The position numbers and the translations under genes are program-made. Shown in pieces: positions 1-64,000 of a DNA stretch of 64,000 nucleotides. The stretch is from Martelella limonii (GTDB lineage Bacteria; Pseudomonadota; Alphaproteobacteria; Rhizobiales; Rhizobiaceae): assembly GCF_013344475.1 (NCBI RefSeq), contig NZ_JABUOU010000008.1, positions 1 to 64,000 of the forward strand, in the 5' to 3' direction. The number at the start of each line of letters is the position of its first letter. Position 1 is the stretch's first letter. A model generated the notes under the pieces. The model did not search any database. It was not told the origin of the DNA and saw only the letters and a list, made by a program, of their open reading frames with translations.

Positions 1-127
1 CGTAGGCGCGGAACTCGCCGAAGAACTTCGTGATCGCAGCCGTCAGCGACGTCTTGCCATGGTCAACGTGGCCGATCGTGCCGATGTTTACGTGCGGTTT
101 GCTCCGCTCAAACTTTGCTTTTGCCAT
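1..127 (-). CDS. tuf: Elongation factor Tu, N-terminal fragment (cut by window edge)
   Basis: EF-Tu carries aminoacyl-tRNA to the ribosomal A site as a GTPase. Only the first 42 codons are present; the gene runs off the left edge. The fragment begins [20 protein letters not shown] and includes the P-loop GHVDHGKT, which is diagnostic of EF-Tu and separates it from EF-G (AHIDAGKT) just upstream. The start has a clear AGGAG ribosome-binding site about 6 bases upstream. It follows fusA by 67 bases on the same strand, so it is the last gene of the rpsL-rpsG-fusA-tuf (str) operon. Whether a second tuf copy exists cannot be judged from this window. Confidence 0.96.
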
Positions 128-194
128 TTTAGGCTCCTATTCCTGTCGAACCCGCGACGGGGTCACTATCTTTTTCGTTACGGGTGTGCCCCGG

Positions 195-2294
195 TCACTT
201 CTGACCGGAGTACTTAGCCTGAATTTCCTGTGCGACATTCGAAGGCACCGGCGCATTGTGGTCAAAGACCATCGAATACTGGGCGCGGCCCTGCGACATG
301 GAGCGCAGCGTATCGACATACTTGAACATGTTGGCCAGCGGAACCTGGGCTTCGATGACCGACGCGTTGCCGCGCGGCTCCTGGCCCTGGATCTGACCGC
401 GACGCGAGTTCAGGTCGCCGATGACATCGCCGACGTAGTCCTCAGGCGTCACAACTTCAACCTTCATGATCGGCTCGAGAAGCTGAGCACCGGCCTTGCG
501 GGCTGCTTCACGGAAGCAGGCGCGCGCGGCGATTTCGAAGGCGAGAACCGACGAGTCGACGTCATGGTATGCACCGTCAACGAGCGTGGCCTTGATGCCG
601 AGCATCGGGAAGCCAGCCAGCGGACCGGAGGACAGAACGCTTTCGATACCCTTCTGAACGCCAGGAATATATTCCTTCGGAACAGTACCGCCGACGATCT
701 TGGATTCGAATACGAAATCCTCGCCATCCGGATTGGGTTCGAAAATGATCTTGACGCGCGCGAACTGACCCGAACCACCCGACTGCTTCTTGTGGGTGTA
801 GTCTTCTTCGTGCTGAGCCGTGATCGTTTCGCGGTAAGCCACCTGCGGTGCGCCCACATTGGCTTCAACCTTGAACTCGCGACGCATGCGGTCAACGATG
901 ATGTCGAGGTGAAGCTCGCCCATGCCGGCGATGATGGTCTGGCCGGACTCTTCGTCGGTGGCAACGCGGAAGGACGGATCCTCGGCAGCCAGACGGTTGA
1001 GGGCGAGACCCATCTTTTCCTGGTCGGCCTTGGTCTTCGGCTCGATCGCGATCCGGATAACCGGCTCGGGGAATTCCATCCGCTCCAGGATAACAGGCTT
1101 CAGCGGATCGCAGAGCGTGTCACCGGTGGTGGTTTCCTTGAGCCCAGCAAGCGCAACGATGTCGCCGGCATAAGCCACGTCGATGTCCGAACGCGAGTTA
1201 GAGTGCATCTGCAGCATGCGGCCGACGCGCTCGCGCTTCTCCTTGACCGTGTTCAGAACGCCCGAACCCTTTTCGATCGTGCCGGAATAGACGCGGCAGA
1301 ACGTCAGCGAGCCGACGAAGGGGTCGTTCATGATCTTGAACGCGAGCATGGAGAGCGGCTCGGCATCGTCTGCCTTACGCGCGATCTCAGCTTCGGTCTT
1401 GACGTCGATGCCCTTGATCGCGGGAATTTCGACCGGCGACGGCAGGAAGTCCACAACAGCGTCGAGAAGCGGCTGAACGCCCTTGTTCTTGAAGGCCGAA
1501 CCGCAGAGCATCGGGAAGAACTCGACGTTGATCGTACCCTTGCGGATGAGTTCGCGGATCTTGTCGTTATCGGGCATGTTGCCTTCGAGGTAAGCTTCCA
1601 TGGCTTCCTCGTCGATATCGACGATCGTTTCGATCATCAGCTCGCGGTATTCTTCAGCCTTGTCCTTCATGTCGGCCGGGATGTCGGTGACTTCCCACTG
1701 GGCGCCGAGATGCTCGCCGTCCCAGACCAGTGCCTTCATCTCGATCAGGTCGATCACGCCGGCAAAGTCGTTTTCAGCGCCGATAGGCAGCTGAATGACA
1801 ACCGGGGTCGCGCCGAGACGGGACTTGACCATGGATACCGAGCGATAGAAGTCGGCGCCGATCTTGTCCATCTTGTTGCAGAAGATCATCCGCGGAACGT
1901 TGTACTTGTCGGCCTGACGCCAGACGGTTTCCGTCTGCGGCTCAACGCCGGCATTGGCGTCGAGAAGGGCGACAGCACCGTCGAGAACGCGCAGCGAACG
2001 CTCGACTTCGATGGTGAAGTCAACGTGGCCGGGGGTGTCGATGATGTTGAAGCGGCGCTTCTTGCCGTCGCGCCCCTGCCAGAAGGTCGTGGTGGCAGCA
2101 GAGGTGATCGTGATGCCACGCTCCTGCTCCTGCTCCATCCAGTCCATGGTGGCAGCGCCGTCGTGCACTTCGCCGATCTTGTGCGACTTACCGGTGTAGA
2201 ACAGGATGCGCTCGGTCGTCGTGGTCTTGCCAGCGTCGATATGCGCCATGATCCCGAAATTGCGGTAGTCTTCGATATTATATTCGCGAGCCAT
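195..2294 (-). CDS. fusA: Elongation factor G
   Basis: EF-G is the translocation GTPase; it also works in ribosome recycling. The 699-residue product has full family length. The GTPase motifs are in place: P-loop AHIDAGKTT at residues 17-25, DTPGH at 86-90 and NKMD at 140-143, followed by the domain II to V region ending near [19 protein letters not shown]. The start [20 protein letters not shown] is the usual alphaproteobacterial N-terminus, with an AGGAAGG site upstream. It lies 27 bases after rpsG and 67 before tuf, so translation of the three is probably from one message. The long open frame on the opposite strand is a codon-bias shadow. Confidence 0.98.
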
Positions 2295-2321
2295 GATAGC
2301 AGGCCTTCCTCGGTGTTCTAA

Positions 2322-2804
<483 letters not shown>

Positions 2805-2867
2805 TCAACAGTTGCGGCACTTAGAACGCGGAGAACCTCGCGCAGCGCCAAAAAAATGAAAACCGAA

Positions 2868-3239
2868 TTACTTCGGACGCTTTGCACCGTACTTCGAACG
2901 ACGCTGCTTACGATTCTTGACGCCCTGGGTATCGAGCACACCACGGATGATGTGGTAGCGAACGCCCGGCAAGTCCTTTACGCGGCCGCCACGGATCATG
3001 ACGACGGAGTGTTCCTGCAGGTTGTGGCCTTCACCCGGAATGTAGCCGATGACTTCGAAGCCATTGGTCAGACGGATCTTGGCAACCTTACGAAGCGCCG
3101 AGTTCGGCTTCTTCGGCGTCGTGGTGTAGACGCGGGTGCAAACGCCGCGCTTCTGCGGGTTCTGCTCCAGAGCGGGAACCTTATTCCGCTTCACCTGGGG
3201 CTGACGCGGCTTGCGGATCAATTGGTTTACGGTAGGCAT
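2868..3239 (-). CDS. rpsL: 30S ribosomal protein S12
   Basis: S12 lies at the decoding centre and controls translational accuracy; it is the classical streptomycin-resistance locus. The 123-residue product starts [13 protein letters not shown] and contains the decoding-site loop [16 protein letters not shown]. The lysine that is changed in streptomycin-resistant mutants (K42/K43, depending on numbering) is present, so this allele looks like the sensitive wild type. The second conserved loop, [16 protein letters not shown], is also intact. It is the first gene of the str operon, with an AAGGGA site upstream and about 420 bases of gene-free DNA before it. Confidence 0.98.
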
Positions 3240-3659
3240 TCAACCATCCCTTGAGTTCGTGTCTCATCGCCCTTCTGGGGCATTTTTTATACCGTCGCCG
3301 GCGAAAAGAAGCACGTCAAGCGCTATATGCGCACAAGCACGGCCCAAGCCGCCTTTCCGGCGGATGGACCTTAAAGCAGAGGACACGGGCATTTTGCCGC
3401 GTCATGCGTGCAGCATTTTGATCTTCAACGTGCTGTATGAGAACCTAGTCTGAGGTGAACTCCGGGACATTTGGCTTCCCGAACGGCCAGACCTCACATG
3501 GGTTCCGTTGGCGCCGACATACTCGCTTCACCCGACATCGTCAAGCCTGATGGCGGTAATTTCTTTACCAAAACGCCCGGAAGGCCCCGGTTTTACGGCG
3601 GTTCCATGACGTCCGGCAAGTTTTGGCAAGGACGGACGCCTGACGCGCAATAAAATGAC
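3240..3659. other. Gene-free upstream region of the str operon
   Basis: No credible gene. The short open frames here have no ribosome-binding sites and no recognisable composition. Read on the minus strand, this is the leader and promoter region of rpsL. A small GCCC/GGGC hairpin (3269-3281) lies about 30 bases before the rpsL start, next to an A/T run. A TATAAA (3286-3291) and a CTTGAC (3315-3320) are both on the minus strand, but they are about 23 bp apart, too far for a normal sigma-70 pair, so I do not call the promoter. Read on the plus strand, the same hairpin followed by T6 would look like a terminator, but no plus-strand gene ends here. Confidence 0.5.
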
Positions 3660-5252
3660 TCAGGCGATTCCGCCCCTGCGGCCGAGCCCGATTCTCCTTG
3701 TGATCCCGATTCTTTCGAGGAAGGACCCATCATGGCTGACGACGAGCAGCGCGCCGTCATAGGCATTCAATCCCTGTTCCAGCGCCTGAAGGCTCTCGAG
3801 ATCGAGATGGTTGGTCGGCTCGTCGAGGATCAGCAGTTCGACCGGGCTCTTGCCGCCGATCGCCACTGCGAGGCCGGCACGCAAACGCTCGCCGCCGCTC
3901 AGGTCGGCGACCCTGCGCAAGGCCTCGTCGGCGCGGAAGCGGAACCGGGCGAGTGCCGCCCGCGCGCCGTTTTCGTCCTCGGCCGGGTTCAGCCGCCGAA
4001 AATTGTCGCGGACGCTCGCTTGCGGATCGAGAAGCGACAACGCCTGATCAAACAGCGCCCATGAAACATAGATCTCGGCCGAGCCGGAAACCGCTTCGTG
4101 CCTGCCCGTCAATATGGCAATCAAGGTCGATTTTCCCGCGCCGTTCTGTCCATCAACCGCGGTCCGCTCCGGACCGACGATCTCGAACGAGAGGTCTGAA
4201 AACAGAAGCGGCGCCGGGGGATATCCCGCCGAGAGCGCATCGGCCCTTGCCACCCGGCGTTGCCGCTGCAACCCTGAGGGCGACAGCTGCACCGAGAATG
4301 GCATTTCGATCTCCACCCTCTTCCTGACCGCATCAAGCGCCTCAGAAGCCGCTCTTGCCTGCCGGTCCGAGAGTTGCTGATTGCGGCCATCCGAGGCTTC
4401 GGCGTGCTCCTTCATGCTGTCGAGCTTCATCTTCGAGAGGCTGCCGCTGTCGCGCAACCTCCGGCCGGAGGCATCATGGCGCGCCTGGCGTTCAGCGCGC
4501 CTGCGCGCGTCCTGGCGAGCCTCGCTGGCCACCTTCTCGGCATGCTGCAGATCGTGCGCCAGAACGCCCTGCTCGGCCCGGCGCTCCGCCTCGTAGAAGC
4601 TGTAATTGCCGCCATAGCGCCTGAGACCCCGACCGGAGAGCGCCGCAATCGCATCCATCCCCTCGAGCAGCGTCCTGTCATGGCTGACGACAAGAGCGCC
4701 GCCGCGCCAGCTTGCGAGGAATTGCCCGAGCGCCGCCCTGCCCTCCCTGTCGAGATTATTGGACGGCTCGTCGAGGAGGATGAAACCGGGCGCATCGAAG
4801 ATCAGCCGGGCGAGCCGCGCCCGCGTCGTCTCTCCGCCGGAAAGGCGTTCAAGCGGGGTATCGAGCCCGGCCGAAAGCCCGGTCGCGGCCAGCGCCCTCA
4901 GGGCCCGCTCCTCCACCGCCCAGTCGATCTCGGCAAGGTCCTCGGCGTTGGCAAGCCCCTGCTCCGCCCGCGCGATCGCAGCAAGCATTGCCTCGATGCC
5001 GAACAACCCGGCGATCGTCTCGCCCGGCGCTGGGCGCACCACCTGGTCGAAGATGCCAAGCCTGCCGGATACGTGGATGCTGCCGGAGGTCGGTCGCAGC
5101 TTGCCTGCTATCAGCCGCAGAAGGGTCGATTTGCCGGCGCCGTTGCGACCGACGAGACCGGTGCGTTCGGGTCCGAAGACCGCACTCAGATTGTCGAAGA
5201 GAAGCTGGCCGTCAGGCGTGATGAAGGTCAGAGCGGAAAGCGTGATAGGCAT
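3660..5252 (-). CDS. ABC-F family ATP-binding protein (tandem ATPase, no membrane domain)
   Basis: ABC-F proteins are soluble ribosome-associated ATPases with two fused nucleotide-binding domains; members relieve stalled ribosomes or give antibiotic resistance. The 530-residue product has a first Walker A GRNGAGKST (35-43), signature LSGGE (137-141) and Walker B LLDEPSNNLD, then a charged linker, then a second set GQNGAGKST, LSGGE and ILDEPTNHLD. No membrane segments are visible. I start at MPITLSALTF rather than 8 codons upstream because a GGGAGA site sits about 9 bases before this ATG. It lies between the rpoC and rpsL blocks on the same strand, and is not part of the str operon. Which ABC-F subfamily it belongs to (Uup, EttA or YheS type) cannot be fixed by eye. 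Confidence 0.9.
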   Translation of the reverse strand: MPITLSALTFITPDGQLLFDNLSAVFGPERTGLVGRNGAGKSTLLRLIAGKLRPTSGSIHVSGRLGIFDQVVRPAPGETIAGLFGIEAMLAAIARAEQGLANAEDLAEIDWAVEERALRALAATGLSAGLDTPLERLSGGETTRARLARLIFDAPGFILLDEPSNNLDREGRAALGQFLASWRGGALVVSHDRTLLEGMDAIAALSGRGLRRYGGNYSFYEAERRAEQGVLAHDLQHAEKVASEARQDARRRAERQARHDASGRRLRDSGSLSKMKLDSMKEHAEASDGRNQQLSDRQARAASEALDAVRKRVEIEMPFSVQLSPSGLQRQRRVARADALSAGYPPAPLLFSDLSFEIVGPERTAVDGQNGAGKSTLIAILTGRHEAVSGSAEIYVSWALFDQALSLLDPQASVRDNFRRLNPAEDENGARAALARFRFRADEALRRVADLSGGERLRAGLAVAIGGKSPVELLILDEPTNHLDLESLQALEQGLNAYDGALLVVSHDGSFLERIGITRRIGLGRRGGIA

Positions 5253-5447
5253 GAGCAGATGTCTCCCGTGGAGCAAAACAGGTGGTTTTTGCTGTGCGGT
5301 GAGAATTCATCGTCCTGCCATTCCGATCAGATTTGCGATTGCCCGTCAGATAATGCGGACGTGGGCCCGGGTCAACCCGCGACAGTGGCGCTTTCAATCG
5401 GCGGCGCGATATGAAACAAGGGGCAAAGGACGCGACAGGAGAGCATC

Positions 5448-5744
5448 ATGATTGCCATACCCGGCTACACCAGCGACGGCGAGCGCATGGTCTTCATCAT
5501 CACCGGCAAGGTCTATCACGAGTGGAACGGAGACACCGAAGTTCACGTGCTGATCGCCGCCCCCGATGAGGACACCGCCGTGCGCAACACGCTCAATGCG
5601 CTCGCGAATGAGGGCTATGCGGAAGCCGACCTTGACCAGATCGGGATGATCACCGAGATTCCCGACGAAGAGCCGCACGCATCGGCCTATCAGACCGCCC
5701 TTGAGGGCGAGGTCGCGATCGTCAAGCTCGGCGATGGCGAATAG
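5448..5744 (+). CDS. Conserved small protein of unknown function, 98 residues
   Basis: I do not recognise a named family. The product begins MIAIPGYTSDGERMVFIITG and is acidic. It has a central amphipathic segment (AAPDEDTAVRNTLNALANEGY) and no signal peptide or membrane segment. The pattern of a short beta-strand, a helix with alternating polar residues and a second strand suggests a small compact alpha/beta domain. A good AGGAGAG site precedes the ATG by 6 bases, which together with normal codon use supports a real gene. It is divergent from the ABC-F gene (195 bases between starts) and convergent with the Ntn hydrolase gene, with a hairpin between the two 3' ends. Confidence 0.7.
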   Translation: MIAIPGYTSDGERMVFIITGKVYHEWNGDTEVHVLIAAPDEDTAVRNTLNALANEGYAEADLDQIGMITEIPDEEPHASAYQTALEGEVAIVKLGDGE

Positions 5745-5769
5745 ACCCGACTGGCGTCAATATTAAGAA

Positions 5770-5794
5770 GAGCCGGCCCCCTGGGAGCCGGCTC
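5770..5794. terminator. Hairpin between two convergent genes
   Basis: GAGCCGGC at 5770-5777 pairs perfectly with GCCGGCTC at 5787-5794 around a 9-base loop. It stands in the 73-base gap between the plus-strand 98-residue gene and the minus-strand hydrolase, so it can end transcripts from either side. There is no strong U-run on either strand, so termination may be weak. Confidence 0.5.
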
Positions 5795-5817
5795 AACCGG
5801 TTCAGTGCGAATGGACC

Positions 5818-6936
5818 TTACTGTGCATCGCCGAGCGGGAAATATTCCTGCTCGCTATCCAGCATGAAGGTCTTGACCGCCTTCGCGTCGAGGTCCTGGT
5901 CGTCCAGAGAGATCTTGCGGATGGCGGAATCGTCATATGTGCGGATGTAGAAGGTCTTCGACTTGGTGTCGTTGCCGCTCGTCCACTGGGTATAGTCGGC
6001 GATGATATTGCCGTGGTCATCCTTTTCCCTGCCGGTCCTGACAACGCCGCGGGGAATGTCGAAATTGTTGAGGATGTGGAACAGCTCGAACGTGGCATCA
6101 GGCCCGTCGGTACTGTCGAACTCGCCATTGGAATAGATCGCGGCGCGCACGAAGCGCGATGGCGGCGTGAAGTCGCCCGGCAGACCCAGAAGCCCGGTGC
6201 CCTCGCCGAGACCGGGTACCTTCAGCTTGCCGATCGTCTTCGGTTCGACATTCCAGAGATCGAGGTTGATGTAGTTGTTGAGATTGGTCAGGTGCCAGTC
6301 GAATGCGGGCTGGTTGGTAACCGTGCCGATCGGATTGTCGTGGAGCGTCAGCTTGCCATCGACATATTCGATCACCAGCGTGGCGCCGCTCGGATCGGTC
6401 ACGACGTAATGGACCGGCATGACCATGTTCCACTGCTTGAACACAACGGCTGGGACAACGACGTCCTCGATCCCTGCGCGCGCTTCCTCGACGGTCGCGA
6501 AATTGTCGAGAATGTAGGAAACCACTTCCCAGGGCGCAATCGTGTTCGCTGCGTCAGCATCGGTATACGGCTGGTAGTCCGCATAATCCATGAAATAGAA
6601 GATGCCGGCGGAAAGCCCCTTTTCATTAAGGCCATCGATGATGACTGGCAGGTCGAGCGCATTGGCGCCCACGCTTGCATATTTCGTCTTCCAGCTCTTG
6701 CCGCTCGCCCCATCCGGCGCCGTGCCGACGCGATCGAAATTGCGCGGTACAACGATGACGTTCGACTTGATGTCGATGCCGAATTCCATGGTGCGTCCGC
6801 GAACAACAGTGCCATCCTTCGCCACCATCGTAATGCCGGTGCATGCCTCGGCCACTGACGCAAACATCATCGATGCCGCGATCGCGCAAGCTGCGACACG
6901 TCCGCCAAGGCCCAGTTTCTTCAAGTTCACGCTCAT
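5818..6936 (-). CDS. Exported choloylglycine hydrolase / penicillin V acylase family Ntn hydrolase
   Basis: Ntn amidases of this family cut linear amide bonds (bile-salt conjugates, penicillin V, acyl-homoserine lactones) with an N-terminal cysteine. The 372-residue product starts MSVNLKKLGLGGRVAACAIA, a typical signal peptide ending SVAEA, directly followed by Cys32 in CTGITMVAKDGTVVRGRTMEFG, so signal-peptide removal would itself expose the nucleophile. The GRTMEF stretch after the Cys matches the family active-site region. I start at this ATG, not the one 5 codons upstream, because GGAGGG lies 6 bases before it. The -3 and -2 residues do not fit a lipobox. A paralogue is at 35396-36499. 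Substrate unknown; Gram-negative relatives include AHL-degrading acylases. Confidence 0.87.
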   Translation of the reverse strand: MSVNLKKLGLGGRVAACAIAASMMFASVAEACTGITMVAKDGTVVRGRTMEFGIDIKSNVIVVPRNFDRVGTAPDGASGKSWKTKYASVGANALDLPVIIDGLNEKGLSAGIFYFMDYADYQPYTDADAANTIAPWEVVSYILDNFATVEEARAGIEDVVVPAVVFKQWNMVMPVHYVVTDPSGATLVIEYVDGKLTLHDNPIGTVTNQPAFDWHLTNLNNYINLDLWNVEPKTIGKLKVPGLGEGTGLLGLPGDFTPPSRFVRAAIYSNGEFDSTDGPDATFELFHILNNFDIPRGVVRTGREKDDHGNIIADYTQWTSGNDTKSKTFYIRTYDDSAIRKISLDDQDLDAKAVKTFMLDSEQEYFPLGDAQ

Positions 6937-7096
6937 GTTTTGTCCCTCCATTCAGCGCTGCCCCGCATCCCCTGTTCATCTTTTCAAAGCGGGGAGCGCG
7001 GCGGTCAAAATGTTAGGCCCGGAGGGACGCATTCTCAAAGCCGAATTTCATCAGTACCAAAAATGGGCCAGCCGTACGATCAAGCGAAGACGAAAA

Positions 7097-7124
7097 AAGG
7101 CCCGGTGCGCGCGCACCGGGCCTT
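7097..7124 (-). terminator. Intrinsic terminator of the rpoBC operon
   Basis: A perfect 28-bp palindrome (14-bp arms, AAGGCCCGGTGCGC and its complement) lies 23 bases after the rpoC stop. On the minus strand it is followed by TTTTTT at once, giving a textbook rho-independent terminator. Confidence 0.87.
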
Positions 7125-7146
7125 CAGATAGTTCAGCAACGTGGGG

Positions 7147-11355
<4,209 letters not shown>

Positions 11356-11504
11356 GCCTGTCTCCTTGACTGGGCGGCATCGCCCTTGTTGGCAGTCGAT
11401 CCGGTCAAACCCCGGGAACGGACGAACTGCCCTGAAAAACGGTAATGGCCGCAAAATGCGGCGAAACTGACACTCCCGGCCTGACTGCAGGCCTCGAGCA
11501 TCGG

Positions 11505-11534
11505 CGACGCGCCCACCATCCGGCAGGCGCGTCG
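11505..11534 (-). other. Hairpin just after the rpoB stop codon
   Basis: CGACGCGCC (11505-11513) pairs perfectly with GGCGCGTCG (11526-11534) around a 12-base loop, 10 bases past the rpoB stop. There is no U-run, so a message-stability or processing element is more likely than a terminator. It could tune the rpoB:rpoC ratio across the unusually wide 189-base gap. Confidence 0.5.
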
Positions 11535-11544
11535 GCTTTCAATC

Positions 11545-15684
<4,140 letters not shown>

Positions 15685-15779
15685 TCAGGTAGCTCCTTGT
15701 CAATCTGCATCCGGGCCTGCAACAGACGGTCACCGATGGCCAATTGGCTCCGTCATCATTTAAGGGTCTTCTTGAGAAC

Positions 15780-15817
15780 CCATTACCCAAAGGCCCGAAG
15801 GGGACTTTGGGTAATGG
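15780..15817 (-). promoter_or_regulatory. Long hairpin between rplL and rpoB
   Basis: CCATTACCCAAAG (15780-15792) pairs perfectly over 13 bp with CTTTGGGTAATGG (15805-15817), loop 12 bases. It lies about 60 bases after the rplL stop and about 95 before rpoB. In E. coli the same gap holds an attenuator and an RNase III site that set the ratio of ribosomal protein to RNA polymerase; a long perfect stem here is compatible with the same role. There is no U-run immediately downstream. Confidence 0.62.
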
Positions 15818-15837
15818 CTTCAGATCAGTTGTCGTCT

Positions 15838-15862
15838 CGCGGGCAGGAAGAACCCGCCCGCG
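15838..15862 (-). terminator. Second hairpin after rplL
   Basis: CGCGGGC (15838-15844) pairs with GCCCGCG (15856-15862), loop 11 bases, 17 bases after the rplL stop. A U-run is lacking. Together with the 13-bp stem at 15780-15817 it makes a tandem structure that may give partial termination before rpoBC. Confidence 0.45.
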
Positions 15863-15879
15863 AAACTGAAAAGCAAAGC

Positions 15880-16257
<378 letters not shown>

Positions 16258-16321
16258 GTTCATCTTCCTTCAGTGTTTGGTTCGAACTGGTTCGAAATTT
16301 TTATAAACAGCGAAAAACCGC

Positions 16322-16840
16322 TCAAGCGGCCTCGTCCTTCGTGGCATAGGCGTTGAGCACGCGCGCAAGCTGGCTTGCGGGTGCAGAAGCAATCGTTGCG
16401 ATTCGGGTCGCCGGGGTCTGAATCATACCCACAAGCTTCGCACGCAGCTCGTCCAGCGAAGGCATGGTCGCAAGCGACTTCACACCATCGGCGTCGAGCA
16501 CGGTTGCCCCCATGGCGCCGCCGATGACAACGAGCTTGTCGTTGCCCTTGGCGAAATCCATGCAGACCTTCGGAGCCGTCACCGGGTCATCGCAATAAGC
16601 GATGAGCGTCTGACCCTTGAACAGGTCAGCCATTCCCTCGGACTCCGTACCCTGAAGGGCAATCTTGGCCAGGCGGTTCTTCGCGACTTTGACAGTGCCG
16701 CCCGCTTCACGCATCTTTGAACGGAATGCGTTCATCTGCGCAACGGTGACACCGGCATAGTGGGCCACGACAACCGAGCCCGAAGCCTTGAAGACTTCGT
16801 TCAGTTCCGTGACGAATTCGCGTTTTTCCGCTCTTTCCAC
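16322..16840 (-). CDS. rplJ: 50S ribosomal protein L10
   Basis: L10 anchors the L7/L12 dimers to the ribosome and, in complex with them, represses its own message in many bacteria. The 172-residue product starts with GTG ([20 protein letters not shown]) and has GGAGAT 5 to 8 bases upstream. It shows the family pattern [20 protein letters not shown] followed by [12 protein letters not shown], and an Ala-rich C-terminal helix that binds L7/L12. The 335 bases between rplA and rplJ contain the leader on which such autoregulation would act. Confidence 0.97.
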
Positions 16841-17175
16841 TGCCTATCTCCAGTTGACAGATCCATTTCCGGATCTGCCGGTTTGCCTTTGCCGCATGGG
16901 TCTTGATTTCCAAGATCCCAAGCGACGCTCGAGGATCCTGCCCCCATCGGCGCGCGATTTCTCAAGCGCCTAGGCACACCAGGTTCGAACCAAATCAGTC
17001 CGCAAGGGGTGATCGACACCCACGGAAAAATTGGTCTCACCCGTCTCATGCAGGCAAAATGATTAAGGTTGCCCACCTGCAATCTCGGACAGGAAACCGG
17101 GTTTTACCCCGGATTTTCCCGGGCCCTGGGGCCCGGAAAACATTTGCCGGAAGCGACTTCCGGAAATTCTAGAAC
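16841..17175 (-). promoter_or_regulatory. rplA-rplJ intergenic leader with two strong hairpins
   Basis: There is no gene here. Two hairpins follow the rplA stop on the minus strand: CCGGAAG/CTTCCGG (17147-17163, 3-base loop) and a longer stem built from TTTTCC, CGGGCCC and their complements (17114-17140, one bulge). The rest, down to the GTG of rplJ, is the expected site of an L10 leader, the element bound by L10-(L7/L12) in other bacteria; I cannot confirm its kink-turn by eye. The first two hairpins may end or slow the rplKA transcript. Confidence 0.5.
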
Positions 17176-17871
17176 TTAAGCGTTGACCGACGAGAAGTCG
17201 ATCTTGACGCCCGGGCCCATCGTCGAGGACAGCGCAACGCGCTTGACGTAGTTGCCCTTGGCGCCGGCCGGCTTTGCCTTGACGACGGCGTCGGCGAAAG
17301 CACGGATGTTTTCTTCCAGAGCCGAAGCTTCGAACGAAGCCTTGCCGATGCCGGCGTGAACGATACCGGCCTTCTCGACGCGGAACTCGACGGCGCCGCC
17401 CTTGGAAGCTTCAACAGCTGCCTTGACGTCCATCGTGACGGTTCCGACTTTCGGGTTCGGCATCATGCCGCGCGGGCCGAGAACCTTGCCGAGACGGCCG
17501 ACGAGCGGCATCATGTCCGGCGTGGCAATGCAGCGATCGAAATCGATCTTGCCGGACTGGACGGTCTCGACCAGGTCTTCCGCGCCAACGATGTCCGCGC
17601 CGGCTTCCTTGGCTTCATCAGCCTTGGCGCCACGGGCGAAAACAGCAACGCGGACGGTACGGCCAGTGCCGTTCGGCAGGTTGACGACGCCGCGGACCAT
17701 CTGGTCTGCATGACGCGGATCAACGCCGAGGTTCATCGCAACTTCGATGGTTTCGTCGAACTTCGCCGTGGCGCGTTCCTTGACCATCTTGACCGCTTCG
17801 GACAGGCCGTACAGCTTGTTGACGTCGACGCCTTCGCGGGTCTTCTGAATACGCTTTGCAATCTTGGTCAT
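17176..17871 (-). CDS. rplA: 50S ribosomal protein L1
   Basis: L1 forms the L1 stalk that guides deacylated tRNA out of the E site, and is a translational repressor of its own operon in many bacteria. The product is 231 residues. It starts [20 protein letters not shown] and contains the family stretches [12 protein letters not shown] and [20 protein letters not shown]. The frame is open three codons further upstream, but that extension would overlap the rplK stop; the chosen ATG lies 5 bases after rplK, giving coupled translation. Two hairpins follow the stop codon. Confidence 0.97.
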
Positions 17872-17876
17872 GGCAA

Positions 17877-18305
17877 TCAACCCGTCACTTCGAGGCCCAT
17901 GGCGCGGGCAGAGCCCTCGACCATGCGCATTGCGCCTTCGATATCGGCGGCGTTCAGATCGCTCATCTTGGCTTCCGCAATCTTGCGAACCTGTTCAGCG
18001 CTGATCGAACCAGCCGATGCCTTGCCCGGGGTCTTCGAACCGGACTTGATCTTCGCTTCCTTCTTGAGGAAGTAGGAGACCGGCGGCTGTTTCATCACGA
18101 AGGTGAAGGACTTGTCCTGGAAATAGGTAATGATCACCGGGATCGGCATACCCTTTTCCATTTCCTGCGAAGCCGCGTTGAACGCCTTGCAGAATTCCAT
18201 GATGTTAATGCCACGCTGACCAAGTGCGGGACCGATCGGCGGGGACGGATTTGCCGAACCTGCCGGGACCTGCAGCTTGAGCTGGCCTGCAACTTTCTTA
18301 GCCAT
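17877..18305 (-). CDS. rplK: 50S ribosomal protein L11
   Basis: L11 binds 23S rRNA at the GTPase-associated centre, where thiostrepton acts. The 142-residue product has normal length, with [20 protein letters not shown] at the start, the proline-rich [20 protein letters not shown] hinge and the C-terminal RNA-binding part ending [16 protein letters not shown]. It is 142 bases after nusG and 5 before rplA. A UUCG-capped hairpin lies in the nusG-rplK gap. Confidence 0.98.
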
Positions 18306-18428
18306 TTCTCTGCCTTTCCAAATTCGGACCGGATGACCGATCCATCATGCCGGCAATGCCGGCGGCTGCGGTTGCGTGGTGCGAACTTTCTGAGCGCAGG
18401 CTTGAGCGCCCGTTCTCCCACGCGAAAA

Positions 18429-18442
18429 TGCCCCGAAGGGCA
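18429..18442 (-). terminator. Short UUCG-capped hairpin after nusG
   Basis: On the minus strand, TGCCC and GGGCA pair around a TTCG loop, followed directly by TTTT, 5 bases after the nusG stop. The stem is only 5 bp, so it could act as a partial terminator that separates secE-nusG from rplKA. Confidence 0.5.
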
Positions 18443-18447
18443 AATCT

Positions 18448-18978
18448 TTAAACTTTTTCGACCTGAGCGTATTCCAGCTCGACCGGGGTTGCGCGACCGA
18501 AGATCGAAACTTCGACCTTCAGGCGGGCGCGCTCTTCATCGACGTCCTGAACCACACCGTTGAACGATGCGAACGGACCGTCGGACACCCGGACATTTTC
18601 GCCGATCTCGAAGGACACGGTGGCCTTCGGACGCTCGACGCCTTCCTGAACCTGACCGAGGATATGCTCGGCTTCCGAATCCGGAATCGGAACAGGCTTC
18701 TGATCACTTCCCAGAAAACCGGTAACCCGGGGCGTATTCTTGATCAGGTGGAACACCTCATCATTCAGCTCAGCCCTGACCAGAACATAGCCGGGGAAGA
18801 ACTTGCGCTCCGAATCGACCTTGCGGCCGCGACGCACCTCGACAACCTTTTCGGTCGGAACGAGAATGCGGTCGAAATACTGGTCGAGACCCTTCTGTCG
18901 GGCCTTTTCCTCGATCGCTTCAGCCACCTTCTTTTCGAAGTTGGAATAGGCGTGAACGATATACCAACGCATTGCCAT
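18448..18978 (-). CDS. nusG: Transcription termination/antitermination factor NusG
   Basis: NusG binds RNA polymerase and links it to Rho or to the leading ribosome. The 176-residue product has the N-terminal NGN domain (MRWYIVHAYSNFEKKVAEAI, RKFFPGYVLVRAEL) and a C-terminal KOW domain (VRVSDGPFASFNGVVQDVDE). Two ATGs (codons 1 and 3) are possible; GAGGGG lies 9 bases before the first, so I keep it, but the second matches the most common family start. It is 19 bases after secE, the usual secE-nusG pair. Confidence 0.97.
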   Translation of the reverse strand: MAMRWYIVHAYSNFEKKVAEAIEEKARQKGLDQYFDRILVPTEKVVEVRRGRKVDSERKFFPGYVLVRAELNDEVFHLIKNTPRVTGFLGSDQKPVPIPDSEAEHILGQVQEGVERPKATVSFEIGENVRVSDGPFASFNGVVQDVDEERARLKVEVSIFGRATPVELEYAQVEKV

Positions 18979-18997
18979 CTTGCTTCACCCCTCTCGA

Positions 18998-19198
18998 TCA
19001 GGCGCCGAGGTTGAGGATGAAATTCATCAACAAGCTCATCAACTGGTCTGCAGCAAAAAAGAAGAACGACGCGATCACCACCATGACGATGACCATCAGC
19101 GTCGAAATGACAGTTTCGCGCCGCGATGGCCAAACTACCTTGGCCGTCTCAGCGCGCACTTGCTGCAGAAACGTGAATGGATTGGTTTTAGATGCCAT
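18998..19198 (-). CDS. secE: Preprotein translocase subunit SecE
   Basis: SecE clamps SecY in the Sec translocon of the inner membrane. The 66-residue product is of the short, single-span type: MASKTNPFTFLQQVRAETAK, then the conserved VVWPSRRET motif, then one membrane helix (about residues 35-60, VIVMVVIASFFFFAADQLMS). This fits SecE and nothing else so short. A possible promoter (TTGTGT, 16 bp, TATGTA on the minus strand) lies upstream; I regard it as weak. It starts the block that runs through rpoC. Confidence 0.95.
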   Translation of the reverse strand: MASKTNPFTFLQQVRAETAKVVWPSRRETVISTLMVIVMVVIASFFFFAADQLMSLLMNFILNLGA

Positions 19199-19364
19199 AA
19201 ACTGCCCACGCCTTTACGGCACGTAAAGCGGAAGATCCAGCTCCACGCACCGCGAGTCTGTTTTTCACTACATAGCACTGTTTTTCGTTGACACAAGAGA
19301 AAAACGTACTTTTGTTTCGTATCCTGCCTACCGGCGACCGATTTGCGCCGCCGATCCGCTGAAC

Positions 19365-19440
<76 letters not shown>

Positions 19441-19672
19441 TTACCCATCGCCGGCGACAGGCGGTATTCCGCGCACCGGCATCAGGCATGGCGCCCATTT
19501 ACGGGGATGACGCGCGCTTTGCAAGAGTGTTTTTGAAGAATGCACGGATTGAAAGCCCTCGCGGCGCCTCCGTCCTCAGTTTTCCCTTTCAGACCGAGAT
19601 CGAAACCGGACGCATTCCGGTTCCGGGGACGAATGCAGGCTGTCAAAGCCAGTCGGCGAGGCCGGCCATCCG

Positions 19673-20428
19673 TTACTGCGCGGCGTAGCCGCCATCAACC
19701 AGGTGATAGCTGCCGGTGATGAAGGACGCCTCTTCCGACAGCAGGAATGCCGTCAGCGCCGCGACCTCTTCAGACGTGCCGAGCCGACCGATGGGATGCA
19801 GGGCGACCAGAGCCTCGATCGCATCGGGCTCCATGTTCGCATCAAGGAGCGGCGTGCGGATGAAGCCGGGGCCGACCGCATTGATGCGGATGCCACGCTT
19901 GGAATATTCGAGCGCCGCAGACTTCGTCATACCCACCACCGCATGCTTCGACGCGACATAGGCCGGTGCAGTCGGCAAGCCATTCGTCCCGAGAATTGAC
20001 GACATGTTGACGATCGCGCCGCCGCCCGAGGCCTCGATCGCGGCAAGCTCATACTTCATGCAATAGAACACTGCATGCAGGTCCACGGCCAGAACCTTGT
20101 GCCAGGCCTCGATGTCGTAGTCGCCGATCGGGGCGGACGGTCCGCCGATGCCGGCATTGTTGATCGCGCCGTAAAGCCCGCCATAGCTATCGACAGCAAA
20201 CTGCACCATTGCTTCTACCGCTTTCGAATCGCCGACATCGAGCGCAAAGGCCTTGGCATTGCCGCCGGACTTTTCGACATCTTTCACGACCTTTTGCGCA
20301 TGATCCTCATTGAGATCGGCAACGACGACATTGGCCCCTTCCCGCGCCAGAAGGTGGACGCAGGCTTCGCCGATTCCCGACGCGCCGCCGGTGACAATGA
20401 TGGTCTTGTTTTCGAATCTCTTGGTCAT
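19673..20428 (-). CDS. Short-chain dehydrogenase/reductase (SDR)
   Basis: A classical SDR: an NAD(P)-dependent oxidoreductase with a Rossmann fold. The 251-residue product has the dinucleotide motif TGGASGIG (13-20), NNAG (90-93), the catalytic serine in NMSS (143 or 144) and YVASK (Y157, K161). Asp38 in VVADLN, at the end of the second strand, suggests NAD(H) rather than NADP(H). The last residues (TGSYHLVDGGYAAQ) match the usual SDR end. I start at MTKRFENKTIIVTGG because AAGGAG lies 8 bases upstream; the open frame extends 15 codons more. Single-gene unit; substrate unknown. Confidence 0.9.
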   Translation of the reverse strand: MTKRFENKTIIVTGGASGIGEACVHLLAREGANVVVADLNEDHAQKVVKDVEKSGGNAKAFALDVGDSKAVEAMVQFAVDSYGGLYGAINNAGIGGPSAPIGDYDIEAWHKVLAVDLHAVFYCMKYELAAIEASGGGAIVNMSSILGTNGLPTAPAYVASKHAVVGMTKSAALEYSKRGIRINAVGPGFIRTPLLDANMEPDAIEALVALHPIGRLGTSEEVAALTAFLLSEEASFITGSYHLVDGGYAAQ

Positions 20429-20522
20429 GACGAATACTCCTTCTTGAGAACGCAACAATGCGTGCGTCCTCACTTAAGGTGGCCATCCGGACCGCCATTT
20501 TAAAGGCTCAGCACAGGACAAA

Positions 20523-23066
20523 TCAGTTCTGGGACTGGGGCTCCAGAAGCCGTTCCAGATAGGGCGGCTCGGAGGGAAGCGGCGCATCCTCGTTAAGGCG
20601 CTCGCGGATGGCGTCGAGAATCTCGCGGGCGCGCTGGACGGTGATCTCGTCGGGCACGTCCACATTGTCTCCGAAGTCGAGGCCATCTGCGCCCTGATTG
20701 CGGCCGAGCGGATCGCGGCCTGCCTGATTGCCGAAGCCCTGCTGGCCGCCCGGGCCCTGCCCCTGCTGGCCTTGCTGCCCCTGCCCTGCCATCATCGCGT
20801 TCATCATCTGCTGCGCGCCATCCCGCAGCGCCTGAAGCGCCTTGCCCTGCCCTTCAACCGCGCTCGAGCCTTGGCCCTCACCCAGCGATTCGGCCGCGCC
20901 ATCCATGGCCTCGCCGGCCTGGTCGAAGCCTTCCGCGGGCGGCATGCCGAGCTCTGAAAGCTTCTCCTGCAATTCGGAAAGCTGTTCTGAAAGCGACTTC
21001 TGCTGTTGCTGGAGCTGTTTCAGCGCTTCGCGCAGTTCGTCCGCCGTCATGTCGCGCGGCTGTTTCTCGCCGCTCTCCTCGGGCATGCCTGGCATCGGCT
21101 GTGGATCACCCCAGCGCTCGCGGTCACGCAATTGCTGGTCGAGATCGAATGTCTCGTTCATCAGCCGTTGCTGCTCCTGGATCAATTCGCCAAGCTTGTC
21201 GACCTGCTGGCGCATCTCCGAATTCTGCTGACCCCCCTGCTGGCCCGCCGTCTGGGATGGAGGCTGCAGGTTGTTCATCATCCGTTGCAGCTCCGACAGA
21301 AGCTGCTGGGCGGCATCCCGGTCGCCGGAACGGGCGAGGTTCTCGAGCTGGTTCATCAGATTGTCGAGATCGCGCTGGCGCAGCGTCTGCTGATTGCCGG
21401 GCTGCTGATCGGAGGGCTGCATGCGCTCTGCCATCTCGGACATGAACTGCTGCATCGCCTCGCGCAGCTCCTGCATCAGCCGCGCAATCTCCGCCTCCGA
21501 CGCGCCGTTCTGCAGCGCCTCACTCAGCGCATCCTGCGCATCCCTGAGCCGCCGCTCCGCATCCGACAATGCGCCATCCTCTATGCCGGTCGCGATATCC
21601 CACATGTAGTCGGCCGTATCGCGAAAGCTCTCCTCGTCATGCGCGAGGGACATTCGGGTCTGGGCCGACTTGATCAGCAGGAACTGGGAAAGGTCGGGGA
21701 TCGTTTCTTCCGGCCGGAGCGTGATGGCATGGCTATATTGCAGCGCTTCCGGCATGCGCCGGGTGTCGAGGGAAAAGATCTGGCGCTGCTCGGCGACCGA
21801 TCCCGCCAGAAGGTTGCGAAACGCCTTGGCCGGGAGCACCATTTCGAGCGCAGGCGTACGGCCGGTCTGCCCCGCCGCGTCCTCTGCAATGAGCGTAATG
21901 GTCACGGGCGTGCCGGAAAGCGGATGCTCTGTCAGGTTCCGGCTGGTGAGCGCGGAGTGATCCTTCGAGGAGCGCGCCGGCATGTTGAGCGGAAATTCCG
22001 GCAGCGGATAGACCGGCTTGGCGCCCTCCTGCCCCTCGCCCGCCGGCCCGATCTCGGCATGGAGGCGGCTGACGCCGTAGTCATCCGTCACGGTATATTC
22101 GATTTCCAGCGCGCCGTTCGCCGCGGCCTTCGGCGTCCCCTTGAAGGCAATCACCGGCGGCTGATCGGCGTCGACCGCGATATCCCAGCTGCGGCCCGCC
22201 GCCTCAAGCCGGCCGCCGGACGAGAGCGTGAAGCTGGCGCTCTTGGCAAGCGCACCGTCGTCTTGCGAAGCCGCGGCCTGTTCCGCATCGCCCCCCTCCG
22301 GCGTGAAGGTGACCGGCTGGTCGGCGCCGCGTCCGGAAAGCCTGACGGTCAGAACGGATCCCGCCGGAATGCCCGTCACGGCTTCGCCGCCCTCTGCCTG
22401 AAGATAGACCGGCGCCTTGCGGGTATAGGCAGGCGGCGATATCCAGGCGTCGAAGCGTAGCGCCACCGCAGTCTCTCCCTCGCCTGCAGGCGGCTGAAAC
22501 GCATCGGCAAGCCGCGCCGATCTGTCGGGACCGGCATAAAGCCAGGCAACGAACAGCAACAGCACCGGAATGGCGCGCAGGGCATAGGGATCGAGGGCTG
22601 CGAGGTCTGGCTTCGGCAGGCCGCTGTCGATCGCGCGCAGCTTCTCGGCCATGCGGCTTTGATGCGCCTGCCACAGCGCCATCGCCTCCGGCGTCTCATG
22701 CGCCGGGCGGTCGAGCCGCACGGAAATGGCCTGATGGGAAAGCGCGTTATGCGCCTCAAGACGGCGTTCGGCAGCGTGTACGGAAGGGAAACGGACGCGC
22801 CGCAGCGGCCAGAGGCTGACCAGGAACCCGGCCACGAGACCCGCCAGAAGCACAATGCGCGCGGCAAACGGCATGAGCAGGAAAACGCCGAGCCAGGACA
22901 GCGCGAGATAAAGCGCGACAATCAGCCCCGGCCACAAAAGGCGCGGCGCCAGCTCCTCTATCAACAGGTTGAATTGCGTGAGCCGCCGCTTGCTGCGAAT
23001 GCGGCGCGTCAACGCGTCATCCGCTGCAGTCCTGCCTGGTTCAGCTCTATCGGTATCGGCGGTCAT
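20523..23066 (-). CDS. TIGR02302 family membrane protein with Gln-rich C-terminus
   Basis: This matches the alphaproteobacterial family TIGR02302 (DUF4175), whose function is not known. The 847-residue product has two hydrophobic segments in the first 90 residues (LLWPGLIVALYLALSWLGVF and a second right after) and one near residue 160. A large central region with beta-rich character follows, then from about residue 500 a long Gln/Glu/Met-rich, low-complexity, probably coiled-coil region with QQGGQQN and GQGQQGQQGQGPGGQQG runs. The ATG chosen has AGGGG upstream. It follows lysA by 101 bases, an arrangement I associate with rhizobia. Confidence 0.85.
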   Translation of the reverse strand: MTADTDRAEPGRTAADDALTRRIRSKRRLTQFNLLIEELAPRLLWPGLIVALYLALSWLGVFLLMPFAARIVLLAGLVAGFLVSLWPLRRVRFPSVHAAERRLEAHNALSHQAISVRLDRPAHETPEAMALWQAHQSRMAEKLRAIDSGLPKPDLAALDPYALRAIPVLLLFVAWLYAGPDRSARLADAFQPPAGEGETAVALRFDAWISPPAYTRKAPVYLQAEGGEAVTGIPAGSVLTVRLSGRGADQPVTFTPEGGDAEQAAASQDDGALAKSASFTLSSGGRLEAAGRSWDIAVDADQPPVIAFKGTPKAAANGALEIEYTVTDDYGVSRLHAEIGPAGEGQEGAKPVYPLPEFPLNMPARSSKDHSALTSRNLTEHPLSGTPVTITLIAEDAAGQTGRTPALEMVLPAKAFRNLLAGSVAEQRQIFSLDTRRMPEALQYSHAITLRPEETIPDLSQFLLIKSAQTRMSLAHDEESFRDTADYMWDIATGIEDGALSDAERRLRDAQDALSEALQNGASEAEIARLMQELREAMQQFMSEMAERMQPSDQQPGNQQTLRQRDLDNLMNQLENLARSGDRDAAQQLLSELQRMMNNLQPPSQTAGQQGGQQNSEMRQQVDKLGELIQEQQRLMNETFDLDQQLRDRERWGDPQPMPGMPEESGEKQPRDMTADELREALKQLQQQQKSLSEQLSELQEKLSELGMPPAEGFDQAGEAMDGAAESLGEGQGSSAVEGQGKALQALRDGAQQMMNAMMAGQGQQGQQGQGPGGQQGFGNQAGRDPLGRNQGADGLDFGDNVDVPDEITVQRAREILDAIRERLNEDAPLPSEPPYLERLLEPQSQN

Positions 23067-23167
23067 GAGCCCCTGTCGTCGCACGGCGTGATCGGATCAG
23101 GATAGCACGCTTTGTGTCGATAGCGAGGTCAAGCGGCAAAATCCCGGGCGATATTGCCGCGTCTGGC

Positions 23168-24430
23168 TTAGAGCCAGTCGGGAACCGAATCGAGGCCGAT
23201 CAGCTCTTCATAGCTGCCGCGCGGGCGCACCACATGGAAGCGGTCGCCATCGACCAGCACCTCCGGCACCAGAAGCCTGGTGTTGTAGGTGCCGGCCTGC
23301 ACCGCGCCGTAGGCGCCCGCCGTCGAGACCGCCAGCAGATCACCGGGTTCGGGCCGCGCCATCTCGCGCGCAAGCGCCAGATAATCCCCGGTCTCGCAGA
23401 CGGGACCCACGACATCGGCCGTCATGCGATCCGCAGCAGGCTTCAGCGCCACGGGGCGAATCTCGTGATAGGCATCGTAAAGCGTCGGGCGAATGAGATC
23501 GTTCATCGCGCCATCGACGATGACGAAGCTTCTGGCATCCGCATCCTTCACATAGATGACTTCGGTGACGAAGATACCGGCATTGCCCGCGATCATCCGT
23601 CCCGGCTCCGCGACAATCCGGCAATCGAGGCCCGACAGTTCCTCGCGGATGATGCTGGCATAGGCGAGCGGCTCCGGCGGCGGATTGTTGTCGAACTGAT
23701 AGGGAATGCCGAGCCCGCCGCCGACATCGACATGGTCGATCGCGTGGCCTGCGGCGCGCAGTTCCGTCACAAGCTGCCGCATCAGCCGGAAGGCATCGCG
23801 GAACGGCGAAAGCTCGGTGATCTGGCTGCCGATATGCATGTCGATGCCGGTGACGCGAATGCCGGGAAGGCTCGCCGCATGGGCATAGACATCATGGGCG
23901 CGGGCAAAGGCGATGCCGAACTTGTTTTCCTTCTTGCCGGTCGAGATCTTGGCATGGGTCTTGGCATCGACATCCGGATTGATGCGGAAGGAGACCGGCG
24001 CCGTCACGCCCTTTTTCATCGCCCGGGCGTTCAGCACCTCAAGTTCCGGTTCCGATTCGACGTTGAAGCAGTAGATGCCGGCCTCAAGCGCGAAGTCGAT
24101 CTCGCGCACGGTCTTGCCGACGCCGGAAAAGACGATCCGCTCTGCCGGCACGCCGGCGGCGAGCGCACGGCGCAACTCGCCTTCCGAGACCACATCCATA
24201 CCGGCGCCGAGATTGGCGAGCGTCTTCAGGACGGCCTGGTTGGAGTTGGCCTTGACCGCGTAGCAGACCAGAGAATCCGTCCCCGCAAAGGCTTCCGCGA
24301 ACACCTTGTAATGGCGGGTGAAGGTGGCGGTGGAATAGCAATAGAACGGCGTGCCCACGGCAGCCGCGATCGCCTCTATGGAAACGCCTTCGGCATGGAG
24401 CACGCCGTCACGATATTCGAAATGGTTCAC
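23168..24430 (-). CDS. lysA: Diaminopimelate decarboxylase
   Basis: LysA decarboxylates meso-diaminopimelate to L-lysine, the last step of lysine synthesis, using PLP. The 420-residue product has the PLP lysine K60 in CYAVKANSNQAVLKT, the phosphate-binding VDVGGGLGIPY, and the C-terminal catalytic cysteine in GPVCETGDYLA. The start is GTG (MNHFEYRDGVLHAEGVSIEA), which matches the usual rhizobial N-terminus. It lies 12 bases after the LptM-like lipoprotein gene, so these two are very likely one transcript, with TIGR02302 downstream. Confidence 0.97.
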   Translation of the reverse strand: MNHFEYRDGVLHAEGVSIEAIAAAVGTPFYCYSTATFTRHYKVFAEAFAGTDSLVCYAVKANSNQAVLKTLANLGAGMDVVSEGELRRALAAGVPAERIVFSGVGKTVREIDFALEAGIYCFNVESEPELEVLNARAMKKGVTAPVSFRINPDVDAKTHAKISTGKKENKFGIAFARAHDVYAHAASLPGIRVTGIDMHIGSQITELSPFRDAFRLMRQLVTELRAAGHAIDHVDVGGGLGIPYQFDNNPPPEPLAYASIIREELSGLDCRIVAEPGRMIAGNAGIFVTEVIYVKDADARSFVIVDGAMNDLIRPTLYDAYHEIRPVALKPAADRMTADVVGPVCETGDYLALAREMARPEPGDLLAVSTAGAYGAVQAGTYNTRLLVPEVLVDGDRFHVVRPRGSYEELIGLDSVPDWL

Positions 24431-24442
24431 GTCTGGCCTGCG

Positions 24443-24721
24443 TCAGTTAAGCAGTGGATCGAGGAGGAAGGGCTCGCCATCGACGGCGGCATCCGGCCCG
24501 GCATTGATGACATTGTCGCCGGAACCATCGAAGATGATCGGCTTGTCGTTGGGGGCTAGCTGGATCGTCGGCTCGGCCTCACCGCCGGCGGCCTGGGCAC
24601 TGGCGGCGCGCGCCTGCTGTTTCGGCGTCGGCGGCGGCACTTCCAGCGGCCCGCGCCTTCCGCAAGCGCCAAGCGAAAGCGCCATCAGCGCAAGAACGGC
24701 AATCGTCACAGTCTTCTTCAT
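24443..24721 (-). CDS. lptM: Small outer-membrane lipoprotein, LptM (YifL)-like
   Basis: A 92-residue lipoprotein. MKKTVTIAVLALMALSLGAC ends in a lipobox with Cys20, followed at once by GRRGPLEVPPP, the short Gly-Arg/Lys-Gly-Pro-Leu motif typical of LptM/YifL. LptM stabilises the LptD-LptE translocon of E. coli by helping disulfide formation. The rest is low-complexity and Ala/Asp-rich, as usual for rhizobial members. LptM genes often sit beside lysA, as here. The symbol is assigned by motif and position; a different lipoprotein cannot be excluded. Confidence 0.75.
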   Translation of the reverse strand: MKKTVTIAVLALMALSLGACGRRGPLEVPPPTPKQQARAASAQAAGGEAEPTIQLAPNDKPIIFDGSGDNVINAGPDAAVDGEPFLLDPLLN

Positions 24722-24813
24722 CAGGAGCCCCGAACAGCAAGCGGGTGCTGCGCACCCTCAGGCAAACCTGATAGCCGATCAGGATCGCTTTGTGCACCCC
24801 CGTTTTCGGCGTG

Positions 24814-25044
24814 TCACACCTTGTCGGAGATTTCCAGCCGTCTTTCGATCCGCTCCAGACGGGCGTGAATGTTCGCGATCGCACTCTCATGAGCGGTCGT
24901 TTGCGTCATGAAGCCGAGCATATGCTGCTGCATGCCGATCAAAGTTGTCTTTATCTCGGCCTGACCATGTTCGAGATTGGTCATGCGCGACTGGATCGCC
25001 TTCAGATGCTCGAGCAGCAATTCATTCGTGACATTGTCAGCCAT
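24814..25044 (-). CDS. Small coiled-coil protein of unknown function, 76 residues
   Basis: The product begins MADNVTNELLLEHLKAIQSR and continues through heptad-like repeats (MTNLEHGQAEIKTTLIGMQQ, SAIANIHARLERIERRLEI). This predicts one long amphipathic helix that would form a coiled-coil. Such short proteins are common in rhizobia and have no assigned job. The ATG chosen has GAGGC upstream; the frame is open 37 codons further but that extension runs into the palindromic repeat and has no coding look. It sits between argH and the LptM-like gene on the same strand. Confidence 0.75.
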   Translation of the reverse strand: MADNVTNELLLEHLKAIQSRMTNLEHGQAEIKTTLIGMQQHMLGFMTQTTAHESAIANIHARLERIERRLEISDKV

Positions 25045-25153
25045 GGCGGTGCCTCGCTTGCTGCCTTGAATGAAACGCCCGGTCGACAGGCTTGTCAATC
25101 CTGTCCTGACAGCGATGGAGCGGGCGTGCGGTGCCCCTCCCACGCTCCGTGTC

Positions 25154-25196
25154 ACCCTCGGGCTTGACCCGAGGGTCCAGGCGACATCGCGATGTC
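25154..25196. repeat. Palindromic intergenic repeat unit (two dyads)
   Basis: Two perfect dyads stand side by side upstream of the 76-residue gene: ACCCTCGGG/CCCGAGGGT with a 5-base loop (25154-25176) and GACATCGCGATGTC (25183-25196). The first is a motif I know as recurring many times in genomes of Brucella, Mesorhizobium and relatives, usually next to GTCATGCC-type sequence, which also follows here at about 25200. This is one copy in the window; repeat status comes from that knowledge. Confidence 0.6.
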
Positions 25197-25263
25197 CCCG
25201 TCATGCCAACACATGGCGCATGATCACCGACCCGAGCCGGGACCGGACCTTGTCAGAAGGACC

Positions 25264-26655
25264 TCAGACCCGCTCGCGCCACCAGGCGATCTGCTTTTTC
25301 ACCTCGTCCGGGGCCGTGCCGCCGAAGCTCTTGCGGCTGGCGACCGAGGCTTCGACCGTCAACACGTCGAAAATTCCTGCGGTGATCTGGGCGTTGATGC
25401 CCTGAAGCTCTTCGAGCGACAGTTCGGCAAGATCGCAGCCCTTCTTCTCGGCGAGCGCCACGGCGGCGCCCGTTGCGTGGTGGGCGTCGCGGAACGGCAG
25501 GCCCGCCTCGCGCACCAGCCAGTCGGCGAGATCCGTCGCGGTGGAAAAGCCGGAGCCGGCGGCAGCCTTCATCGAGGCCACATTGACCGTCAGGTCGCCG
25601 ATCATGCCGGTCATCGCGGCAATCGCCAGATCCAGGCTGCGGGCGGCGTCGAAGACCTGCTCCTTGTCTTCCTGCATGTCCTTGGAATAGGCGAGCGGCA
25701 GGCCCTTCATCACGGTCAGCAGCGCCACCAGCGAGCCGTTGATGCGGCCGGTCTTGGCGCGCACCAGTTCGGCGGCATCCGGGTTCTTCTTCTGCGGCAT
25801 GATCGACGAGCCGGTCGAAAAACTATCCGACAGCCGCACGAAATTGAACTGCGGCGTCGACCAGATCACGATCTCTTCCGCCAGCCGCGACAGATGCGTG
25901 CCGCAGATCGAGGCGATCGAGAGGAATTCCAGCGCGAAATCGCGGTCGGAGACCGTATCGATCGAATTGCGCGTCGGCCCGCCGGAAAAGCCGAGCGCTT
26001 CTGCCGTCATGTGGCGGTCGATGGCAAAGCCGGTGCCTGCGAGCGCGGCCGCGCCGATCGGGCTTTCGTCGAGGCGCTCGATGGCATCGCGGACGCGCGA
26101 GCGGTCGCGGCCGAACATTTCGACATAGGCCATGCAGTGATGGCCGAAGGTCACGGGCTGGGCGGTCTGCAGATGGGTAAAGCCCGGCATCACCGTGCCG
26201 GCATGCTCTTCCGCCCGCGTCAGAAACACGCCGATCAGCCGCGACAGCGCTTCCTCGGTGCGGGCAAGCTCCTTCTTCACCCAGAGACGGAAATCGAGCG
26301 CGACCTGGTCGTTGCGCGAGCGGGCGGTGTGCAGACGTCCGGCGGCGGGGCCGATCAGCTCGCGCAGCCGGCTTTCGATATTCATGTGAATATCCTCGAG
26401 CTGGCGCGAGAAGGTGAAGTCGCCCGCCTCGATCTCACGACGAATTGTTGTGAGCCCGTCGATAATTGACCGCTTGTCCTCTTCCGAAATGATCGCTTTG
26501 GCGGCAAGCATGGTCGCGTGCGCGATCGAGCCGTCGATATCCTCGTTGTAAAGCGCCTTGTCGAAATCGATGGAGGCATTAATTTCCTCCATGATCGCGT
26601 CCGGGCCGGAGGAGAAACGCCCGCCCCACATCTTGTTCGAGTTGTCGGAAGCCAT
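25264..26655 (-). CDS. argH: Argininosuccinate lyase
   Basis: ArgH splits argininosuccinate into arginine and fumarate, the last step of arginine synthesis. The 463-residue product has the fumarase/ASL signature [12 protein letters not shown] near residue 290, the substrate motif [12 protein letters not shown] and [13 protein letters not shown]. Length and ends ([20 protein letters not shown]) match the family. Its start codon is only 23 bases from that of the divergent TlpA-type gene, so the two promoters must overlap or lie inside coding sequence. Confidence 0.98.
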
Positions 26656-26678
26656 GAAGTGCCTATCTGGAGAGTGAA

Positions 26679-27341
26679 ATGACGAAGAAGAGCCGCAAGA
26701 GCCCGGTCTCCGCCAAACTGTTTGTAATCGCGCTTGCCGCTGGCCTGATTGCCGGCGCCGTGGCGGTATACGTGAAAAACGCCGTTTCTGGCAATGGTGC
26801 GGGCGAGATTGCGGGCGCGTGCAAGGCCGCCACGGAGACCGCAGAACGGCTGAAGCCCTTCGCCAGGGGCGAGGTCGCAGCCTTCATTCCCGCCGACGAA
26901 CCGAAAAAGCTCTCCGCCCTCACCTTCCGCGATGCCGACGGCGAGACGACGCTTGCCGACCTTTCCGGCAAGACGGCGCTGATCAACCTCTGGGCCACAT
27001 GGTGCATTCCCTGCCGCGAGGAAATGCCGGCGCTCGACCGGCTGGAAGCCGACATGGGCGGCGACAATTTCGAAGTCGTCGCGATCAACCTCGACAGCGG
27101 CGGCGACAGCGACGACAAGCCGCTCACCTTCCTCAAGGAAACCGACATCACCAACCTCGCCTTCTACCGCGACGAGACCATGGCAACCTTCAACACCCTG
27201 AAGAAACAGGGCCTCGCCTTCGGCCTGCCGTCAACGGTGCTGGTGGACGGCAATGGCTGCCTGCTGGGCTCGCTGAACGGACCGGCGGAGTGGGACAGCG
27301 CGGATGCCAAGGCGCTGGTGGGGGCGGCGCTTGGGGGGTGA
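26679..27341 (+). CDS. TlpA-type membrane-anchored thioredoxin
   Basis: A periplasmic thiol-disulfide protein of the TlpA/ResA group, which reduces substrates such as cytochrome c apoproteins or the CuA site of cytochrome oxidase. The 220-residue product has one N-terminal anchor ([19 protein letters not shown]), then a thioredoxin fold with WCIPC (C109, C112) in [17 protein letters not shown] and the cis-proline region [20 protein letters not shown] precedes the ATG by 5 bases. It is divergent from argH. Downstream its strand holds nothing until the A/T-rich island. In Bradyrhizobium TlpA serves oxidase assembly; here the partner is not visible. Confidence 0.92.
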
Positions 27342-27666
27342 GGGGTGGGGAGATGAGCCGTTTGGCGCCTCCAGTTTGGTCGTTCGCCTTCTCTCGACCT
27401 TGTCCTGAAAGCTGCCGTCCGTTGCGCTTCTAGCGAAGTTTTATGACGGGTGGAGAGCGGACGTTCGCCACGTATCAAGCACACGACTAGGATGCGCAGA
27501 AGCCGGACATTTAACTTCCGAATCTGTTGCTAGCTTGTTTTTTACTTGGCCCAGATCAACGGCCTTTTAGAGCGTTTAAACCCGCAGATACCGCATTCTC
27601 TTTGCTTGTGGAACCGGCCAAGTGTTACAGGCAAAAATGCCTAAGAATCAATTATCTAATAAATTC
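27342..27666. other. Gene-free left flank of the A/T-rich island
   Basis: No gene found. Composition changes inside this stretch: up to about 27500 it is like the rest of the chromosome, and from about 27520 it becomes clearly A/T-rich and stays so to about 29000. I find no tRNA, integrase, insertion sequence or matching direct repeat with the right flank (28912-29076). The minus strand here is the 3' region of the Shedu-like gene and shows no strong terminator. Confidence 0.55.
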
Positions 27667-28911
27667 CTATATCAGGCCCCAACCAACGGAAGCTTGGTGA
27701 CCTATTGCGATGGCATCATAGTCAATTATTGAGTAGCTTGAATCGTAGGCGCGCAGGGCTTGATGTATTTCTTCTGGGTTCGAATTCTCCATACTCCCTA
27801 CAATCAAAATTTTTTTCGGATTATCTACCTTTATGTTGTATTTTTCCCAGGCATATTCTTTATTTTTATCAAAGCCAAAATAACTCTGATAGTTAGCCAG
27901 CTGAGAAAGCCCCTCATTCACGTAATCTATAAATCTGCGACGCGAACGCTTTCCTCTAGTTAAGCTCTTCTTATCGATAGCAGCCAGCTTGAAATCAGCG
28001 ATATCGAAATAACCGTCTCGCCGCAAAATAAAAGCGTCCGGCTTGATTGATTTCTCATCGATGCCCCCATCATGCTCAATCCATTCCAAGGCGGCATTGT
28101 GTATAACTCTCGCCGAGTTGAATAGTCCTTCCAGAATATTTGGATGCGTGGCCAGATATTCGTCGATGGTTGTTTCACGCAGCCCGCCCGAAAGTGCAAC
28201 ATTCTGAAGCATCGAGCTTTCGAAGATCGCCACACTATCTCGTTTTACCGTAGCAACCCCACGAACCGTGGCGGATTTCGCACCATTCTCCACGGGCTGG
28301 CATCTTTCATCAACACCCAAGAGGTTATGAAAGAATTTTTCGAGCTGGTTGGAGTTGATGGACTTTCCGTGGATCCCAAGAAGCAATATGTTCTTCCCAC
28401 GAAAAAGGCCATCGTGATGATTAAGAATTCCACAATTTTCAATTAACAAATTCTGAGAACTAGAATTAAAGTGAAAGTGAGATCCTTCACCACCGGTTCG
28501 ATTTAAAATAGTCCCATATTCTGATATAAATCCGAATCTATTTTTTGCAGAATCAAAGTCTTTTCCTTGACAGAAAAGAATATTTGAAAAACTTACGAAT
28601 CCATCTAAATATGGAACATCCTTACCTTCAATTGAAATAGTGGACCCTCCTTCAACTCTACCTTTGAATATATCAAAATACATATGAATTTCTTCATATT
28701 TGGCGATTCTTGGTTGAAGTTCTCGCGGGGATCTGCTAGCGCCAATCAACTCCATTCCGTACTGATCTCCAAAATTCATAAAGACAATATGGGTTGGGAA
28801 AAGCGTTACACACCCTTCAGGTGATTGAAGGCGAGAACCTGATCGCGATAATAATTTAAAGTAGCCATTCCACCTTTTTGTCGAATATTTTCTGTATTCG
28901 AAGAAATCCAT
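27667..28911 (-). CDS. Shedu (SduA/DUF4263)-like defence nuclease candidate
   Basis: Shedu proteins protect bacteria against phage with a C-terminal PD-(D/E)xK nuclease. In this 414-residue protein the last part fits that pattern: E251 in TTIDEYLATHPNILEG, KPD (290-292), D306 and K308 in FDIADFKLA, and Q337/Y341 in LSQLANYQSYF, ending in a Rossmann-like strand KKILIVGSMEN. Residues 1-240 match no domain I know; they seem beta-rich with many aromatic residues. An AAAGGAGG site lies 5 bases before the ATG. The gene stands alone in A/T-rich DNA with codon use unlike its neighbours, which points to transfer. The assignment rests on motif spacing only; another PD-(D/E)xK nuclease family is possible. 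Confidence 0.62.
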   Translation of the reverse strand: MDFFEYRKYSTKRWNGYFKLLSRSGSRLQSPEGCVTLFPTHIVFMNFGDQYGMELIGASRSPRELQPRIAKYEEIHMYFDIFKGRVEGGSTISIEGKDVPYLDGFVSFSNILFCQGKDFDSAKNRFGFISEYGTILNRTGGEGSHFHFNSSSQNLLIENCGILNHHDGLFRGKNILLLGIHGKSINSNQLEKFFHNLLGVDERCQPVENGAKSATVRGVATVKRDSVAIFESSMLQNVALSGGLRETTIDEYLATHPNILEGLFNSARVIHNAALEWIEHDGGIDEKSIKPDAFILRRDGYFDIADFKLAAIDKKSLTRGKRSRRRFIDYVNEGLSQLANYQSYFGFDKNKEYAWEKYNIKVDNPKKILIVGSMENSNPEEIHQALRAYDSSYSIIDYDAIAIGHQASVGWGLI

Positions 28912-29076
28912 TTGTTCCTCCTTTTCGAAAAAGATTTAACTAATGCGGTTTTATTTCGGTTAAAACTCGACTACAAATTCACTCTAGGATCTACAACTAG
29001 GTAGTGAGGCTACCACATCGAAATGCCAGAGACGTTAGAGTCTCAGTAAGCTCACGGCCCCTCTCTCGCCACCGCC

Positions 29077-31569
29077 TCACCCCACCCGCTTCTCCAGCCG
29101 CCCAATCACCGCCTTTCCCAGCGTCTGCGGCTTCACCGCCAGCGCCGGGTCCTTGGCCTTCAGCCGCGCCTCCATATCCCCGATCGTAAAGCCCGAAGCG
29201 CTCTTCAGGGCCTTGAGCTCCTCCCAGGTCACCGGCGTTGCCACGGGGGCGTTCGGGCGGGCGCGCAGCGAATAGGGGAGGATGGCGGTGGCGCCGCGTT
29301 CGTTGCGGAGCCAGTCGATGAAGATGCGGTTTCGGCGCTTGGCCTTCGACATGGTGGCGATGTAGCGGTCGGGGGCTTCTTCCGCCAGCATGTGGGCGAA
29401 GGTCCTGGCGAAGGCCTTCAGCGTCTCCCAGCTCACCGTCCGCTTCAGCGGCACGATGACATGGATGCCCTTGCCGCCGGTGACCATGGCGGTGGAGAGA
29501 AGGCCGATCTCCTCCAGCACATCGCGCATCTCGAAGGCGGCCTTTTTCGTTTCGGCAAAGCCGAGGCCCTCATCCGGGTCGAGGTCGAAGATCAGCCGGT
29601 CGGGCGCCTCGATCCGGTCGGCGCTGGCACCCCAGCCGTGAAACTCGATCGTGCCCATCTGGGCGGCGGCGACGAAGGCTGCCGGGCTTGCGACATAGAG
29701 ATATTCGCCGGTGTCGCCGTCCTTTTCCTCGATGTCGATGCGGGTCATCTCGTCCGGGAAGCCCTTGCCGGCATGTTTCTGGAAGAAGCTCTCGCCATCG
29801 ATGCCGGAGGGGCAGCGGTAGAGCGACACCGGCCGCTTGCCGGCAATCTCCAGCATCCGCTTGCCGACCAGCGCATAATGGCGGGCGACATCCGCTTTGG
29901 TGATGCCCGCCTTGCCGAAAAGCTGACGCTCCGGATGGGTGATTGCGATGCCGGCAATGGTCTCGTCGCCGGTCTTTTTCGGTTTTTCCTGACGCACCGC
30001 GCCCGCCTCCTTGTCGTCGCGCAGGCCGAGAAACGCGCCGTGGCGGATATGGCCGTCGGCGGTGAACTCGGCAAAATCGATTTCCGCCGCAAGCTTCGGC
30101 GTCACCCACCGCGCATCGCGGGCGATCTCGCCCGGCACCTCGGCAAAGGGCGTGGTCTTGCGGGCGAGCTTCTGCAGGCGGGCGCCGAGATCATCGAGCA
30201 CCGCCTCGTTGAACCCCGTGCCAACCCGGCCGCGATAGCAGAACACGCCCGCATCGTCGTACTGGCCGACGAGCAGCGAGGCGAAGGGGCGGCCCTTCTT
30301 GTCTGACGGCGAATAGCCGCCGATCACGAATTCCTGCCGCCTTGTGCATTTGATCTTGCGCCAGGCGCTGGTGCGGGCATGGCGATAGGGCGCATCCGCC
30401 TTCTTGGAGACGATCCCCTCGCCGCCGGCAGCGCAGATTTTTTCGAGGATATCGCCGCCATCGCCTTCGACATAGGTGGAAAGCCGCACCGGCCCGGCGT
30501 CGAGATCGAGCGGCGACAGCGCCTCTTCCAACTGCTGCTTGCGTTCGCTGAGCGGCAGGGCGGTCAGCGACTTGCCGCCACGCTCCAGAATGTCGAAGGC
30601 ATAGAACACCAGTTCCCCGCCCGACTTCAACGCCAACTGCAGCGCGGAGAAGGCCGACGCGCCCTTCTTCACATTCGCCGCCATGATCTCGCCGTCGATC
30701 AGCAGGCTTTCATCGCCAAGCGCTTCGAAGGCATCGGCAAGCGCGCCATAGCGTTCCGTCCAGTCCTTACCGGAGCGGGTGTAGAGTTTGGCAGCACCCT
30801 CGCTGATGGCGGCGATACAGCGATAGCCGTCGAACTTGGTCTCGTGGATCCAGTCCACCCCCTCCGGCGCTTCATCATAGAGCGTGGCAAGCTGCGGCTT
30901 GCGGAAGGCGGGGAATTTCGGGCGCGCGGTCTTCTTCTCCGCCTTCGCCGCCTCGGGCTTTTCGCCGGGCTTTTTCGTCTTGCGCTTCCAGACATGGTGA
31001 CCGGCCTCGATTTCCTCGAAGCTGCGGCCGGTGGCGGCGCTCAGCTGATAGGTGTCGGTCAGCCGGTCAGGTTCATCGCTCGCCTGCTCATCGCGTTCCT
31101 TGATCAAGAGCCAGTTCTCGCGCTTTTCGCGGCCGCGCATGCGCACCAGCGCAAAGCCGCCCTGCATCCGCGCGCCGTGCAAGCGGAAATGCAGCTTGCC
31201 CGCCCTAAGCCCCTCCTCCGGGTCGTGCAGCGGCTCCCAGCTTCCGGTGTCCCACACCATCACCGTGCCGCCGCCATACTGGCCCTTGGGGATCGTGCCC
31301 TCGAAATCGGCGTAGTCGAGCGGGTGATCCTCGGTCCGCACGGCAAGCCGCTTTTCGCCGGGATCATCGCTCGGGCCGCGGGTGACGGCCCAGCTCAAAA
31401 GCACCCCGTCCCATTCCAGCCGAAAATCGTAATGAAGCCTGCGGGCGGCGTGCTTCTGCACCACGAATGTGAGCTTGCCGGCCTTGCTCCTGCGCCTGCG
31501 GCCGCGCTTCGGCTCCGTCGTCTGCGAGAAGTCGCGCTTGGTCTCGTAGTCGGCAAGCTTGTCGGCCAT
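29077..31569 (-). CDS. ligD: ATP-dependent DNA ligase D (LigD), three-domain
   Basis: LigD seals double-strand breaks in bacterial non-homologous end joining together with Ku. The 830-residue product has the full set in the order phosphoesterase, ligase, polymerase. The phosphoesterase part shows H40, H46, D48, R50 and H82 (KHAARRLHYDFRLEWDG, EDHPLDY). The ligase part has the adenylated lysine K245 in ETKFDGYR and the EGIVSKK motif. The primase-polymerase part has the metal pair D662/D664 in FDLDPDEG. It starts one base after the Ku stop, so ku-ligD is a tight operon. Like most rhizobial copies it may be one of several in the genome. Confidence 0.97.
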   Translation of the reverse strand: MADKLADYETKRDFSQTTEPKRGRRRRSKAGKLTFVVQKHAARRLHYDFRLEWDGVLLSWAVTRGPSDDPGEKRLAVRTEDHPLDYADFEGTIPKGQYGGGTVMVWDTGSWEPLHDPEEGLRAGKLHFRLHGARMQGGFALVRMRGREKRENWLLIKERDEQASDEPDRLTDTYQLSAATGRSFEEIEAGHHVWKRKTKKPGEKPEAAKAEKKTARPKFPAFRKPQLATLYDEAPEGVDWIHETKFDGYRCIAAISEGAAKLYTRSGKDWTERYGALADAFEALGDESLLIDGEIMAANVKKGASAFSALQLALKSGGELVFYAFDILERGGKSLTALPLSERKQQLEEALSPLDLDAGPVRLSTYVEGDGGDILEKICAAGGEGIVSKKADAPYRHARTSAWRKIKCTRRQEFVIGGYSPSDKKGRPFASLLVGQYDDAGVFCYRGRVGTGFNEAVLDDLGARLQKLARKTTPFAEVPGEIARDARWVTPKLAAEIDFAEFTADGHIRHGAFLGLRDDKEAGAVRQEKPKKTGDETIAGIAITHPERQLFGKAGITKADVARHYALVGKRMLEIAGKRPVSLYRCPSGIDGESFFQKHAGKGFPDEMTRIDIEEKDGDTGEYLYVASPAAFVAAAQMGTIEFHGWGASADRIEAPDRLIFDLDPDEGLGFAETKKAAFEMRDVLEEIGLLSTAMVTGGKGIHVIVPLKRTVSWETLKAFARTFAHMLAEEAPDRYIATMSKAKRRNRIFIDWLRNERGATAILPYSLRARPNAPVATPVTWEELKALKSASGFTIGDMEARLKAKDPALAVKPQTLGKAVIGRLEKRVG

Positions 31570-31570
31570 G

Positions 31571-32452
31571 TCACGAGGCCTTCTTGCGGCTCGTTGATTT
31601 GGCGGGGGACTTGGCGGCAGAGGACTTCGAAGCCGGGCGCTTGGCTCCGCTGCCGCTCTTTTTCGTGCCGTCCAGGCTCTTCTTCAGCGCGCTCATCAGA
31701 TCCACGACATTGTCTCCGGAACCGGCGTCACGGTCCTTCTCGTCGGCACGGGCCCGCGGCGTCTTCCTGTTCTTCTGCTTGGCCTTCAGAAGCTCGGTCA
31801 GCGCCTCGCGGTAATGGTCGTGGAAATGCTCGGCCTTGAAGGGTGCGGTCTTGCGCTCGATCAGCGAGGTCGCAACGTCGAGCAGATCATCGTCGCTCGC
31901 CTCGTCCTCGATCGACGAAAACAGCGGATCTGCATTGCGGATCTCGTCGGCGTAATGCAGCGTCTCCAGAAGCAACCCGTCGCCGCAGGGGCGCACGGCG
32001 GCGAGATATTCCTTGCCGCGCATTGTCAGCTGCCCGAGTGCAGTCTTTTCCGAACGCCGGAGCGCGTCGCGGATCACACGGTAGGCCTCTTCCGCCAGAT
32101 CATCGGCCGGCACGATATAATAGGGCTTGTCGTAATAGATCGGCGGGATCTCGCAGGAGCCGACGAACTGCACCAGTTCGAAGGTCCGCTTGGTCTCGAG
32201 CTTGATCGCATCCACCTCTTCGGGGTCGATCAGGATATATTCGCCGTTCTGCTCGTAGCCCTTCACAATGTCATCCGCATCGACCGGGCCGATGCCTTCG
32301 ACGACCTTTTCGTAGCGCACCCGTTTTCCGCTCGGCTGGTGGATCTGCCGGAAGGAAACGCTCGAACTGCGACTGGTGGCGGAATGCAACTCGACGGCGA
32401 TCGACACCAGCGAAAGCCGCATCTGCCCTTTCCACAATGCACGTGAGGCCAT
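31571..32452 (-). CDS. ku: Non-homologous end-joining protein Ku
   Basis: Ku forms a ring homodimer that threads onto broken DNA ends and recruits LigD. The 293-residue product has the typical start MASRALWKGQMRLSLVSIAV, the SRSSSVSFRQIH and YYIVPADD regions, and a Lys/Ser-rich C-terminal tail (SSAAKSPAKSTSRKKAS) that in rhizobial Ku binds DNA. The open frame runs three codons upstream to a GTG, but GGAG then sits inside the spacing, so the ATG is better. It precedes ligD by 1 base. Confidence 0.97.
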   Translation of the reverse strand: MASRALWKGQMRLSLVSIAVELHSATSRSSSVSFRQIHQPSGKRVRYEKVVEGIGPVDADDIVKGYEQNGEYILIDPEEVDAIKLETKRTFELVQFVGSCEIPPIYYDKPYYIVPADDLAEEAYRVIRDALRRSEKTALGQLTMRGKEYLAAVRPCGDGLLLETLHYADEIRNADPLFSSIEDEASDDDLLDVATSLIERKTAPFKAEHFHDHYREALTELLKAKQKNRKTPRARADEKDRDAGSGDNVVDLMSALKKSLDGTKKSGSGAKRPASKSSAAKSPAKSTSRKKAS

Positions 32453-32696
32453 GATCTTCACTCCGGATACAGGAATACGCTACGCCTGTTTCAACGGATG
32501 GTTGGCGGCATTGGTTCCCGCGACGCGCGGCGATCAAGGCGGCAGCGCGCCGCAATGGCGCTTTTTGGCCATAATTTGCCCTCTGAACCTTGCCCTTCAG
32601 GGCGTGCACGGTTATTGACAAGGCATTGAACCACGGACCCGGTGAAAATCCGGGTGGCTCTTCCGGCCGCCGATCCGCCGGATAACCATTGAAAAC

Positions 32697-32738
32697 CTGT
32701 TTCCTCCCACGGTGCGGCCCTTGCCGTGCCGCAAACAG
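32697..32738 (+). promoter_or_regulatory. Structured leader before the SulP gene
   Basis: CTGTTT (32697-32702) pairs with AAACAG (32733-32738). Inside, GCGGC (32714-32718) pairs with GCCGC (32728-32732), leaving a one-sided loop that contains CCTCCC. The helix ends 17 bases before the SulP ATG, and CCTCCC could also pair with the AGGGA ribosome-binding site. Further upstream are two more small stems (32637-32655 and 32662-32682). A sul1 RNA motif is known before sulfate-transporter genes of Alphaproteobacteria; I cannot check its consensus here. Confidence 0.4.
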
Positions 32739-32755
32739 AATTTCAGGGATCACAC

Positions 32756-34249
32756 ATGTCATTTTCGCTTACCCAGTACCGCCGCGAGTGGTTCGGCACG
32801 CCCCGCGCCGATATTCTCTCCGGTCTCGTCGTGGCGATGGCGCTCATTCCGGAAGCCATCGCCTTTTCCATCATCGCCGGCGTCGACCCAAAGGTCGGCC
32901 TGTTCGCCTCGTTCTCGATCGCGGTGATCATCGCCTTCGTCGGCGGCCGTCCGGGCATGATCTCGGCGGCAACGGCGGCAACCGCCGTGCTGATGACGCC
33001 GCTGGTGGCCAGCTACGGGCTTGAATATCTGCTCGCCGCCACCGTGCTCGCCGGTGTCATCCAGGTGATTTTCGGCATATTGAAGCTCGGCGCGCTGATG
33101 CGCTTCGTCTCGCGCTCGGTGATGACGGGCTTCGTCAATGCGCTGGCGATCCTGATCTTCATGGCCCAGCTTCCCGAACTCATCGACGTCACGCCGATGA
33201 CCTATGTTCTGGTCGCAGCAGCGCTGGCAATCATCTACATTCTGCCGCGCTTTACCAAGGCCGTGCCCTCGCCGCTGGTCGCGATCGTGCTGATCACCAT
33301 CATCACCGTCCTCCTCGGCCTCGATGTCCGCAATGTCGGTGACATGGGCGAGCTGCCGGACAGTTTCCCTTTCTTCCACCTGCCGATGGTGCCGTTCACG
33401 CTCGACACGCTGCTGATCATCCTGCCCTATTCGCTGGCGGTCGCCGTTGTCGGTCTGCTCGAAAGCCTGATGACGGCGCAGCTGATCGACGACCTGACTG
33501 ATACCCGCTCCAACCGCAACCAGGAATGCGCGGGCCAGGGCATCGCCAATTTCTGCACCGGCTTCATCGGCGGCATGGCGGGCTGCGCCATGATCGGCCA
33601 GTCGATGATCAACATCAAATCCGGCGGCCGCGGTCGTCTGTCCACCTTCATCGCCGGCATCGTGCTGCTGCTTCTCGTGGTCGTGCTTGACCAGTGGGTG
33701 CGCCAGATCCCCATGCCGGCACTGGTTGCCGTGATGATCATGGTTTCGATCGGCACCTTCTCCTGGTCGTCGATCAGGAATCTGAAGGAGCATCCGCGCT
33801 CCTCCTCGATCGTGATGGTCGCGGTGGTCGCAGTGGTGGTCGCCACGCATAATCTCGCCATCGGCGTGCTGGTCGGCGTGCTGCTGTCCGGTATCTTCTT
33901 TGCCTGGAAAATCGCGCAGTTCTTCGGCGTTCGCTCCTCGCTGTCTGAGGATGGCAACACCCGGACCTACCATGTCGAGGGTCAGCTGTTCTTCGCCTCG
34001 GTCGAGGATTTCAACGCCGCCTTCGATTTCCGCGAAGTGCTGGAAAAGGTCGTCATCGACCTGACCCGTGCCCATATCTGGGATATCTCCAGCGTTGCCG
34101 CGCTCGACATGGTGGTGATGAAATTCCGCCGTGAAGGGGCCGAGGTGGACGTCGTCGGTCTGAACGAGGCGAGCGCCACGATCGTTGACCGGCTCGCGGT
34201 TCACGACAAGCCCGATGCCCTCGAAGTATTCATGAAACAGGGCCATTGA
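32756..34249 (+). CDS. SulP family anion transporter with STAS domain
   Basis: SulP (SLC26) proteins move sulfate, bicarbonate or other anions across the inner membrane. The 497-residue product has 10 or more membrane segments from about residue 20 to 395, including the family motif [20 protein letters not shown], then a STAS domain (about 400-495) with [21 protein letters not shown] start at [13 protein letters not shown], with CAGGGA upstream. The universal stress protein gene follows after 14 bases and is surely co-transcribed. Whether sulfate or bicarbonate is the substrate cannot be told. Confidence 0.92.
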
Positions 34250-34263
34250 AGGAGGAGACGAAA

Positions 34264-35118
34264 ATGGAAAAGCTGACAGCCTTTATCGATGGCTCCACCT
34301 ATGCCGAAAGCGTGTGCGACCATGCGGCCTGGATTGCGGGTCAACTCGGCATCGCCGTTGAACTCGTCCATGTTCTGGGCCGCACGCGCGACCGCCAGTC
34401 GGAGGCCAATCTCTCCGGCTCGATCGGCCTTGGCGCCCGCACGTCCCTTCTCGAAGAGCTCGCCGAAGCGGATGCGCAGAACGCAAAACTCTCGCAAAAG
34501 CGCGGACGCCTGCTCCTGGAAGCCGCCGTGGCGCGGCTTTCGGAAGATGGCGTCACCGCTGTCACGACCAAGATGCGCAACGGCGATTTCGTCGAGGCAA
34601 TCGAGGATGTCGGCACGGCCTCGCGCCTCATCGTCATCGGCAAACGTGGCGAGGGTGCGGATTTTGCCTCCGGGCATCTGGGCTCGAACCTCGAACGCGC
34701 GGTGCGCACCGCCAAATGCCCGGTCTTCGTGGCCGCGCGCGCCTTCAGGCCGATCCACAAGGTGCTGATCGCCTATGATGGCGGCGCAAGCGCCGACAAG
34801 GCGGTAGAGCGCGTCACCACAAGCCCGATCCTCGACAAGACCGAAGTCACGCTTCTGGCCGTCTCGAAGGAAGGAGATACGCTTTCCGGCAAGGCCAGAG
34901 AGGCTGTCCGCAGGTTGGAGGCAAGCCATATCAAGGCGAAGCTCGTCAACCGGCCGGGCCACGCCGAGAAGGTGATCGAGGAGGTCGCCGCCGAAGAACA
35001 GGCGGACCTGCTGGTGATGGGCGCCTATGGTCATTCCCGCATCCGCGCGCTCGTGATCGGATCGACGACGACATCCGTTCTTCGTGCCTGCAGGATCCCG
35101 GTTCTCCTGGTGCGCTAG
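34264..35118 (+). CDS. Tandem-domain universal stress protein
   Basis: Universal stress proteins are small alpha/beta proteins, often ATP-binding, linked to stress survival. The 284-residue product has two UspA units: residues 1-140 (KLTAFIDGSTYAESVCDHAA ... VIGKRGEGADFASGHLGSNL) and 150-284 (KVLIAYDGGASADKAVERVT ... LLVMGAYGHSRIRALVIGST). The second keeps the ATP-binding G-x2-G-x9-G(S/T) pattern (GAYGHSRIRALVIGS); the first has a similar GKRGEGADFASGHLGS. The ATG has GGAGGAG 6 bases upstream. Placed after a SulP gene, it probably modulates or senses that transporter. Confidence 0.93.
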   Translation: MEKLTAFIDGSTYAESVCDHAAWIAGQLGIAVELVHVLGRTRDRQSEANLSGSIGLGARTSLLEELAEADAQNAKLSQKRGRLLLEAAVARLSEDGVTAVTTKMRNGDFVEAIEDVGTASRLIVIGKRGEGADFASGHLGSNLERAVRTAKCPVFVAARAFRPIHKVLIAYDGGASADKAVERVTTSPILDKTEVTLLAVSKEGDTLSGKAREAVRRLEASHIKAKLVNRPGHAEKVIEEVAAEEQADLLVMGAYGHSRIRALVIGSTTTSVLRACRIPVLLVR

Positions 35119-35129
35119 GCCATCTTCCC

Positions 35130-35211
35130 GCGCGCGGTCCCGGACCGCGCGCCATCGGCTCTCAGACTTTTTCTGGTAACACCAGATACTGCGCGCGCAA
35201 AGCGCGCGCAG
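35130..35211 (+). terminator. Run of three hairpins after the SulP-USP operon
   Basis: The hairpins are GCGCGCGGT/ACCGCGCGC (35130-35152), CTGGT/ACCAG (35173-35185) and CTGCGCGCGC/GCGCGCGCAG with an AAA loop (35189-35211). The third has a 10-bp stem, and TTGTTTT follows 9 bases later. The group is the likely terminator of the operon; the multiplicity is unusual. Confidence 0.65.
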
Positions 35212-35395
35212 AGAAGCCATTGTTTTAAAATGACTATTCCCGAGACAAACCCTTACCTTTTTCCGTTCTCGATCTTCGTTCGTCAAGACTGACATCGCAA
35301 AAGCTGATAGCGCTCTTGTTGTCTGCGTGTCGCGCCGCCGTGTGAATTCCACAGGCCCGGCCGCCCTGTTACAGACCGCACAACCGGAGAAGACG

Positions 35396-36499
35396 ATGAA
35401 GACCACGCTAATTTCCAAGGGCATTCGATTGACTGCTGCCGCTCTCGCATCCGTCGCGATGCTGACGCCTGCGGCCGAGGCCTGCACAGGCATAACGCTC
35501 ACCGCCAAGGATGGCTCTGTAGTGCGTGCGCGCACGATGGAGTTCGGCGTCGACCTCCAGTCGGACGTGATCGTTTCGCCGCGCAATTTCGCGCGCGTCG
35601 GCAGCACGCCGGATGGCAAGCCGGGCATCAGCTGGAAAGCCAAATATGCAAGCGTTGGCGCCAATGCCACCGGCCTGCCCCTGATGGTCGACGGTTTCAA
35701 TGAAAAGGGGCTGTCGATCGGCATCTTCTATTTCAGCCAGTCGGCAGGCTTCCAGCCTTACACCGCTGAAGCACAGTCAAGCACGCTCGCGCCGTGGGAG
35801 CTTGGCTCCTACATTCTCGACAATTTCGCAAATGTCGAAGAAGCCCGCGCGGCCCTTGCCGACATCACTGTCGCTCCGGTGGTGTTCGAGCAGTTCGGCA
35901 TCGTCCTTCCGGTTCACTACGTAATCACCGATGTGACCGGCAAGACGATCGTCGTCGAATATGTCGATGGCGAGCTCAACATCCACGACAACAAGCTCGG
36001 CGTCATCACCAACAATCCGCCCTTCGACTGGCACATGCTCAACCTGAAGAACTACGTCAACCTCTCCTACGACAACGTGCCGCCCAAAGAGCTTGGCGAT
36101 GTCACGGTGACGGGTTTTGGCGAGGGCACCGGCATGCTGGGCGTTCCGGGCGATTTCACCTCCACCTCGCGCTTCGTGCGGGCGGCACTGTTCCAGACCG
36201 GCGTCGACAAGGGTGCCACCAGCGAGGACGAAGTGTTCCAGGCGTTCCACATCCTGAACAATTTCGACATTCCGAAGGGATCGATCCGGGAAACCGATGC
36301 CGATGGCCAGGTCCATCAGGACTACACCCAGTGGACGACGGCGAGCGACCTGGAAAACCAGCGCTTCTACTTCCGGACCTATGACAGCAGCAGCATCCGC
36401 TATGTCGATCTGACGGCGCAGGATCTCGATGCAGCCGACGTCAAGACGATCAAGATGGAAGGCTACGAGACGGCAACGGACGTCGGAAACACGCAGTGA
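35396..36499 (+). CDS. Second exported choloylglycine hydrolase / penicillin V acylase family Ntn hydrolase
   Basis: Paralogue of the gene at 5818-6936, and close in sequence over its whole length. The 367-residue product has a signal peptide (MKTTLISKGIRLTAAALASV to AAEA) directly followed by Cys30 in CTGITLTAKDGSVVRARTME, so signal-peptide cleavage would expose the catalytic N-terminal cysteine. The C-terminus shares the FHILNNFDIPKG and QDLDAADVKT patterns with the first copy. GGAGAAG lies 3 to 6 bases before the chosen ATG; the frame extends 23 codons upstream without support. It stands alone, with a bidirectional terminator after it. Substrate unknown. Confidence 0.87.
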   Translation: MKTTLISKGIRLTAAALASVAMLTPAAEACTGITLTAKDGSVVRARTMEFGVDLQSDVIVSPRNFARVGSTPDGKPGISWKAKYASVGANATGLPLMVDGFNEKGLSIGIFYFSQSAGFQPYTAEAQSSTLAPWELGSYILDNFANVEEARAALADITVAPVVFEQFGIVLPVHYVITDVTGKTIVVEYVDGELNIHDNKLGVITNNPPFDWHMLNLKNYVNLSYDNVPPKELGDVTVTGFGEGTGMLGVPGDFTSTSRFVRAALFQTGVDKGATSEDEVFQAFHILNNFDIPKGSIRETDADGQVHQDYTQWTTASDLENQRFYFRTYDSSSIRYVDLTAQDLDAADVKTIKMEGYETATDVGNTQ

Positions 36500-36600
36500 T
36501 TGGAACGGGGCGATCTTTAGGGGTCGCCCTCCCCCTCTTTACCCGGCGTGACCGCTGTGAAGCCGGCAACCGGGTCAGGCGGGCCTCACGGAGCAAAGAA

Positions 36601-36632
36601 AAACCCTCCGAAGCGGATGCTCCGGAGGGTTT
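36601..36632. terminator. Bidirectional terminator between the hydrolase and csp genes
   Basis: AAACCCTCCG and CGGAGGGTTT pair perfectly (10 bp, 12-base loop) between two convergent genes. On the minus strand it is followed by TTCTTT, on the plus strand by the TTT that ends the stem. It should end csp well and the hydrolase moderately. Confidence 0.8.
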
Positions 36633-36659
36633 CAAATGTCAGCCTAAGGCTTTCGCCAA

Positions 36660-36869
36660 TCAGGCGGCGCTGAGGTTTTCAGCGGCGCTCTTGCCGGTGC
36701 GGCGATCGGCGACAACTTCGAAGTTGACCTTCTGGCCTTCAGCAAGCGTGGTCATGCCCGAGCGCTCAACAGCGGAAATGTGAACGAAAACGTCCTTGCC
36801 GCCATCTTCCGGTTCGATGAAGCCATAACCCTTGGTGGAATTGAAGAATTTTACTGTTCCGACGCTCAT
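36660..36869 (-). CDS. Cold-shock-type RNA chaperone (CspA family)
   Basis: Cold-shock proteins are single OB-fold domains that bind single-stranded RNA and melt secondary structure. The 69-residue product has both RNA-binding motifs, KGYGFI (RNP1) and VFVHI (RNP2), in [20 protein letters not shown] and [21 protein letters not shown] precedes the ATG by 5 bases. About 200 bases of A/T-rich leader, with a 16-bp palindrome, lie upstream, as often seen for csp genes under post-transcriptional control. It heads a minus-strand group with the two DUF1127 genes. Confidence 0.95.
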
Positions 36870-36904
36870 AACGATTTCCTTTCAAATCGTGCGTTCAAAG
36901 ATCA

Positions 36905-36920
36905 CATGATGTACATCATG
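36905..36920. promoter_or_regulatory. 16-bp perfect palindrome in the csp leader
   Basis: CATGATGTACATCATG, self-complementary throughout, lies 36 bases before the csp ATG. It may be a dimeric regulator site or, in RNA, a hairpin that affects translation. No second copy is in the window. Confidence 0.4.
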
Positions 36921-37090
36921 CAGTGCTCGACTTTGATAGGAAGATCGTTCTGTGCGCTCGCGCGCCGACGTAACTTAACAAACAAATTCGATAGTGGCTT
37001 GTTACGCGACATTGAGGATCGGGGCAAGACGCTAAATTTTTAAATTTCGGTACGGTTGACAGAAAAGCAGCCTGCTCAATGCAAAAAAAA

Positions 37091-37119
37091 GCCCCCTGCC
37101 CGGGAGGTGGGCAGAGGGC
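37091..37119 (-). terminator. Terminator hairpin with anti-Shine-Dalgarno loop after the first DUF1127 gene
   Basis: On the minus strand GCCCTCTGCCC and GGGCAGGGGGC pair with one mismatch; the 7-base loop reads ACCTCCC, a copy of the anti-Shine-Dalgarno core. TTTTTTTT follows at once. It is a strong intrinsic terminator 49 bases after the DUF1127 stop. A smaller hairpin (ACCGCC/GGCGGT, about 37133-37152) stands between. It resembles the last unit of a cuckoo-type RNA. Confidence 0.8.
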
Positions 37120-37167
37120 CGTTTGGAAAATGTCACCGCCTCATAGGGCGGTCATGTCCGCGTCCGC

Positions 37168-37311
37168 TTACTTGACTGCCTTGCGGGCAACCTGGCGGAT
37201 ATCTTCGCGGTTGATACCGAGATCGGCCAGCTCGCGGCTGTTCATGCGATTGAGCTCGCTGACGGTCTGACGGTATTTCATCCAGCTGTTGAAGCTACGT
37301 GCCATGCTCAT
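37168..37311 (-). CDS. DUF1127 small protein, copy 1
   Basis: A 47-residue DUF1127 protein: MSMARSFNSWMKYRQTVSEL followed by NRMNSRELADLGINREDIRQ and VARKAVK. The family is arginine-rich and predicted to bind RNA; in Rhodobacter one member (CcaF1) is co-transcribed with anti-Shine-Dalgarno sRNAs and affects RNA stability, and in Brucella and Agrobacterium several are controlled by the LysR regulator VtlR. GGGAG lies 7 bases before the first ATG. Open frame further upstream is not coding-like. It shares its upstream 23-bp block with copy 2 and ends in an anti-SD hairpin. Confidence 0.93.
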   Translation of the reverse strand: MSMARSFNSWMKYRQTVSELNRMNSRELADLGINREDIRQVARKAVK

Positions 37312-37432
37312 ATCAATCTCCCTTCGTTTGAAGGTTTTCGGCGTCGCAATCGTTGCGGCGCATCCCTGTCTTTCGACACTTCGAGATATAGGCCTTTCGG
37401 CCGATGCCTGGCAGGTAGGCAAAAGCAGAAGT

Positions 37433-37455
37433 CCTATGCATTGAATGCAAGGCTG
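37433..37455. promoter_or_regulatory. Shared upstream block of DUF1127 copy 1 (LysR-type T-N11-A)
   Basis: Plus-strand CCTATGCA, five bases, TGCA, one base, GGCTG. The core TGCATTGAATGCA (37437-37449) is a T-N11-A sequence with TGCA at both ends, the signature of a LysR-type operator. The block lies 121 bases upstream of the ATG. A matching block with the same inner spacing precedes copy 2 (37911-37933), so it was probably conserved by selection. Confidence 0.62.
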
Positions 37456-37519
37456 GGAAAAAGCGAATGAAACCGGTACGGCAGCAAGCGAGGAGAAGCG
37501 CCATCAGCACAAAAAAATA

Positions 37520-37552
37520 ACGCTCACCGGGGGAGGAGGATCCGGTGAGCGT
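37520..37552 (-). ncRNA. Cuckoo-like hairpin 3 with intrinsic terminator
   Basis: An 11-bp perfect stem (ACGCTCACCGG with CCGGTGAGCGT) whose 11-base loop reads ATCCTCCTCCC on the minus strand. TATTTTTTT follows, so it is the terminator of the transcript that starts with DUF1127 copy 2. Its CCUCCUCCC loop is the mark of the cuckoo/CcsR RNA family. Confidence 0.82.
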
Positions 37553-37562
37553 CATTTTGGTT

Positions 37563-37599
37563 GGCCGGTGATTTGGGAGGAGGAGGAGGATCACCGACC
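37563..37599 (-). ncRNA. Cuckoo-like hairpin 2
   Basis: CGGTGAT (37566-37572) pairs with ATCACCG (37590-37596), extended by two more pairs after one mismatch. The loop of 17 bases on the minus strand reads CCTCCTCCTCCTCCC plus AA. It lies 10 bases upstream of hairpin 3 on the transcript. No coding frame is plausible here. Confidence 0.8.
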
Positions 37600-37605
37600 T
37601 ATCGG

Positions 37606-37636
37606 AGGGCATTTGGGAGGAGGAGGAGAATGCCCT
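37606..37636 (-). ncRNA. Cuckoo-like hairpin 1
   Basis: AGGGCATT and AATGCCCT pair perfectly over 8 bp; the 15-base loop on the minus strand reads CTCCTCCTCCTCCCA. It begins 22 bases after the stop codon of DUF1127 copy 2. With hairpins 2 and 3 it forms three tandem anti-Shine-Dalgarno stem-loops within 120 bases. Confidence 0.8.
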
Positions 37637-37658
37637 GCGAATTCCTGATTTCAATCGG

Positions 37659-37802
37659 TCAGAATGCGGCCTTGCGGGCAACCCGACGAATATCCTGGCG
37701 GCTGATGCCGAGGTCGGACAATTCACGGGTCGACATCCGGTCAAGCTCGGCAACGGTCTGGCGATACTTCATCCAGTTGTTGAAAGTGCGTGCGACACCC
37801 AT
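37659..37802 (-). CDS. DUF1127 small protein, copy 2
   Basis: A 47-residue paralogue of copy 1: MGVARTFNNWMKYRQTVAEL, DRMSTRELSDLGISRQDIRR and VARKAAF. Thirty-odd positions agree between the two, with the WMKYRQTV and REL-DLGI-R-DIR-VARKA cores fixed. AAGGAAG lies 7 bases before the ATG. Three anti-Shine-Dalgarno stem-loops follow on the same transcript, the same order as the RSP_6037 (CcaF1)-CcsR1-4 locus of Rhodobacter sphaeroides. The protein may bind those RNAs. Confidence 0.93.
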   Translation of the reverse strand: MGVARTFNNWMKYRQTVAELDRMSTRELSDLGISRQDIRRVARKAAF

Positions 37803-37910
37803 GTTCGTCTTCCTTCGTTCGTCTGCGTCTTGATCGACGCTCATCAACTCGTCTTGAACCGGGATATAATCGGTTCATGCGACGGCAGATAGACCCGTTT
37901 CAGCATCCCC

Positions 37911-37933
37911 CCTATGCAAAAAACGCAGGGCTG
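37911..37933. promoter_or_regulatory. Shared upstream block of DUF1127 copy 2 (LysR-type T-N11-A)
   Basis: CCTATGCA, five bases, CGCA, one base, GGCTG: 17 of the 18 fixed positions equal those of the block before copy 1. The core TGCAAAAAACGCA (37915-37927) keeps T-N11-A. The block stands 108 bases upstream of the ATG, close to the 121 of copy 1. A TTATAT (37864-37869, minus strand) between it and the gene could be the -10 element. Confidence 0.6.
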
Positions 37934-38091
37934 AAAAATCGCATGGAAAAATGCCTTGCGGACAGGCGGATGCAGAGAGGCGCCTGCGCGCGCAGGCAAC
38001 AGGACGCCCAGGAAAGCGCATCTTGAAGATGGGACCATATGAGCCGAAGCGCAGGGCGTTATCTGTGCAGATGTGGAACGCTGGAGATGAA

Positions 38092-38166
38092 TGGTGCTGC
38101 TAGAGAGATTTGAACTCTCGGCCTCTCCCTTACCAAGGGAGTGCTCTACCCCTGAGCTATAGCAGC
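38092..38166 (-). tRNA. tRNA-Thr (GGT anticodon)
   Basis: A 75-base tRNA on the minus strand. Acceptor GCTGCTA/TAGCAGC, discriminator A and encoded CCA; D arm GCTCAGGGGTAGAGC; anticodon stem CTCCC/GGGAG with loop TTGGTAA (anticodon GGT); T arm GAGAGTTCAAATCTCTC. All positions fit. It is upstream of, and opposite in strand to, the murA group. Confidence 0.97.
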
Positions 38167-38301
38167 CCGTTTCCGGTGGACCGGAACGTGCCAGTCACCG
38201 TTGTCCGGTGCAGGCAAGCGGCCTATTGCCATAGCTCGACTTCGAGTGCAAGACGCTTCTCAAGAAAACTTTCGCATACCGACAGTTTTGCCGGAACCGA
38301 C

Positions 38302-38487
38302 ATGAACGACAAACCTTCCATGACAGCGGCCGAACGCGCCGCAGAAGAACGCAAGGCCCGCGCGGCACAAAAGCTGAGGGAAAACCTGATGCGGCGCAAG
38401 CAGCAGACCCGCGCCCGCCGCAAGGGCGCCGCCGACGAGACCGACGGCCTGCCCGCATCCACTGACAAGGCGTCAGATCAGGAGTGA
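38302..38487 (+). CDS. Small basic protein of unknown function, 61 residues
   Basis: The product reads MNDKPSMTAAERAAEERKAR and continues with AAQKLRENLMRRKQQTRARR and an acidic tail. It is one long, charged, Lys/Arg-rich helix, compatible with nucleic-acid or ribosome binding. The frame is open 64 codons upstream, but that part overlaps the tRNA-Thr gene in antisense and is rejected. No strong ribosome-binding site is seen. Small proteins of this type sit before murA in rhizobia as far as I recall. Confidence 0.65.
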   Translation: MNDKPSMTAAERAAEERKARAAQKLRENLMRRKQQTRARRKGAADETDGLPASTDKASDQE

Positions 38488-38711
38488 GGCCGGCATCGTG
38501 CTTGCTTTGCGCCGGCATCGACAATGCAGCTTTGCCAGCCTTGCCCCTGCCATTTTTCACCATTCCTTGTGCATTGGCCTATATACGCATTGAAACGGCG
38601 GTCGTCGGAAACGACTTCTCAACCAATGCAATTGATCATAGGGGCCGCTTCGTCTAAAGCGACGCCCCATCAGCTTCAAGGAGAGGCCGGGCCTGCCCGG
38701 AATTGTTTCAC

Positions 38712-40004
38712 ATGGATAGAATCAGAGTCGTCGGCGGGAACCCGCTCAAGGGTGTCATCCCCATCTCAGGCGCAAAGAACGCTGCCCTGCCTCTGATGAT
38801 CGCCTCGCTTTTGACCAGCGATACGCTGACGCTTGAAAACGTGCCGCATCTGGCCGACGTCGAATCGCTGATGCGCATCCTCGGCAGCCACGGCGTTGAC
38901 ATCTCGGTCAAGGGCCGGCGCGAGCGCCAGGGCGATGGCTACGCCCGCACAATTCATTTCAGCTGCCCCACGATCACCGACACCACCGCATCCTATGAAC
39001 TGGTGCGCAAGATGCGGGCGTCGTTCTGGGTCATCGGTCCGCTGCTGGCGCGCGAGGGCATTGCCCGCGTTTCGCTGCCCGGCGGCTGCGCCATCGGCAC
39101 GCGTCCCGTCGATCTCTTCATCGAAGGCCTGAAGGCCATGGGCGCCGAAATCGAGATCGAGGCCGGCTATGTCGAGGCGAAGGCCCCGTCTGGCGGGCTT
39201 GCCGGCGGCCGCTACGTATTCCCGAAAGTCTCGGTCGGCGCCACCCACACGCTGATGATGGCGGCAACGCTTGCCAAGGGCACCACCGTTCTGGAAAACG
39301 CTGCGCGCGAACCGGAAATCGTCGATCTCGCCCGCTGCCTCAAGGCCATGGGTGCGAAGATCGAGGGCGAAGGCACGTCGATGATCACGATCGAGGGCGT
39401 CACATCGCTTTCGGGCGCACGCCACGCCGTTCTGCCGGACCGCATCGAAACCGGTACCTATGCCATGGCCGTTGCCATGACGGGCGGCGAAGTCACGCTT
39501 GAAAATACCGATGCGAGCCTGCTAACCGCAGCGTTGGCCGCAATCTCGGCCGCTGGCGCGGAGATCACCACCACAGAAACCGGCATCCATATCGTCGGCC
39601 ACGGCGACGACATCCGCCCGGTCGACATCACCACCGAACCCTATCCGGGCTTCCCTACCGATCTGCAGGCGCAGTTCATGGGCCTGATGACGCGGGCGAA
39701 GGGCACGTCGCGCATTGTCGAAACGATTTTCGAAAACCGGTTCATGCATGTTCAGGAACTCGCCCGCCTCGGCGCCGACATCGCGCTTTCCGGCCAGACG
39801 GCCACGATCCGCGGCGTACGCGAACTGCACGGCGCGCCGGTGATGGCAACCGATCTGCGCGCCTCGGTGTCGCTGGTGATCGCCGGTCTTGCAGCCAAGG
39901 GCGAAACCAATGTCTCGCGCGTCTATCATCTCGACCGCGGTTTCGAGAATCTCGAAGAGAAGCTCACCAATTGCGGTGCTGAAATCGAACGTATTTCGGA
40001 CTGA
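38712..40004 (+). CDS. murA: UDP-N-acetylglucosamine 1-carboxyvinyltransferase
   Basis: MurA transfers enolpyruvate from PEP to UDP-GlcNAc, the first committed step of peptidoglycan synthesis. The 430-residue product has the start [20 protein letters not shown], the [15 protein letters not shown] loop, and the catalytic cysteine C126 in [13 protein letters not shown], the residue that fosfomycin alkylates, so the enzyme should be fosfomycin-sensitive. The ATG is preferred over a TTG three codons earlier. It leads a plus-strand series (DUF2948, hisD, UPF0262, infA, maf, yacG). Confidence 0.98.
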
Positions 40005-40098
40005 CGCCGATAAACCAGACAAGGGCGGGCTTCAGCGGTTGCGAAAGCCTGCCCTTGGCCCTATCTCGGGGAAAACACCAACCGCCGGGAACATGCGC

Positions 40099-40539
40099 AT
40101 GACGACCGACCCACTGAAGCTGATGGCGCTCGACGAGGAAGACCTCGCCGTGATTTCCGCGCACATGCAGGACGCCGTCTTCCTGTCGGTGGATGTCACC
40201 TTTTCCAGGGTCGCAGGTCAGCTCCAGCTCCTCACCAACCGTTTCGTCTGGGAAAAGAAGCGCGGCTTCTTCAAGAAGCCGGAGCGCCGGCGCGCAGCGC
40301 TCGTGTTCAAGCGGGTCACGGCAGTGCGCAGCATCGGGCTTGAGCGCGACGCCCGCGACGCCGTCAACAATCTTCTCTCCGTTCAGTTCGAAAAGTCGGG
40401 CGAAGGCCCGGAAGGCTCGATCGTGCTTGCGCTTTCGGGCGGCGGCGAGATCGTGGCCGATGTCGAATGCATCGAGGCGCTGATGAGCGACCTTTCCGGA
40501 AGCTGGGAAGCCCGCGGCCGCCCTCACCACCCCCGCTGA
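40099..40539 (+). CDS. DUF2948 family protein
   Basis: A 146-residue protein of the DUF2948 family, which is limited to Alphaproteobacteria and has no known function. It has the typical start MTTDPLKLMALDEEDLAVIS and RFVWEKKRGFFKKPERRRAA, then AVRSIGLERDARDAVNNLLS. It is probably a soluble alpha/beta protein with no membrane part. An ATG two codons upstream is possible, but GGGAA gives better spacing to the one chosen. It sits between murA and hisD, 94 and 30 bases away. Confidence 0.85.
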   Translation: MTTDPLKLMALDEEDLAVISAHMQDAVFLSVDVTFSRVAGQLQLLTNRFVWEKKRGFFKKPERRRAALVFKRVTAVRSIGLERDARDAVNNLLSVQFEKSGEGPEGSIVLALSGGGEIVADVECIEALMSDLSGSWEARGRPHHPR

Positions 40540-40569
40540 TCCTTTTCAATATCGAATACCGAGGCACTT

Positions 40570-41868
40570 ATGGCGATCTGGCTCAACGCGGCGGATGATG
40601 ATTTCGAGAGCGGCTTTCGCGCCCTGCTATCCATGAAGCGCGAGGTGTCGAAGGATGTCGGTGACGTGGTGGAGGCGATCCTCGCCCGCGTCAGGGCTGA
40701 AGGCGACGCAGCCCTTGCCGATTATTCCGCCCGTTTTGACAGCATCGATTTTGCGGTGACGCCGATGCGCGTCGGCGCAGACGAGATCGACGCCGCCTAT
40801 GCAGCGGTCGATCGGAAGGTGATCGAGGCGCTGGAGCTTGCCGAAAAGCGCATCCGCAGCCACCACGCGCGTCAATTGCCGAAGGATGATTTCTACGAGG
40901 ACGCGATCGGCGTCGGGCTTGGCCATCGCTGGACGGCGGTCGAAGCCGTCGGCCTTTATGTTCCCGGCGGAACCGCAAGCTATCCAAGCTCGGTGCTGAT
41001 GAACGCCGTTCCGGCAAGCGTTGCGGGCGTGGAGCGCATCGTCATGGTCGTGCCCGCCATGAAGGGCGCGGTCAACCCGGCCGTGCTTGCCGCTGCCAAG
41101 ATTGCAGGCGTCAGCGAGATCTACCGGATAGGCGGCGCGCAGGCCGTGGCAGCCCTTGCCTTTGGCACCGAGAGCATTGCGCCGGTCTCGAAGATCGTCG
41201 GCCCCGGCAATGCCTATGTCGCAGCCGCCAAGCGCGCGGTGTTCGGCACGGTCGGCATCGACATGATCGCCGGCCCCTCCGAAGTGCTGGTGATTGCCGA
41301 TGGCGACAACAATCCCGACTGGATTGCAGCCGACCTTCTGGCCCAGGCCGAGCATGACACGGGCGCGCAGGCGATCCTGATCACCACCAGTGCCGATCTC
41401 GGCAAGGCGGTGGAAGAGGCGGTCGAACGGCAGCTGAAGACGCTTCCCCGTGCCGAGATTGCGGGCGCGAGCTGGCGCGACTTCGGCGCGATCATCACCG
41501 TGCCGGATCTTGCAGCCGCCATGCCGATTTCCAACCGGATCGCGCCGGAGCATCTGGAGCTTGCGGTCGACGATCCCGACGCGCTGATACCGCTTGTGCG
41601 CAATGCCGGCGCGATCTTCGTCGGCCACCATACGCCGGAGGCGATCGGCGATTATGTCGGCGGTTCGAACCATGTTCTGCCCACCGCCCGTTCGGCGCGC
41701 TTTTCTTCCGGCCTTTCGGTACTGGACTTCATGAAACGCACGTCTATCCTCAGACTTGGTCCCGAACAGCTGAATGCTCTTGCGCCAGCAGCCATCGAGC
41801 TTGCAGAATGCGAGGGACTATCCGCCCACGGGCGATCGGTTTCCATCCGCCTCAACCGCAAGGAATAG
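40570..41868 (+). CDS. hisD: Histidinol dehydrogenase
   Basis: HisD oxidises L-histidinol to L-histidine in two NAD-dependent steps, using zinc. The 432-residue product has the family signature region ([20 protein letters not shown]), the zinc-site residues in [14 protein letters not shown] and [15 protein letters not shown], and the end [25 protein letters not shown] precedes the ATG by 5 bases. UPF0262 follows after 2 bases, so the two are co-translated. No other his genes are near. Confidence 0.98.
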
Positions 41869-41870
41869 AG

Positions 41871-42344
41871 ATGAGCGAGGGCGAATTCAGGCTGAGCGAT
41901 GTCGAACTCGACGAGAGCATCGGCCGGGCTTCGCCCGATGTCGAGCACGAACGCGCGGTTGCGATCTTCGATCTTCTGGAGGAAAACCACTTCAAGCCGG
42001 CAGGCCACACCGGCGGCCCCTACAAGCTGACGCTCTCGATCATGGAAAAGCGGCTCGTCTTCGACATCACGCTCGAAGGCGGCGAAAAGGTCGCGACTCA
42101 CATCCTGTCGCTGACACCGTTCCGCCGCATCGTGAAAGACTATTTCATGATCTGCGACAGCTATTACGAAGCGATCAAATCCGCCTCCCCCTCCAAGATC
42201 GAGGCGATCGACATGGGCCGCCGCGGTGTCCACAATGAAGGCTCGCAGACCCTGCAGGACAGGCTGAAAGGCAAGATAGAAATGGACTTCGACACCGCGA
42301 GGCGTCTGTTCACACTGTTCTGCGTGCTCTACTGGCGCGGCTGA
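41871..42344 (+). CDS. UPF0262 family protein
   Basis: A 157-residue protein of the UPF0262 family, found almost only in Alphaproteobacteria and of unknown function. Typical stretches: [36 protein letters not shown] and [20 protein letters not shown]. It starts 2 bases after the hisD stop (AATAGAGATG), which rules out the longer upstream frame. In several rhizobia a low-molecular-weight phosphotyrosine phosphatase gene lies between this and infA; here 231 gene-free bases take its place. Confidence 0.9.
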
Positions 42345-42575
42345 ACGCCGGCCTCCCCCGGAACAAAAAGCGGTCACGGACCCAAAGCCGGTTCACAAAC
42401 GTTGAACTATTGTGTAGGTTCCGCCGCAAATCCCGCAGCCCCGCGCGCATCAACCCGCTGCGACAAGGCTGCAACCCATTGAAACTGGCACCTCCCCGCC
42501 GGCATTTGGCCCCCGCGGGGTCGTGGCGTTTGACCGGCAATCCGGCAACGCAGCAAAGAGAAGAAAACGACATAC

Positions 42576-42794
42576 ATGGCAAAAGAAGAAGTACTTGAGT
42601 TTCCGGGCGTCGTCGTCGAGCTTCTGCCGAACGCGACCTTCCGGGTCAAACTCGAAAACGAGCACGAAATCATCGCCCATACCGCCGGCCGCATGCGCAA
42701 GAACCGCATCCGCGTTCTCGCTGGCGACAAGGTTCTGGTCGAAATGACCCCGTACGATCTCACCAAGGGTCGGATCACCTACCGCTTCAAGTAA
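42576..42794 (+). CDS. infA: Translation initiation factor IF-1
   Basis: IF-1 occupies the ribosomal A site during initiation. The 72-residue product [71 protein letters not shown] is a full OB-fold protein of standard length. AAGAAAA precedes the ATG. It lies after a 231-base gap that probably holds its own promoter, and 18 bases before maf. Confidence 0.98.
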
Positions 42795-42812
42795 GAAGCT
42801 CAAGGCACTGGC

Positions 42813-43433
42813 TTGACCGCGAACAATCCCAAACTCGTGCTGGCATCGGCCTCTCCCCGAAGGGTCGAGCTGCTGGCGCAGATCGGCATCAAGCCGGACC
42901 GCATTCATCCCGCCGATATCGACGAGACCGCGCTTGCCAGGGAGACGCCGCGGCAGCTTGCCGAAAGGCTTGCCCGCAAGAAGGCGGAAGCCGTCTGTGC
43001 CGCGCTCGGCGCGGATGCGGCATGGCATGGCGCGCTCGTCATCGCCGCCGATACGGTGGTTGCGGTGGGCCGCAGGGTCCTGCCGAAGGCGGAACGCGAA
43101 GATGAGGCTCAAGCCTGCCTCGCGCTTCTTTCCGGGCGCGGACACCGGGTCTATACCGGGCTCTGCGTGCATCCGGTCGGCGAGGATGGCCACAAGGCCC
43201 GCGTGATCGAAAGCCGCGTCACCTTCAAGCATCTGTCGCGCCACGAAATCTCGGCCTATCTCGCCTCCGGCGATTGGCATGGAAAGGCCGGCGGATATGC
43301 CATCCAGGGCATGGCAGCTGCCTTCATCAGTCAGCTCGTCGGCTCGCATTCCGCCGTGGTCGGGCTGCCGCTTTATGAGACCGCGCACCTGCTTTCCGGG
43401 CGCGGCTATGACGTTCAGAGAGCATGGACATGA
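42813..43433 (+). CDS. maf: Maf-like nucleotide pyrophosphatase
   Basis: Maf proteins remove pyrophosphate from dTTP, UTP or modified nucleotides and help keep these out of nucleic acids. The 206-residue product has the N-terminal LASASPRRVELLAQIGI motif and DTVVAVGRRVLPKAEREDEA and the GGYAIQGMAAAFI stretch. The only start near the family N-terminus is a TTG (MTANNPKLVLASASPRR), with weak AAGG spacing. It overlaps yacG by ATGA, a sign of coupled translation. Confidence 0.93.
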   Translation: MTANNPKLVLASASPRRVELLAQIGIKPDRIHPADIDETALARETPRQLAERLARKKAEAVCAALGADAAWHGALVIAADTVVAVGRRVLPKAEREDEAQACLALLSGRGHRVYTGLCVHPVGEDGHKARVIESRVTFKHLSRHEISAYLASGDWHGKAGGYAIQGMAAAFISQLVGSHSAVVGLPLYETAHLLSGRGYDVQRAWT

Positions 43434-43636
43434 GCGAGACCAAGAAAGCCAGCGTCGAACCTTTGCGCAAACCCCGCGACTGCCCCGAATGCGGACGGCC
43501 CTCGACGCGGGAGAACTATCCCTTCTGCAGTTCCCGCTGCCGCGAGCTTGATCTGTCGCGCTGGCTTACCGGCTCTTATGCGATACCGGTTGCCGAAGAC
43601 GAATCGAAGGCCGGTGGCGATGAGGGCGAATACTGA
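43430..43636 (+). CDS. yacG: DNA gyrase inhibitor YacG (zinc protein)
   Basis: YacG is a small zinc protein that binds GyrB and blocks DNA binding by gyrase in E. coli. The 68-residue product has the four ligands in CPECGRPSTRENYPFCSSRC, then RELDLSRWLTGSYAIP, the family C-terminal helix. The ATG is in the ATGA overlap with the maf stop; an ATG two codons upstream is also possible. It ends the murA-yacG series. Confidence 0.93.
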   Translation: MSETKKASVEPLRKPRDCPECGRPSTRENYPFCSSRCRELDLSRWLTGSYAIPVAEDESKAGGDEGEY

Positions 43637-43725
43637 GCTGGGCAAAGCCACGCTGACGGCAGTGTATGCTCTGGCCCGGTAAGGCAGGTTCGCGCTAGAA
43701 TGCGTTGAACAAACCGGTGACGCTG

Positions 43726-44400
43726 ATGGACCCTGCCCCCTATATCGACATTTACTGCGAACGCACGGCCGCCGGCTTCTGGGCCGAGCCGATCAACGCA
43801 TTGACCAATATCGCCTTCATCATCGCCGCAGCGCTCGCCTGGCCGCAAGCATGGCGGCGCGCGCAGAGAGGCCCCCTCGAACTCACGGTCATCGCCCTCG
43901 TCGCCCTCATCGGCATCGGCTCATTCCTGTTCCATACGCTCGCAACGCCGCTGTCCGCGGCGCTCGACGTCATCCCCATCTGGCTGTTCTTCTTCCTCTA
44001 CATCCTGCTTCTGTTCGTCCGCGCAGCGGGCGACAGGACCTTTGATGTGATCGGCTACATGATTGCGACCATCATGGGCTTTGCGCTGATCGCCTATCTC
44101 GTCGGGCTCGTCTCCCGCGAAGGCGCAGCGCCGCTCAATGGCTCGCTGCAATATGCCCCTGCCCTCATCGCCATGGCGCTTGGTACGGTCATCACGCTCT
44201 GGCGCGAGCATCCCGTTTGGCGCTATTTCGCGGCGGCGACCGCCATCTTCATCATGTCGCTGACATTCCGCAGCCTCGACCAGTCCGCCTGCGCGCTGAC
44301 GGCAGGCCTCGGCACGCATTTCCTCTGGCACATCCTCAATGCCGTAGTGCTCGGCATCCTGCTTCAGGGGGCCGTCAGAGAGCTGCCGCCGAAGGGCTGA
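43726..44400 (+). CDS. Ceramidase-like membrane protein (CREST superfamily)
   Basis: Alkaline ceramidases and their bacterial kin are seven-helix zinc hydrolases of the CREST superfamily. The 224-residue product keeps the pattern: IYCERTAAGFWAEPINALTN (E12, N24), GSFLFHT (S66, H70), D81 in AALDVIPIWLFF and GTHFLWHILN (H198, H202), the last three with H70 fitting the zinc site. About seven membrane helices are visible. It starts at the ATG with GGTGA upstream; a TTG lies 7 codons earlier. Its real substrate is unknown; rhizobia rarely make ceramides, so other lipids are possible. Confidence 0.8.
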   Translation: MDPAPYIDIYCERTAAGFWAEPINALTNIAFIIAAALAWPQAWRRAQRGPLELTVIALVALIGIGSFLFHTLATPLSAALDVIPIWLFFFLYILLLFVRAAGDRTFDVIGYMIATIMGFALIAYLVGLVSREGAAPLNGSLQYAPALIAMALGTVITLWREHPVWRYFAAATAIFIMSLTFRSLDQSACALTAGLGTHFLWHILNAVVLGILLQGAVRELPPKG

Positions 44401-44403
44401 CGA

Positions 44404-45201
44404 TCAAAGCGAAAAATGCGCCGTTACCGGCACGTGGTCGGATGGCTTTTCCCAACCGCGGGCTTCGGTGAGGATATCGAAGCGCTCGAACGCCGGCACG
44501 AGATCGGGCGAGGTCCAGATATGGTCCAGACGGCGGCCGCGATTGGCGGCCTGCCAGTCCTTGGCGCGGTAGCTCCACCACGTATAGAGCTTTTCGTCTG
44601 CGGGCGTGACGTGGCGCATCAGGTCCACCCAGCCGCCCTTCTCGATCAGATCCATCATGCCTTCGGTCTCGACGGGCGTGTGGCTGACGACTTTCAGGAG
44701 TTGCTTGTGCGACCAGACGTCGTTTTCCATGGGCGCAATGTTGAGGTCGCCCACCAGGATCGAGCCGATGCCGTCGCCCTGATCGGCCTTCAACACCTTC
44801 ATCTCTTCCAGGAAGTCGAGCTTGTGGCGGAATTTCGGATTGATCTCGGGATCGGGCTCGTCACCGCCGGCCGGCACATAGAAATTGTGCAAGCGGATCT
44901 TGCGGCCGCCGGCGTCGATCACCGCCGAAATATGGCGTGTGTCGCCCATGGCGCAGTAGTCGGTCGAGAACCCTTCGCCGAGCGGGATGCGCGAGATGAT
45001 CGCCACCCCGTGATAGCCCTTCTGGCCATGCACCGCGATATGCTCGTAACCAAGCGCCCGCAGCGGCTTGTAGGGAAACTGGTCGTTCAGGCACTTGATC
45101 TCCTGAAGACAGAGAATATCCGGGGCGTACGCCTTCAGAAAGTGCTCCACGATCGGAAGCCTGAGGCGCACCGAATTGATGTTCCATGTCGTCAGTTTCA
45201 C
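44404..45201 (-). CDS. xthA: Exodeoxyribonuclease III
   Basis: XthA is an AP endonuclease and 3'-5' exonuclease in base-excision repair. The 265-residue product has the start MKLTTWNINSVRLRLPIVEH (N7), ILCLQEIKCLND with the metal ligand E34, VGDLNIAP, and the end SDHVPVTAHFSL with catalytic D255-H256. The start is GTG with AAGGAAGG 8 bases upstream; the frame is open 12 codons beyond. It is convergent with the ceramidase-like gene and follows lolA in the order ftsK-lolA-xthA. Confidence 0.95.
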   Translation of the reverse strand: MKLTTWNINSVRLRLPIVEHFLKAYAPDILCLQEIKCLNDQFPYKPLRALGYEHIAVHGQKGYHGVAIISRIPLGEGFSTDYCAMGDTRHISAVIDAGGRKIRLHNFYVPAGGDEPDPEINPKFRHKLDFLEEMKVLKADQGDGIGSILVGDLNIAPMENDVWSHKQLLKVVSHTPVETEGMMDLIEKGGWVDLMRHVTPADEKLYTWWSYRAKDWQAANRGRRLDHIWTSPDLVPAFERFDILTEARGWEKPSDHVPVTAHFSL

Positions 45202-45270
45202 GGGATAGGCCTTCCTTGCTGATCGGGGGATCAGCAATAGGCGATTCGCCCTGGCCCCGGAAGAGCGGCG

Positions 45271-46002
45271 TCAGTTGTCGCTGCCCGGGCTCGCCATGAT
45301 CTGGTCATAGGGGATGCGGAACACCGAGCGGGCGAACTGCACGCCGGTCTTGACGTTCGACAGGATCACCGTCGTGTCCTTGCCCTGCGCATCGGTGATC
45401 GTCCACTGGCGCAATTCGAAGGTCTTGCTGTCGAACATCAGCGTGATCACCTGATCGCCGAAGACCGTCTTGTCGCCGAGCACGATCACCGTCAGGCCGT
45501 TCTGCTCGCGCACGTCGCGCACCATGCGGTGCTGAAGGTCGATCTTGTCGGCCAGCAGAAGCGACAGCGGCGTGCGCGACAGCGGATAAAAATCCCAGGT
45601 GTCGAGACTTCCGTTGCCGACCGCGACATTGCGTCCGTCGGCGATCACCTTCAGCGTCGATGGCGCGTCATAGTCGAAGCGCAGCTTGCCCGGACGTTCG
45701 AGATAGAACTTGCCGCCGGACTGTTCTCCGCGCGGACCAAACTGCATGAACTCGCCGGTCATCGATTTGACCGAGGAGAAATGGTCGGCAACGCGCTGCG
45801 CCGCACTGGCAGCAGACGCCGTCGCCACCTGCTGAACCGGCAGCGAGCCGTCACGTTTTGTCGGCAAGGGAACATTGCCGGCGCTCGGCAGCAATTCCGC
45901 CATTGCGGGAACGGCCAGCAGCAGCGCCGATGTTGCGACGAGACCACCGAGAAAACGGCGGCGACCCTGGATCTTGGATGAAGTGTTTTTTGTTTTGCTC
46001 AT
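45271..46002 (-). CDS. LolA-like outer-membrane lipoprotein carrier
   Basis: LolA carries lipoproteins through the periplasm from LolCDE to the outer membrane. The 243-residue product has an N-terminal signal (KIQGRRRFLGGLVATSALLL, AVPAMA) followed by a LolA fold with VADHFSSVKSMTGEFMQFGP and GGKFYLERPGKLRFDYDAPS. The signal contains RRRFLGG, close to the twin-arginine consensus, whereas LolA usually uses Sec. The start ATG follows a long open frame without ribosome-binding evidence. It is 97 bases after ftsK. Confidence 0.88.
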   Translation of the reverse strand: MSKTKNTSSKIQGRRRFLGGLVATSALLLAVPAMAELLPSAGNVPLPTKRDGSLPVQQVATASAASAAQRVADHFSSVKSMTGEFMQFGPRGEQSGGKFYLERPGKLRFDYDAPSTLKVIADGRNVAVGNGSLDTWDFYPLSRTPLSLLLADKIDLQHRMVRDVREQNGLTVIVLGDKTVFGDQVITLMFDSKTFELRQWTITDAQGKDTTVILSNVKTGVQFARSVFRIPYDQIMASPGSDN

Positions 46003-46099
46003 GATGCGATCCTGAAAACTGATTGCGGCCCGGTTGAGCCGGCAACGCGGCGTTTTCGCGGCCAACCGACAGGCTTTGTTTGAGGACAAAGATGGGGCG

Positions 46100-48769
46100 T
46101 CAGCGCGGCCCTTCAATGATGTCCTGTTCGGTCGGCACGAGTATTTCGCGTTTTCCGGCATGGTTCGCCGGTCCGATGATGCCTTCCTGCTCCATCCGCT
46201 CGATCAGGCTCGCCGCGCGGTTGTAGCCGATGCCGAGGCGGCGCTGGACGTAAGAGGTCGAGGCCTTGCCATCGCGCAGAACGACTGCAACCGCCTGGTC
46301 ATAAGGGTCGTCGGACTTGGCAAGGTTGCCCGAGCCGCCGCCCTCGCCGTCATAGCCACCATCGCCATCTTCATCGTCATCGGCGGTGATCGCATCGAGG
46401 TAGTCCGGCGTGCCCTGGGTCTTGAGGTAGGCGACGATTTCTTCGACTTCCGGATCGGAGACGAACGGCCCGTGGACGCGCTGGATGCGCCCGCCCCCGG
46501 CCATGTGCAGCATATCGCCCTGGCCGAGAAGCTGCTCGGCCCCCTGCTCTCCCAAAATGGTGCGGCTGTCGATCTTCGATGTCACCTGGAAGGAAATGCG
46601 CGTCGGGAAGTTTGCCTTGATCGTGCCGGTGATGACGTCAACCGAGGGGCGCTGGGTCGCCATGATGACGTGGATACCCGCCGCGCGCGCCATCTGCGCC
46701 AGCCGCTGGACAGCGCCTTCGATATCCTTGCCGGCGACCATCATCAGGTCGGCCATCTCGTCGATGATCACGACGATATAGGGCATCGGCGCGAGATCGA
46801 ATTCCTCGGTCTCGTAAACCGCCTCGCCGGTCTCGCGGTCGAAGCCGGTCTGCACGGTGCGCGACAGGGTTTCGCCCTTCTCGCCGGCCTGCGCCACGCG
46901 GCTGTTGAAGCCGTCGATGTTGCGCACGCCGAGCTTTGCCATGTTCTTGTAGCGTTCTTCCATCTCCCGCACGGTCCATTTCAGCGCGACGACAGCCTTC
47001 TTCGGATCGGTCACGACCGGCGAAAGCAGGTGCGGAATGCCGTCATAGACGGAGAGTTCGAGCATTTTCGGGTCGATCATGATCAGGCGGCACTGTTCCG
47101 GCGACAGGCGGTAGAGCAACGACAGGATCATGGTGTTGACGGCAACGGACTTGCCCGAACCGGTGGTGCCGGCAATCAGCAGATGCGGCATCTTGGCAAG
47201 GTCGGCCGTCACCGGTTCGCCGCCGATGGTCTTGCCGAGCGCCATGGCAAGCTTCGCCTTGGAATTCTGGAAATCCTGGCTGGCGACGAGTTCGCGCAGG
47301 AACACGGTCTCCCGGTTCGGGTTCGGCAGCTCGATGCCGATCGCATTGCGGCCGGGAATGACAGCCACGCGAGCGGAGATCGCCGCCATCGAGCGGGCGA
47401 TATCGTCGGCAAGGCCGATCACGCGCGAGGACTTGATGCCCGGAGCGGGCTCCAGTTCGTATAGCGTGACCACCGGGCCGGGACGGACATGGATGATCTC
47501 GCCCTTGACGCCGAAATCTTCGAGCACCTTTTCAAGCGTACGGGCATTTTCCTCCAGCACGTCGCTCGAAAGCGCCCGGTCGCGGCCAAGGCCCTTGGGC
47601 TCGGCAAGCAGCGCCACCGACGGCAGTTCGAAGCCGCGCTGCGCGTGCGGTGCGCCACCCCGGCGCATATTGCCGGCATTGGCGGGACGCGGCGGTTCGG
47701 CGGGTGTTGCGACCACGCGGCCGCGCTGCGCGCCGCGACGTCCCGCAGCGACAGTCTCTCTCTGTTCGAAGTCGGCGCTCAGCACGCCCTCCGGCAGGCT
47801 GTCCTCGTCGTCGTAATCATCGCCTGCGCCATAGTCGAACGGCGGCGGATCGGCAGGCCTGTAACCCTGTTCGCGCGGACGGTCCGGATCGACGAGGCTG
47901 GGCTCGCCGCTGCGGCGGAAGGACGGATAGGCAGGTGCCTCGTCATCGAGACGATCGAAGCTGTCCTCGTTGAAATCGTAGGGTTCGTCGAATTCCAGCG
48001 AATCGTCCCTGCGGCGGCGGCCGAAGATCTTGTTGAACCGGGCCCGTGACAGATACCAGACATGCGCCAGATGGCCGACCACCGGAGCGAAGGAGAAGAA
48101 GCCTTCACGCTCCTCGGAAAGGTCGGCGACGGAAGGCGCGCCCGGCTCGCTGGCCCTGCGCTTCGAGGAAGGCTTTTCAGGAACGAACCGAGGCTGGCGG
48201 AAGATCAGTCCAGCGGCATAAAGCTGGAGGAAGAGCGCGGGCAGGCCGAAGATGCCGCCGACGATCATGGCGGCCAGACCCGACGGATATTCACCGATGA
48301 AGAGCGCTGGAAAGCGCAGGATGATATCGCCGGACACCCCGCCGAGACCGTTCGGCAGCGGCCAGGTCGGCGGCGGCGGCACGCAGCCGAGAACGGCTGC
48401 CGTCAGGATCGCCGCACCGGCCCAGGCGATGATACGGGAGGGTTTGCGGTAGATGCGTCGCCCGGCCATCATCGAAAGCGACCAGGCAAGCATCGGGAGC
48501 AGCGCGAAAACGCTCGCAAGACCAAAGGCCTGCATCACGATGTCGGCAAAATCGGCGCCGGTATAACCGAGAATATTGGTGGGAAGCCTTCCGGTCGCGT
48601 GAAGCGCGCTCGGATCATCGACATTCCAAGTCGCCATGGCCGCGATTGCAAGGCAAAGCGCCACGAACAGGGCGAAGCCGAAGAGGGCCGCAACATAGCG
48701 CCGCACAAATGAGATGAGCGAAAACTCGCCGCCGCTTCTGTGTTCAAAACGCTCTGCCCGTGCAGCCAT
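46100..48769 (-). CDS. ftsK: DNA translocase FtsK
   Basis: FtsK pumps chromosome DNA through the division septum and triggers dimer resolution at dif by XerCD. The 889-residue product has four or five membrane helices in the first 200 residues, an acidic Pro/Asp-rich linker (about 210-400), the ATPase motor with Walker [10 protein letters not shown] near residue 533, and the C-terminal gamma winged helix ([20 protein letters not shown]) that reads KOPS sites. The linker is shorter than in E. coli. It lies upstream of lolA and xthA, the common rhizobial order. Confidence 0.98.
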
Positions 48770-49085
48770 TTGCCCGATACCTTCAAATCTTCAAACCAAC
48801 ACATCCGCCAGGAACCGCAAACGGTTCAGGCAGATTCGCCGGTCAGGCTAACAGCGATGGGTTAAAGCCTCTTTAACCATCGAAAGCTTGCCGGACCTCG
48901 TGGTGGGCGAGACGGAAGTCCGAGCTTTCGTGTCTTGCCGGACGCATCCTCAACTGCGCAATTGCCTTTCGAAGACCGGCGGAAACGGCATGCTGAAAAC
49001 AAAAGGCCAACCCGGCTGGGTGCCGGATTGGCCTGAATACCATGAGCGGCCGCCAATGCAGGCAGCCACCGCCTTTTTCGCAACA
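48770..49085. other. ftsK upstream region and 3' flank of tctA
   Basis: No gene. It contains the probable ftsK promoter on the minus strand (not called to a site) and, near the right end, the terminator of the tct operon (listed separately). The TTAAAG-TTAACC stretch around 48860-48880 is the most A/T-rich part and a likely promoter place. Confidence 0.5.
49004..49034 (-). terminator. Intrinsic terminator of the tct operon
   Basis: AGGCCAA/TTGGCCT with the inner CCGG/CCGG pair (one mismatch between) and a 7-base loop, followed on the minus strand by TTTTGTTTTC. It lies 51 bases after the tctA stop. Confidence 0.75.
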
Positions 49086-50636
49086 TCAATCGCCTTCAGA
49101 CACTTCCTCGCTGCGCAGCTTGGCGGGATCGATGCGGCGGTTCATGCGGCTCAGAACGATGGGCAGCGCAAAGCCCGCAATTGCCACCAGCCAGAGCCCG
49201 ATCGACAGCGGCGATGCGAAGAGCGTGCTCCATTCGCCGTCGGAGATCGTCATGGCGCGACGCAGGTTGACCTCCATCTGGTTGCCCAGAAGCACGCCCA
49301 TGATCACCGGAACCAGCGGCACATCAAGCTTGCGCAGCGCCCAGCCGCCGAGACCGAACAGGATCATCACCGTCAGGTCGAAGACCGAACCGGAAATGCC
49401 GTAGATCCCGACGAAGGAAATCATCGCCACCGCCGGCATCAGGTAGCGCGACGGCACCAGCAGAAGCCGCACGAACAGGCCTACCATCGGGATGTTGAGG
49501 AGCAGCAGCATGACGTTGCCGATCATCAGGGCCGCAATCAGGCCCCACACCACGTCGGGGTTCTGGGTAAAGAGCAGCGGGCCGGGCGTAATGTTGAGCG
49601 CCAGCAACATCGCCAGCAGCACAGCGGTGGTGCCGGAGCCCGGCACGCCGAGTGCAAGCATCGGCACCAGCGCGCCGCCGGCAGCGGCATTGTTTCCGGC
49701 CTCGGGTGCTGCAACACCGCGCGGATCGCCCTTGCCGAACGTGTTCTTGCCGTTCTTCAGGCTGCGTTCGGCGCCATAGGCGAGGAACGAGCCGAGCGAG
49801 GCACCCGCCCCCGGCAGCACGCCCGCCAGAAAGCCGATCACCGTGCCGCGCGCCATGGATCCGCTGGTGAAGCGCAACATCTTCCACTGCGGCAGGATGC
49901 GGCCGATCTTGACCTTGTCATCCTTGCTCTCGGCCTTGTCGACGTCGCTGCCACGGTGCTCGAGGAAGGTGAACACCTCCGAAAGCGCGAAGAGACCAAC
50001 GATCGCCACCAGGAAATCGATGCCGTCATAAAGGTGGATTTCGCCGAAGGTCAGACGCGGAACACCGGTCTGCTGGTCGACGCCGATCATGGCGATTCCG
50101 AGACCAAGCGCTGCAGCGAACGCCGACTTCGCCTGGTTGCGGCTCGTCACCCCGCCAAGCGTTGCAAAGGCAAGCACATAGAGCGCGAAATATTCCGCGG
50201 GGCCGAACAGCAGCGCGACCTTGACCAGCTGCGGCGCCAGCACCGCAAGACCGCAGATGGCGAAGAACGAGCCGACGAATGACGCAATGCCCGAAAGCGC
50301 CAGCGCCTCTCCGGCGCGGCCCTGCTGGGCCATCGGATAGCCGTCCAGCGTCGTCATCATCGCCGGCTCGTCGCCGGGAATGTTGAGCAGGATCGAGGAA
50401 ATGCGCCCGCCATACATCGCCCCGAAATAGATCGAGGTCAAAAGGATGAGCGCCGGCGTTGCAGGAAGGCCGAGCGTGAAGGCAAGCGGGATCAGGATCG
50501 CTACCCCATTCGACGGCCCAAGACCCGGCAAGGCGCCGATGATGGTGCCGAGAAAGCAGCCCAGCAGGGCAAGCGCCATGTTCTGGAAGGTGAGCGCAAC
50601 GGCGAAGCCGTCGGCAAGTGCGGAAATCGTCTGCAT
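49086..50636 (-). CDS. tctA: Tripartite tricarboxylate transporter, large membrane subunit TctA
   Basis: TctA is the large permease of a tripartite tricarboxylate transporter (TTT), a binding-protein-dependent secondary carrier. The 516-residue product has about 12 membrane helices and the family motifs GALPGLGPSNGVAILIPLAF and TGVLPGAG-type FLAGVLPGAGASLGSFLAYG. AGGGGGAA precedes the ATG. It is the last gene of tctC-tctB-tctA, 9 bases after tctB. The substrate class is a di- or tricarboxylate by family; the neighbours suggest one that is then CoA-activated. Confidence 0.96.
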   Translation of the reverse strand: MQTISALADGFAVALTFQNMALALLGCFLGTIIGALPGLGPSNGVAILIPLAFTLGLPATPALILLTSIYFGAMYGGRISSILLNIPGDEPAMMTTLDGYPMAQQGRAGEALALSGIASFVGSFFAICGLAVLAPQLVKVALLFGPAEYFALYVLAFATLGGVTSRNQAKSAFAAALGLGIAMIGVDQQTGVPRLTFGEIHLYDGIDFLVAIVGLFALSEVFTFLEHRGSDVDKAESKDDKVKIGRILPQWKMLRFTSGSMARGTVIGFLAGVLPGAGASLGSFLAYGAERSLKNGKNTFGKGDPRGVAAPEAGNNAAAGGALVPMLALGVPGSGTTAVLLAMLLALNITPGPLLFTQNPDVVWGLIAALMIGNVMLLLLNIPMVGLFVRLLLVPSRYLMPAVAMISFVGIYGISGSVFDLTVMILFGLGGWALRKLDVPLVPVIMGVLLGNQMEVNLRRAMTISDGEWSTLFASPLSIGLWLVAIAGFALPIVLSRMNRRIDPAKLRSEEVSEGD

Positions 50637-50645
50637 GGCTTCCCC

Positions 50646-51077
50646 CTAGATACCAAGCGGCCCGGTCGCCAGATGCAGACCGAGCACGAGATGGAACACG
50701 ACGTAAATTCCGACGGAAATGCAGACGCCGGCAATCGCCGCCTTCAGCGCCGGTGCGCCCAGCCGCCAGGACAGGAAGCCCGCGGCAATCATCGTGGCGA
50801 TCACGAAGCCAAGCACAGGCAGGAAGTAGGCGTAGGCAAACAGCAGACAGGCCGAGACGGCGATCTCCGCGAGCGACTTTGCCTGTGGCCAGTCGGGCTC
50901 GGCGTCCGGCATCAGCACGATGACGAGGCTCGCCACGGCAAGGATGACGCCAACGATGATCGGAAACGTCTTCGGTCCGATCGGATCGCTCATGAAGCTT
51001 TCGGGCGTGAGCCAGGCCTGCCAGATATAGATGGCAGCAATGACGATGCCGAAGCCGCCGAAAATACGGTCACTCAT
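50646..51077 (-). CDS. tctB: Tripartite tricarboxylate transporter, small membrane subunit TctB
   Basis: TctB is the small four-helix permease subunit of TTT carriers. The 143-residue product shows helices near residues 7-22, 38-58, 75-110 and 118-140, with the family start GIVIAAIYIWQAW and GPKTFPIIVGVILAVASLVI. A GGGGAGG site lies before the ATG. It is 107 bases after tctC, a gap with a strong hairpin, and 9 before tctA. Confidence 0.92.
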   Translation of the reverse strand: MSDRIFGGFGIVIAAIYIWQAWLTPESFMSDPIGPKTFPIIVGVILAVASLVIVLMPDAEPDWPQAKSLAEIAVSACLLFAYAYFLPVLGFVIATMIAAGFLSWRLGAPALKAAIAGVCISVGIYVVFHLVLGLHLATGPLGI

Positions 51078-51142
51078 GGAATGCCTCCCCAGGGCACATA
51101 TGCATCAAGACGCGTGTGATCGCGCTTTGAAACCGGATGAAA

Positions 51143-51172
51143 AGGCCGGCAGGTTCCCCCACCGGCCGGCCT
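51143..51172 (-). other. Strong hairpin between tctC and tctB
   Basis: AGGCCGGC (51143-51150) pairs with GCCGGCCT (51165-51172) and the stem continues with GGT/ACC inside. It lies 12 bases after the tctC stop, without a U-run. Stems at this place are known to protect the upstream message, so that binding protein is made in excess over the permeases. Confidence 0.6.
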
Positions 51173-51184
51173 CTGTCGGCGATA

Positions 51185-52165
51185 TTACTTCAAAATGCCG
51201 ATCTCGCGCGACAATTCCTGGATCTCCGCGATGGATTCCATCACGAAGGCCTGGAATTCCGGGCCGCTCTTGTCCAGAGGTGCCAGACCGCTCTGGGTCA
51301 TGATCTGCTTCCATTCGTCGGAGACATAGACCTGCTGAACGGCGTCCACCCAGTAGTCATAGGCCTCGTCGCTGATCTTGCCGGGGGCGTAGAAACCGCG
51401 CCAGTTGGCGCCGACTACATCAACACCCTGTTCCTTGGCGGTCGGGAAGTTCGCGAAGTCGCCGGGCATGCGCTCGGGCGCGAGCACCGCGATCACCTTG
51501 ATATCGCCGGAATCGACGAAGCCCTTGGCTTCGGAAGCATCGCCGGTAAACGCCTGCACCGAGCCAGCCAGAAGCTGCGTCACGGCCTCGCCGCCGCCCT
51601 CGAAGGCGACGTATTTGATCTGCCGGACATCGGCAACGCCCGCCTTCTTCGCGGCCATCAGCACCTTCAGATGGTCCCAGCCGCCGACAGCGGAGCCGCC
51701 TGCGATCGCGACGCTCTTCGGATCGGCCTTGATCTTGTCGAGAAGCTCGGGAAGCGTGTTGATCGGCGAGTCCTTGGCAACGGCGATGATGCCGTAATCG
51801 GCGCCGATCGAGCCGACCCAGCGGACCTGATCGGCGTTGTTGCCCGGGAATGCGCCCTGCGCCAGACGGGTGGCGGTGGCGGACGAGGCTGCGACCAGCA
51901 GATCTTCGTCACTGTCGCGCTTGGTGACGACTTCGGCAAAGGCCACGCCGCCCGAGCCGCCCACGAGATTGATGACCTGCATCGTGCCGGGCACCAGCTT
52001 CAGGTCCTGCATCACCTTGCCGACCTGGCGGCAGGTGAAGTCCCAGCCGCCGCCGGGGGCTGCGGGTGCGATGCATTCCGTCGCACTCGGCTCGAAGGCT
52101 GCGGCCGGGCTTGCGACGGCAAGGCCGAGCGACAATGCTGCCAAGAGGTTACGTAGTCTGGTCAT
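51185..52165 (-). CDS. tctC: Tripartite tricarboxylate transporter, periplasmic binding protein TctC
   Basis: TctC (Bug family) binds the substrate in the periplasm and hands it to TctAB. The 326-residue product has a signal peptide (MTRLRNLLAALSLGLAVASP, AAAFEP) and family stretches CIAPAAPGGGWDFTCRQVGK, VGSIGADYGIIAVAKDSPIN and GVDVVGANWRGFYAPGKISD. GGGAGG lies 7 bases before the ATG; a longer open frame is rejected. It lies 23 bases after the lyase-like gene in the same operon. Confidence 0.94.
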   Translation of the reverse strand: MTRLRNLLAALSLGLAVASPAAAFEPSATECIAPAAPGGGWDFTCRQVGKVMQDLKLVPGTMQVINLVGGSGGVAFAEVVTKRDSDEDLLVAASSATATRLAQGAFPGNNADQVRWVGSIGADYGIIAVAKDSPINTLPELLDKIKADPKSVAIAGGSAVGGWDHLKVLMAAKKAGVADVRQIKYVAFEGGGEAVTQLLAGSVQAFTGDASEAKGFVDSGDIKVIAVLAPERMPGDFANFPTAKEQGVDVVGANWRGFYAPGKISDEAYDYWVDAVQQVYVSDEWKQIMTQSGLAPLDKSGPEFQAFVMESIAEIQELSREIGILK

Positions 52166-52188
52166 GATGGTCCTCCCTTTTGACCATT

Positions 52189-52992
52189 TCAGGAAATCGG
52201 ATTGGGGCCCTTGTAGGTCCACCGGTAGTGCGGCGGGGTCGGGCCCTTGTTGCGGCCTCCCTGCTGCATCTGTTCATAGGCGTGCGACATCGCGCCAACC
52301 GAGCGCGACAGGCAGAAAAGCCCGCGCGCAAGCGGCGCCGGAAAGCCGAGCTCGCCATAAATCACGGCCGTTGCGCCATCGATGTTCATGGGCACGGGCT
52401 TGCCGCGCAGTGCCTGAAGATGGTCGGAGAGCGCGCGGCCGATCGCGGCGAAGCGGCCGCTCACCACGCCGGCTGCCGCGGCCTCGTCGACAAGCGCCAG
52501 CAGCCGCGGGCTGCGGGGATCGACGGGTTTGTGGAACCGGTGCCCGAAGCCCGGAATATATTTGCCGCGCGCTTTCTGAAAGGCGTCGACCGCCTCGGCC
52601 ACAGCGCCCGCAAGCCGCTCTTCACGGCCATCGGCCAGCGCATCGATCTCCCGGTAAAGCTCCAGCGCCTGTTCGCCCGCGCCGCCATGGACGTCGTCCA
52701 GCATGTTGACGGCATTGGCCATCGCGCCATTGAGCGAAAGCCCGCAGGTCACCGCCATGCGGGCCGCAGCAATCGAGGGCGCCTGCGGACCGTGATCGAC
52801 GGCGGCAACGAGCGCTGCCTCGAGGAGATCAGCTTCCGCTCTGGAAGGCAGCGTGCCACGCGTCATCAGCCATACCATCTGGGCAAAGCTGACATTGCCG
52901 ATGAGCTCCTCGATCGGCTTGCCGCGCATGCGGATCTGGCCGGGCGCCATGTCGATGATTTCGGTGGTCCACCAATCGGCAACGTCGCTCAT
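52189..52992 (-). CDS. Citryl-CoA lyase / citrate-synthase-fold protein
   Basis: A 267-residue short citrate-synthase-fold protein of the citryl-CoA-lyase type. The catalytic triad of the citrate synthase family is kept: H67 in VDHGPQAPS, H151 in GFGHRFHK and D205 in MNIDGATA, matching H274, H320 and D375 of pig or E. coli-type enzymes by motif. The N-terminal third of full-size citrate synthase is missing, as usual for this group. It overlaps the CoA-transferase by ATGA. It probably cleaves a hydroxyacyl-CoA to acetyl-CoA and an oxoacid; which one is not known. Confidence 0.85.
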   Translation of the reverse strand: MSDVADWWTTEIIDMAPGQIRMRGKPIEELIGNVSFAQMVWLMTRGTLPSRAEADLLEAALVAAVDHGPQAPSIAAARMAVTCGLSLNGAMANAVNMLDDVHGGAGEQALELYREIDALADGREERLAGAVAEAVDAFQKARGKYIPGFGHRFHKPVDPRSPRLLALVDEAAAAGVVSGRFAAIGRALSDHLQALRGKPVPMNIDGATAVIYGELGFPAPLARGLFCLSRSVGAMSHAYEQMQQGGRNKGPTPPHYRWTYKGPNPIS

Positions 52993-54218
52993 ATGACCCC
53001 GCTTTCCTTCAATTCTGCGACCTGCCGGCCGGTGAGGCCGAGACCACGATAAATGTCTTCATTGTCCTGGCCGAGCTCAGGGGGCGGCGAATCAACGGCA
53101 GGCGCGCTGCCATCGACCTTGAACCCGGTTCTGACGACTGTAATGTCTCTTTCGACCCCCGGCACTAAGCCAAAAGTCGCAAGCAGGCCCCGTTCGGTGA
53201 TCTGCGGATGGGCGAGCACTTCGGGAACGGAAAGAACCGCGCCTGCAGGCACCCCGATCCGGTTCAGTTCACGCGCCCAGTCGCGCGCAGGCCGGGTGAC
53301 CAGCACGGTTTCGATTTCGGCCTTCAGCGTGAGACGGTTCGTCTTGCGCAATTCGCGGGTGGCATAGCGCGGATCGGCAATCAGTTCCGGCCTGCCGATA
53401 TGGCGCGCCAGCGCTTCCCACTGCTCATCCTTGTTGGCGGCAATATTGATGGGTGCATCTTCGGCCTGAAACGTGCCTGAAGGGGCCGATGTCAGGTTCT
53501 CATTGCCGTTCGCGGTCGGCGCCACGCCGCCGATCAGATAGTTCGAAACCGCCCAGCCCATGGTCGCGATCACCGATTCCAGCATCGAAACATCGATAAA
53601 GGCGCCACGCTCCGGCGCATTGAGCGCCGCTGCGATCGCAAACGCCGCCGTCATGCCGCCGATCGTATCGGCGATCGGATAGCCCACCCGCATCGGAGCA
53701 CTGTCAGCGCCGCCGGTAATCGACATCACGCCGGAACTGCCCTGGATGATCTGGTCATAGGCCGGACGATGGACCCAGGGCCCCTCCTGCCCGAAACCGG
53801 ATATCGCGCAATAGACGAGGTTCGGGTTGACGGCTTTCAGCACCTCGTAATCGACGCCGAGCCGCTTCATCACGCCGGGGCGATAGTTTTCGACCAGCAC
53901 GTCGGCGCTTGCCACCAGCTGTTTCAGAAGCGCCTTGCCGGTCTCGTCCTTGAGATTGAGCGTGACCGACTTCTTGCCGGCATTCTGGGCGAGGAAGGAG
54001 ATGCCCATGTTACGAGCATTGAGCTCCGGATCGGCGCCGAGCTGGCGCGCCAGATCCCCACCCTTCACATTCTCGACCTTGATCACCTCTGCGCCCATGT
54101 GGGCCAGCTGGTGACAGCAGAACGGGCCCGCCAGCACATTGGTGAGATCCAGAACCCTGATTCCGGAAAGGGGTGACGTCTTTTGTTGAGTGTTCGTCAA
54201 TTTAAGCTTGCCAATCAT
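52989..54218 (-). CDS. CoA-transferase class III (CaiB/BaiF family)
   Basis: Class III transferases move CoA between carboxylic acids through an aspartyl-CoA thioester. The 409-residue product has GIRVLDLTNVLAGPFCCHQL, the HMGAEVIKVENVKGGD motif and the catalytic aspartate D155 in RPAYDQIIQGSSG. Fold and length are complete. It is the first gene of the operon (CoA-transferase, lyase, tctC, tctB, tctA) and faces the IclR gene. The ATG has only a poor ribosome-binding site, and an operator-like dyad begins 7 bases upstream. It probably activates the acid that the TTT system imports. Confidence 0.93.
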   Translation of the reverse strand: MIGKLKLTNTQQKTSPLSGIRVLDLTNVLAGPFCCHQLAHMGAEVIKVENVKGGDLARQLGADPELNARNMGISFLAQNAGKKSVTLNLKDETGKALLKQLVASADVLVENYRPGVMKRLGVDYEVLKAVNPNLVYCAISGFGQEGPWVHRPAYDQIIQGSSGVMSITGGADSAPMRVGYPIADTIGGMTAAFAIAAALNAPERGAFIDVSMLESVIATMGWAVSNYLIGGVAPTANGNENLTSAPSGTFQAEDAPINIAANKDEQWEALARHIGRPELIADPRYATRELRKTNRLTLKAEIETVLVTRPARDWARELNRIGVPAGAVLSVPEVLAHPQITERGLLATFGLVPGVERDITVVRTGFKVDGSAPAVDSPPPELGQDNEDIYRGLGLTGRQVAELKESGVI

Positions 54219-54225
54219 ATCTTAT

Positions 54226-54244
54226 CGTTCTATTCAATAGAACG
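54226..54244. promoter_or_regulatory. Operator-like dyad 1 in the IclR/CoA-transferase gap
   Basis: A perfect 19-bp dyad: CGTTCTATT, one base, AATAGAACG. It lies in the 78-base divergent gap and 7 bases from the CoA-transferase start. IclR regulators bind palindromes of this size. Confidence 0.7.
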
Positions 54245-54245
54245 T

Positions 54246-54264
54246 CGTTCATCATAACAGAACG
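54246..54264. promoter_or_regulatory. Operator-like dyad 2 in the IclR/CoA-transferase gap
   Basis: CGTTC and GAACG with nine bases between; the same 19-bp length and same outer sequence as dyad 1, with less conserved inside. Its centre is 20 bp from that of dyad 1, i.e. about two helix turns, so two regulator dimers could lie on one face of the DNA. Confidence 0.6.
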
Positions 54265-54296
54265 AAACTTGACAGTCCAGAGGATTGGGGAATGCC

Positions 54297-54983
54297 GTGA
54301 ACCCGACAGAAGAGCACAAGGGCGTCGACGCCGTGGACCGGGCCCTTCTGATACTCGAGTGCTTCGCGACGGCCGATTCGCCATTGACGCTGGCCGCCCT
54401 TTCGAAACAGACAGGGCTCTACAAGAGCACCATCCTGAGACTGCTCAACTCTCTGATTCGCTTCGGATATGTCGAACGTGACGAGCACGGCCACTACCGG
54501 CTGGCGAGCACGGTCTGGCGGCTTGGCGCACAATATCGCGCATCATTTTCGCTTGGGGACGGGATCAGGGCCGAACTCGCACGCCTTGCCGAAGAGACAG
54601 GCGAAACCGCCTCCTTCTACGTACGGCGCGGGGATATCCGCCTCTGCCTCTATCGCAGCGAGCCCGCGCGGGCCATCCGCCATTCGGTGGCGGAAGGCGT
54701 CGAACTGCCGATCGGCTTCGGCGCCTCCGGCAAGGTGCTGCAGGCTTTCAATGGCAATCGCGATCCCGAATGGGATGCGGTCCGCAGCAAGGGTTACGCG
54801 ACCTCACGCGGCGAGCGCAATCCGGATGTGGCAGCGATCGCGGCGCCCGTCTTCGATCAGAATGGCGTCTTGCGCGGCGCGATCGCGGTTTCGGGCCCGG
54901 TCACGCGGCTTGACCGGGAAACGACGGAACGGATTGCAGACCTTCTGAAGGCGCGCGCCCAGGCATTGATCATCCCGGCCTGA
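54297..54983 (+). CDS. IclR-family transcriptional regulator
   Basis: IclR proteins have an N-terminal winged helix and a C-terminal GAF-like effector domain, and mostly control catabolic operons beside them. The 228-residue product has the helix-turn-helix LTLAALSKQTGLYKSTILRL with the wing GYVERDEHGHYRLASTV, then the effector domain (ELPIGFGASGKVLQAF ... AAPVFDQNGVLRGAIAVSGP). I start at GTG (MNPTEEHKGVDAVDRALLIL) with GGGGAA 4 bases upstream; a TTG lies four codons earlier. It is divergent from the operon that it probably controls through the two dyads. Confidence 0.92.
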   Translation: MNPTEEHKGVDAVDRALLILECFATADSPLTLAALSKQTGLYKSTILRLLNSLIRFGYVERDEHGHYRLASTVWRLGAQYRASFSLGDGIRAELARLAEETGETASFYVRRGDIRLCLYRSEPARAIRHSVAEGVELPIGFGASGKVLQAFNGNRDPEWDAVRSKGYATSRGERNPDVAAIAAPVFDQNGVLRGAIAVSGPVTRLDRETTERIADLLKARAQALIIPA

Positions 54984-55002
54984 GGACGAAGGGCATAGTA
55001 AA

Positions 55003-55025
55003 GCCGCCGACGGAGATCCGGCGGC
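55003..55025 (+). terminator. Hairpin after the IclR gene
   Basis: GCCGCCG (55003-55009) and CGGCGGC (55019-55025), loop nine bases, 20 bases after the IclR stop. It lies in the convergent gap with purD. No strong U-run. Confidence 0.55.
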
Positions 55026-55084
55026 GGCAAAGCGATCTGTCAGGTACGGGACCTTGTGCCCGCAAACGTCAACAGCGGCCGACG

Positions 55085-56356
55085 TCAGCCCTCTTCGCGG
55101 GCGACAGCGCGCCAGCCGATATCGCGGCGGCAGAAGCCCTCCGGCCAGTCGATATCTTCGATCAGCTCATAGGCGCGCGTCTGCGCCTCCGTCACATTCG
55201 GTCCAAGCGCCGTGACGTTCAGCACGCGGCCGCCGGTGGCGATCAGCTTGCTGTCCTTCACCGCCGTGCCGGCATGGAAGGTATGGGCGAACCGGTCGTC
55301 ATCTGGCAATGCCTTGATTTCGCTGCCCTTCTTGTATGCTCCCGGATACCCCCTGGTCGCCACGACAACCGTCAGCGCGGTCTGATCTGTCCACTCCGCG
55401 GTCACCTCATCGAGGCGGCCTTCGGCGCAGGCGGCAAGGATCGGCAGGAGATCGCTCTTCAGCCGCATCATCAGGACCTGGCATTCCGGATCGCCGAAGC
55501 GGGCATTGTACTCGATCAGCTCCGGGCCTTTCGATGTGATCATCAGGCCGGCATACAGCACGCCCTGGAAAGGATGGCCCATTTCGGCCATGCCGCGGAT
55601 CGTCGGCTCGATGATCTCCTTCATCGTGCGCTCGATCATCGCCGCATCCATGACCGGAGCGGGCGAATAGGCGCCCATGCCACCGGTGTTCGGCCCGGTG
55701 TCGCCGTCGCCGACGGCCTTGTGATCCTGCGCGGTCGCAAGCGCCAGCGCATTCTTGCCATCGGAGAGGCAGAAGAAGCTTGCCTCTTCGCCGACCAGAA
55801 ATTCCTCGACCACCACTTCGGCGCCCGCTTCGCCGAACGTGCCGGAGAAGCAGTCCTCGATGGCGGCGATCGCCTCGTCATTGGTGCGCGCGACCGTGAC
55901 GCCCTTGCCGGCGGCAAGGCCATCGGCCTTGATCACGATCGGGGCGCCGATTTCATGCACATAGGCCTTGGCGGCCTCGGCATTGTCGAAGCGCTGATAG
56001 GCGCCGGTCGGAATCTTGTAACGGGCGCAGAGGTCCTTGGTGAAACCCTTGGAGCCTTCGAGCTGGGCCGCGGCCTTTGTCGGGCCGAACACCTTGAGGC
56101 CTGCAGCCTGAAGATCGTCGGCAATGCCTGCAACCAGCGGCGCCTCGGGTCCGACCACCACCAGATCGATGGCCTTTTCCCTGCAGAAGGAAACAACCGC
56201 CTGATGGTCTGTTACATCGAGCGCCACGCAAACCGCGTGGTGGGCGATGCCGGGATTGCCTGGCGCGGCAAACAGATCGCCGATTTCGGGGGATTGCGCG
56301 AGTTTCCAGGCCAGCGCATGCTCGCGCCCGCCAGAACCGATCAGAAGGACATTCAT
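55085..56356 (-). CDS. purD: Phosphoribosylamine-glycine ligase
   Basis: PurD joins glycine to phosphoribosylamine, second step of purine synthesis. The 423-residue product is a full ATP-grasp enzyme: [20 protein letters not shown] at the start, [20 protein letters not shown], the [10 protein letters not shown] nucleotide loop, and the signature [27 protein letters not shown] lies 5 to 8 bases before the ATG. Single gene, convergent with IclR and divergent from tex. Confidence 0.98.
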
Positions 56357-56539
56357 GGGTCCGCTCCGTTTGTCACCCTGTTGGCGGTTGGGTAAGCAGG
56401 CGCGCGGAAAAGGTCAAGGCCGGGATGCGTTAACATCAGGGGCAATATTGTGGACGCTCACCCCTACCCTTCGGAAAGCCATTGTTTCGGCGCGATGAAC
56501 GCCTAAATTCGCTCCTCCTTCAAAGATGGAATGAAACAT

Positions 56540-58828
56540 ATGCCCGCAGCAAAAATCGCCCGCATCGTCGCAGAGGAAATCAAGGCCCGCCCCGACCAGG
56601 TGGATGCCGCGCTAAGGCTTCTGGATGACGGCGCGACCGTGCCCTTCGTCGCGCGCTACCGCAAGGAAGCGACCGGCGGGCTCGATGACGGCCAGTTGCG
56701 CACCCTTGCCGAACGGGTCGGCTATCTGCGCGAACTCGAAGCGCGACGGAGCACGATCGTCGAATCGATCACCAGCCAAGGCAAGATGACGGATGAGCTT
56801 TCGGGAAAGATCGCCGCCGTCACCACGAAATCCGAACTCGAGGATCTCTACCTTCCCTACAAGCCCAAGCGCCGCACAAGAGCAATGATCGCGCGCGAAA
56901 ACGGCCTCCAGCCGCTCGCCGACGCAATCTTCAGGGATCGCAACGCCGATCCGGAAAAGCTCGCCGCAGGCTTCGTCAACGACAAGGTCGCCGATACCCG
57001 CGCAGCGCTCGACGGCGCGCGCGATATCCTTTCGGAAGAATTTGCCGAAAACGCCGCGCTGGTGGGCCGGCTGCGCCAGTACATGCGCGACAATGCCAAG
57101 CTCTACGCCAGGGTCGTTGCGGGCAAGGAAGAAGCGGGCCAGAAGTTCTCCGACTATTTCGACCACGCGGAAGATTTTGCGAAAGCGCCGGGCCACCGCG
57201 TGCTCGCCATGCTGCGCGGCTTCAACGAGGAAGTGCTGTCGGTTGCGATCGAAGCCGACCGCGACGATCCATCGCCGGTCAAGCCGGCCCAGCAGATGAT
57301 TGCCCGGTTCTTCGATATCGGCGCATCCGGCAAGGCGAACGCATTTCTGATGCAGGTTGCCGGCTGGTGCTGGCGGGTGAAGCTCTCCACCTCGCTCTCG
57401 CTCGACCTGATGCGCGAGATGCGCGAACGCGCGGAGGACGAGGCGATCAACGTGTTCGCCCGCAATCTGAAGGACCTGCTGCTGGCTGCGCCCGCAGGCT
57501 CGCGCGTCACGCTTGGCCTTGATCCAGGCATCCGCACCGGCGTCAAGGTGGCCGCCGTCGATGGCACCGGCAAGCTGCTCGATACCGTCACCATCTATCC
57601 GTTCCAGCCGCGCAATGACATTCAGGGATCGATTGCGGCGCTGAAGGCGCTGATCGCCCGCCACAATGTGTCGCTGATCGCGATCGGGAATGGCACGGCA
57701 AGCCGGGAGACCGAGAAGCTGGTGGCCGATGTGCTGAAGGAGATACCGGAGCCGAAGCCGCTGAAGGTGATCGTGTCGGAGGCCGGGGCCTCGGTCTATT
57801 CCGCCTCGGAAACGGCCGCAAAGGAATTTCCGGGCCTCGACGTGTCGCTGCGCGGCGCGGTCTCGATCGCACGCCGCCTGCAGGATCCGCTCGCCGAACT
57901 GGTGAAGATCGAACCGAAGTCGATCGGCGTCGGCCAGTACCAGCACGATGTTGACCAGATCAAGCTGTCCCGCGCACTTGATGCCGTTGTCGAAGATGCC
58001 GTGAATGGCGTCGGCGTCGATCTCAACACGGCCTCCGCCCCGCTTCTCGCCCGCGTGTCAGGCCTCGGCCCTGCAATCGCCGAATCGATCGTGGTCCACC
58101 GCGACCAGAACGGTGCCTTCAGGAGCCGCAAGGAACTGCTGAAGGTTGCCCGCCTGGGGCCGCGCGCCTTCGAGCAGAGCGCCGGGTTCCTGCGCATCCG
58201 CGACGGCGTCGAGCCGCTCGATGCCTCCGCCGTGCACCCGGAAGCCTATAGCGTGGCCAAAAAGATCGTTGCCGCCTGCGGACGTGACCTGCGCACACTG
58301 ATGGGCGACAGCGCCGCCCTGAAGGCCGTCGATCCCCGCGCCTTCGTGGATGAGCGCTTCGGCCTGCCGACCGTGCGTGACATTCTGGCGGAGCTTGAAA
58401 AGCCCGGCCGCGACCCGCGTCCGGAGTTCAAAACGGCAAGCTTTGCCGATGGCATTGATGCGATCTCGGACCTTAAACCCGGCATGACGCTCGAAGGCAC
58501 AGTGACAAATGTGGCGGCCTTCGGCGCCTTCGTCGATATCGGCGTCCACCAGGACGGTCTCGTCCACGTTTCCCAGCTTGCCGACCGGTTCGTCCGGGAC
58601 CCGCACGAGGTGGTCAAGGCCGGCGACGTTGTGAAGGTGCGCGTTGTCGATGTCGACGTGAAGCGCAAGCGCATCGGCCTTTCGATGAAGAAGGACGACG
58701 GCACGCCGCCGCCATCGCGCAGCCCACGCAACGACCGGCCGCGCGAGCGCGGCAATGACCGCGGCGGCAAGCCGCAGGGTCAGGGCGCTTTCGGCGCGGC
58801 GCTTGCGGACGCCATGCGGAAGAAGTGA
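56540..58828 (+). CDS. tex: Transcription accessory protein Tex (S1 RNA-binding)
   Basis: Tex is an RNA-binding protein related to eukaryotic Spt6. The 762-residue product has the N-terminal Tex domain ([40 protein letters not shown]), the YqgF-like region ([20 protein letters not shown]), a double helix-hairpin-helix ([20 protein letters not shown]) and a C-terminal S1 domain ([36 protein letters not shown]). The tail is Arg/Gly/Asp-rich. The second ATG is preferred since GGA is then 9 bases upstream; the first is three codons earlier. Confidence 0.97.
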
Positions 58829-58832
58829 GAGC

Positions 58833-59711
58833 TCAGTTGCCTCGCTCGGCGCGTTCGGACGTCTTATCGGTGAATTGCCGGTAGGAGATTGCGAGGACGC
58901 TCAGAAAGCCGAAATATCCGACCGCACCGATCAAAACGCCGAGCGCATTGGTAACCGACAGTGCTATGACGGCGGCCAGATATGCGCCTTCTCTCGCCAT
59001 CAGATAGAGCGCGGTCTGGCCGAGCCCCGTGACGATGATCTGAACCACGAGCAGCGGGACTGCAATCGCCAGAACCGCCAGGAAAAGTTCACGCCCCCGA
59101 CCCCGGCTGATGGCGCGTGCATGCGCGAAGCTCATCTCACGGTCGGCTGCGACGGCGGGAAAGACCAGAGCATGGCGCAGCATCAACGTGGATACCCATA
59201 TCCATGCGGCAATGAGGATGATCAACCCAACCGCTCCGAGCAACACCATCGGCACGTTGCCGAGCACGTTGGATGACAGCGACCCGATTAACCCCAGAAC
59301 GATGAGAAGCGGCATGAAGACCAGCATCATCACAAGAGTCATCAGCCAAAGAAAGAGAATGGAACGCCAGATGAAGCGCCAGCCACGGTTCCCGAAACTG
59401 GCGAAAATCCCTGCAGGCCTCTCATCCAAAACGCCCAGCCGCAACCACTGGATGGAGATCACGGTGACCGCGAAAAATTGCAGCACTACGGCTGCGAAGA
59501 ACAGGGCGAAGATAGCCGGCGCCCAACTCTGGGGCAGCTTTGCTGTTCCCGTAGTCAGCAATTCCGGCAGGATGCCAAGCCGATAGAGCACCCAGCTTGA
59601 GGCGATCATGCCTATCAGCAGTATTCCACCCCATAACCACATGATCTTGCAGATCACGCCAAGGTTCGAAAACACCTGCGCGTAGGACCTTCTAATCAGA
59701 CTTCCTGTCAT
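58833..59711 (-). CDS. Polytopic membrane protein of unknown function
   Basis: A 292-residue protein with six or seven hydrophobic helices (for example IMWLWGGILLIGMIASSWVL, FALFFAAVVLQFFAVTVISI, FLWLMTLVMMLVFMPLLIVL and VPMVLLGAVGLIILIAAWIW). I know no family for certain; the layout and the FPAVAADREMSFAHARAISR stretch before the last helices resemble the YciC/DUF-type glycerophosphoryl membrane domain proteins. The ATG is preceded, 2 bases away, by an unbroken run of eight G. It is convergent with tex (4 bases apart) and divergent from cfa. Confidence 0.72.
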   Translation of the reverse strand: MTGSLIRRSYAQVFSNLGVICKIMWLWGGILLIGMIASSWVLYRLGILPELLTTGTAKLPQSWAPAIFALFFAAVVLQFFAVTVISIQWLRLGVLDERPAGIFASFGNRGWRFIWRSILFLWLMTLVMMLVFMPLLIVLGLIGSLSSNVLGNVPMVLLGAVGLIILIAAWIWVSTLMLRHALVFPAVAADREMSFAHARAISRGRGRELFLAVLAIAVPLLVVQIIVTGLGQTALYLMAREGAYLAAVIALSVTNALGVLIGAVGYFGFLSVLAISYRQFTDKTSERAERGN

Positions 59712-59995
59712 TGCCCCCCCCAACAGGATGCACTGCCAACCCAACTCGCAGATGAAACCAAATCAGCGAAGAAGATCGCTATACCCGCACCCACGCTTGC
59801 GAATCAATCCTTATATGAAACGATTCCGCCGCCAGCACAATCCCAGGCTGCAACAACGGGGACTTCTCGCAAGTGAACATATCGACACTCGAGTTTCCCC
59901 ACGCCACGGCGCTTTCCTCCGCCTTGTTTCTTGCGTCAGATTGAATATTCTGCGTCAAATAATATGTGACTTAAGCAGGCATTCGGGGGATTGCT

Positions 59996-61258
59996 ATGGC
60001 GTCAATGCTGTTCAACCTTGTTGATAAGATTTTTAAAACCGGCACTTTGAAGCTCACGGACGCAACGGGAAAGGTGACGATGTTCGGTGATGGCACCGGC
60101 GACAGGGTGGCCATCCGCTTTGCAGATGAAGAGGCAGAAAAGCTCATTGCACGCGACCCGCCACTGGCACTCGGCGAAATGTATATGCAGGGCCGGTTCA
60201 TCATGGAGGAAGGCAATATCTATGATTTCCTCTCCTTGGTGCGGCGCAATACACTGGACATCGTCTTCTCGCCGCTGATGGCGGCAAGGCTGTTCTGGCG
60301 TACCGGCCTTGCCCAGTTGCAGACCCGGCTCCCGATCAACAACAACCGCAAGAATGTTTCCCATCACTATGATCTGACGCCACCGCTCTTCAGCCTGTTT
60401 CTGGACGAAGACTGGCAATATTCCTGTGCCTATTTCGAGCCGGCGGGTATCTCTCTCGACGAGGCGCAGCTCGCCAAGAAGCGCCATATCGCCAGCAAGC
60501 TGCTGCTCGAGGAAAACCAGCGCGTTCTGGAAATCGGCTGCGGCTGGGGCGGGCTCAGCATCTACCTTGCAGAGATGGCCGGCGTCGACATGACCGGCAT
60601 CACGCTGTCGCACGAACAGCTTTCGATCGCGTCGAACCGCGCGGATAAGCGCGGCCTTTCCGACAAGGTGCGCTTTCAGCTTCAGGACTACCGGACGATG
60701 AAGGCCAAGCCCTTCGACCGGATTGTCTCCGTCGGCATGTTCGAACATGTCGGCATCGGGCGCTATCAGAACTTCTTCGAGAAGTGTTTCGAGCTGCTTG
60801 ATGATGACGGTGTCATGCTGCTGCACTCCATCGGGCGCGATGTCGCCGCCCACGGCTTCAACAATCCGTTCATCGAGAAGTACATCTTCCCCGGCGGATA
60901 TATCCCTGCACTGTCCGAGGTGTTGCCGGCGATCGAGAAGGCGGGTCTGCTGGTCCGCGACATCGAAATCCTGCCGATGCATTACGCCTATACGCTCCGC
61001 GCCTGGCGGGAGCGATTCGTGGCGCGCAAGGAAGAGGCGATCAAGCTCTATGACGAGCAGTTCTTCCGGATGTGGGAATTCTATCTGGCCGGTTCCGAGA
61101 TGGCGTTCGAGTGGGACAAGATGTTCATCTTCCAGATTCAGCTCTCCAAGAGCCAGTTTGCCACACCCAATAACCGCCGTTATATGTTCGAGGCGGAAGA
61201 CAAACTGAAAGCCGCGGAAGCGAACCGGAAGCCCATGGAGCCGGTCGACTTTTCCTGA
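59996..61258 (+). CDS. cfa: Cyclopropane-fatty-acyl-phospholipid synthase family methyltransferase
   Basis: These enzymes add a methylene from S-adenosylmethionine to unsaturated phospholipid chains, changing membrane behaviour under stress. The 420-residue product has the N-terminal lipid-binding part, VSHHYDLTPPLFSLFLDEDW, the SAM loop VLEIGCGWGG (177-186), RIVSVGMFEHVGIGRYQNFF and SIGRDVAAHGFNNPFIEKYI. GGGGGA lies 6 bases before the ATG. Upstream, TTGAAT and TATGTG 16 bp apart (59941-59968) could be a promoter. Rhizobia carry several copies; this may be either cfa1 or cfa2 type. ubiA follows after 28 bases. Confidence 0.9.
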   Translation: MASMLFNLVDKIFKTGTLKLTDATGKVTMFGDGTGDRVAIRFADEEAEKLIARDPPLALGEMYMQGRFIMEEGNIYDFLSLVRRNTLDIVFSPLMAARLFWRTGLAQLQTRLPINNNRKNVSHHYDLTPPLFSLFLDEDWQYSCAYFEPAGISLDEAQLAKKRHIASKLLLEENQRVLEIGCGWGGLSIYLAEMAGVDMTGITLSHEQLSIASNRADKRGLSDKVRFQLQDYRTMKAKPFDRIVSVGMFEHVGIGRYQNFFEKCFELLDDDGVMLLHSIGRDVAAHGFNNPFIEKYIFPGGYIPALSEVLPAIEKAGLLVRDIEILPMHYAYTLRAWRERFVARKEEAIKLYDEQFFRMWEFYLAGSEMAFEWDKMFIFQIQLSKSQFATPNNRRYMFEAEDKLKAAEANRKPMEPVDFS

Positions 61259-61286
61259 TCCGGCCTGGGCGCAAGGCACGCAGCAG

Positions 61287-62240
61287 ATGAGCAATATTTT
61301 CGGTGATGATGGCCGCGTGGCCGACGCGCCGTCCGACAATTTCGTTTACCGGCTGCTGCCGCCGAGGCTCTGGCCCTATGCCCAGCTCGCCCGCTGGGAC
61401 CGCCCGATCGGCTGGCAGCTTCTGCTTTGGCCTTGCCTGTGGTCGGCGGCGATGGCCGCAGCGGTGACGGCGGATGCCAATGCCTTCCGGCCCGGCCAGT
61501 TCGTCGCGCATGTCCTGTTGTTCTGGCTTGGCGCCATCGTCATGCGCGGCGCCGGCTGCACCTATAACGACCTTGTCGACCATGACATCGATAACCAGGT
61601 GGCGCGGACCCGCTCGCGTCCGCTGCCATCCGGCAGGGTAAGCCGGAAACAGGCAAAGATCTTCATCCTGCTGCAGGCGCTCACCGGACTTGCGGTGCTG
61701 CTGTGCTTCAATGGCTTCACGATCCTGCTCGGCATCGCCTCGCTTCTCGTCGTCGCGATATATCCCTTTGCCAAGCGGTTTACCGACTGGCCGCAATTCG
61801 TGCTGGGGCTTGCGTTTTCGTGGGGCGGACTGATGGGCTGGGCGGCGGTCTTCGGGGCGCTTTCGGGACCGGCGGTACTGGTCTATCTCGCCGCGATCCT
61901 GTGGACGATCGGCTATGACACGATCTATGCTCATCAGGACAAGGAGGATGACGCCCTCATCGGCGTTCGTTCCACCGCGCGCCTTTTTGGGGACAGGACA
62001 AAGCCCTGGCTGATCTTTTTCTACGCCGCGATGCTGGCGCTGATGGCGCTTGCCTTTTCCCTCGCGGGGCTTGGCTGGCCTGCCTATGCCGGGCTCGTCA
62101 TTGCCGGCCTCATGCTGTTCTATCAGATTGCCGTCCTCGATATCGGCAACGGCGCGCAATGTCTCAGACTGTTCAAGTCGAACCACTATGTCGGCATGGT
62201 CATCTTTGCCGGTCTGGTCGCGGCAATCTTCCTCGGCTGA
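61287..62240 (+). CDS. ubiA: 4-hydroxybenzoate polyprenyltransferase
   Basis: UbiA attaches the polyprenyl chain to 4-hydroxybenzoate in ubiquinone synthesis, within the inner membrane. The 317-residue product has about nine membrane helices and the two aspartate-rich motifs: NDLVDHDID (94-102) with RTRSRPLPSGR after it, and YDTIYAHQDKEDDALIGVRS. The N-terminus has the R/W-rich YAQLARWDRPIGWQLLLWPC stretch typical of the family. It is 28 bases after cfa. A stem (62261-62280) follows the stop. Confidence 0.96.
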   Translation: MSNIFGDDGRVADAPSDNFVYRLLPPRLWPYAQLARWDRPIGWQLLLWPCLWSAAMAAAVTADANAFRPGQFVAHVLLFWLGAIVMRGAGCTYNDLVDHDIDNQVARTRSRPLPSGRVSRKQAKIFILLQALTGLAVLLCFNGFTILLGIASLLVVAIYPFAKRFTDWPQFVLGLAFSWGGLMGWAAVFGALSGPAVLVYLAAILWTIGYDTIYAHQDKEDDALIGVRSTARLFGDRTKPWLIFFYAAMLALMALAFSLAGLGWPAYAGLVIAGLMLFYQIAVLDIGNGAQCLRLFKSNHYVGMVIFAGLVAAIFLG

Positions 62241-62258
62241 CCCTTCTGGGTCCGACCC

Positions 62259-62825
62259 TCAGGCCGCGACTGCGCGGCCTGCGACCTTCAACGCCACGCC
62301 GAGCGTTGCATCTTCCATGCGCATCGTCAGGCGCGGAACGGGACGGGTGGCCTTGCGGCGGCGCGGACCGATCTCGTCATTGGCGGCGGTGATGCGGTGC
62401 GGCTGGAAATCGACCGCGCGGGCAGCGCCATCGGCCTCGACCATCAGCATCGGAATGTCATAGAGCGTTGCCCATTCCTGCCAGTCCGCCACAATTGCCT
62501 CAAGATCATGGGCGACAAGAAGCGGAATGCAAAGTTCCGGATCGGCATGGTGGAGCTCCAGCGTGACCGTGATGCCGCCATCGACATGGGCTATGGCACG
62601 AGCGGCAACGCCCTTGAAGGCCCGGCCCGGAAGCGCGATCGAGAACGGAAGGTTGCTCGAAGGCAGGTTGCGGCGAACGACTGCGCCGCGCTGGTCGAGC
62701 TTGACGGCGATGCGGTTGTCGCTGGAAGCGCCGCGTGCGACGTAGGAGAATTTCTGCGGAAAATATGCCGGATCGATCCGAAGAACCGTTTCGTCCTGCC
62801 CCCTCATGACCTGCGTATTCGTCAT
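62259..62825 (-). CDS. DUF6101 family protein
   Basis: A 188-residue protein that I assign to DUF6101, a family of unknown function in Hyphomicrobiales. Typical stretches: DETVLRIDPAYFPQKFSYVA, AVVRRNLPSSNLPFSIALPG and VTLELHHADPELCIPLLVAH. It seems soluble and beta-rich. AAGGG precedes the ATG by 7 bases. It is convergent with ubiA, 18 bases apart, and the 3' end of the gene contains the 8-bp stem that may end ubiA transcripts. Confidence 0.82.
   Translation of the reverse strand: MTNTQVMRGQDETVLRIDPAYFPQKFSYVARGASSDNRIAVKLDQRGAVVRRNLPSSNLPFSIALPGRAFKGVAARAIAHVDGGITVTLELHHADPELCIPLLVAHDLEAIVADWQEWATLYDIPMLMVEADGAARAVDFQPHRITAANDEIGPRRRKATRPVPRLTMRMEDATLGVALKVAGRAVAA
62261..62280 (+). terminator. 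Hairpin at the ubiA 3' end, inside the DUF6101 tail
   Basis: AGGCCGCG/CGCGGCCT with a 4-base loop, 21 bases after the ubiA stop. No U-run follows. It overlaps the last codons of the convergent DUF6101 gene. Confidence 0.4.
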
Positions 62826-63070
62826 CTGATCACCCTTATCTCTGTCCCCGGAAAACCGGTTTTATTGTGCGAACTTTTCCGTTCGTCTGAGGGCGATCAT
62901 AGGCGAGGTTGTTACCAGCCGCCTTAACAAGGACGGTTAAGAAATTCCAACGCGGGCAAATGGTTATCAAAACCCGTTTTCGCAGGGTTGAGAGAACATG
63001 AACGCAGTGATGACGATGCGTTAACCGATCCGGCGAGAGCCCATGCGCGCCAAGCGCTGCAGGCGTTTCG

Positions 63071-64000
63071 TCAAAGGCTTCTCGCCGCGATCAGGGCAGC
63101 GAAAAGCACCAGCACGGCGCCCATTCCGGTAACACCTGCAAATCCTGCGCTTTCATAAAGCGGCCCCATGAGCATGGGGCCCGCAAACACGGCAGAATAG
63201 GTCACGGCGCCGTTAAGCCCCATCACCGCGCCGCGCGCCGTTCCGGCCCTCCGGTTAAGGGAAACGACAAGGGCATTCAGTCCAAGCTGGTTGAGACCGC
63301 CCCAGATTGCCGTGCCAAGAAACGCACTGACAGGCGACATCAGCGCAAAATGCCAGCAGGCATAGCTTGCGGCGATCGCCACCAGCACCGTCAGGAGATA
63401 ACGGCGGTTCACTTGCGGTGCGGCGAAGCTGAGGCCAAGCCCGGCCAGCCCGAATCCCAGCCCATAAGCCATGACGAACACGCCTGCGCCTTTTGTGGAA
63501 AGGCCAAACGCAGCGCGCATGCCCTCCCCGAAAAAAGCAAAACTGCCGTAAAACGCGGACATGAACATCAAGATCACGGCGACCACGGGCGCGACGCCCG
63601 GAAGACGGAAGGCCCTCCAGACCGGGGTTCTGACCGCTGCCGTGCTCAGGCTTCGCGGCAGCGCTGCAAAGAGGCCGATACCGACAAACAGCGAAAGTCC
63701 GGAAAGCAACACATAGACAAAGCGCCATCCAAGCCAGTCGCTGATGAAAGCCGCAAGCGGCACCGCCAGCACCAGCGCCAGCGCCCAGCCCGTGAGCACG
63801 AGGCCGAGCCGGGCGGCTTCACGCCCCTTCGGCGCCGAGGCCGCCGCAGTCACGTAGCTGCCCGGCAGAAGCACGCCAACCGCTATGCCCGCCACCGCCT
63901 GTGAAAGGCAAAGCCAGAGCCAGTGCTGGCTGAGGCTGCTGAGCACCTGCGCAAGCGCCAGCAGCAGGGCGGCACCGCCGAGCACCCGGCTGGCCGGCAG
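63071..64000 (-). CDS. MFS transporter, C-terminal part (cut by window edge)
   Basis: A major facilitator superfamily protein whose N-terminus lies beyond the right edge; 309 in-frame codons are present. The visible part has about nine to ten membrane helices, with GIAVGVLLPGSYVTAAASAP, GREAARLGLVLTGWALALVL and WLGWRFVYVLLSGLSLFVGI, the pattern of the central DHA1-type proton antiporters (ArabJ/Bcr-like). The first codons in the window (LPASRVLGGAALLLALAQVL) continue an open frame, so the GTG there is not a start. Substrate unknown. Between it and DUF6101 lie 245 gene-free bases. Confidence 0.85.
   Translation of the reverse strand: MPASRVLGGAALLLALAQVLSSLSQHWLWLCLSQAVAGIAVGVLLPGSYVTAAASAPKGREAARLGLVLTGWALALVLAVPLAAFISDWLGWRFVYVLLSGLSLFVGIGLFAALPRSLSTAAVRTPVWRAFRLPGVAPVVAVILMFMSAFYGSFAFFGEGMRAAFGLSTKGAGVFVMAYGLGFGLAGLGLSFAAPQVNRRYLLTVLVAIAASYACWHFALMSPVSAFLGTAIWGGLNQLGLNALVVSLNRRAGTARGAVMGLNGAVTYSAVFAGPMLMGPLYESAGFAGVTGMGAVLVLFAALIAARSL

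Follow-up and report, generated by a model that had tools for sequence, protein, structure and literature searches.

An ar14-family RNA with three anti-Shine-Dalgarno hairpins behind a DUF1127 gene of Martelella limonii, and a predicted LsrB/VtlR-type promoter before the gene

Small RNAs of the ar14 family are about 115-122 nt long. The studied member of the family is NfeR1 of Sinorhizobium meliloti, which, according to excerpts of two reports, represses mRNAs through three redundant anti-Shine-Dalgarno (anti-SD) loops and is Hfq-independent (PMC10746234, PMC7143759). Six genomic copies of nfeR1 are described in S. meliloti, only one of which gave a reliable northern-blot signal (excerpt of PMC7143759), and LsrB is reported to activate nfeR1 via TGCA-N6-GCAT in the stretch from -72 to -57 (excerpt of PMC10746234). 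Furthermore, three DUF1127 genes of Brucella are reported to be activated by VtlR (PMC12595884). The pairing of DUF1127 with a CcsR-like RNA is already in print as the 'CIN1 locus', and for the ccaF1-CcsR operon of Rhodobacter sphaeroides a RpoHI/RpoHII promoter is reported (both in excerpts of PMC10253847). What the present analysis adds to this known pairing is the promoter link which joins a DUF1127 gene and an ar14 RNA; in the literature searched, the coverage of which was partial, no text joining NfeR1 with DUF1127 was found.

The window, a stretch of 64,000 nucleotides of Martelella limonii (contig NZ_JABUOU010000008.1, positions 1 to 64,000), carries the whole feature on its minus strand, where a DUF1127 gene is followed, after a gap of 13 nt behind its stop codon, by a three-hairpin RNA. 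The gene (DUF1127 copy 2, 47 codons) occupies 37662..37802 with the stop codon at 37659-37661, and its product of 47 amino acids matches PF06568 with 62.5 bits (cut-off 23.3). The ar14 RNA itself (37515..37645) is supported by its Rfam match and by covariation. It consists of hairpin 1 (37603..37639) with the loop CCTCCTCCTCCC at 37615-37626, hairpin 2 (37563..37599) with the loop CCTCCTCCTCCTCCC, and hairpin 3 (37511..37558), an intrinsic terminator by its fold, with the loop CCTCCTCCC and a T run behind it. The loops of all three hairpins are CCUCC repeats. The sequence-only reading of this DNA had described three CCUCC-type hairpins behind DUF1127 copy 2, the last of them a terminator, and both the fold and the RF02344 match confirmed this description, on the minus strand. 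A second DUF1127 gene (copy 1; 37171..37311, minus strand, 47 amino acids, PF06568 55.1 bits) lies behind ar14. This arrangement, in which ar14 is enclosed by two DUF1127 genes at a distance of about 490 nt, was found in 11 of 13 Martelella genomes, and the neighbourhood of ar14 with a tRNA gene and murA was seen at the Martelella locus only (16 of the 80 murA loci scanned). Of these 80 best murA loci, the closest to the window is that of Martelella mediterranea IOP_24, with 96% identity.

By its match to the Rfam model the window RNA is a full-length member of the ar14 family: RF02344 was aligned over positions 1-123 of 123 with 86.8 bits, 28 over the gathering cut-off of 58.8 (E = 2.7e-14), and the three hairpins, the anti-SD loops and the variable stems of the family are all present. 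The CcsR1 model (RF02791) reached 26.1 bits against a gathering cut-off of 65.3, and 'CcsR-type' was therefore rejected as a family name and is valid as an analogy only. The label 'cuckoo/CcsR-type' of the earlier reading consequently stands for the wide class of anti-SD hairpin RNAs behind DUF1127, which is borne out by the family match and by the linkage described below, and the specific family has to be corrected to ar14/NfeR1. The locus likewise shows the arrangement by which the CIN1 locus, or cuckoo RNA, is defined in PMC10253847, namely a short DUF1127 gene beside a CcsR-like anti-SD RNA. Members of ar14 exceeded the cut-off in all 13 Martelella genomes and, among the matches listed, occurred in 60 of the 61 genera sampled from the bacterial family, in 56 of them with a score above the cut-off.

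The window RNA shares with NfeR1 (Smr14C2, RF02344) the three hairpins with CCUCCUCCC-type loops on variable stems, the terminator function of hairpin 3 and the match over the whole model. It differs from NfeR1 in its position 13 nt behind a DUF1127 gene without a box of its own, and in its loops, since loop 1 has one and loop 2 has two extra CCT units. The order of a DUF1127 gene, then anti-SD RNAs and a terminator, is also that of the ccaF1-CcsR1-4 operon; however, one ar14 RNA stands here in the place of the four CcsR RNAs reported there (excerpt of PMC10253847), and an LsrB-type box plus a -10 element was found before the window gene, where an RpoHI/RpoHII promoter is reported for the R. 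sphaeroides operon. DUF1127 copy 1 was also considered as a second sRNA locus and was rejected, the ar14 model scoring 21.1 bits there, and a hairpin with one CCTCC loop being present in 4 of 11 orthologs. The terminator-like hairpin of copy 1 (37083..37120, minus strand, a single CCTCCC loop, kept in part of the genus only) resembles a one-hairpin remnant or the start of an ar14-type RNA.

The three hairpins are a real RNA structure. The fold of the ar14 RNA has an energy of -57.2 kcal/mol (z = -7.07), which was equalled by none of 200 shuffles. Among the Martelella orthologs (11, giving 10 distinct rows) 97.8% of the stem cells are paired, and double changes occur in 11 of 37 pairs against a shuffled mean of 3.3, a count that was reached in 0 of 500 shuffles; when the 3' partners were slid by 1 to 3 columns, at most three double-change pairs remained. 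Further pair types in these orthologs were no better than shuffles (245 of 500). The ortholog alignment A2 comprised 10 of the 11 orthologs, with L116, whose gap to DUF1127 came out as 122 nt by script, left out. Over the 43 DUF1127-linked members, compensatory double changes were seen, once or more often, in 26 of the 30 predicted pairs, and the loop letters belong to the invariant or nearly invariant columns of the alignment. Loop 1, CCTCCTCCTCCC, which has one CCT more than the other aligned members, is kept in 11 of 11 Martelella orthologs. The occurrence of CCTCCTCC in the loops is not a matter of chance: the motif is found seven times in the window (shuffle mean 2.5, seven being reached in 2 of 100 shuffles), and six of these seven copies sit inside the three hairpin loops. 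The earlier reading had named beforehand the loss of the loops under changing stems in related genomes as the observation that would speak against it, and it was found that the loops are kept and the stems covary.

The linkage of ar14 with DUF1127 was followed over 125 distinct ar14 loci, which are the best of score-ranked lists, and weak ar14 RNAs are under-sampled because the loci came from the top of these lists. Classes were set by the nearest upstream DUF1127 gene and by distinct ar14 sequence. Directly behind DUF1127 (stop within 60 nt) stand 51 of the best-scored loci, a further 17 lie 61 to 400 nt behind it, 25 have DUF1127 downstream only, and 32 have no same-strand DUF1127 in the flanks searched (mostly 1.5 kb). 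DUF1127 matches flanking the 125 loci lie on the same strand 143 times versus once on the opposite strand. These counts leave out eight weak sub-cut-off loci (L127, L130-L136) and the unanchored L128 and L129; the strands of the loci were taken from motif counts, and the gaps of minus-strand loci are approximate. Tandem ar14 RNAs were noticed in other genera, two to four of them behind DUF1127 with 6 to 12 anti-SD hairpins (L214, L186, L205, L196). In genome G001, L128 and L129 contain weak ar14 matches that are spaced by about 445 nt and lie at the ends of contigs; L128 has two DUF1127 genes and L129 has one, and each contig carries two composite promoters.

The predicted promoter of the DUF1127 genes has a fixed design, TGCR-N6-GCAT, 45 nt and TAT, which resembles the published LsrB site of nfeR1. 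The predicted LsrB/VtlR-type promoter of the DUF1127-ar14 unit (37866..37927, minus strand), which is kept in the orthologs with the exact 45-nt spacing, consists of the box TGCGTTTTTTGCAT (37914-37927), 45 nt, and TAT at 37866-37868. Copy 1 is preceded by a predicted promoter built in the same way (TGCATTCAATGCAT, 45 nt, TAT), at 37388..37449 on the same strand. The box of copy 1 is an exact nfeR1-type TGCA-N6-GCAT, and that of copy 2 has G for A at position 4; with 45 nt to TAT, both DUF1127 copies have the nfeR1-type site at the published distance, which is a trait of the LsrB/VtlR regulon.

It was then the position of the box that distinguished the classes of loci. Among the best-scored loci, a box in either orientation stands at most 350 nt before DUF1127 in 42 of the 51 directly linked loci (it is missing in nine) and in 11 of 17 of the 61-400-nt group. 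The 200 nt before ar14 contain a box, again in either orientation, in none of the 51 directly linked loci and in 2 of the 17, and they contain one in 25 of the 25 loci with DUF1127 downstream only and in 14 of the 32 without nearby DUF1127, leaving 18 of these 32 without a box. The chance rate, 0.099 matches per kb over the 80 murA loci, corresponds to about 3% of 350-nt stretches with a box by chance. In a first count per DUF1127 gene, 39 of 48 genes with direct linkage had the box, compared with 2.9 on average and at most 8 in 100 controls, these being first-order resamplings and not exact shuffles; among DUF1127 genes lying downstream of ar14 the same count gave 37 of 53, and among the remaining ones 21 of 38. 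Exactly 45 nt separate the box from TAT[ACT] at 34 of 37 DUF1127 sites with direct linkage, at 28 of 39 downstream and at 9 of 11 other DUF1127 sites; at the boxes before ar14 itself this spacing is kept less strictly (23 of 39 sites, duplicates included). Since the box is found before DUF1127 (42/51) and not before ar14 (0/51, as opposed to 25/25 in the other type), the RNA most likely derives from a DUF1127 transcript under LsrB/VtlR. The co-transcription with DUF1127 that the sequence-only reading had proposed thus gains support from the predicted promoters.

Control of DUF1127 genes by LsrB was reportedly described by Kraus in 2020. Because of the design of the promoter site, redox-responsive LsrB/VtlR is the likely activator of the DUF1127-ar14 unit: as in members of the LsrB/VtlR regulon (NfeR1, AbcR1, the DUF1127 genes of Brucella), the box reads TGCR-N6-GCAT and its distance to the -10 element fits the nfeR1 site. 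Unlike in those members, the predicted box here stands before a single unit that combines DUF1127 with ar14. The published box of A. tumefaciens and B. abortus, GCAT-N3-TG-N3-T, is not matched exactly in the window (one mismatch at copy 2, two at copy 1); it is exact in 25 of 35 sites of other genera and in 0 of 56 in Martelella, 42 of these 56 being one position off. Additionally, a LysR gene is flanked by a Pyr_redox_2 gene, which is taken as trxB, on one side and by tandem ar15/AbcR RNAs on the other, as in the published trxB-lsrB/vtlR-abcR order. This regulator was named by gene order and domains, and no NCBIfam family scored over its cut-off (best 25 of 54).

We consider it probable that the window hairpins form a trans-acting sRNA of the ar14 family, which would be released from the 3' end of the DUF1127 mRNA, driven by the LsrB/VtlR-type promoter, and would act by blocking Shine-Dalgarno sequences. 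Transcription would start at the promoter with the box before DUF1127 and be terminated by hairpin 3, the sRNA would be released by an endonuclease cutting between the DUF1127 stop codon and hairpin 1, and its three loops could then block translation by base pairing with Shine-Dalgarno sequences of the GGGAGGAG type, many of the affected mRNAs presumably belonging to nutrient-uptake transporter genes. As just one of the six S. meliloti nfeR1 copies was reliably detected (excerpt of PMC7143759), DUF1127-linked copies may make little stable sRNA, and this detection, together with the 13-nt gap, the terminator-like hairpin 3 and the lack of a box before ar14 in directly linked loci, is also what would be expected if the hairpins acted in cis only, as a 3' UTR and terminator stabilising or tuning the DUF1127 mRNA without any free trans-acting sRNA. 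Such a role is unlikely, since termination does not need three conserved anti-SD loops on changing stems, and NfeR1, which has the same fold, acts in trans in the excerpt of PMC10746234. A promoter of ar14's own inside the DUF1127 gene, independent of the upstream one, appears quite improbable: NfeR1 has its own sigma-70 promoter (excerpt of PMC10746234) and a box-less promoter inside the gene would be compatible with the sequence, but the LsrB-type box that marks the 200 nt before ar14 in every locus of the other type is absent from all of the directly linked ones.

To a comparably low degree we would credit the idea that the main role of the loops is to titrate an RNA-binding protein, possibly the DUF1127 protein itself, or to act as a general decoy of Shine-Dalgarno sequences. 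The DUF1127 protein CcaF1 binds RNA and takes part in the maturation of the CcsR RNAs encoded behind it (excerpts of PMC10253847 and PMC12501420); however, RNA binding was not found for the DUF1127 protein YjiS, short DUF1127 proteins of Agrobacterium act on the kinase PhoR (both PMC12501420), and NfeR1 pairs with mRNA via these very loops (excerpt of PMC10746234). A further, rather doubtful idea is that the DUF1127 protein is a dedicated partner of ar14, so that one LsrB-driven transcript would yield both an Hfq-independent anti-SD sRNA and an RNA-binding protein which matures or guides it. If this were true, redox or nutrient stress would curb uptake via protein and RNA together, and it would become clear whether NfeR1 has a chaperone and which one. 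Three published strands (LsrB and NfeR1, VtlR and short DUF1127 genes, DUF1127 beside CcsR-like RNAs) meet here in one promoter design and one unit, and DUF1127 can thereby be tested as a partner of a family of sRNAs that is Hfq-independent.

For the proposed trans-acting sRNA, the candidate targets were sought as genes with a fully matching Shine-Dalgarno sequence. The pattern GGGAGGAG-N4-10-ATG has 46 matches in the genome against 2 for the reversed pattern; 35 open reading frames remained after the locus itself, one overlapping double and eight sites without a 60-aa frame were dropped and two matches on one gene were merged. A wider first pattern had been read for 14 sites, which were kept only where GGGAGGAG-N4-10-ATG also matched. 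Domains of ABC, TRAP or tripartite-tricarboxylate (TTT) transport were found in 18 of the 35 frames versus 2 of 28 control frames (Fisher p = 2.6e-4), the controls being 32 sites behind two other Shine-Dalgarno sequences, 28 of which had a 60-aa frame. One further GGGAGGAG frame is a sugar porter and two further control frames are exporter-type transporters, and with exporters and the sugar porter counted as transport the figures are 19 of 35 versus 4 of 28, with a weaker p = 0.0014. Uptake transporters, as candidate targets, thus make up roughly half of the genes whose Shine-Dalgarno sequence matches fully. The loops of the AbcR RNAs are similar to those of ar14, therefore the bias is not specific to ar14: it fits the reported targets of NfeR1 and of AbcR without distinguishing one RNA from the other, and strong Shine-Dalgarno sequences on uptake genes may lie behind it.

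As a finder of the regulon, the box by itself was rejected as too common (432 matches in the genome versus 111 reversed), and the composite with the 45-nt spacing performed better, with 8 matches in the 4.54-Mb genome and 1 in the reversed control. Across 13 Martelella genomes the composite has 118 matches versus 10 for the reversed control. In the own genome the composite is found at each of the three ar14 units, before DUF1127 copy 1, before a small gene that is DUF1127-like, and at three further places, one of which was read for open reading frames and lies inside a 499-aa frame. This distribution suggests one promoter design for the RNA and the small protein, predicted also before their relatives elsewhere in the genome, and the composite pattern gives a short genome-wide list of predicted promoters, next to the list of predicted targets from GGGAGGAG-N4-10-ATG. 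The DUF1127-like gene behind a composite promoter is arginine-rich and has 55 codons (L318:1501-1825; own contig C39:95909 on); 21 of 55 aligned columns are identical to the window DUF1127 protein, there is no Pfam match, and a site resembling that of this gene was seen in 13 of 13 Martelella genomes, as judged by eye. The window further contains a cold-shock protein gene (36600-36892, minus strand), where a cspA thermoregulator match of 49.5 bits (E 4.7e-11) falls below the cut-off of 78, and a sul1 RNA riboswitch candidate (RF03058; 32632-32687, plus strand) with 79 bits against a cut-off of 36.2.
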